This document shows, piece after piece, positions 1 to 29,143 of a DNA stretch of 29,143 nt. The notes beneath the pieces were generated by a model. The model saw nothing but the letters and a program-made list of their open reading frames with translations. It did no database searches and was not told the DNA's origin. The position numbers and the translations under genes are program-made. Each line of letters starts with the position of its first letter. Positions within the stretch are counted from its first letter, which is position 1. This stretch comes from a virus, in the IMG/VR virus record IMGVR_UViG_3300021091_000302, positions 1 through 29,143 of that record, one strand, 5' to 3'.

Positions 1-823
1 ATGATGTTGAAGTTGAACCTAAAGTAATTGAAGAATTTGCTAATTGTGCATTTGAAACACCACCTGATTTAATTGTAACATCACCACTTGTAACTGTAAA
101 ACTGGCCGTGTTAAATGTTGCAACACCGGCATTTGATGAAGTTGCTAATTCAGCAGAAATAGTTAATGAACTTGCACCTACAACTGTGTTAATACCTTCG
201 CCTGCTAAAAATTCTAATTTACCACCTAATGCTGTTGAATTTACTGTTGAAGATTCATCAGAAAATTGTATAAAAGCATTTGCTATATTTGCATTTGTAA
301 TTCCTGCTGAACCACTTAAATTTGTATTTGTAAGGCCTGATATTGTGTTACTTGAAGCAGATATTGTTTTATTTGATAATGTGTTCGTAGATGATGCCGT
401 AAGAACTGTGCCATCTAATTGTATATTAATTGTATCACCTTGACTTACTGTAGTTGTAATACCATCATTACTTTTAACTTTTAAAGTACCACCTAATGCG
501 ATAGAAATAGCAGAAGAAGAATCATCTCTTATACTAAAACTTGAATTTGTTAAAGAAGAATTGCCAATATTTAATAATGTATTATTTGAACCACTAATTG
601 TTTTATTTGAAAGAGTAACTGAGTTTGATGATAAAACGAGTGCTGTTACACCTGATAATAAATTTAATTCAGTAGGCGTAGCAGTTAATGTAATAGTTGT
701 ACCATTACCTAATGCTGTATATAATTCTGAAAAGTTATCATTAATAATTGTTGCACCAGAACGTAAGTTTGTACCTGTTCCGTCATTTGCTGTTGTACCT
801 ATATTAATTATTTGTTTGGCCAT
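1..823 (-). CDS. Tail fibre / receptor-binding structural protein (3' part outside window)
   Basis: The minus frame is open from an ATG at 823 to the window edge (about 274 codons) with no stop, so the C-terminus is missing. The start MAKQIINIGTTANDGTG is the stereotyped N-terminus of tail-fibre and baseplate-attached proteins in marine T4-like phages. The rest is Ser/Thr/Asn-rich and beta-repetitive. A TLSNKTIS unit occurs twice (about residues 70-77 and 148-155), with matching IALGG/TALGG stretches near 109 and 198, as in fibrous trimeric shafts. A late-type octamer lies at 841-848, 17 nt before the ATG, and the gene follows the gp7-position wedge gene, the usual place for distal tail genes. 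Family and N-terminus are recognised; host-receptor binding is inferred. Confidence 0.8.
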   Translation of the reverse strand, partial: MAKQIINIGTTANDGTGTNLRSGATIINDNFSELYTALGNGTTITLTATPTELNLLSGVTALVLSSNSVTLSNKTISGSNNTLLNIGNSSLTNSSFSIRDDSSSAISIALGGTLKVKSNDGITTTVSQGDTINIQLDGTVLTASSTNTLSNKTISASSNTISGLTNTNLSGSAGITNANIANAFIQFSDESSTVNSTALGGKLEFLAGEGINTVVGASSLTISAELATSSNAGVATFNTASFTVTSGDVTIKSGGVSNAQLANSSITLGSTSTS

Positions 824-840
824 TGATTAATCTTTCTCTA

Positions 841-848
841 TATTTATA
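841..848 (-). promoter_or_regulatory. T4-type late promoter octamer for tail fibre
   Basis: The minus strand reads TATAAATA, matching the T4 late promoter consensus recognised by the gp55 sigma factor with gp33 and the clamp. It lies in the 31-nt gap between two minus-strand genes, 17 nt before the tail-fibre ATG. Confidence 0.6.
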
Positions 849-854
849 ATCATT

Positions 855-3458
855 TTACGGTGTTGTATCATCAAAAGTTATAGGGTTACCACCTGTATCA
901 ATTGTTTGGTCAAATGTAACAACAGTATTATCAAATTGATTAAAAGGTGCAATAATAAAAATTTCACAAGGTATTGTTAATTTTGTTTTGATGAATCTAC
1001 CTAATTCAGTAGAACAAAATAAAAGTGTATTGTCTTGACCATCTAATGACGACCTTGTACCAAAAGTAACGTTTGCACCTAACTCAGCGAGTGAATAATT
1101 TGTATCAACTGTTCTACTAAATGTTCTTAATCCTTCTCTATTAATTGTTGCATATCGAGGGCCAGCGTATGCAAAGCCTGTAGCTATATTAACGCCAGCA
1201 AATGTTCCTCTTACACGTGATAGATATTGAATATTAATAGGAGCTCTTGTAAGTGTTACATCTCTTGTAGATGAACTAAAAGGAGAAATTGTTGAAGTAT
1301 TTAAATCAGCGGCCGCACCTATTTCAGGCGTAGCTCTTAAACTTGTGCCATCGTCAATTGTTCCTAATCTTCTACCAAATATTGTAGAGAATAAAGTATT
1401 TACAATAGATAAGAATGGATCTTCTAAAACTCCTGAAACAGCACCACTTACAGGTGTTGATATACGAGCATTTAATCTTGTTTGAATATCAACTTGTCCT
1501 TCAAAATAAAAACCTGAAGTGTGCATTGTTTTTTTGAAATCATCTCGCCAGTCTGATATTGAACGTCCTACTTTTATAACATAAGAAAAATCTTGGTAAT
1601 ATAAACTATCTTGTATATTCATTGTATTTTCAGAAATAAATCCATCTTCATTTATGAAACGGCCGTCTAAATCTGCAACAGCACCTACTGTTAATGTGGC
1701 AGTTGTACTATCTAATTTTTTAATTGTAGCTGAACCAGAAGAACCTGTAACAACACTATTTAAATTTATTGCGCCAGAATTATTTTTTAATATTAATAAT
1801 CCTCTTGCTGAATTAAAACTTACAACAGTTGCTGTAATGCCTCCTGTTATAGAAACACTTGTGTTTTCCACAAAAGTTCCTGTTACACTTGTTACAATAC
1901 AGTTTTTGAAAAAATTAAGCACGGGTGGTGTTGGAGCTAATTGATGATTAATTCCTAATTCAACCAAATTTAAATCTAATACTCTACCTATTTCATCACC
2001 ATATGCTTTTAAAATTGCGTTGACACCACCTGATGTAATTGAAACAGTCGGTAATGATGTGTAACCTAAACCTTCATTATATAAAAATATATCTGTTATA
2101 TCACCAACGTCCGTGCCTGATTCTTGTACAAATTTATCTCCAAAATAAGTATCGTTTTGTGTTGTAGCTCCCTCTAATAATATGTGATCTTCAGTTGAAC
2201 TTGCACTATCTTCAGGTGTAAATCCTCCGTTAACAACTGAAATAAATCCTGCTGCACCTGCACCATTTGTGTCTGTATTTGTAAAAACTAAATCATCACC
2301 TATAGAATAACCAGCACCAGGATTATCTATAATTATTTCTGTAATGCCACCTGAACCAATAGTTTTAGTTTGAATAATTGCTCCTTCACCGCCGCCAGTA
2401 ACAGTTACGGTTTCAACAGCAGAATGTAAAGAACCATCATTTGTAATTACTTTTGATGCAGGTATACCTGTAATTGTTGCTTTGATTAAATTATCATCTT
2501 CATCACTTGCTGTACCTTGTATTTCTTCACCAACACTAAAAGTTCCATTAATACTGTCTGAATTTAAAACAAATTCCGAAACACTTGAAGTACCTATTAA
2601 AAAAATTGTTACACTTTCAACTATTGCTGTAGCATCTGAATTTGAACCTGTTATTGTTCTACCAACTAAATCTGAAGTATTACCAGTGGGATTAATTGTT
2701 CTTAAAACTTTATTTGTTGTAAATTTACCATCAGACACTCGTAATATTTGTTCACGTGGATAAAATGTTTGAGATACTTCATTAAATAATAATCTAAAAA
2801 ACGTTTCGTGTCCTACTTTAGTACCTTTAGTTTGATATAACGATTTAATATTTTTAATTAAATTTCTTTTATTAACACTGGTGTTTAAATTTTCAGGTAA
2901 TGTAGTTAAAAATTCATTTCTAAATTGAGTTAAAAAATTTGATATTGCTTTATCAGGATCTCTAAAGTTTAATAACTCTTGTATATTATTTACTGGATTA
3001 GGTCTATAATTATTAATTATAGCACTTGCATTAGAAGATAATCCTAAAATAGTTTCACCAATTATAAACTTGTCTTGTGCAACAATGAATAATCTATTGT
3101 TATCTAAATCTTCTGTAAATACAGTTGAAGTGGCCTTTGATGTCTGGCCTTGTACAATTTCTCCTCTAGTAAATTTACCAAAAGAAGAACTTTCTAAAAG
3201 TATTTTATCTCCTTCATCTAAAGGAGTAATATCTGAATCGATACGAGAACCATCTAAGATTAATTTATTATCTTGGCCTGTTTCTGTTTCTAATTGTATA
3301 CCATCTGTTGTTTGAACAGAAGTTACCGATAATTCGGCAGCCTCCATAAATGAGTAATATGTTTTTAAAAATTGTAAAAATTTAGGATGGTCGTCAAGTA
3401 CAAAATCAGGTACTTGTGAACCTATAAGACTTGAAAGTTTGTCTTTAAATGTAGCCAT
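855..3458 (-). CDS. Baseplate wedge/structural protein in gp7 position
   Basis: An 867-residue protein directly downstream of gp6 (5-nt gap) in the order gp25-gp6-this, the place of gp7 in T4-like phages. The N-terminal ~250 residues (MATFKDKLSSLIGSQVPDFV, then a conserved block near residues 190-245 containing YQTKGTKVGHETFFRLLFNE and YPREQILRVSDG) look like the conserved wedge region of marine T4-like phages. The middle is beta- and glycine-rich with tandem modules (GGGEGAIIQTKTIG, DNPGAGYSIGDDLVF, YNEGLGYTSLPTVSITSGG) typical of virion proteins. T4 gp7 is longer (about 1,030 residues), so the gp7 name rests mainly on position. It could instead be a gp7/gp8-region protein peculiar to marine phages. 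A structural role is very likely. Confidence 0.65.
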   Translation of the reverse strand: MATFKDKLSSLIGSQVPDFVLDDHPKFLQFLKTYYSFMEAAELSVTSVQTTDGIQLETETGQDNKLILDGSRIDSDITPLDEGDKILLESSSFGKFTRGEIVQGQTSKATSTVFTEDLDNNRLFIVAQDKFIIGETILGLSSNASAIINNYRPNPVNNIQELLNFRDPDKAISNFLTQFRNEFLTTLPENLNTSVNKRNLIKNIKSLYQTKGTKVGHETFFRLLFNEVSQTFYPREQILRVSDGKFTTNKVLRTINPTGNTSDLVGRTITGSNSDATAIVESVTIFLIGTSSVSEFVLNSDSINGTFSVGEEIQGTASDEDDNLIKATITGIPASKVITNDGSLHSAVETVTVTGGGEGAIIQTKTIGSGGITEIIIDNPGAGYSIGDDLVFTNTDTNGAGAAGFISVVNGGFTPEDSASSTEDHILLEGATTQNDTYFGDKFVQESGTDVGDITDIFLYNEGLGYTSLPTVSITSGGVNAILKAYGDEIGRVLDLNLVELGINHQLAPTPPVLNFFKNCIVTSVTGTFVENTSVSITGGITATVVSFNSARGLLILKNNSGAINLNSVVTGSSGSATIKKLDSTTATLTVGAVADLDGRFINEDGFISENTMNIQDSLYYQDFSYVIKVGRSISDWRDDFKKTMHTSGFYFEGQVDIQTRLNARISTPVSGAVSGVLEDPFLSIVNTLFSTIFGRRLGTIDDGTSLRATPEIGAAADLNTSTISPFSSSTRDVTLTRAPINIQYLSRVRGTFAGVNIATGFAYAGPRYATINREGLRTFSRTVDTNYSLAELGANVTFGTRSSLDGQDNTLLFCSTELGRFIKTKLTIPCEIFIIAPFNQFDNTVVTFDQTIDTGGNPITFDDTTP

Positions 3459-3463
3459 ATTAA

Positions 3464-5320
3464 TTAATAGCTAGTTGCTGTTGAATAACCTATACCTGCG
3501 TCTGCTGAACCTCCTACAAAAGTATCTGGTTCAACTGTAACTGAAGAATTAGCCACATCAATTTCTACTATTTGATCTCTTACTGGAATTATATCATTTG
3601 AATTTGGTTTAACTGTTAATTCAATTACAGTAGAAACTGCACCTCTAATATTTTCAACAGTTGTAATATTTAAAGATGTTAATGTAATTTGTCCTGTTGT
3701 ATAATTAATTGTACCTTGTGTATTGTTTGCGTAAGTCCTTACACCACCTAATAATCTATATCTTCTTACATTACCAACACCATCATCATCTAAGAAAAAT
3801 ATATTTGTAGTATCACCACTGATTTTAAATCCTGTTGATTCTAAAATACCACCATTAACTGCATTATAACCTGATACTGGATTGTATAATGGATTTCTAA
3901 AGTAAATATCGTATCGTGTTGAAGAACTTAAAGTAGGTATAAATGTTTTTCTTATTTTAATTGTAGTTATATTTGAAACAATACTTGTATCTGTATCGTC
4001 AATTAAACCTATGACTTTAGAATATCTAAAAATACCATCAAATTGTTGTAACGTATCTGTATTATAATTTGTAAGTGTTGTTAATACATTTGATTTTAAA
4101 GTATCGGCCGATTTAGTTGTTAATCTTGAGTCATATTTTACTGTGCTTGTAATTAATACTGAAGTTGTTTCAGGATCTACAATTACTGGCCTTACTGAAG
4201 CAACGTTATAAGGTTTTAAAGCTGTAATAATACTTTGTTTTGTAGAATTTGTAAGTGTTGAACCACTGGCCGCTTTGATTGCAATTTTAACTGTGCCATA
4301 CACTGGTGTTTCATCATCTTCACCACCCCAAGCACTTACTGATACAGCATTTGGATAAATTGATCTTACAATTGTTTCGTAATCAGAAGTTGTAACCGCA
4401 CGATTTTGAGCTGAATAACTTAATGGTGCATTAAAACGAATTGACTCTTTTGATTCAGCAGCAGAACCACCTTGTGATACAGAATTTGTAGTAATTGTTA
4501 CATCAGAAAAACCACCTATTGTTGTGCCTAAAGAAAATGTAGAAGCACCGTTTGATTCATCTTTATTTGTAACAACATATTCTAATATAACTATATTACC
4601 ATCTTGTAAAGCTGCACCTAATACACCATCACCAAAATAAACTTCAAATTTACCATCTTCTATCTCTTGTAAAAAATAAACCTTAGAAGTATCAGTTACA
4701 TTGTTGTAACCACCTGCTAAAGAGTAAATATTTGTTGTAGTATTCGTAGAACTTGTTTGTACAGATACTTTTAATGTTCTTGTATCTGCATTTGCACTTT
4801 GAATTATAAATTTTTGGTCAGGATCGTTTACATCAACAGTATACCTAAATGTTGTTAAAGTTCCTTCGTAAATTTCTACATCCGAAAAAAGAAAAACACC
4901 GTTTGTTGGTGTAATTGTATAATCTTCATTTGTTACGTATTGATATGATATACCATTTACACTTGTTGTAAAAACTGTGCCTTTATTTAATGTTAAAGTT
5001 GAACCTGTAGCGTCATTGACTTCAATATTCAAACTGGCCTCTGGTGATCTCACAGAAGATGGTGTGTAATTTAACATTTTAGCAATTGACACAATATTTT
5101 TTCTTATATCAGCACTGTCTAGGTACATTTCATTTGCTAACATATTAGCATTGAAGCCTAGATAGTGAGTATTGTAAGCAAGTATATCTAAAAGTATGGC
5201 AAAACCAGAACCCTCAAAATTATAGTCTTGAAATTCTGATTGACTTTGTAAAAATGTTTTTAAATTGGCTTTGACTGCATCAAAATCAAAATCTGATACT
5301 TCTAATTTATTACTTGCCAT
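3464..5320 (-). CDS. 6: Baseplate wedge protein gp6
   Basis: A 618-residue protein (T4 gp6 is 660) of the gp6/J-like baseplate family, whose dimers form the inner iris-like ring joining the six wedges. The N-terminus is diagnostic: the FDAVKANLKTFLQSQSEFQD segment, then LLDILAYNTHYLGFNANMLANE near residues 47-68, where the family has its conserved helices. A central region (about 290-420) carries the beta/alpha domain seen in gpJ-like wedge proteins (SYSAQNRAVTTSDYETIVRS). It lies between gp25 (1-nt gap) and the gp7-position gene, and is probably translated from the same late transcript started upstream of gp25. Confidence 0.92.
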   Translation of the reverse strand: MASNKLEVSDFDFDAVKANLKTFLQSQSEFQDYNFEGSGFAILLDILAYNTHYLGFNANMLANEMYLDSADIRKNIVSIAKMLNYTPSSVRSPEASLNIEVNDATGSTLTLNKGTVFTTSVNGISYQYVTNEDYTITPTNGVFLFSDVEIYEGTLTTFRYTVDVNDPDQKFIIQSANADTRTLKVSVQTSSTNTTTNIYSLAGGYNNVTDTSKVYFLQEIEDGKFEVYFGDGVLGAALQDGNIVILEYVVTNKDESNGASTFSLGTTIGGFSDVTITTNSVSQGGSAAESKESIRFNAPLSYSAQNRAVTTSDYETIVRSIYPNAVSVSAWGGEDDETPVYGTVKIAIKAASGSTLTNSTKQSIITALKPYNVASVRPVIVDPETTSVLITSTVKYDSRLTTKSADTLKSNVLTTLTNYNTDTLQQFDGIFRYSKVIGLIDDTDTSIVSNITTIKIRKTFIPTLSSSTRYDIYFRNPLYNPVSGYNAVNGGILESTGFKISGDTTNIFFLDDDGVGNVRRYRLLGGVRTYANNTQGTINYTTGQITLTSLNITTVENIRGAVSTVIELTVKPNSNDIIPVRDQIVEIDVANSSVTVEPDTFVGGSADAGIGYSTATSY

Positions 5321-5321
5321 A

Positions 5322-5747
5322 TTATCTTAGTCTTTCTAAAAATGTTTGTACAGTAACCAATTCATTTGAACCAATAACATAAAAATAAATGCTTAAATCA
5401 TATGAATTTCTATCAATATCAGGTCTTGCTGATACTTGAACCAATTTAATTCTTGGTTCAAAATTTTGTAACACTTCGTGTACTTTTCTTTGTAGATTCA
5501 AAGCAGTCAATGGTGTCATTAACTCGAATAACATCGCTCTTATATTAGAACCTATTTCAGGATGAAAAGGTCTTTCAAAGTGTGATGTATTAATTAAATT
5601 TCTTACACTTCTTTTAACAGCTTCAACGTCTGTTAACTTGTTTACATCATTAGTAACCGTATTACGACCAAAATCTAAATCTAAATCTTTATATTTAACT
5701 GTGGCTCTTTTACTATTGTTTAAAGAACCGGCATCGTAATTTGGCAT
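5322..5747 (-). CDS. 25: Baseplate wedge protein gp25 (lysozyme-like fold)
   Basis: A 141-residue protein (T4 gp25 is 132) of the gp25-like family that anchors the wedge core and nucleates sheath assembly. The GNTVTNDVNKLTDVEAVKRSVRNLINT segment and the following HFERPFHPEIGSNIRAMLFE block (about residues 29-75) are the family signature; the EPR triplet near 93-95 is the conserved EPR-type motif that contacts sheath. A late octamer at 5757-5764 lies 9 nt before the ATG. The gene heads the gp25-gp6-gp7 block. Confidence 0.93.
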   Translation of the reverse strand: MPNYDAGSLNNSKRATVKYKDLDLDFGRNTVTNDVNKLTDVEAVKRSVRNLINTSHFERPFHPEIGSNIRAMLFELMTPLTALNLQRKVHEVLQNFEPRIKLVQVSARPDIDRNSYDLSIYFYVIGSNELVTVQTFLERLR

Positions 5748-5756
5748 AATCTTATA

Positions 5757-5764
5757 TATTTATA
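5757..5764 (-). promoter_or_regulatory. Late promoter octamer for gp25
   Basis: TATAAATA on the minus strand, 9 nt upstream of the gp25 ATG and in the 25-nt gap after the PAAR gene. The start would leave a very short leader. Confidence 0.6.
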
Positions 5765-5772
5765 TCGTTTTT

Positions 5773-6063
5773 TTAACCACCGCAAAAAACATTAGGCGAA
5801 CCTTGTGCAACTGAAGTACATCCTGAAATTTCATCACCTACACGACCTGCTCCTTTACCATTTATAAAAACAGTAGTAGAACCAATTGTTATTGGTGCAG
5901 TGTGAGAAGGACATATAGGAGCCGGCAATAAATGACTGGTATTTACATCACCTTGACGAGACCAAGCTATACCGTTTACAAATACATTAGGTGAACCTTC
6001 GGCTCTTGTCATTCCTGAACAATGACTTACATCAGCATCACCTATTCTTGTTGCTGCTGGCAT
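5773..6063 (-). CDS. PAAR-domain spike tip protein (gp5.4-like)
   Basis: A 96-residue PAAR-repeat protein, the conical tip that caps the central spike of contractile tails. The features are the MPAATRIGDADVSHCSG opening, two repeats of GSPNVFVNG / GSPNVFCGG, and the pair ITIGSTTVFINGKGAGRVGD. Candidate metal ligands are His14, Cys15, the His pair near residues 44 and 54, and Cys50/Cys81. In T4 the counterpart is gp5.4, which sits on the gp5 beta-helix. The start overlaps the end of the upstream 77-aa gene by 26 nt, suggesting translational coupling. Confidence 0.9.
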   Translation of the reverse strand: MPAATRIGDADVSHCSGMTRAEGSPNVFVNGIAWSRQGDVNTSHLLPAPICPSHTAPITIGSTTVFINGKGAGRVGDEISGCTSVAQGSPNVFCGG

Positions 6064-6271
6064 TTATTTTCCTTTTATTTGTTTCCCTACTCATTAATTC
6101 TTTAAATTTTATATTCCAACTATCTATTTCCATATGTTGTTCTTCTGTATGTGGACCATCAGGTATTTGAGGCAAAAATTTAATTACGTTATCAAAAATT
6201 TGTGGTATTTTTTCAAATTCATCATATTTTTCTAATTTACCATTATTTAATATGATAAATTCGTGTGTCAT
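6038..6271 (-). CDS. Conserved hypothetical protein upstream of PAAR
   Basis: A 77-residue acidic N-terminus and basic C-terminus. The opening MTHEFIILNNGKLEKYDEF and the central FLPQIPDGPHTEEQHMEIDSW look like a short protein that recurs between small head/tail genes of marine T4-like phages; I do not know its function. The ATG shares one base with the stop of the 46-aa gene (TAATG) and the 3' end overlaps PAAR by 26 nt, so the three genes form a tightly coupled cassette. No signal peptide or membrane segment is visible. Confidence 0.75.
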   Translation of the reverse strand: MTHEFIILNNGKLEKYDEFEKIPQIFDNVIKFLPQIPDGPHTEEQHMEIDSWNIKFKELMSRETNKRKINASSNKNR

Positions 6272-6411
6272 TATCTTCCTTGGCCTCTATAAAATTTTTT
6301 CATAGATTTTTTTTTATGTTTATTTAATTTTTTAGTGTGTATGTTAGGCCTTTTTACTTTATTTTTTTTAAAAAATGTAGAAACTCCTGAAAAACTGACT
6401 CGTTTTGCCAT
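6271..6411 (-). CDS. Small very basic protein, 46 aa
   Basis: ATG at 6409-6411, stop TAA at 6271-6273, which overlaps the next ATG by one base. The product begins MAKRVSFSGVSTFFKK and ends KKFYRGQGR. About 40 % of residues are Lys/Arg and there is no acidic residue, suggesting binding to nucleic acid or another polyanion. A late octamer at 6423-6430 lies 11 nt before the ATG. Function unknown; the overlap with its neighbour and the promoter make it a real gene. Confidence 0.7.
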   Translation of the reverse strand: MAKRVSFSGVSTFFKKNKVKRPNIHTKKLNKHKKKSMKKFYRGQGR

Positions 6412-6422
6412 AATTTAGTAAT

Positions 6423-6430
6423 TATTTATA
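6423..6430 (-). promoter_or_regulatory. Late promoter octamer for the 46-aa / 77-aa / PAAR cassette
   Basis: TATAAATA on the minus strand, 11 nt upstream of the ATG at 6411. Confidence 0.6.
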
Positions 6431-6561
6431 AAAAATCATTAGAATTATTGAAAAATGTGTATTTTTTTAGAAAAAACGCTTAAAATTTTTAAAATACTGT
6501 ATAAGTTATTGATTTTACTTATATATTTCTTTAATTTTGTCTTATTTTTGACACAATTACT

Positions 6562-6570
6562 TGTTATAAT
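6562..6570 (+). promoter_or_regulatory. Possible extended -10 promoter for the 42-aa membrane protein
   Basis: TGTTATAAT is a perfect extended -10 (TGnTATAAT), 32 nt before the ATG at 6603. A TTGACA at 6548-6553 is only 11 bp away, too close to act as its -35. A second TATAAT lies at 6578-6583. Confidence 0.4.
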
Positions 6571-6602
6571 ATACAAATATAATAAAAAAAGGAGTAAATT
6601 AA

Positions 6603-6731
6603 ATGTTTTCAAAAGACGATTTAAAAATCCTATTACTGGCCGCTGCTATTATAGCGCTTGGTTATGGATTTTTATTTGGATTTCATTACATATCGGACTG
6701 GTTAGGCATTTACGAAGATATTAGATATTAA
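6603..6731 (+). CDS. Small single-pass membrane protein, 42 aa
   Basis: The start ATG at 6603 is preceded by a strong ribosome-binding site (AAGGAG at about 6589-6594). The product begins MFSKDDLKILLLAAAIIALG and continues with a hydrophobic run to about residue 28, then an acidic tail ending IYEDIRY. One membrane helix with the charged tail outside it is the obvious reading. This is the only plus-strand gene between the PAAR cassette and the glycosyltransferase-like gene at 8633. Function unknown. The longer overlapping frame from 6455 is low-complexity and lacks a ribosome site, so I prefer this one. Confidence 0.65.
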   Translation: MFSKDDLKILLLAAAIIALGYGFLFGFHYISDWLGIYEDIRY

Positions 6732-6735
6732 TTTT

Positions 6736-7098
6736 TTAATCTCTATTATCTACAATTCGACCTTGTGTTTCTCTTTGTATATCATTATGGTCGAATTCCG
6801 CCCAATATAATTCAAAAGCCACACCATCTTCTATGCCTTCAAATTGATGAAATATACCAGGTTTTATTCTTGTAAAATCACCTGCTTTTAAAACTGTATT
6901 ATCAATAAGGCCTTCTTGTTTACCTTTTTGCCAAGCTCTTATTAACATTTTACCAGACTCTACGTAAAATCCGTTCCATTTAAATGCGTGTTTATGTTTT
7001 GAACATTGAACGCCAGCTTTAAATTCTATTCTATGAAATTCTAATACGCCGTTAGCGTGTATTAATTCTGTTGATCCCCAAATTTTACCTGCTTTCAT
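6736..7098 (-). CDS. Cupin-domain protein
   Basis: A 120-residue single-domain cupin. Motif 1 is G29-C32SKHKH37 with the metal-ligand pair H35/H37 and E47; motif 2 is G73DFTRIKPGIFH84, with the last His ligand. The family resembles the small mannose-6-phosphate isomerase-like cupins of marine phages and of nucleotide-sugar pathways. The sugar epimerase gene lies immediately upstream, 20 nt away, and the pair may act on surface glycans, though the substrate cannot be read from sequence. A late octamer at 7106-7113 lies 7 nt before the ATG, inside that short gap. Confidence 0.8.
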   Translation of the reverse strand: MKAGKIWGSTELIHANGVLEFHRIEFKAGVQCSKHKHAFKWNGFYVESGKMLIRAWQKGKQEGLIDNTVLKAGDFTRIKPGIFHQFEGIEDGVAFELYWAEFDHNDIQRETQGRIVDNRD

Positions 7099-7105
7099 AT
7101 GTGAT

Positions 7106-7113
7106 TATTTATA
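7106..7113 (-). promoter_or_regulatory. Late promoter octamer for cupin gene
   Basis: TATAAATA on the minus strand, 7 nt upstream of the cupin ATG at 7098. Confidence 0.55.
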
Positions 7114-7117
7114 TGTT

Positions 7118-7855
7118 TTATGGGTGTAAATTTTTTAAAAACATCCATACAGTCATTGTAGGTTTCCAACCTAGTTTTTTTAATTCACTGTTATCGCTGG
7201 CATTACTTTCAGCTTCACAATCTTCACCTTTTCTTAAAGGCACTTTAAAACCTGCTTTTTCAATTACTTCTTTTACACTATACAAATGGCCTGAACTGAC
7301 TTCATAAGTTTTGTTTTTGTCTTTCAATCCTAATTTTACAAATAACAATATAGCATTCACTACATCATTAATGTAAATAAAATCTCTTGTGTGATTTGTT
7401 TTATATTTTACTGTACCATTTACAATGTAATCAAATAACATACCTTTTCTAGGTTTTTCTCCATAAGTTGTTGAAAATCTTAAACCAACTTGGCCAGTAT
7501 GTGCGGCCTCTTCCATTTTCTTTTTACTTTCACCATAAGGCGATAGTGTCCAGTTATGTACACTAGAACTTGAAGCATATAAACAAGGTATGTTTTTTTC
7601 ATTACAAAGATTAAATATCTTTTTACTGTAGTCCACGTTTGTAATAAAATAAGGTGCAGGATTTTTAACACTATCTCTTACATTGGCCTTTGCTGCCAAA
7701 TGTATTACAAAATTCTCATCACCGTTTAATGTAAAATCTTTGATGTTTTTATTAAGAAGAAGATCATAATAAATTAATTGATGGCCTTTTTTGAGTAGTT
7801 TTTTCTTTAGATGACTACCTATAAAACCTTCACTACCTGTTAAAACTATTTTCAT
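7118..7855 (-). CDS. NAD-dependent epimerase/dehydratase (extended SDR)
   Basis: About 245 residues. The N-terminus has the Rossmann dinucleotide loop TGSEGFIGSH (GxxGxxG), followed by HLAAKANVRDS. The catalytic YGESK (YxxxK) is near residue 107, with the upstream YASSSSVH supplying the active-site Ser. The family acts on nucleotide sugars (UDP-glucose 4-epimerase, dTDP-glucose dehydratase and relatives). At ~245 residues it is shorter than typical members (310-350), and the C-terminal substrate part is compact. I chose ATG at 7855 over the GTG at 7858. It overlaps the upstream small gene by 23 nt. Sugar specificity is not determinable. Confidence 0.88.
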   Translation of the reverse strand: MKIVLTGSEGFIGSHLKKKLLKKGHQLIYYDLLLNKNIKDFTLNGDENFVIHLAAKANVRDSVKNPAPYFITNVDYSKKIFNLCNEKNIPCLYASSSSVHNWTLSPYGESKKKMEEAAHTGQVGLRFSTTYGEKPRKGMLFDYIVNGTVKYKTNHTRDFIYINDVVNAILLFVKLGLKDKNKTYEVSSGHLYSVKEVIEKAGFKVPLRKGEDCEAESNASDNSELKKLGWKPTMTVWMFLKNLHP

Positions 7856-8027
7856 CACATTTTCTCATTAAATCATCTTCCGTTTTGCAATCTTGGCAGT
7901 TACACTCATCTTGTGAACACAAATCTTCTAAATCAAAGTATTTTGTTCCTCTATGGTCGTAATGTTCGCAATGTTTACAAATTAAAGTATCAATCATATT
8001 AAATCTTTTATATGTTTTTTTTGTCAT
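7833..8027 (-). CDS. Small Cys-rich, probably zinc-binding protein
   Basis: A 64-residue protein with six cysteines, arranged as CKHC (residues 18-21), then CSQDECNCQDC (about 37-47), plus CDEN near the end, and nearby His22/His25. Paired CxxC/CxC groups suggest a zinc ribbon-like fold. It starts with ATG after an ACAGG ribosome site; a second ATG (residue 11) just before IDTLICKHC is an alternative. It overlaps the epimerase start by 23 nt, so it is probably cotranscribed. Function unknown. Confidence 0.6.
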   Translation of the reverse strand: MTKKTYKRFNMIDTLICKHCEHYDHRGTKYFDLEDLCSQDECNCQDCKTEDDLMRKCDENSFNR

Positions 8028-8047
8028 ACCTGTCTGTCTGTGTATGA

Positions 8048-8191
8048 CTATTTATTCATTTTATAAATGTTATAAACACAATAACCTATTACACAAGAAC
8101 ATAGAATATAAAAATATATACTAGAAGTTATTATAATAAAACCTGCTGATACAAGTGCAAGTATTCCATAAAAAAAACATATTGGACACAT
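8048..8191 (-). CDS. Small hydrophobic membrane protein, 47 aa
   Basis: ATG at 8189-8191, directly adjoining the stop of the upstream 52-aa gene (TAA then ATG with no gap), and TAG stop at 8048-8050. The product begins MCPICFFYGILALVSAGFII and is hydrophobic nearly throughout (two helices likely), with a CPIC pair at residues 2-5. No function is recognised. The abutting arrangement with the next gene argues that both are real. Confidence 0.55.
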   Translation of the reverse strand: MCPICFFYGILALVSAGFIIITSSIYFYILCSCVIGYCVYNIYKMNK

Positions 8192-8350
8192 TTATTTTCT
8201 TTTTTTTAATTTTAGTTTTAAAAGTTGCAGTTTTTTATATTTCTTTACTTTCTTTGTATAAGCTTTTGTATTAAAGTAAATAGAAAGGTAGATATAAGCA
8301 AGGCCACCAATTATGAATATTAATAAACCTAATGCTGGATAAATTCCCAT
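8192..8350 (-). CDS. Small membrane protein with basic tail, 52 aa
   Basis: ATG at 8348-8350 preceded by GGAGA six nt upstream. The product MGIYPALGLLIFIIGGLAYI has one membrane helix (about residues 5-26), then a strongly basic Lys-rich tail ending KLKKRK. The positive-inside rule puts the tail in the cytoplasm. The downstream 47-aa membrane gene begins at the next base after its stop. Function unknown. Confidence 0.6.
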   Translation of the reverse strand: MGIYPALGLLIFIIGGLAYIYLSIYFNTKAYTKKVKKYKKLQLLKLKLKKRK

Positions 8351-8371
8351 TTAAATCTCCGTTGATTCAAT

Positions 8372-8395
8372 GGGTGCCGAATTGCTTCGGCACCT
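8372..8395 (-). terminator. Stem-loop between minus-strand genes
   Basis: GGTGCCGAA (8373-8381) and TTCGGCACC (8386-8394) form a perfect 9-bp stem. On the minus-strand transcript the loop is GCAA, a stable GNRA tetraloop. No U-run follows on either strand, so it may be a processing or stability element rather than a strict intrinsic terminator. Confidence 0.55.
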
Positions 8396-8408
8396 GAAAT
8401 ATAGATTG

Positions 8409-8570
8409 TTATTCTTCATCCGTTTCGTCTATATCCTCGTCCTCATCTTCAACGCTGGATATATCAGAAACCTTATCTTCTAGGTCGTAAATTAAATCGT
8501 CAATTTCAGATTGTTTTTCTTTTATAGCTTCAATTATATCTTCAGGAGTCTTTAACTTTTTCTTAGCCAT
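8409..8570 (-). CDS. Small acidic protein with basic N-terminus, 53 aa
   Basis: The start is ATG at 8568-8570, chosen over an upstream in-frame ATG (8594) because AAAGGAG lies 3-4 nt farther upstream at the right spacing. The product begins MAKKKLKTPEDIIEAIKEKQ, has a predicted helical middle (possible coiled coil) and ends in a very acidic run of Glu/Asp (VEDEDEDIDETDEE). Such acidic small proteins are common among phage DNA mimics and chaperone-like factors, but no family is recognised. A late octamer at 8598-8605 precedes it. Confidence 0.65.
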   Translation of the reverse strand: MAKKKLKTPEDIIEAIKEKQSEIDDLIYDLEDKVSDISSVEDEDEDIDETDEE

Positions 8571-8597
8571 TGATTCTCCTTTGTTAATTGGCACTTG

Positions 8598-8605
8598 TAT
8601 TTATA
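8598..8605 (-). promoter_or_regulatory. Late promoter octamer for the 53-aa gene (divergent pair)
   Basis: TATAAATA on the minus strand, 27 nt before the ATG at 8570. It is one arm of a divergent pair with the plus-strand octamer at 8616-8623, the two being only 10 bp apart. Confidence 0.6.
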
Positions 8606-8615
8606 ATTATTATGC

Positions 8616-8623
8616 CATAAATA
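8616..8623 (+). promoter_or_regulatory. Late promoter octamer for the 507-aa gene
   Basis: CATAAATA on the plus strand, 9 nt before the ATG at 8633. The first base differs from the TATAAATA consensus, as in several other copies in this window. Confidence 0.5.
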
Positions 8624-8632
8624 TACATTGAA

Positions 8633-10156
8633 ATGAAAATATTTTGTATTCGTATTGGCAACAAATTAAGTCAACTTTATGAAGAATATTTAAAAGAAAA
8701 ACTTATTGATTATGATTTTTCTTGCATAAGAAAACCATTTAACAATAATGTCGCACATCAATGGAACAAAATATATTTTATGAATTTAAATATAAATGAA
8801 CCTATATGTGTTATTAATCCTGATATTTTATTATTAAATGACTATAAACAACTTTTAGATACGCCTATAAAACAAGGCCAATTTGTTGCAACATCTAAAT
8901 GGTGGGAAAAAAATAAACAATATAATATAGATAATTGTTTTTATAAATTCTATCCTAAAGATTGTAAATACATTTACGATAAATTTATATCAAATACAGA
9001 TAATTTTCAAAACGAATATAAGTCAAACAAATTTACTTTTGAAATACAAGATGGTGAACAATATTTTATAGAAGATAATATAAAAGAAAAATTAGAATTA
9101 ATTACAGTGCCTAATGAATGGTCTAATAGATGTTTACCAGGCAAAGAGAACAATGAAAAATTTGATGACACTGTAAAAATAGTAAGTTTTAAAAATTATT
9201 ATGATGACCCATTTACTATTAAAAAACCACACCAATGGACACATTATAAAAAATACAATACTGATAACTTTGAAGATACTTTTTATATATCAGATTATAA
9301 AGAATCTAGTAAAAACATATCAGAAAATTTATATGCCATTAATTTCTTTATTAAAGATAATGTAAAACATATATTAGAAGATTTTACTTTTTATGAATTT
9401 ACATTAAAAGAATTAGGTTTACCAAGTGCTGATGTAATATTAAAAGGTGTAAAAAACGTAGAGAAAAAAGTAGGTTTAGAAGGTTGGAAAATAAACGGTG
9501 GTGAAAACAAAGGCATATATGAAGGATTTTCTTTAACTTATAATAAAGATTACTTTGATAAAACTGTTTCACCATATCATCAAACTTGGGGCCACAAGTT
9601 ACAAAATCAAATCTTTAGTGGTCGTGTAAGTTTAGGTAAATTCAAAGACCAAAAAAATAACTATTATGATACTTTTGGTTTTAGAAATATGCACGATATA
9701 ATCTACGATAATTTTAAAGAATTATTAGATCGTTTAAATATGCCATTATTAAGAAGCCGTGTTGCATATCTTTGGCATCATAATGACATATACGATAATT
9801 TTTTGGCCAACTGGCACGTAGATGAACCATCATTTGAAATGTTAAGAGTAAATATACCATTACAAACAAGACCTGAATTTCAAATACGTATTAAAGGTTC
9901 AGATTGGCACGGTAATATTTTTGAAATGGAAAAACATTTAGAAGTAGGCAAAGCGTATATATGGAATACAAATATACCACACGCCTATGGTTCTATACAC
10001 GGTGCACCAGAGGATTTTGAAAGAATACATCTTGTATTAGGTTTATCAACGTATTTTGATTATGATAAAAAAAGAGATTGTTTTATTAAAAATTTAAATT
10101 ATGGTATGAAAATGAAAGATATTATTACACAAAAAAGGTTTGTAAAAAGAACTTGA
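8633..10156 (+). CDS. Fusion: glycosyltransferase-like N-terminus + 2OG-Fe(II) aspartyl/asparaginyl beta-hydroxylase-like C-terminus
   Basis: A 507-residue protein with two parts. Residues 1-220 resemble a small nucleotide-sugar transferase-type fold (INPDILLLND near 61-70, in the position of a DxD-like motif, with WNKIYFMNLN before it); this is tentative. Residues 340-475 carry a 2-oxoglutarate/Fe(II) dioxygenase of the aspartyl/asparaginyl beta-hydroxylase type: H395-V-D397 as the HxD iron pair, R405 and the NIPL strand after it, distal H450 (NTNIPHAYGS), and R464 (FERIHLVLGLS) for 2-oxoglutarate. The substrate is unknown. It is followed immediately by a second oxygenase of the same kind. 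Only the C-terminal call is firm. Confidence 0.72.
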   Translation: MKIFCIRIGNKLSQLYEEYLKEKLIDYDFSCIRKPFNNNVAHQWNKIYFMNLNINEPICVINPDILLLNDYKQLLDTPIKQGQFVATSKWWEKNKQYNIDNCFYKFYPKDCKYIYDKFISNTDNFQNEYKSNKFTFEIQDGEQYFIEDNIKEKLELITVPNEWSNRCLPGKENNEKFDDTVKIVSFKNYYDDPFTIKKPHQWTHYKKYNTDNFEDTFYISDYKESSKNISENLYAINFFIKDNVKHILEDFTFYEFTLKELGLPSADVILKGVKNVEKKVGLEGWKINGGENKGIYEGFSLTYNKDYFDKTVSPYHQTWGHKLQNQIFSGRVSLGKFKDQKNNYYDTFGFRNMHDIIYDNFKELLDRLNMPLLRSRVAYLWHHNDIYDNFLANWHVDEPSFEMLRVNIPLQTRPEFQIRIKGSDWHGNIFEMEKHLEVGKAYIWNTNIPHAYGSIHGAPEDFERIHLVLGLSTYFDYDKKRDCFIKNLNYGMKMKDIITQKRFVKRT

Positions 10157-10181
10157 CAAAATTACATATATATGATATATT
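10153..10181 (+). promoter_or_regulatory. Sigma70-type promoter giving a leaderless start
   Basis: The -35 is TTGACA (10153-10158), spacer 17 bp, and extended -10 TGATATATT ends at 10181. Six bases later comes the ATG at 10188, so the predicted transcription start is the start codon itself. The -35 overlaps the stop codon of the upstream gene. Confidence 0.7.
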
Positions 10182-10187
10182 AAGAAT

Positions 10188-10757
10188 ATGCGGAACATAC
10201 GTATTATAAAAGAAAACATTGACGTATCAGAAATTGTCAAAGATATAGAGAGATATCCTGAAGATTGGGGTAATGTAGGCCGTATGAAAGGTGTAGATAG
10301 ACAAGACCCTCATACTAAACTTGTACGTTCTGGTGTATTGCAATTAGTAATGGGAGGTATTTCAAAACCTGGTGAATTTATAGGTGATACAGAAATATGT
10401 GTACCAACAGACGCCACTAAAAGACATATTGCTATACAGAAGTGGTTATATGAAAACAATTTAAAACCTGGCCGTTGTGCTTTTCTTCGTACACCCATTG
10501 GTGAAATAACAGGCAAACATATAGATGAAGGAAAGTATTACCACACAAAAGACCGTTATCATCTTTCCATTACAGGCACATATCGTTACAGTGTATGGGA
10601 CGATGGCGATTTAGAATCTACAAAAGAAGAAGTGATTATAGAACCAGGTACATTCTTCTGGTTTAATAATAAGAAAAACCATATGGCCGAGAATATAGGA
10701 GACTGTGAAAGAATTGCTTTTATATTTGATGTGCCAATGTCGCCGAATAATCCTTAG
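10188..10757 (+). CDS. 2OG-Fe(II) oxygenase, aspartyl/asparaginyl beta-hydroxylase-like
   Basis: A 189-residue protein. Iron ligands are H111-I-D113 and H165 (NNKKNHMAENIG), with R123 (DRYHLSI) and R175 (ERIAFIF) as further conserved basic residues, of which R175 is the likely 2-oxoglutarate contact. The layout matches the compact jelly-roll of the family. It hydroxylates an unknown protein or small-molecule substrate using 2-oxoglutarate and O2. It has no ribosome-binding site: the sigma70-type promoter puts the transcript 5' end at about the ATG. Its TAG stop overlaps the convergent gene's stop by two bases. Confidence 0.82.
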   Translation: MRNIRIIKENIDVSEIVKDIERYPEDWGNVGRMKGVDRQDPHTKLVRSGVLQLVMGGISKPGEFIGDTEICVPTDATKRHIAIQKWLYENNLKPGRCAFLRTPIGEITGKHIDEGKYYHTKDRYHLSITGTYRYSVWDDGDLESTKEEVIIEPGTFFWFNNKKNHMAENIGDCERIAFIFDVPMSPNNP

Positions 10758-10772
10758 ATCTTATAAGGTTTT
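10752..10772 (+). terminator. Weak hairpin with T-run at convergent stops
   Basis: CCTTA (10752-10756) pairs with TAAGG (10764-10768), followed by TTTT. It overlaps the convergent stops of the two flanking genes. A 5-bp stem with two G-C pairs is weak, so this is tentative. Confidence 0.35.
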
Positions 10773-11164
10773 AATATTTCAACGACTTCGTCAAACGTCT
10801 TTGTGTGAATAGATAATTTAAATATACTTCTTGTCTTTCCATCAGACATATAAATCTGTGAAGCCGCTTCGTCAATTACCGCACATTCATACATTGTGTT
10901 TTTATCGTTTATAGTAAGATTAACAGGATCGCCAGATACAACAATATTAATTGAAACCTTACCATCATAAACAGGATCGCCACGGTTGTGATCTGTTAAC
11001 CAAGATATAGTACCTGATACACCTAAATCTTTGATAAACTTTTCAATGATCTCGGCCGTTGGATTGGCCAATACATTCTTAAAAGGAATACGTAATTGTT
11101 TTATATATTGCTTTTGTTTGTTTGGCGTTAATGATACCGTACCACTTTGTCTAACTATACCCAT
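10754..11164 (-). CDS. Conserved hypothetical protein, 136 aa
   Basis: Mixed alpha/beta, no membrane segment or cysteine cluster. The N-terminal half (MGIVRQSGTVSLTPNKQKQY, then FIKDLGVSGTISWLTD) and the C-terminal half with alternating strands (VSINIVVSGDPVNLTINDKN) are not recognised. The ATG is preceded by the octamer at 11170-11177 (minus), and it lies downstream of the oxygenase gene at 11169. It ends in a stop that overlaps the convergent gene's stop. Function unknown. Confidence 0.6.
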   Translation of the reverse strand: MGIVRQSGTVSLTPNKQKQYIKQLRIPFKNVLANPTAEIIEKFIKDLGVSGTISWLTDHNRGDPVYDGKVSINIVVSGDPVNLTINDKNTMYECAVIDEAASQIYMSDGKTRSIFKLSIHTKTFDEVVEILKPYKI

Positions 11165-11168
11165 ATGT

Positions 11169-11780
11169 TTATTTATGCTTGAAAGTTATAGGTAAACCTA
11201 AATGTGGTCTTCCATCAAATTTATTTTTTTCTGAATCGATTGATTGCACGTTGATATAATGCAAAAAAACTTGACCACAACTTTTACCTAAAAACTCATT
11301 TCTCCAATGTTCTAGTTCACAACCTTTATAAATCATTATATCACCTTGTTCTAAATTCACTTCTATTTCTTTATTTTCTTTATTTTTTAGATATATAGGC
11401 CAAGTATCGCCGCCTAAATTTAAAGTTAAAGAAATTTCACAAGATATTCTATCTTTATGTTTTTTTAATATATCACCTTTTTTATATATTCTAGCAAAAG
11501 AATATGTGGGGTATAAAGTTAAATCTGTAAAATTTTCTATTTTTGGTAAAAGATTTAATAATAATGTTTCCATAACAACATCTCCATAAATGCTAAATGT
11601 ACCAGGTACTTGATTGTAATTCCAAGAACCAAAATCGTTATTATTTTTATCAATGTATTTCGTATCAAAAAAAGTATATGATACTTTTCTTCTTAAATTA
11701 AAATAATCAAATATAAATGATGACATTTCTTTTGATATTACATTTTTTATTACTGTGTAACCTTCTTTTTTAAAAAACAT
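11169..11780 (-). CDS. 2OG-Fe(II) oxygenase family protein
   Basis: About 203 residues. ATG at 11780 is chosen over an upstream TTG because GGAG (11787-11790, minus) is correctly spaced. The C-terminal half has the jelly-roll oxygenase signature: H-K-D (HKDR, the HxD iron pair, about residue 108) and the distal His in ELEHWRNEF (about 158), then GQVFLHY. A basic residue in place of the usual Arg after the last strand is not obvious, so the 2-oxoglutarate contact is uncertain. It overlaps the upstream oxygenase gene by 11 nt, suggesting coupled translation. Substrate unknown. Confidence 0.75.
   Translation of the reverse strand: MFFKKEGYTVIKNVISKEMSSFIFDYFNLRRKVSYTFFDTKYIDKNNNDFGSWNYNQVPGTFSIYGDVVMETLLLNLLPKIENFTDLTLYPTYSFARIYKKGDILKKHKDRISCEISLTLNLGGDTWPIYLKNKENKEIEVNLEQGDIMIYKGCELEHWRNEFLGKSCGQVFLHYINVQSIDSEKNKFDGRPHLGLPITFKHK
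11170..11177 (-). promoter_or_regulatory. Late promoter octamer for the 136-aa gene
   Basis: CATAAATA on the minus strand, 5 nt before the ATG at 11164 and within the end of the upstream oxygenase gene. Confidence 0.45.
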
Positions 11781-12378
11781 TTTCAACTCCTATATTAAAA
11801 GAAAATGAAATTCTATCTTCATTTTTATTTAAATTCGGTTTAACTAAATGTCTTAACCAAGAAGGAAATATGTATAATCTATTTTGTATAGCAGGCATAT
11901 TATAAGTTAAAGAATTTTTTTCTGTTAGTGTATTTTTATATTCGTCCGACCAATCATATGATAATAATTCCATAGCAGGATGTATAAAATTAATATTACC
12001 GCTATTGGTATTAGTTTTTAGATAAAAAACACCTGAAAAAAGACAACCCGGATGAATGTGCGATACGTTTGTATCTTTGTAGTAATTTATATTAAACCAC
12101 ATAGTTTGTATTCTGTAGATTATATTTTTTTTAAAATTACAAAAAACTATATATTCAGAAACAAATTTAGATATATCATCTAATAATGGTTGCAATTCTA
12201 TATCTTTTAAATTTAAAAATAAACTTTGATATCCGCCTAGATTACTTTTAACTCGGCCTGTGGTGTCTGCATTTTTAATTTTATAAACGTAATCTAATAA
12301 TAAATCATTTTTTATTAATGGCAAATCAACACTAAGAATAGGTGATGGAAATAATATTTCATAATTAGCATTATTCAT
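11770..12378 (-). CDS. Putative 2OG-Fe(II) oxygenase (HxH-type, phage family)
   Basis: A 202-residue protein of the widespread putative 2OG-Fe(II) oxygenase group of marine phages (2OG-FeII_Oxy_5-like). The central block WFNINYYKDTNVSHIHPGCLFSG has the His pair at 107 and 109 (HIH rather than HxD), then GVFYLKTNTNSGNINF. Near the end FPSWLRHLVKPN supplies the distal His (177) and NEDRISFSFN the Arg (189). These are family-typical positions. The octamer at 12384-12391 is 5 nt before the ATG. Substrate unknown. Confidence 0.8.
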   Translation of the reverse strand: MNNANYEILFPSPILSVDLPLIKNDLLLDYVYKIKNADTTGRVKSNLGGYQSLFLNLKDIELQPLLDDISKFVSEYIVFCNFKKNIIYRIQTMWFNINYYKDTNVSHIHPGCLFSGVFYLKTNTNSGNINFIHPAMELLSYDWSDEYKNTLTEKNSLTYNMPAIQNRLYIFPSWLRHLVKPNLNKNEDRISFSFNIGVENVF

Positions 12379-12382
12379 ATTT

Positions 12383-13108
12383 TTATTTATGTTCTCTTGT
12401 AAACCTATGTGAAATGTTATACTTCCATTGTTCTTCGTGTTTTTTTATTTTATCATTGTATGGTAAATTTTCTATCTCTATATCTTTATCTCTAATAGGT
12501 ATAAGTTGACATAGAGGTGTTCCAGCTTTAATCAACACTTCTTCGTTTTTTCTGTGCCAAATTATAATAGGATTAATTTCAAAAAAATCTCCTGATTTTA
12601 AAATACCTTGTGTTGATGTAAATGATGTTTCATCAGAATAAGGAACAGATTGAATAAGTAAATTCCAACCTTTAGGTATAGATACCGACCAAGGCATAAT
12701 TATTTTAATTAATGTTTGTAAAGATTGTTTAGGTAAAGGCGTATTTAATTTAGGGTCATTACCTGAAAACCAAGAAATTAATTGTTTATTATATTTTTTT
12801 TGTTCCAGGTAAGAAAATATTTCACTTGGAATTATATATTCAAACTTATAAGGATCATCAGTTGTTTTGATTGTAAAATCAAACCACGTTTTTAAAATAT
12901 AACCTGTATTCAATATTGAATGAATTCCATCACACTTTATAACACCACTCATATGTTTACATTTATGATTGATTTGATAATCATTTTTATATTCTTGTGC
13001 TGATTTTTTTAACCAATTAAAGTAACTAGACTTACATTTTATAATAGGGTATTTTTCCAATACTTCTGGTAGACTACAATAGAATTTTATTTTTTTATTA
13101 AAAATCAT
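12383..13108 (-). CDS. Conserved phage protein of unknown function, jelly-roll-like
   Basis: A 241-residue protein. The segments PWSVSIPKGWNLLIQSVPYS and GILKSGDFFEINPIIIW followed by VLIKAGTPLCQLIPI suggest a beta-sandwich reminiscent of DUF6065-type proteins, which end in a GTP-x-Q-x-IP pattern. I cannot name a function. It is 8 nt downstream of the zf-CHCC gene and upstream of the oxygenase block, so it is probably cotranscribed from the same sigma70-type promoter. No signal peptide. Confidence 0.6.
   Translation of the reverse strand: MIFNKKIKFYCSLPEVLEKYPIIKCKSSYFNWLKKSAQEYKNDYQINHKCKHMSGVIKCDGIHSILNTGYILKTWFDFTIKTTDDPYKFEYIIPSEIFSYLEQKKYNKQLISWFSGNDPKLNTPLPKQSLQTLIKIIMPWSVSIPKGWNLLIQSVPYSDETSFTSTQGILKSGDFFEINPIIIWHRKNEEVLIKAGTPLCQLIPIRDKDIEIENLPYNDKIKKHEEQWKYNISHRFTREHK
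12384..12391 (-). promoter_or_regulatory. Late promoter octamer for the 202-aa oxygenase
   Basis: CATAAATA on the minus strand, 5 nt before the ATG at 12378 and inside the end of the preceding gene. Confidence 0.45.
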
Positions 13109-13116
13109 AGTTTAAT

Positions 13117-13293
13117 TCAATCTCTTTCTTTATAGACAAATACCTTACCACAATAATGACAGGCCGCCTTAGTACCATCCTTATATTCCTTTAATGTATA
13201 ATAGACCAAAGGATGAGTTGCCTCTTGTTGAACCTCATCATAACCATCACAGGAAACTTCGTGTGTATTTACATATATTACTGTATTGGACAT
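13117..13293 (-). CDS. Zinc-finger protein of zf-CHCC type, 58 aa
   Basis: ATG at 13291-13293, stop TGA at 13117-13119. The product begins MSNTVIYVNTHEVSCDG and contains the zf-CHCC arrangement: Cys15, then H27-P28-LVYY, a DG turn, and the C45-HY-C48 knuckle before GKVFVYKERD. The same small fold is common in alphaproteobacteria and in the NDUFS6 subunit of complex I. A phage role is unknown; a regulatory or cofactor role is inferred. It is read from a consensus sigma70 promoter whose -10 ends 5 nt before the ATG, so its mRNA is predicted leaderless. Confidence 0.78.
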   Translation of the reverse strand: MSNTVIYVNTHEVSCDGYDEVQQEATHPLVYYTLKEYKDGTKAACHYCGKVFVYKERD

Positions 13294-13298
13294 ATATT

Positions 13299-13327
13299 AT
13301 TATATATCAAACCTGGAACAGTGTCAA
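13299..13327 (-). promoter_or_regulatory. Perfect sigma70 promoter, leaderless, inside an inverted repeat
   Basis: On the minus strand: TTGACA (13327-13322), 17-bp spacer, TATAAT (13304-13299), both consensus. The gap to the ATG at 13293 is 5 nt. The -35 box sits in the loop of the inverted repeat CCTGGAA/TTCCAGG at 13312-13336. Confidence 0.75.
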
Positions 13328-13336
13328 GCTTCCAGG
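13312..13336. repeat. Inverted repeat around the -35 box (possible operator)
   Basis: CCTGGAA (13312-13318) and TTCCAGG (13330-13336), 7-bp arms separated by 11 bp that contain the -35. It could be an operator for a dimeric repressor, or a hairpin terminator of the upstream gp5 transcript. On the plus strand it is followed by AAATTTTTT. Confidence 0.45.
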
Positions 13337-13464
13337 AAATTTTTTGTCGTTATTTAAGTAAGGAATATTTACCAGTCCTGGCCATTAAGGCCTGTATAAA
13401 TGGCCTGTCTTGATGTTATTGCATTTATAGATTACAAAGGCCTTCCAGAATCAACACTGGCCGT
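13337..13464. other. Gap between gp5 and the zf-CHCC promoter
   Basis: No convincing gene here. The stretch has several GGCC-centred inverted repeats (for example GGCC-ATTAA-GGCC at 13380-13392), which may fold as weak hairpins behind gp5. The open plus-strand frames crossing it run antisense to gp5. Confidence 0.4.
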
Positions 13465-14562
13465 TTATGGGTTTAAATCAATTGTAGCACCACGCACAAT
13501 CACTGCACCTGAAGTGTTTTCTGTTGTATTGCCTTCTACGTTCTGCACCAGATTGCCGGCCACATCTATGGTCAAAGAACCACCTATCTTTAAATTTGTA
13601 TCACCACCACTGTTGAAATTAAGACGGCCGTTTAATGTATGTAAATTTATATCACCATTATCTACCTGTATATTAATATTTGCACCTGGCCCTATCTGTA
13701 TATCATAGTGATTATTTAATTCACCATTCTTGTTTATATAAAGTTTATGGCGGCCGTTGATTGTGGTATCGGATTTTCCTTGTATATAAACCTGGTTATC
13801 ACCTGTGGTGAGAATATATTGTTCACCTTTGATTATATCTGTTCGTGTACCGTTCGGATGGTATTCAATTGATGAACCTGTACGGTGGCGAATATGGATT
13901 CGTTCTGCGCCAGGTGTGTCATCAAATTCTTGTAAATGGCCAGACTCCGACTCATATACGTGATTGTATGGGTATAGAGCATTGTAAGGAATTTCAGGTT
14001 GATTCCAGGTATCACCATCGCTGGCCTGTGTTAATTCTCCATCTGCGGCAACCATTGAATTGTAATCGGCTGTTGCAACACCTGTTATACGTGTTGCTCT
14101 GCGAATTGTTAAACTAAGACTTGGATTGATTTCGTTTCCTTCGGTATCCTTGGCATTCACGGCCAGTCTATTGACATCTGGTTCGTCCTTGTATTTCGGA
14201 TAAATTTCATTTGGATCATAAAAACCTTTTCGATTATCGGCCAGTTCAGTTGGCCTGCCAGGTAAACTGCCTAATATAACCGGCTCTTGACGAGTAGTGC
14301 CATCACGAAAAAATCCAAACACCCAGCTTCCTTCGAGTAGTCCGGTCGCCGAAAATCCGATGCCTGAAATGCCACTGGCCGTTATAGGTAATACGCAAAG
14401 TGCCCAAGGTAAATCGGCCGTTGGGAGGGCCAGTTTGTCCTGCGTATGTGTGCCGACTATACGCACTTTAAGACGGCCGACTTTGAGTGGATCTTGTCTA
14501 TCTTCAACAACACCGAAGAAATAAAAGAAACCTCCGAGTCCCATAAAGTTTTCGTTATTCAT
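13465..14562 (-). CDS. 5: Baseplate central spike protein gp5, lacking lysozyme
   Basis: A 365-residue hub spike protein. The N-terminal OB-fold begins MNNENFMGLGGFFYFFGVVE and contains EDRQDPLKVGRLKVRIVGTH and later GFFRDGTTRQEPVILGSLPG, typical of gp5/VgrG. The C-terminal ~130 residues are a repetitive beta-prism (TTGDNQVYIQGKSDTTINGR, then NSGGDTNLKIGGSLTIDVAG). T4 gp5 is 575 residues with a lysozyme domain between these parts; here the two parts join without it. It is the last gene of the hub/tube block and is preceded by three tiny genes. Confidence 0.9.
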   Translation of the reverse strand: MNNENFMGLGGFFYFFGVVEDRQDPLKVGRLKVRIVGTHTQDKLALPTADLPWALCVLPITASGISGIGFSATGLLEGSWVFGFFRDGTTRQEPVILGSLPGRPTELADNRKGFYDPNEIYPKYKDEPDVNRLAVNAKDTEGNEINPSLSLTIRRATRITGVATADYNSMVAADGELTQASDGDTWNQPEIPYNALYPYNHVYESESGHLQEFDDTPGAERIHIRHRTGSSIEYHPNGTRTDIIKGEQYILTTGDNQVYIQGKSDTTINGRHKLYINKNGELNNHYDIQIGPGANINIQVDNGDINLHTLNGRLNFNSGGDTNLKIGGSLTIDVAGNLVQNVEGNTTENTSGAVIVRGATIDLNP

Positions 14563-14638
14563 TGTATTCTTTCATAGAGCGCTCGATAATAACACAACAG
14601 CATACGTTATTTCCGCTCATTTTTAATGGTCTACGCAT
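14555..14638 (-). CDS. Possible tiny protein, 27 aa
   Basis: ATG at 14636-14638 lies 1 nt after the stop of the 41-aa gene and the frame ends at 14555, overlapping gp5's start by 8 nt. The product MRRPLKMSGNNVCCCVIIER has three adjacent cysteines. Tight tiling supports it, but at this length an accidental frame is possible. Confidence 0.35.
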   Translation of the reverse strand: MRRPLKMSGNNVCCCVIIERSMKEYNE

Positions 14639-14639
14639 A

Positions 14640-14765
14640 TTACCCGGCCCACTTCGTAAAGACCACAAAGACAAGTAATCCGTAGTAAATCCACATCTCA
14701 CAGGTACAGGCCTGCGCTAGCACGACTTTATCTATCAGGTATTTTATTCTTTCAGATATTCTCAT
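14640..14765 (-). CDS. Small membrane protein, 41 aa
   Basis: ATG at 14763-14765 preceded by AAAGGT at a usable distance, stop TAA at 14640-14642. The product begins MRISERIKYLIDKVVLAQAC and continues with a hydrophobic run (WIYYGLLVFVVF) near residues 25-36, giving one membrane helix after a charged start. A CTC pair (Cys20, Cys22) precedes the helix. Not recognised; it could be a small holin- or spanin-like protein, but nothing proves it. Confidence 0.55.
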   Translation of the reverse strand: MRISERIKYLIDKVVLAQACTCEMWIYYGLLVFVVFTKWAG

Positions 14766-14790
14766 AGTACCTTTGGTTACCTGCGATTAG

Positions 14791-14895
14791 TTATTTCTTT
14801 TTACCACATTTACACAGTTTTATTGAGAAAAGTTTTTTCTTTAAATTTTTCAATACTTCTTTGAGATGTGTAAAGTTTAGTTCACTTATATTCAT
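14791..14895 (-). CDS. Small basic protein with CxC, 34 aa
   Basis: ATG at 14893-14895 with GGAG five nt upstream (CTCC at 14901-14904 on the plus strand), and a CATAAATA late octamer at 14917-14924. Stop TAA at 14791. The product MNISELNFTHLKEVLKNLKK ends in KLCKCGKKK. The complete set of signals makes it a credible gene. Function unknown. Confidence 0.6.
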   Translation of the reverse strand: MNISELNFTHLKEVLKNLKKKLFSIKLCKCGKKK

Positions 14896-14916
14896 AGATT
14901 CTCCAGTTGTTTTCTA

Positions 14917-14924
14917 TATTTATG
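14917..14924 (-). promoter_or_regulatory. Late promoter octamer for the tiny-gene cluster and gp5
   Basis: CATAAATA on the minus strand, 21 nt before the ATG at 14895. It is the nearest upstream late signal for the three tiny genes and gp5. Confidence 0.5.
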
Positions 14925-15019
14925 GTGCATAGTTCACTCGGTTACCTGTGTGCTGGCCATTGGTCTATATCTTCTACATAATAGCCGTCGGAGCGGCGGT
15001 CTCGGAGTTATTCTCTTAG

Positions 15020-16510
15020 TTATCCCTTAAAGTAACCACCTGCCACGTTGCTATAAATTTCATCAAGTTTGTATATATCTATAATTCCTTCGTTATTCTT
15101 TTCTTTACCAATAAATGTATCGTTAGTTTCTTCTGGGTATGGTCTGCGTACACTGTCTTTCATACATTCTAATACCATTACGTGTTTTTTTAACGTTCGG
15201 TTTAATTGGTGTCTTACTGACGTTACCAAATATCTTCCTGACATATAAGGGTCTGTTCCTGATGGTTCAGTATCACCGGCAGGTGTATAAGAAGGCATTT
15301 CAAAAGTAATCAAATCTCCTGCTGTAACGCCAGTAAATCCATTTAATGTAAGTTCTAAACGGTTTGACATAAAAGCCAGTCTTTGTGATAATCTTTTTTG
15401 AAGTATATCTTTTATAGGATGTGAATTGACGTTATTGTGTATTGATTGTGTATTCGGCTTTAGATACATTGTTGACTCGGCAAAATCTGATAAGAAAGCG
15501 CCTTCTCGTAAATGTAATGGCAATATGCCTTTGTTATCTGTTTTAACGCCATCTTTGCCTGCTTCTGTGTGATGTAAATATTGATATTGTTCGTTGTAAT
15601 CAAAATCTGTTTCTTCGTATGTTTTATTTAATTGGTCGTGTGTAATTAATTTACTTGCATATACGCCGTTTCTTAAATTCTTTAACGTATCAAATTGATC
15701 TAATATTTTAAAATTATTTACAATTTGCATTTCATTTTTAATGTCTGTGCTACCACCACCATCTTTGACATTTGACGGTTTTGGTCTATATCGTGCAACT
15801 ACTGGTCTTGCTGTGTTACCATCAATTGCCAACATACTTTCTAATGACCTAAAATTAAAACCTAAACTTGTTTCATAAAAATAATAACCTGCGCCTGCAT
15901 ATTTTTCACTTTGTGCTAATACGGATATTTGATCAATTGCATCAAAAGGCCTTAATCGGCCAAATACGTGTTTATATACACCATATGATGGTTCAAAATA
16001 AAAGTTCTTTGCTGATGATAATGTATTTTGTTCTTTAGTAATTTTGGCTGCCATATTTGCAAAAGTATCAGTCATAGCATTTTTTACCACAACCAATTCG
16101 TTCTGTATCATTTCTTTACTGCAAAAATGCAATAGATACATTTGAGTCTTTGGGCCTACTGGTGATCTGTTTTGTATTTTGTAAACGTATAATGGATTGC
16201 CTGACTTCATAGAAAAGTCATAACCTTTTCCTAATGATGGTGTGAAAAATTTAAATTCAAGTCTTTCATTACCTGTTAATGGCAATTTACCAATGACGTT
16301 GTTACCATCTACTATCAGCATATTACCTGATAATGTTTTATTGTAAATGCTTTCGTATATGTTTAAATCTAATACAAGTGTTTCAATTTCAATGGCGTCT
16401 GGCGTATTACTGCCATCTACACTACGATATGAAATTAATTTTATATCTGAAAGTACATAATCACCAGGCTTTTTTAGTACTTTGCCGTCTATTGTATCAT
16501 ATAGGCTCAT
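15020..16510 (-). CDS. Baseplate hub protein, gp27-like
   Basis: A 496-residue protein between gp53 and the gp5 block. The N-terminus (MSLYDTIDGKVLKKPGDYVL) and the late segment GVTAGDLITFEMPSYTP, followed by SGRYLVTSVRHQLNRTLKKH, match the hub-type protein of marine T4-like phages and resemble gp27/gpD, the spike-holding trimer joining tube to gp5. T4 gp27 is 391 residues, so this is longer. The position, immediately beside gp5 and gp53, supports a hub role. The gp27 equivalence is inferred from shape and place, not from a strong motif. The ATG overlaps the stop of gp53 by one base. Confidence 0.65.
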   Translation of the reverse strand: MSLYDTIDGKVLKKPGDYVLSDIKLISYRSVDGSNTPDAIEIETLVLDLNIYESIYNKTLSGNMLIVDGNNVIGKLPLTGNERLEFKFFTPSLGKGYDFSMKSGNPLYVYKIQNRSPVGPKTQMYLLHFCSKEMIQNELVVVKNAMTDTFANMAAKITKEQNTLSSAKNFYFEPSYGVYKHVFGRLRPFDAIDQISVLAQSEKYAGAGYYFYETSLGFNFRSLESMLAIDGNTARPVVARYRPKPSNVKDGGGSTDIKNEMQIVNNFKILDQFDTLKNLRNGVYASKLITHDQLNKTYEETDFDYNEQYQYLHHTEAGKDGVKTDNKGILPLHLREGAFLSDFAESTMYLKPNTQSIHNNVNSHPIKDILQKRLSQRLAFMSNRLELTLNGFTGVTAGDLITFEMPSYTPAGDTEPSGTDPYMSGRYLVTSVRHQLNRTLKKHVMVLECMKDSVRRPYPEETNDTFIGKEKNNEGIIDIYKLDEIYSNVAGGYFKG

Positions 16511-17043
16511 TATTCGCTCATCAAGTTTTCAAATTCTTCTAATAATATTGGTAAATATGCCGGGTCTAATAATTTGATTTGTCGTTTTTGGTCTTGTAAT
16601 CTTTCTTCGTATTGCCTATTACTAATGGCTACTGCACCTGGTTCGGTACTGTTGACTATTATTTTGTGTGAGTAATCACTTGGGCCTTCGCCAGTTGTTT
16701 TACCACTTGATTGTGTAATTTCATAATGATGTACGCCATCAGGATTTGTATATTTTTCGTTTATATAATTTTCAAATTCATAATTTGTTAATGGCCAACC
16801 ATAATATCGATCTGTTATATCATTAGTTAATAAAATTACCCAATGATAATATTGACTACCAAAATGTTTTCTTGCCGTAATTTCTGGTGTTTCTCCTTCA
16901 GGTATATCATAAAGGTCGTACAAACTTGTTTCATTTAAAACTTTTGATCTAATCTTTACTCTACGTAATAAATTGGTAACTAGTTTTTCGTTGCCATCAT
17001 TTTTTAAATCGTAAGTGCCTTTAGGAAAATATGTAAAATACAT
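16510..17043 (-). CDS. 53: Baseplate wedge protein gp53
   Basis: A 177-residue protein (T4 gp53 is 196), the wedge component that clamps the inner baseplate together. The opening MYFTYFPKGTYDLKNDG and the central block ITARKHFGSQYYHWVILLTN, with DRYYGWPLTNYEFENYIN next, are the family signature. It is linked to gp48 and to the hub gene by one-base TAATG overlaps on both sides, so the three are translated as a coupled unit. Confidence 0.9.
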   Translation of the reverse strand: MYFTYFPKGTYDLKNDGNEKLVTNLLRRVKIRSKVLNETSLYDLYDIPEGETPEITARKHFGSQYYHWVILLTNDITDRYYGWPLTNYEFENYINEKYTNPDGVHHYEITQSSGKTTGEGPSDYSHKIIVNSTEPGAVAISNRQYEERLQDQKRQIKLLDPAYLPILLEEFENLMSE

Positions 17044-18218
17044 TAGAAGCCTTTGACAATAGTTGTTTTAGTCATAATTTCTGTTTCACTAAATTTTAAT
17101 GTCATCTTAGTATAAATTGGAGCAGCACCTTTATCATCACCTGCAAAAGTACTAAAGTTAGCATCATCGCCGTGTTGTATATCTAAATTAGTTAATACAC
17201 AACGACTTACTCTAGGAATATATTGATTGCGGTATTCTAAGTACATATAAGTTATTTGAAATTCCTCTGGCACTATAAAATCATTACCATATGGTTCAAT
17301 AGCTGGGTGCATATGATATTTAAAAATTTCTATAATCTTCATCATATTTTCTAATTCTTTTTTATTCTTTGGTGCAAATTCAAAAACAAAATCAAAACTT
17401 CTCATTGGTACACTTTTAAATACCATTTCTGTATTTGGATTAGTTGCTTTACCTGTAACTTTGGTCAATGCACCTTTTAAATCTCCTACACCAGGAATAA
17501 TTGATAATGCACCTGATACTATTTCTGTGCCTAAAGCAGCCGCAGCATCTTTTAATCTGCCTGCAAGTTCTGCTGTTGATTTAATAGCACCACCACCTTG
17601 TAACCCTAAAAGATTTCCTATGATACCTGTTTCTACGCCTTCGTGTACAGCGCCATAAGAAGTTTTTAATCCTGGCGGTGTATATAATACAATTGTTTTT
17701 GAAACTCTTACAGTTCTATTGCCCGCTAAACCTGCACTAATACCGCTAGATGGTTGTACCACTCTATCTTCTGTGCCACCTTTTCTATTTTTTATTGTGG
17801 TAACTCGACTTGTTCTTTCTGCTGGTTGCACCTTTTGAGCTATATCATCACGGCCTAATGCTCTTGCTACTTTAGCAGAGCCTGCCCTAGCACTTTGTGC
17901 CAAAGCACTTAATGCTGTATCTTTTTCTAATACGTCAAAAATTATATAATGACCTGATTCTAAAGATTGAACATTATTAGGATAATAAACTGTGCCATAA
18001 TCATATGGATTTTCTTTCATATGAGCTACTGGACTTGTGTCATTTAATTCTAATGGTGATTTGTTTAATATCTTGGCAGCAGCAGCATTTGTCTGTGCCA
18101 TATTTTTTGCTTTATCAGTAAGAGAACCTATAATACCACCACCTAGGCCTACTAAACCACCGCCTGTTAAATTGCCTAAGTTCTTTTGAATTAAATTTGC
18201 TACTTTTGATAGTGCCAT
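17043..18218 (-). CDS. 48: Tail tube cap protein gp48
   Basis: A 391-residue protein (T4 gp48 is 364) that sits on the hub with gp54 and starts tail tube growth. The DTSPVAHMKENPYDYGTVYY segment near residues 60-80 and the later VFKSVPMRSFDFVFEFAPKN block (about 266-285) are characteristic, and the C-terminal part (QITYMYLEYRNQYIPRVSRC) carries the tube-like fold. The N-terminus has an Ala/Gly-rich helical stretch (residues 15-50). The ATG overlaps the -strand of a divergent late promoter pair. Confidence 0.85.
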   Translation of the reverse strand: MALSKVANLIQKNLGNLTGGGLVGLGGGIIGSLTDKAKNMAQTNAAAAKILNKSPLELNDTSPVAHMKENPYDYGTVYYPNNVQSLESGHYIIFDVLEKDTALSALAQSARAGSAKVARALGRDDIAQKVQPAERTSRVTTIKNRKGGTEDRVVQPSSGISAGLAGNRTVRVSKTIVLYTPPGLKTSYGAVHEGVETGIIGNLLGLQGGGAIKSTAELAGRLKDAAAALGTEIVSGALSIIPGVGDLKGALTKVTGKATNPNTEMVFKSVPMRSFDFVFEFAPKNKKELENMMKIIEIFKYHMHPAIEPYGNDFIVPEEFQITYMYLEYRNQYIPRVSRCVLTNLDIQHGDDANFSTFAGDDKGAAPIYTKMTLKFSETEIMTKTTIVKGF

Positions 18219-18223
18219 AAATA
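18216..18223 (+). promoter_or_regulatory. Late promoter octamer for gp4 (divergent pair)
   Basis: CATAAATA on the plus strand; its first three bases are the complement of gp48's ATG. It is 29 nt before the gp4 ATG. Confidence 0.5.
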
Positions 18224-18240
18224 GTTGTATATTTTAGTAA

Positions 18241-18248
18241 TATTTATA
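18241..18248 (-). promoter_or_regulatory. Late promoter octamer for gp48 (divergent pair)
   Basis: TATAAATA on the minus strand, 22 nt before the ATG at 18218 and only 4 nt from the gp4 ATG on the other strand. Confidence 0.6.
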
Positions 18249-18252
18249 TGAT

Positions 18253-18687
18253 ATGAGATCAAGTTATAAAGGAATTTATAAACCAACACACCCTAAAAAG
18301 TATGCTGGTGACCCAAATAGAATAATATATCGTTCACTATTAGAAAGACGTATGATGGTATATTTGGATAAAAATGATGCCGTTGAATTTTGGGGTAGTG
18401 AAGAAATACCAATAATTTATCGTTCACCTATTGATTATCGTATTCATAGATACTATCCAGATTTTATATTTAAATTAAAAACAGGCAAAAAATATATGGT
18501 TGAAATAAAACCATATCGTCAGTGTTTTCCACCTAAAAAACCAAAGAAACAAGGTCGTGCTTTTATGCGTGAACAATTAGAATATATAAAGAACCAAGCT
18601 AAATGGCAAGCCGCTAAAGCGTATTGTGAGGGTAACGATTTAGAGTTTAAGATATTTACCGAGAAGGATATAGGCGTCTATAACTGA
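18253..18687 (+). CDS. 4: Head completion protein gp4 (nuclease-like fold)
   Basis: A 144-residue protein (T4 gp4/50 is 150) that completes the packaged head for tail joining. The opening MRSSYKGIYKPTHPKKYAGD, then NRIIYRSLLERRMMVYLDKN and SPIDYRIHRYYPDFIFKL, match the family. A PD-(D/E)xK-like triad can be traced: E31, D70 (in YYPDF) and E84-x-K86 (VEIKP), as in TnsA-like nucleases. It has no strong ribosome site and lies 34 nt from gp48's divergent start. Confidence 0.9.
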   Translation: MRSSYKGIYKPTHPKKYAGDPNRIIYRSLLERRMMVYLDKNDAVEFWGSEEIPIIYRSPIDYRIHRYYPDFIFKLKTGKKYMVEIKPYRQCFPPKKPKKQGRAFMREQLEYIKNQAKWQAAKAYCEGNDLEFKIFTEKDIGVYN

Positions 18688-18695
18688 TATAAATA
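18688..18695 (+). promoter_or_regulatory. Late promoter octamer for the PP-loop gene
   Basis: TATAAATA on the plus strand, 5 nt before the ATG at 18701 and straddling the gap after gp4. Confidence 0.6.
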
Positions 18696-18700
18696 ATTAT

Positions 18701-19609
18701 ATGAAACGTGAATTTACATTTTCAAATACAGATTGTAGTTTTTCTTATCAAATATCTGATTTTGACAAGATTACCACTAAAGACTTCTTTGAAGCAATTG
18801 ATTTGACCACTACAGAAATTTATAATGAAATGAAGCAAAAGAATATATCATCTGTAGCACTATTGTTATCTGGTATTGATTCTGAAATGATAGCTAATTC
18901 ATTATACAATCTTAAAATTCCTACAGAACATTATTTCTTTCATATAGTAGGTGTGAACGATCATTTAAAAGAGTTGGTTGAATCTATATCTAAAAAATAT
19001 GATACAAAATTAAACGTGTTTGAAGATACACTCAAAAATGTTTTAGATTATACTTTAAACAATTTTCATAAAAACTATGTTGCATATCCATTATATTCAA
19101 CTATACCATATTTCATAGATAAAATTCCTACTAATCAATTTATTATCATAGGTGAGGGTGATTTAGAAAAAAGAGATTTAATAAAATATTTTAAAATTTA
19201 TGAAAATAAATCTAACACTGACGATCAATCTTTTTATATACCAATGCACCTTTGTGAAGTAACTTATAGAATAGCTTTAGATTATGCAAATAGAATTGGT
19301 GAATCTAATTTTTATAGCAGAAATTTTAATTTGTGGCATCATATATTAAAAGATAATAGATTAATTACCAATGAAAAATATTATTATGATCCTAAAACTG
19401 TATTAATAAATGAAATGTCAATAACAAAAAAATTTTTATCACCTATAAAAACTATAAACTTCTCATCTAATAATACTAATCCAGATAATTTAGCAAAATA
19501 TAATGATATAATGGCTAAATTAAAAGAAATAGGCCATCAAAATAAGCATTGGAATCACTATATTGGTGATTTAGTTAGAGTACCAAAAGATTTAGTTTTT
19601 TCAAAATAA
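18701..19609 (+). CDS. PP-loop (asparagine-synthase-like) ATPase family protein
   Basis: A 302-residue protein. The PP-loop that binds ATP pyrophosphate is in VALLLSGIDSEMIANSLYNL, with S57-G-I-D-S61. The family consensus is SGGxDS, so one glycine is missing here. The N-terminal ~50 residues precede the loop, and there is no glutaminase Cys at position 2, so it is not a complete Gln-dependent asparagine synthetase. The remainder (HYIGDLVRVPKDL at the C-terminus) is not recognised. It is inserted between gp4 and a conserved structural gene, and likely adenylates an unknown substrate. Confidence 0.65.
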   Translation: MKREFTFSNTDCSFSYQISDFDKITTKDFFEAIDLTTTEIYNEMKQKNISSVALLLSGIDSEMIANSLYNLKIPTEHYFFHIVGVNDHLKELVESISKKYDTKLNVFEDTLKNVLDYTLNNFHKNYVAYPLYSTIPYFIDKIPTNQFIIIGEGDLEKRDLIKYFKIYENKSNTDDQSFYIPMHLCEVTYRIALDYANRIGESNFYSRNFNLWHHILKDNRLITNEKYYYDPKTVLINEMSITKKFLSPIKTINFSSNNTNPDNLAKYNDIMAKLKEIGHQNKHWNHYIGDLVRVPKDLVFSK

Positions 19610-19623
19610 ACTAATACTTTCAT

Positions 19624-19631
19624 CATAAATA
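19624..19631 (+). promoter_or_regulatory. Late promoter octamer for the 183-aa gene
   Basis: CATAAATA on the plus strand, 6 nt before the ATG at 19638. Confidence 0.5.
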
Positions 19632-19637
19632 TAGTAA

Positions 19638-20189
19638 ATGGTTTCAATACTAGATAAAATAACGGACAAACAAGGCGATAATACTAAGTCGGCGACTTGG
19701 TATAAAAACGCAATATCATCAATTGGTCAAAAAATAACTGCACAAAAACTAATGTCGCAAGGAAAATTATCTGCGAGACCTAATATTGGTTTATTAAATT
19801 TATTCTTTTATGATCCAAAGTATAAAGAAACTTTACCATATTACGATACGTTTCCACTTGTACTGCCATTAGAAAGTATTAAAGGTGGTTTTAGTGGATT
19901 AAACTTTCACTATCTAGCACCTGGAGCTAGATTAAGACTATTAGAGCAAATGCAAAGATACGCTACAAATAAAGATTTATCGAAGGCAAGATTTGATGTA
20001 AGTTGGAGCCGTGTTAAATCTATACCATTATCAAAAGCAACAATTAAAAAATATTTGTATAAACACGTAAGATCAAGTTTTTTGAGAATAGATTTAAACC
20101 AAGCAGCTATTGCTTGTTATTTGCCTGTGCAACAGTTTCAAAAAAGGCCTGCTAGTTCTGTATATGCAGCTTCAAGGAGTTTTATCTAA
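19638..20189 (+). CDS. Conserved T4-like virion protein (DNA end protector-type candidate)
   Basis: A 183-residue protein. The central block GLLNLFFYDPKYKETLPYYD and DTFPLVLPLESIKGGFSGLN, then FHYLAPGARLRLLEQMQRYA, is shared by many marine T4-like phages, where relatives sit in the same neighbourhood as gp4 and the tube genes. Its C-terminus QFQKRPASSVYAASRSFI is also conserved in that group. I recall some relatives being annotated as the gp2 DNA end protector, but I cannot confirm that from sequence. Its stop overlaps the ATG of the gp54-like gene by one base. Confidence 0.6.
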   Translation: MVSILDKITDKQGDNTKSATWYKNAISSIGQKITAQKLMSQGKLSARPNIGLLNLFFYDPKYKETLPYYDTFPLVLPLESIKGGFSGLNFHYLAPGARLRLLEQMQRYATNKDLSKARFDVSWSRVKSIPLSKATIKKYLYKHVRSSFLRIDLNQAAIACYLPVQQFQKRPASSVYAASRSFI

Positions 20190-21172
20190 TGGCAATATTA
20201 AGAGGCGGAGTTCGAATTGGTGGTTTTGATGTAAGAATAGGTTTACCACGTGATCGTTCACTTGATAATGTTGAAAATGATCCACGTTTTAGACAAAAGG
20301 CAGGTGGCAATCCGGAAACTACAATAGGTCGTGTACAATCATATATTAATGAGGCAGAAGGATTTGCTCGTAAAGCAAGATTTTACGTAGAATTTAATTT
20401 ACCTAGAGCAGGCGGTGCTGGCATTACTAATGCTGACACAGGTGCTGAATTGAGTGGTGGTGCAAACGAATTAGAAACAACATTTAAAAGTTCAGCTGAA
20501 ATGATTGCTGTACAAAAAACAAACGCAAGACGTGTACAAGCATTTTGTTCTGCTATATCTATGCCTGAGCGTACTATAGAAATGAAAGAAGTGAAACATC
20601 ACGGTCCTGCATATAAAATAGCAATTGATTATAAATCGGCCGATATAAATGCTACATTTTATGCTGATAAGTTTTTAAGAGAAAGAAGTTATTTTGAATT
20701 ATGGCAAAAAGCTGCGTTCAGTAATCAAAGTCATAATTTTAATTTTTATGATAACTATGTATCTGATGTAAACATATTTCAATTAGGTCAATTTGCAAGC
20801 CGTAATGAAAGAGATGACGTAACTTATGCTGTAAAATTATTTGATTGTTATCCTAAAATTATCAGTGCTGTTGAGTACTCATACGAAAATAATGCTATTC
20901 AAACATTTCAAGTAACATTTGGTTTCAGATATTGGATAAATTACTTCTTAGATAGATCAGGCAATATAGAATTAGGTCAAGCAAACTTTAGAGATGTCAC
21001 TGTTAAAAGTTCTTTTGGTGCATTTGGCGGCCTATTAAACAAATTACCACCAGAATTAAGACGTGCTGGTGTTGATGTATTACAAGGACTAAAAAGACGT
21101 ATACCAATTGGTGGTATTACAGGTGGTCGAGTATTTCCTCCATTTGGCAATTTACCACCACTAAATTTATAA
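20189..21172 (+). CDS. 54: Tail tube initiator, gp54-like
   Basis: A 327-residue protein (T4 gp54 is 320). The middle carries a gp19/gp48-type tube fold: CSAISMPERTIEMKEVKHHG, then AIDYKSADINATFYADKFLR and FELWQKAAFSNQSHNFNFYD, and AVEYSYENNAIQTFQVTFGF. gp54 binds gp48 and forms the template ring for tail tube polymerisation. The C-terminal ~75 residues are Gly/Pro-rich. It starts on a TAATG overlap with the previous gene and precedes gp26. Confidence 0.75.
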   Translation: MAILRGGVRIGGFDVRIGLPRDRSLDNVENDPRFRQKAGGNPETTIGRVQSYINEAEGFARKARFYVEFNLPRAGGAGITNADTGAELSGGANELETTFKSSAEMIAVQKTNARRVQAFCSAISMPERTIEMKEVKHHGPAYKIAIDYKSADINATFYADKFLRERSYFELWQKAAFSNQSHNFNFYDNYVSDVNIFQLGQFASRNERDDVTYAVKLFDCYPKIISAVEYSYENNAIQTFQVTFGFRYWINYFLDRSGNIELGQANFRDVTVKSSFGAFGGLLNKLPPELRRAGVDVLQGLKRRIPIGGITGGRVFPPFGNLPPLNL

Positions 21173-21187
21173 TAAAAGGAGATAATA

Positions 21188-21907
21188 ATGACGTTACCAC
21201 GAGTTGATGTGCCTACATATGAGTTGACTCTACCATCACAAGATTTAAAAGTTAAGTTTAGACCTTTTCTTGTGAAAGAAGAAAAAATACTTTTCATAGC
21301 ACAAGAAACAGGCGACAATAAACAAATTGTTGAAGCAATTAGAGAAATAATTAATGCTTGTACATTTAATGCTTTAAAAGTAGATTTGTTACCTATATTT
21401 GATATAGAGTATATATTTTTACAATTAAGAGCTAAATCAGTATCAGAAATATCTAAATTTAAAACGATATGTCCTGATGATGGAAAAACTTATGTTGAAA
21501 CTGAAATTGATTTAACTAAGATTGAAGTTCAAGTTGATGATGAACATACTAATAAAATAATCTTAGATGAAAAAAGAAATCTAGGCGTAGTATTAGGTTA
21601 CCCTACTTTAAAAAACTATGATTATGGTAAGGGTAAGATTGACACTCAACAAATAGAGATGATGTTTACAATTTTAGTTGATTGTATAGATCACGTTTTT
21701 GAAGGTGATAAGATATATCCAGCAAAAGATAGTACTAAAAAAGAATTAAGAGAGTTCCTAGAAGGTCTACCACAGGAGGCTTTTATTAAAATAAGAAAGT
21801 TTTTTGAAACAATGCCTGTATTAAAACACGAAATAGAGGTAACAAATCCTAAAACTAACGTAAAAAGTAAGGTGGTTTTAACAGGAATATCTGATTTTTT
21901 CGAATAA
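21188..21907 (+). CDS. 26: Baseplate hub assembly protein gp26 (zero-frame product)
   Basis: A 239-residue protein (T4 gp26 is 208). The start MTLPRVDVPTYELTLPSQDL and the conserved KFRPFLVKEEKILFIAQET, with the later LPIFDIEYIFLQLRAKSVSE segment, are typical of the T4_baseplate/gp26 family. AAAAGGAG is well placed before the ATG. The end ...GISDFFE then TAA (21905-21907) is reached only without frameshifting; a -1 slip at 21895-21901 makes a 298-residue form instead. By analogy with other phages, the two forms may act as tail assembly chaperones for the tape measure. Confidence 0.85.
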   Translation: MTLPRVDVPTYELTLPSQDLKVKFRPFLVKEEKILFIAQETGDNKQIVEAIREIINACTFNALKVDLLPIFDIEYIFLQLRAKSVSEISKFKTICPDDGKTYVETEIDLTKIEVQVDDEHTNKIILDEKRNLGVVLGYPTLKNYDYGKGKIDTQQIEMMFTILVDCIDHVFEGDKIYPAKDSTKKELREFLEGLPQEAFIKIRKFFETMPVLKHEIEVTNPKTNVKSKVVLTGISDFFE

Positions 21908-21932
21908 GCCTCGCTCACAATTCATTAGAGGC
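21895..21932 (+). promoter_or_regulatory. Programmed -1 ribosomal frameshift signal
   Basis: Slippery heptamer T TTT TTC (21895-21901) lies in the zero-frame codon register of gp26, three to four codons before its stop. The spacer is 6 nt (21902-21907). A hairpin follows, GCCTC (21908-21912) with GAGGC (21928-21932). The loop segment GCTCAC (21913-21918) is complementary to GTGAGC (21983-21988), so a pseudoknot is possible. All elements of a classical site are present; function is untested. Confidence 0.75.
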
Positions 21933-22083
21933 ATACTTCGAAACTAACTTTGCTCTGATACAACATCATAAATATTCATTAAGTGAGCTTGAAAATATGA
22001 TACCTTGGGAGCGTGATATTTACATTTCATTATTGATTAATCATTTAAAAGAAGAAGCGGAAAGAAAAAAAAGGAAAAGTTAA
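21901..22083 (+). CDS. gp26 C-terminal frameshift extension (gp51-position domain)
   Basis: This is a 60-residue open stretch in the -1 frame, ending at TAA 22081-22083. Its first codon after the slip is CGA at 21901. There is no ATG, GTG or TTG from the upstream TGA to the internal Met near the middle, so it cannot be a free-standing gene. The content is protein-like: EAYFETNFALIQHHKYSLSE, then LENMIPWERDIYISLLINHL, with a basic helical tail. In T4, gene 51 follows 26. The fused product would be 238 + 60 residues. Its stop overlaps the next ATG (TAATG). Confidence 0.78.
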   Translation, partial: RISLAHNSLEAYFETNFALIQHHKYSLSELENMIPWERDIYISLLINHLKEEAERKKRKS

Positions 22084-22409
22084 TGAGTAAAGAATCACAC
22101 TTTAATACTAAATGGCGGCCTGCTATGGGTTGGTTATACTTAACTGTATGTTTATGTGATTTTATATTGTTTCCTGTGTTATGGAATATGGCGCAAACAA
22201 TATATTTAAATCAGGTCGTATTAACACAATGGAATCCCTTGACGTTACAAGGTGCTGGTTTCTTTCATATCGCAATGGGTGCGGTATTAGGCATTACGTC
22301 TTATGGTAGATCGCAAGAGAAAATAGAAGATAAAAAAGTAATATCACAATCAATGGAGCAATCGTTTTTAAAAAAACAAAAAATTAAAATAGACGATCAG
22401 ATAGGTTAA
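22083..22409 (+). CDS. Holin-like membrane protein
   Basis: A 108-residue protein. The start region WRPAMGWLYLTVCLCDFILF is typical of the 3TM / GTA-type holins, with two or three membrane helices (about residues 14-40 and 55-75) and a charged cytoplasmic tail (KIEDKKVISQSMEQSFLKKQ). Such a protein could make the membrane lesions that release an endolysin; no endolysin is in this window. It begins on a one-base overlap with the frameshift-extension stop. Confidence 0.6.
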   Translation: MSKESHFNTKWRPAMGWLYLTVCLCDFILFPVLWNMAQTIYLNQVVLTQWNPLTLQGAGFFHIAMGAVLGITSYGRSQEKIEDKKVISQSMEQSFLKKQKIKIDDQIG

Positions 22410-22412
22410 TAA

Positions 22413-23900
22413 ATGGCAGACGAAGCATTAAGAGATAAAGCACGATCAGTTTCAAATATAAAAAGAATTTCTACAGAACAAGGTGGTAAGCCATTAACCA
22501 CATCAAATATAACTTCTGCTTTAAGTGCTATTGCTACTACTGTAACTAATAGAATTAATCAAATGTCGGTAAATACCATAAAACAATTTTTACCCATTGA
22601 CTCTCAATTAAAACAAGTAAATGATTTATTAGCTTCAAATAGAGAAGGCGATATTGATAAAGGTTTTGAAATGATTGATAAGTTGCAATCAAGATTAGGT
22701 GTTGATTTAAGTAAATATAGTAAAGAAATAGGTGATGCTGTTCAAAAACTTTATGATATGAATAGACAACGTAAGGAAGATAAAGCAGAAGCTAATAGAA
22801 TACAAAAAGAAAAAACTGAAGAATTAACAATAGAAAGAGATATATTAAGAGAACAAGGTATTAATACTTATGTTAATGAAAAAACTTTGAAATTAGAAAT
22901 TAAAAGTAAAAGAGAAGAAAGAGAAGAAAAGAAAAGATTACAAAAAGAAGAACAAAGACTAAGAGATGAAGAAAAAGATATATTAAAACAAACTAAAGAG
23001 CTTAAAAAATTAGATAGAAGTGATAAAGAAAGAGCTGAAATAGAGGAAATGGTTTTAGCGCGTAGTGAAAATTTATCAAAAGATAAAAAGAAATTTGAAG
23101 AAGATAAAGCAAAAGCTAATATACAACCTGGTCAAAGAGTTTCCGGACCATTAGACCAGACAGTAGGCGAAGCATTTAGACAAATAAAAAATTTTGGAAA
23201 AGAAATCACACAATTAGGTGGTGATTTATTTAAGGGTTTCGGTAAATTAGCTGGCGTAGTTGGTAAACTTGCGTTAGGGTTTTTAAAATTTTTACTTGTA
23301 TTAATACCTATTTTATTAATCGTAGCTGCTGTAGGTGTGGTTATATATGCTTTATATAAAGCAATAAAAGCAGTCATAGATTTCTTTGCTAATATATTTG
23401 ATGGTATCAGTAAAATATGGCCATTTAGTTTGTTAAAGAAAGACGATAATAAGAAAAATGAGAAAGTAACAGAAGCTAAAAAAGATGTTGCTGCAAAAAC
23501 AGATGCTAATTCGGAAATAGAAAAAGGTCGTTCTATCGAAAAAGTTGCACCTGGTACATTAGAAAATAGAAGTAACGCTATGTCGCCTGGTGCTGAAGAA
23601 CCAGATGAAGTGGCAGATGAATTTGAAAGAAATACAGGTATGAGATTAACTCAACGTGTGCCTGGTAGAAAAGTAATAAGAGATGCTTCATTTATTGAAC
23701 CTGCTTCATATAAACAAGAAAATATAAACAAGATGAGTGTTGAAAATCAAGCACTTAGTGAATCAAAATCAGCTAATAATACAGTTGTAGCGCCTAACAT
23801 ATCTAATAGTAATGTAAATGCTTCAAATACACAAGCTATGACTATGGAACCTACAAACTTTGATCGTTCTTTTATTAATTTAAATACAGTACCAATTTAA
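22413..23900 (+). CDS. Probable tape-measure protein (gp29 position)
   Basis: A 495-residue protein. Residues 50-240 are Lys/Glu-rich and strongly helical (long coiled coil, e.g. REEREEKKRLQKEEQRLRDE). A strong hydrophobic segment around residues 285-320 (LGFLKFLLVLIPILLIVAAV) may insert into the host membrane. These features, and its place two genes after the frameshifted gp26, suit a tail-length tape measure; T4 gp29 is 590 residues. No motif settles the identity. It ends just before a bidirectional-looking terminator at 23903. Confidence 0.55.
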   Translation: MADEALRDKARSVSNIKRISTEQGGKPLTTSNITSALSAIATTVTNRINQMSVNTIKQFLPIDSQLKQVNDLLASNREGDIDKGFEMIDKLQSRLGVDLSKYSKEIGDAVQKLYDMNRQRKEDKAEANRIQKEKTEELTIERDILREQGINTYVNEKTLKLEIKSKREEREEKKRLQKEEQRLRDEEKDILKQTKELKKLDRSDKERAEIEEMVLARSENLSKDKKKFEEDKAKANIQPGQRVSGPLDQTVGEAFRQIKNFGKEITQLGGDLFKGFGKLAGVVGKLALGFLKFLLVLIPILLIVAAVGVVIYALYKAIKAVIDFFANIFDGISKIWPFSLLKKDDNKKNEKVTEAKKDVAAKTDANSEIEKGRSIEKVAPGTLENRSNAMSPGAEEPDEVADEFERNTGMRLTQRVPGRKVIRDASFIEPASYKQENINKMSVENQALSESKSANNTVVAPNISNSNVNASNTQAMTMEPTNFDRSFINLNTVPI

Positions 23901-23902
23901 AG

Positions 23903-23927
23903 AGGTGGCCATTACTGGCCACCTTTT
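23903..23927 (+). terminator. Intrinsic terminator after the tape-measure gene
   Basis: AGGTGGCCA (23903-23911) and TGGCCACCT (23916-23924) form a 9-bp stem with a 4-nt loop, followed by TTTT. It sits between the convergent tape-measure and gp32 genes, so it may act on both strands; the minus strand has only a short U-run. Confidence 0.75.
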
Positions 23928-23948
23928 CAGTATTAGTAGAGAGAGATT

Positions 23949-24845
23949 CTACTCATCATCAGCCAATTTACTAAAGTAAGATAACGTATCGTCATCATCA
24001 CTAGCAGATGTGATAGATTTACTATTACTTTTTACTGAACCGTTAGATTTAGCCGGAGGGAGTTCGGCGCTTTCAACTGTTCCAGCACTTCTCGTTCCAG
24101 TAATTACCCTATTCAGTTTCTCTTTGAGTTCATCATAGGTTTTAAAATTACTAGGAGCCAAGAAAGGCGTTAGAGCATACTGCCTAGACCATATTGCTTT
24201 AATCTTATCATCATTTTCAGCAATTGCCTTAACAGGCTCAAATTCAGATTTATCATAGTTCCAATAACCATCCACTTTTCTAATTTTTAGTTTAAAGTTT
24301 GCACCTTTCCAAAAATCAAATGGATTAATTGGTTGTTCATCTTCAAATGCTGGTTGCATTGCTTCTGTAATCTTATCAAATATCTTTTTACCATATTTGA
24401 ATATGAATACTTTGCCTTCATTTTGTGGATGAGCAGGATCACTTACAACAAATATATTAGAGTAGTAAGATAATTTTCTTTTTCTTTTTCTTGCTATCTC
24501 TTTATCAGATTCAACACCTGTATTCCATAATCGTGTATTTTCTTCACTTACAGGATCTTTTTGATTTAAAGTTGTAAGAGAGTTTTCAATATACCAACCA
24601 CCTTTGTCCTGAAATGCGTGAGACCATACTCGTACCCAAGGCATTTCTTCTTTTTCGGTTGCTGGTAAAAAACGAAGTACGGCGTAACCACTACCAGTTT
24701 TATCTAGTTCTGGTTTCCATATTCTTTCGTCTGTATATTTGTCTTTTGATTGTTTATTAATATCCTCAGGATTGAGGTTAGCCTCTAGTGCTTTGGTAAG
24801 TTTATCAAAGTTAGAGTGGCTTGTTTTTAATGTATTAAAGTCCAT
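23949..24845 (-). CDS. 32: Single-stranded DNA-binding protein gp32
   Basis: A 298-residue protein (T4 gp32 is 301) that coats ssDNA in replication, recombination and repair. The core aligns with T4 in WKPELDKTGSGYAVLRFLPA, WSHAFQDKGGWYIENSLTTL and the SYYSNIFVVSDPAHPQNEGK segment, and it has an acidic C-terminal tail (SASDDDDTLSYFSKLADDE). The T4 zinc ligands (one His and three Cys) are not kept: the protein has no cysteine. The ATG has GGAG six nt upstream and a TATAAATA octamer farther upstream. Confidence 0.92.
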   Translation of the reverse strand: MDFNTLKTSHSNFDKLTKALEANLNPEDINKQSKDKYTDERIWKPELDKTGSGYAVLRFLPATEKEEMPWVRVWSHAFQDKGGWYIENSLTTLNQKDPVSEENTRLWNTGVESDKEIARKRKRKLSYYSNIFVVSDPAHPQNEGKVFIFKYGKKIFDKITEAMQPAFEDEQPINPFDFWKGANFKLKIRKVDGYWNYDKSEFEPVKAIAENDDKIKAIWSRQYALTPFLAPSNFKTYDELKEKLNRVITGTRSAGTVESAELPPAKSNGSVKSNSKSITSASDDDDTLSYFSKLADDE

Positions 24846-24896
24846 TGTATTCTCCGTATGTTTGTATTTGTGTTAGCTGTATAATCGCTATCAGTA

Positions 24897-25031
24897 TTAT
24901 TTATAACTCTTTTCTCGCCACTTTTTATGTTGAGCTGCCCATTCTTTAGCTGTTATACCTTTAGGCGTTCTCAATCTATCTCGTAGTTTTTCAAGTCTAT
25001 CAATTAAATAATTTAATATTCTAATATACAT
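24897..25031 (-). CDS. Small basic protein, 44 aa, leaderless
   Basis: ATG at 25029-25031, stop TAA at 24897-24899. The product begins MYIRILNYLIDRLEKLRDRL and ends WREKSYK, an amphipathic basic helix followed by PKGITAKEWAAQHKKW. It lies between gp32 and the Rossmann-like gene. Its start is 6 nt downstream of a sigma70-type promoter and it has no ribosome-binding site. Not recognised; a nucleic-acid-binding or regulatory role is possible but unsupported. Confidence 0.7.
   Translation of the reverse strand: MYIRILNYLIDRLEKLRDRLRTPKGITAKEWAAQHKKWREKSYK
24898..24905 (-). promoter_or_regulatory. Late promoter octamer upstream of gp32
   Basis: TATAAATA on the minus strand, 52 nt before the gp32 ATG and overlapping the 44-aa gene's stop. 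gp32 could thus be read both early and late. Confidence 0.5.
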
Positions 25032-25037
25032 AAGTTA

Positions 25038-25066
25038 AATATATCACAATCCTAGTTCTTTGTCAA
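25038..25066 (-). promoter_or_regulatory. Sigma70-type leaderless promoter for the 44-aa gene
   Basis: TTGACA (25066-25061), 17-bp spacer, extended -10 TGATATATT ending at 25038, then 6 nt to the ATG at 25031. The -35 lies inside the end of the upstream gene. Confidence 0.72.
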
Positions 25067-25922
25067 GCTGTTGGAAGTTAATATATCGTATATTAGGTAT
25101 GCCGTGCCATTGACTTATAGCAGCATTCGTTTGATTACGATTATCATTAAATTCATTTACTTTTATAAATTGTATTTGATTATTCCAAATTGCCAATGTT
25201 TTCCATTGGTCTATCCAGTTTACGCAAGGCGTAGGACTATGTTCAGGTATTACATAATGTTTAGTACCAGCGTATATATTATTAACTCTATTATCATCAC
25301 TATATAAATCGTGTCCTATCATATATACTTTTTTAGGCAATTCTTTTTTTATTGCAATATATGCTGCCGTAGGGCCGGTTGACCATCCGTGGTCAACAGC
25401 CGCACCTTGTTCATTTGTCATTATTTCTTTTAAATCGTGTGCTTTATCATTTTCTTTTACCCAACTTATACAACAAGAATTATAATTAATAAATTTTTTT
25501 TCTTTTTTACCAATATTTCTATGTAATATTTCGACTAGACCTTTTAAATTAGCACCGTGCATTACAAAATTTTTTTCATCTGTTCTAACATTTTGATTTA
25601 TCATATCATATTTTTTTACATCATCTCTATCGCTTACTGATAAACCTGTAAATAACATTGAATCGTAAAGTTCTGCTGGTACTTTATTCCAATCTCTAAA
25701 CCAAGTTTCATTTTTATAAGCATAACCATTATGATATATTTCGTGCATTATGCCGTGATCAACTGAAGTCAATACATCAGGTGTAAATGTTCTATAAAGA
25801 GCATTACATCCATATATTTTACCGTAAGTTCTTAATTTATCTAAATTAAAATTTTTTCTACTGACACCATTACCCACACAAAAAACACGTTCAGATTTAA
25901 ATTTTAAATCTTTCTGAACCAT
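25044..25922 (-). CDS. Rossmann-like protein of unknown function
   Basis: A 292-residue protein. The N-terminus FCVGNGVSRKNFNLDKLRTY followed by GKIYGCNALYRTFTPDVLTS is a nucleotide-binding-like fold seen in phage and bacterial proteins related to DUF115/MptE-type enzymes. The mid-part has DHGWSTGPTAAYIAIKKELP and the later PKKVYMIGHDLYSDDNRVNN. No catalytic site can be fixed. Its start overlaps the stop of the upstream 68-aa gene by one base, so it is the last gene of the seven-gene minus operon. Confidence 0.6.
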   Translation of the reverse strand: MVQKDLKFKSERVFCVGNGVSRKNFNLDKLRTYGKIYGCNALYRTFTPDVLTSVDHGIMHEIYHNGYAYKNETWFRDWNKVPAELYDSMLFTGLSVSDRDDVKKYDMINQNVRTDEKNFVMHGANLKGLVEILHRNIGKKEKKFINYNSCCISWVKENDKAHDLKEIMTNEQGAAVDHGWSTGPTAAYIAIKKELPKKVYMIGHDLYSDDNRVNNIYAGTKHYVIPEHSPTPCVNWIDQWKTLAIWNNQIQFIKVNEFNDNRNQTNAAISQWHGIPNIRYINFQQLDKELGL

Positions 25923-26128
25923 TATCTGAATATGTAATATAGACCAATCACAATGGCAACTATTGAAAAGTTAACTAAAATCTTTTTAACTAAGAATTTT
26001 ATTTCACCTTTCAATGTGCCACTTGATTCTCTAAAAAAATCTGATGCGCTCATATATGGATTAAAATATTTATCAGTATGATTGAATCTATCTACTTCTT
26101 TACAAAGTTCTTGTATTCTTTTATCCAT
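25922..26128 (-). CDS. Small membrane-anchored protein, 68 aa
   Basis: ATG at 26128 is preferred over an upstream TTG. The product MDKRIQELCKEVDRFNHTDK has a helical cytoplasmic part and a C-terminal membrane helix (LVNFSIVAIVIGLYYIF). It starts inside the end of gp59 (8-nt overlap) and ends on the start of the Rossmann-like gene. No function recognised. Confidence 0.65.
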   Translation of the reverse strand: MDKRIQELCKEVDRFNHTDKYFNPYMSASDFFRESSGTLKGEIKFLVKKILVNFSIVAIVIGLYYIFR

Positions 26129-26732
26129 TGACAAATACCTCTTTCATTATTAATTTAATTGTTGTTCTATTATATTTAACAAACTGTTCATATTTAGCTA
26201 ATCTTTTAGAGTGGACTGGCCATACCACTTTTTCATTAATTTTTCTATCCCACTGGCTACTAAATTGAATGGTGTTGTTAAAAACAACAGCAGTCTCATA
26301 TGATATTTTTTTTGAGAGAACCAATTGTAAAAATCTAGGATGTTGTCCAGAATATACGTGAAAGCCATTATCAAAAGAAAGATTACGAGCATTGAAGTCA
26401 TTAAGAATAGATACACAATCATTTCGAAAATAATATTCAAAAGACTCTTTACGCTTTTTCCAATCTGTAAAAACATCATTGCCGTCTTGTCCTGTTAAAC
26501 TCTTTACCCACTTGTTACTATCAAATAAAAAATTACTAACAAAAAAGCCCAATATATCATTTTGATTGTATCTGGTGCTAAGTTTGTGAAAAAAATATCG
26601 ATCATTTCTTTTTGTAAAAGTATCTAATTTACAATTAACCTTTCCTTCATATTTATGGTAATCATAACTATCTGTTGTGAAGTGTAATTTAACCGCCAGA
26701 TACGTTTTAAATACTTCAAATCCCCCATACAT
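26121..26732 (-). CDS. 59: gp59 helicase loader
   Basis: A 203-residue protein (T4 gp59 is 217) that loads the gp41 replicative helicase onto gp32-coated forks. The match is clear: KRNDRYFFHKLSTRYNQNDI and LGFFVSNFLFDSNKWVKSLT in the N-terminal half correspond to T4's RRDKYFFQKL and FISN-DAW segments, and SYETAVVFNNTI is the later helix. It stands in the gp33-gp59-gp32 order of T4. The ATG is one nt after the carbamoyltransferase C-part stop. Confidence 0.92.
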   Translation of the reverse strand: MYGGFEVFKTYLAVKLHFTTDSYDYHKYEGKVNCKLDTFTKRNDRYFFHKLSTRYNQNDILGFFVSNFLFDSNKWVKSLTGQDGNDVFTDWKKRKESFEYYFRNDCVSILNDFNARNLSFDNGFHVYSGQHPRFLQLVLSKKISYETAVVFNNTIQFSSQWDRKINEKVVWPVHSKRLAKYEQFVKYNRTTIKLIMKEVFVNG

Positions 26733-26733
26733 A

Positions 26734-27264
26734 TTATTCTGGTATGTAAATATACTCTAAATTCATTTTTTCCATAGTAATAGTAGCCATATTAAAATCT
26801 TCTACGATAGGATATTCAGCTAAATTAAAGGATGTATTTAATAAAATAGGTACACCTGTTTTTAAAAAAAATGATTCAATCAAATCGTAAAAATGTTTAT
26901 TTTCTATTTTTTTTAAAGTTTGTATTCTGCAAGTCCCATCCACGTGTGTTATTGAAGGTATTTTATTTTTAATGTCCTCATTAACTTTGACAGCAAAACT
27001 CATATATGGAGATTCTTTTAGTGTGTAAAAATTAAACCATTTATCTTTTTCTTCAAATAAAACAGTTCCTGCTAAAGGCCTCCACCACTCTCTACCTTTT
27101 ATTTTATTAATAATTAAATTACCATCTTTAATTCTAGGATCGTATAAAATTGATTTAAAACCTAAAGCTCTATTACCCAATTCAGATTCATTTTGATATA
27201 TTACTAAAATGTTTTTTTCCAATAATAACTCAACAGCTTTTTCTTTACTTTTTATAATTTTCAT
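26734..27264 (-). CDS. Carbamoyltransferase C-terminal domain as a separate gene
   Basis: A 176-residue Carbam_trans_C-type protein. The conserved ESELGNRALGFKSILYDPR block (near residues 26-44), GREWWRPLAGTVLFEE, TCRIQTL and PILLNTSFN are all family motifs. In NodU/TobZ enzymes this domain is joined to the N-domain in one chain. Here it begins inside the end of the N-domain gene with a 20-nt overlap in another frame. The pair likely makes a two-subunit carbamoyltransferase that O-carbamoylates a sugar or metabolite. Confidence 0.85.
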   Translation of the reverse strand: MKIIKSKEKAVELLLEKNILVIYQNESELGNRALGFKSILYDPRIKDGNLIINKIKGREWWRPLAGTVLFEEKDKWFNFYTLKESPYMSFAVKVNEDIKNKIPSITHVDGTCRIQTLKKIENKHFYDLIESFFLKTGVPILLNTSFNLAEYPIVEDFNMATITMEKMNLEYIYIPE

Positions 27265-28183
27265 AATACAATGATACTCCTATTGCTGTTCCCGCATCAT
27301 AAGGTATAGGATCAACAAAAAAATTTAAATTAGGATATTTTTTAACATATTCAAAGTTATTTACACAATTTAAAAAATAACCACCAGATAATATAATGTT
27401 TTTTACATTACTAATTCTTTGACTTCTCTCTATCAATTCGCAAGTATCTCTAAAAGTCTTTTCTTGTGCTCTTTTAGCAATTTCTACTTTAAAATAATCT
27501 ACATCATATCTATCATCAGTATAAGCATAACTAGATAGACCCATTAATTTTCCAGCGTCAATTCCTCTCATACCTGCTCTTAAACAAGCTATGTTAAATT
27601 CTAAACCTCCAACAGAATTTGAAGAAAATTTGTAAAAAATATTATTAATTTTTTCTTCACAAACGTAATTTGAATAATTTCCTATTTTTTGATCGACTTT
27701 ACAAAATCTTCTATTAGACAAATGCTGAAATTTTTTTTCTACCGTTTTCTTATCTATATAAAAAATTGACTCCATTTCTTGATAAGTAGGAAAAGTTGAT
27801 AATGGTTGAGATCCTGCACCATCAACCACTAAACACATAGCTTCTTCAAATTTTGAAAAATAAAATCCTGATATGGCGTGATAAATGTGGTGTAGAGATT
27901 TATCAAAAAAATAATTTTTTAAATTTATATTATTTAATATTTTTTTTATAATATCTTCATCATTTTTTATAGGATTTAAAGATCTATCATAAGATGCAAA
28001 ACAAACAATATCAGGATTTTCATATTTATTTTTACTTAATGATATAAAATTACAATCATCTACTGTTGGTGACCAGTTTTTTTTTAAATTATATCTATCT
28101 TCTTGACAAAAAAACTTTAGATTGTTATTTTCAAAATAACAAACAGAACCATTGTGTGATATATTAAATGATAATATTTTCAT
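27245..28183 (-). CDS. Carbamoyltransferase N-terminal domain as a separate gene
   Basis: A 312-residue Carbam_trans_N-type protein with the TsaD/HypF-like ASKHA fold. The N-terminus MKILSFNISHNGSVCYFENN, the HHIYHA metal pair near residue 100, LVVDGAGSQ and the late ILSGGYFLNCVNNFEY and DAGTAIGVSLYYEN segments are typical. It ends where the linker to the C-domain would be. The ATG overlaps the stop of gp33 by four bases (ATGA). Confidence 0.85.
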   Translation of the reverse strand: MKILSFNISHNGSVCYFENNNLKFFCQEDRYNLKKNWSPTVDDCNFISLSKNKYENPDIVCFASYDRSLNPIKNDEDIIKKILNNINLKNYFFDKSLHHIYHAISGFYFSKFEEAMCLVVDGAGSQPLSTFPTYQEMESIFYIDKKTVEKKFQHLSNRRFCKVDQKIGNYSNYVCEEKINNIFYKFSSNSVGGLEFNIACLRAGMRGIDAGKLMGLSSYAYTDDRYDVDYFKVEIAKRAQEKTFRDTCELIERSQRISNVKNIILSGGYFLNCVNNFEYVKKYPNLNFFVDPIPYDAGTAIGVSLYYENYKK

Positions 28184-28392
28184 ATTGGTAACTGGCCTGT
28201 CTTTGGTATATAATTTAAATTCTGTGCTTCTATTGTAATCTTATCTTTTAATGTTTTACTGATAAGAGGTGCAACTGTACCTGGATCTATTTCATTTTCT
28301 TCGCAATACTTTAACACGGCGTCCATATAGGTAATACCTTTTTTAGCCTGTACTATCTTTTCTATTTCTAGTGAAAATTCTTTTGAGTTCAT
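28180..28392 (-). CDS. 33: Late transcription co-activator gp33-like
   Basis: A 70-residue protein. ATG at 28392, overlapping the upstream stop (ATGA), is preferred over an earlier in-frame ATG. MNSKEFSLEIEKIVQAKKGI and TYMDAVLKYCEENEIDPGTV, with the ending LNYIPKTGQLPI, resemble the small gp33 of marine T4-like phages. In T4, gp33 joins RNA polymerase to the gp45 clamp for late promoters. Its place just before gp59 is the T4 order. Late octamers occur elsewhere in the window. Confidence 0.75.
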   Translation of the reverse strand: MNSKEFSLEIEKIVQAKKGITYMDAVLKYCEENEIDPGTVAPLISKTLKDKITIEAQNLNYIPKTGQLPI

Positions 28393-28742
28393 TTTATTAA
28401 ATGTTGGGATAATACCATACAAGAGATCCATACCCACAGTGTATTAAATCCAACTAAAGTAGGTAAAAGTTTTTTATTTGAAGCCCATATCAAAGTTAAA
28501 CTTGTGATCAGTGTCAAAAAAAATAAATGCCATAAAGATACACCAAATATTAAACCAGGAATAATAATTATAGCTTTTGTAAACCAACTTAAAAATTCTA
28601 TTGTATTATAATCGGTCCAATAACTTTTTGTAAAAAGCATACCATAACAATCTTTTATATTTTTAAGACCTGTGTGTTTATATACAAAATATATTAAAAT
28701 AATTGCTGATATGTTGGCAAAAATTAATTGATTTATATTCAT
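28389..28742 (-). CDS. Integral membrane protein, 117 aa, first gene of the operon
   Basis: The product begins MNINQLIFANISAIILIYFV and has about three to four hydrophobic segments (about 6-22, 54-70, 72-87, 95-112). No family is recognised. It has no ribosome-binding site; its ATG is 6 nt after a strong sigma70-type -10, so it is leaderless. It heads an overlapping run: this-gp33-carbamoyltransferase N-C-gp59-68 aa-Rossmann-like gene. Confidence 0.7.
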   Translation of the reverse strand: MNINQLIFANISAIILIYFVYKHTGLKNIKDCYGMLFTKSYWTDYNTIEFLSWFTKAIIIIPGLIFGVSLWHLFFLTLITSLTLIWASNKKLLPTLVGFNTLWVWISCMVLSQHLIK

Positions 28743-28748
28743 TGTATT

Positions 28749-28777
28749 ATAATATCACAAATAATGTAAGTTGTCAA
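28749..28777 (-). promoter_or_regulatory. Sigma70-type leaderless promoter for the replication/gp33 operon
   Basis: TTGACA (28777-28772), 17-bp spacer, extended -10 TGATATTAT ending at 28749; ATG at 28742 after 6 nt. The -35 overlaps the 3' arm of the stem-loop at 28774-28799. Confidence 0.75.
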
Positions 28778-28799
28778 TGGCCACCGAAGTGGCCATTGA
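28774..28799 (-). terminator. Strong stem-loop after the right-edge gene
   Basis: TCAATGGCCAC (28774-28784) and GTGGCCATTGA (28789-28799), an 11-bp stem. On the minus transcript the loop is C-UUCG-G, a very stable tetraloop. No long U-run follows, and the downstream promoter starts inside its 3' arm. Confidence 0.6.
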
Positions 28800-28815
28800 T
28801 AATTTAAAAAACGTT

Positions 28816-29143
28816 TTACTTATTTTTTAAGTGTGGAAAAAATGCCTTTACAGTATTTACATATGCGTCTGTAAAGTTTTTATCAATGTATGGTTTTATC
28901 ATCTCTTGCATTTTTTCAAAGTTTTCTTGGTATGATTTTACCATATCACCGCTTGTTACAAAATCATTAAACTTTTTTGCAACATTGATGATGTCATCTG
29001 CTGAATAAGTTGGTGCCTTAAATGATTGCACTACTTGTTCGCCATCTTTACCAATTGAGTATTCGTACTCTTTTACTTTTGCTTGAAAATTAAACTCTAC
29101 TAGTTCTTTTGCTAAGCCTAATAGGTCTGAACGGATTTCATAA
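28816..29143 (-). CDS. Conserved hypothetical protein (5' end cut by window)
   Basis: The frame is open from the right edge to the stop at 28816 (about 109 codons seen). The N-terminal part visible begins YEIRSDLLGLAKELVEFNFQ, so only a few codons are probably missing. The rest (SADDIINVAKKFNDFVTSGD, then FTDAYVNTVKAFFPHLKNK) is helical and charged. Relatives of this type appear in marine T4-like phages, but I do not know a function. An internal GTG at 29031 should not be taken as the start. Confidence 0.65.
   Translation of the reverse strand, partial: YEIRSDLLGLAKELVEFNFQAKVKEYEYSIGKDGEQVVQSFKAPTYSADDIINVAKKFNDFVTSGDMVKSYQENFEKMQEMIKPYIDKNFTDAYVNTVKAFFPHLKNK

Follow-up and report, generated by a model that had tools for sequence, protein, structure and literature searches.

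A 29,143-nucleotide stretch of DNA from a marine T4-like virus (IMG/VR record IMGVR_UViG_3300021091_000302, referred to here as the window) contains a homologue of T4 gene 26. Beyond this gene, the -1 frame stays open for 60 codons, in which the first possible start codon lies only in the middle. How this start-less frame is translated, and what its product does, is the question raised by the locus. An earlier note on the DNA proposed that ribosomes shift into the -1 frame at the end of gp26 and that the resulting proteins are a pair of tail chaperones. On the basis of sequence comparison, we assign a probability of about 0.93 to the interpretation that gp26 and its extended form (gp26-ext) constitute a chaperone pair of the lambda G/GT type produced by -1 ribosomal frameshifting.

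The gp26 junction and its surroundings

The gp26 gene (21188–21907, + strand) encodes a zero-frame product of 239 amino acids, the putative short form of the tail assembly chaperone (TAC-N), and ends with TAA at 21905–21907. The protein matched PF12322 (T4_baseplate) at 7.2e-62, with a score of 209 against a cut-off of 24.5 bits, and phrog_150 at 2.2e-66. The 3′ end of the gene reads GAT TTT TTC GAA TAA and thus contains a slippery heptamer of the X_XXY_YYZ form, T_TTT_TTC (21895–21901, +), in the zero-frame register GAT TTT TTC, with the stop codon one codon past it. Heptamers of the U_UUU_UUY type fall within the efficient H_HH.U_UU.Y class in E. coli (PMC4066793). A TGA in the -1 frame (21892–21894, +) lies directly 5′ of the heptamer. 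The -1 frame is open from CGA at 21901 to TAA at 22081–22083, and the extension (gp51/TAC-C domain; 21901–22083, +) comprises 60 codons, RISLAHN...RKKRKS, plus TAA. Its earliest ATG, GTG, or TTG is the ATG at 21997, which is codon 33. On re-reading of the sequence, the positions that the earlier note had given for the heptamer, TGA, stop codon, extension, and downstream hairpin were all correct, as was its placement of the first start codon in mid-extension. At the level of sequence, the locus thus encodes both a short form and a long form extended in the -1 frame, the arrangement expected of tail assembly chaperones.

The extension matched phrog_634 (baseplate hub assembly catalyst, gp51) at 1.5e-28, aligned with residues ~203–243 of T4 gp51, and also matched the end of phrog_150; tblastn matches to it were found in >600 phage records. 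The suggestion of the earlier note that this frame occupies the position of gp51 was therefore upheld, and the combination of a PF12322 domain with homology to the COOH-terminus of gp51 places the locus in the T4 gp26/gp51 family.

In the AT-rich window, 141 in-frame heptamers of the A/T type were present among 8,312 codons, and the heptamer alone was therefore ruled out as a significant signal. Several genes of the window also have a long open -1 frame beyond their stop codon, because the next gene lies there. Judged from the window sequence alone, the junction signal exceeds chance only weakly, whereas across relatives it clearly does so. Given that heptamers are common in the window, the case rests on comparison with relatives.

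Upstream of gp26 is a gene for a tail tube or gp54-type tail tube initiator protein (20189–21172, +; phrog_45 tail tube, 9.7e-37). Downstream is a gene for a small membrane or holin-like protein (22083–22409, +; phrog_3427 holin, 8.2e-07; PF11351, 4.5e-05, just below its cut-off), which starts on the stop codon of the extension (TAATG) and lies between the chaperone and a gene for a tape-measure-like protein of 495 amino acids (22413–23900, +). The match of this last protein to phrog_28 (tail length tape measure) was weak (1.8e-7), and BLASTP comparison with HTVC008M and Mosig yielded no clear match; its gene occupies the slot of the putative tail tape measure of HTVC008M. These observations weakly suggest that the product is a tape measure protein. 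The candidate chaperone is thus located between tail tube and tape measure genes, with one small gene intervening and with synteny to HTVC008M. The best relatives of the window among named phages were the Pelagibacter phages Mosig and HTVC008M together with marine cyanophages, and the virus is probably a Pelagibacter-phage-like member of the Kyanoviridae, the host being presumed. Elsewhere in the window, two adjoining genes on the minus strand (26734–28183), the first with a Carbam_trans_N match (7.3e-10), look like a split carbamoyltransferase, and a small protein encoded at 18253–18687, by the tail and DNA-end-protector genes, has a TnsA-like endonuclease NH2-terminal domain (PF08722, 3.9e-17).

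Conservation of the junction and selection on the extension

The earlier note had proposed alignment of gp26 loci from related phages. All 24 named frameshift-type phages examined have the extension in the -1 frame and, where it joins gp26, a T_TTT_TTN heptamer in the zero-frame register; their hosts are Pelagibacter, Methylophilales, Synechococcus, Prochlorococcus, Vibrio, Aeromonas, Caulobacter, Ochrobactrum, Rhizobium, Stenotrophomonas, Cronobacter, and Citrobacter. The heptamer was T_TTT_TTC or T_TTT_TTT and, once, T_TTT_TTG (RHph_I34). The stop codon was usually separated from the heptamer by exactly one sense codon in diverse relatives, and it followed 8 codons past the heptamer in one pelagiphage subgroup. 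Among IMG/VR records, 76 pelagiphage-type loci in addition to the window likewise have the extension in the -1 frame behind an in-frame heptamer, a set that leaves out three loci stopping before the junction and one with a deletion (L062). The same junction was also found in 78 of 80 cyanophage-type loci, the remaining two of which end before it, and in 17 of 17 further loci (95 in total). Every IMG/VR relative with a locatable junction thus has the in-frame T_TTT_TTN heptamer. An uninterrupted gp26-ext frame without the heptamer at this junction was not seen in relatives outside the T4 clade with its separate gp51.

The codon preceding TTT always ends in T, even though the encoded amino acid varies among Asp, Ser (TCT or AGT), Asn, Ala, and Gly, which indicates a constraint at the nucleotide level. 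The joint probability of xxT TTT over the 24 phages, given the codon usage of each genome, was about 1e-12, a value that treats the phages as independent and is thus over-strong for lineages that are not fully so.

We examined selection on the extension in 39 distinct close relatives. The dN/dS ratio in the -1 frame was 0.107 for extension codons 1–32, all of which lie upstream of the first ATG of the window, and 0.072 for codons 12–32; the DNA of codons 12–32 gave ratios of 1.3–1.7 when read in the two other frames. None of the 39 relatives has a start codon before codon 19 of the extension, and in all of them the other two frames over the extension contain stop codons. Strong purifying selection therefore acts on the part of the extension that precedes any start codon, and these start-less residues could hardly be made other than by continuation from gp26. 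Conservation of the heptamer, its phase, and the extension over many lineages, together with this selection, supports the frameshift proposed in the earlier note.

A variant of the junction was found in the Ackermannviridae. Phages Menlow (L117:3289-3456), Serratia 3M (L221, after 2226), and SeF6a (L222, after 2220) carry a homologue of the extension in the -1 frame after a gp26-like gene (hmmsearch E values of about 1e-8 to 4e-6). Their junction reads [ATT/GTT] TTC AT[T/C] stop and contains only a T_TTC tetramer, with no heptamer. With a stimulator present, this motif is the second-ranking tetramer in E. coli (PMC4066793). The homologue is without annotation in Menlow and 3M.

Candidate stimulators and alternative routes to the extension

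A probable stimulatory hairpin (21908–21932, +) is formed by GCCTC at 21908–21912 and GAGGC at 21928–21932, with a 15-nt loop, and is separated from the heptamer by a spacer of 6 nt. Among the 39 relatives, the first arm was GCCTC in 38 and GCCTT in one, and the second arm was GAGGC in all; the arms were paired in 38 of 38 distinct relatives, with the single C-G to U-G change preserving pairing. Given that the arms are nearly invariant, the covariation test was uninformative and provided no support for the hairpin of the window group, and we therefore relied on codon rarity. Elsewhere in these genes, CTC makes up 0.1% of Leu codons and GAG 21% of Glu codons, whereas CTC was used at the first arm in 38 of 39 relatives and GAG at the second arm in 39 of 39. 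The hairpin of the window itself is short (5 bp), with a z score of -1.4, and is at least as stable as 89% of local windows. For 24 diverse phages including the window, folding of the 50 nt starting 5 nt past the heptamer was stronger than that of dinucleotide shuffles (Stouffer z of -9.0) and than that of local windows (combined p of about 9e-4). Strong lineage-specific stems were apparent in S-SSM7, S-ShM2, S-WAM1, MED4-213, Cr30, LG08, and S-CREM2, and no notable downstream structure was found in Aeromonas 65, Ochrobactrum OC, Cronobacter S13, or RHph_I34. An outer stem predicted by RNAalifold that included part of the heptamer was dropped, given that no pair in it showed a supported two-sided change.

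Upstream of the heptamer is a weak Shine-Dalgarno-like AGGA (21883–21886, +), in place of which many cyanophages have a strong GGAGGG or GAGGG, with GGAGGG about 9–10 nt upstream of the heptamer. Stimulatory Shine-Dalgarno-like sequences in E. coli have been searched for 6–17 nt upstream (PMC4066793). As a stimulator this match is suggestive only, part of it being forced by a conserved Gly codon. Both the hairpin and the Shine-Dalgarno-like sequence have the character of stimulatory elements; the hairpin probably acts as such, and the Shine-Dalgarno-like sequence may do so.

Alternatively, the extension might be a small gp51 gene in its own right, with translation either by reinitiation or by initiation at an internal or non-canonical codon. 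This is how it appears in most GenBank records, with separate "baseplate hub assembly catalyst" coding sequences drawn in Mosig, HTVC008M, S-ShM2, Cr30, and RHph_I34, and in Cr30 (L087), RHph_I34 (L092), Moby (L113), and phages of the KVP40 type (L096) an ATG in the -1 frame overlaps the gp26 stop codon (TGATG or TAATG). In these last phages, a free extension peptide may possibly be produced by coupled reinitiation alongside the frameshift. The heptamer is nevertheless retained even where such an ATG is present, and S-WAM1, S-CAM1, ACG-2014e, Ah1, P19, and S13 carry the extension with no annotated gene. Given also the position of the first start codon in the window and in the 39 relatives, and the purifying selection on the codons that precede it, we consider a separate gene very unlikely.

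A fusion identical to that expected from -1 frameshifting would also result if RNA polymerase inserted an extra U at the conserved run of six T residues. RNA polymerase slippage usually requires runs of 8 or more, however, and six residues are short for it; RHph_I34, moreover, keeps T_TTT_TTG. The phase of the heptamer, the hairpin beyond a 6-nt spacer, the Shine-Dalgarno-like site ~9–10 nt upstream, and the stop codon just behind are suited to slippage of the ribosome, so that a transcriptional origin appears even less probable than a separate gene. Sequencing or assembly errors classically give rise to apparent frameshifts in homopolymers, and the interrupted frame might otherwise mark a decayed gene. 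The arrangement recurs, however, in some 170 IMG/VR contigs as well as in 24 phage genomes, data that come from many laboratories, and both parts of the product are under purifying selection. We regard this last explanation as scarcely credible.

For -1 ribosomal frameshifting, we propose the following mechanism. A fraction of ribosomes with tRNA-Phe on T_TTT_TTC would slip back by one base, probably being slowed at the heptamer by the GCCTC/GAGGC hairpin downstream and by the stop codon that follows one codon later. The slipped ribosomes would bypass the TAA at 21905 and append the 60-residue gp51-like domain. The output would be a large amount of gp26 and a small amount of gp26-ext, which would correspond to gpG and gpGT of lambda. 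On this analogy, the gp26 portion may coat the tape-measure protein and the extension may recruit tail tube subunits.

Comparison with known tail assembly chaperones

To place gp26 among known chaperones, we obtained a structure model with AF2 (pLDDT of 85.6, pTM of 0.80). In a second-look structural alignment, the one comparison to yield a chaperone match, residues 1–87 of the model matched the HK97 tail assembly chaperone (2ob9; Z of 7.6, rmsd of 4.1, 83 aligned) and YqbN (3klu; Z of 6.8, rmsd of 4.1, 85 aligned), which ranked first and second among the 396 chains compared. Both matches are moderate (Z of <8) and cover residues 1–87 only, sequence identity being about 8–9%; the further COOH-terminal part of gp26 was without a match. 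A Foldseek comparison of the model with the PDB gave no significant match, with 2ob9 among the entries listed, and a search of PDB sequences with the gp26 profile found no relatives. The predicted NH2-terminal domain thus bears a moderate resemblance to the HK97 and YqbN chaperones, its best structural matches, in keeping with a TAC fold. Together with the weakly matched tape-measure-like gene that follows, this resemblance favors the chaperone pair suggested in the earlier note.

In T4, the two halves of the window protein are accounted for by two divergently oriented paralogous genes, with no frameshift. T4 gp26 (208 amino acids) consists of the PF12322 domain alone, whereas gp51 (249 amino acids) comprises this domain (residues 1–201, 3.9e-52) plus the extension; the two are related to each other by BLASTP (2e-6) as well as by the shared PF12322 domain. 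A profile of the extension matched the COOH-termini of T4-clade gp51 proteins (E of 4.6e-11 to 3e-4, with Z set to 1000) and did not match T4 gp26. The heptamer was found in gene 26 of none of 11 T4-clade phages; E-F-F is often kept in these genes, in several of which it is written GAG TTC TTT. The heptamer is thus absent exactly where the long form has its own gene, and T4 and its close relatives would obtain the same two products from two paralogues, gene 26 for the short form and gene 51 for the long form in which both parts are fused. An AF2 model for T4-type gp51 (pLDDT of 88.6) showed an order of elements like that of gp26 followed by a helical extension, and a chaperone match was absent from its PDB list. 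In one T4-clade IMG/VR record (L108:1501-2246), the frame of the gp51 homologue is interrupted near residue 120, as a result of either a sequencing error or a real change.

In a review of T4, gp26 and gp51 appear among the hub assembly chaperones (PMC3004832), and Sullivan et al. (2010) described gp51 of cyanophages and vibriophages as lacking the first ~200 residues (PMC3037559). On the frameshift reading, these residues would be missing because gp26 supplies them. Many of the short genes that cyanophage and pelagiphage records label "baseplate hub assembly catalyst" would then be truncated halves of a frameshift product. Several records are without the extension domain altogether, and annotation should join gp26 and the extension.

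The T4-like superfamily may also offer a natural series for a single recoding event, with a strong U_UUU_UUN heptamer and lineage-specific hairpins in most groups, a bare U_UUC tetramer in the Ackermannviridae, and full replacement through gene duplication (26 and 51), without the heptamer, in the T4 clade; the stop codon one codon on may itself be part of the signal, in a termination-coupled slip. We put this idea forward tentatively, as one that could well prove wrong. If it is true, one could follow within a single gene family how a programmed frameshift was lost and replaced.

The most likely role of gp26 and gp26-ext, by analogy, is that of lambda gpG and gpGT, which are likewise a short form and a -1 extended form encoded before the tape measure. 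This likeness was not detected by sequence. The slippery heptamer of lambda is G_GGA_AAG, whereas that of the window is U_UUU_UUC, and the window, unlike lambda, has a stop codon one codon past the slip site and a holin-like gene between the chaperone and the tape-measure-like gene. The abstract of the 2022 study by Vladimirov, Gautam, and Davidson reportedly describes frameshifting in several T4-like groups. In lambda, a low-level -1 slip occurs near the end of the first frame, and a 2016 review of recoding described G-T frameshifting as conserved in long-tailed phages, with T4 as the exception (PMC5009743).

The tail chaperone genes of T4-like phages were identified by Vladimirov, Gautam & Davidson (2022, Virology 566:9-15), to judge from citing papers. 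Passages citing this study mention T4-like phages some of which have separate short and fused genes (the PRFect paper) and poly-T frameshift signals in TAC-N genes (the Adele paper, 2025). In the papers searched, we found no mention of the codon-locked pelagiphage hairpin, the number of T4-clade phages that lack the heptamer, or the -1 extension in the Ackermannviridae. Our data are in line with the 2022 identification and strengthen it quantitatively across many marine lineages, through the conservation of the heptamer, the selection on -1 frame codons that precede any start codon, the codon-locked hairpin, and the absence of the heptamer in the T4 clade. As far as citing papers describe the T4-like chaperones, the genes are the same, with gp26 as the short form and a gp51-type extension, and the window represents an uncultivated, Pelagibacter-phage-like member. 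The frameshifted chaperone of the window is thus well supported as a new example of a mechanism already published for T4-like phages.
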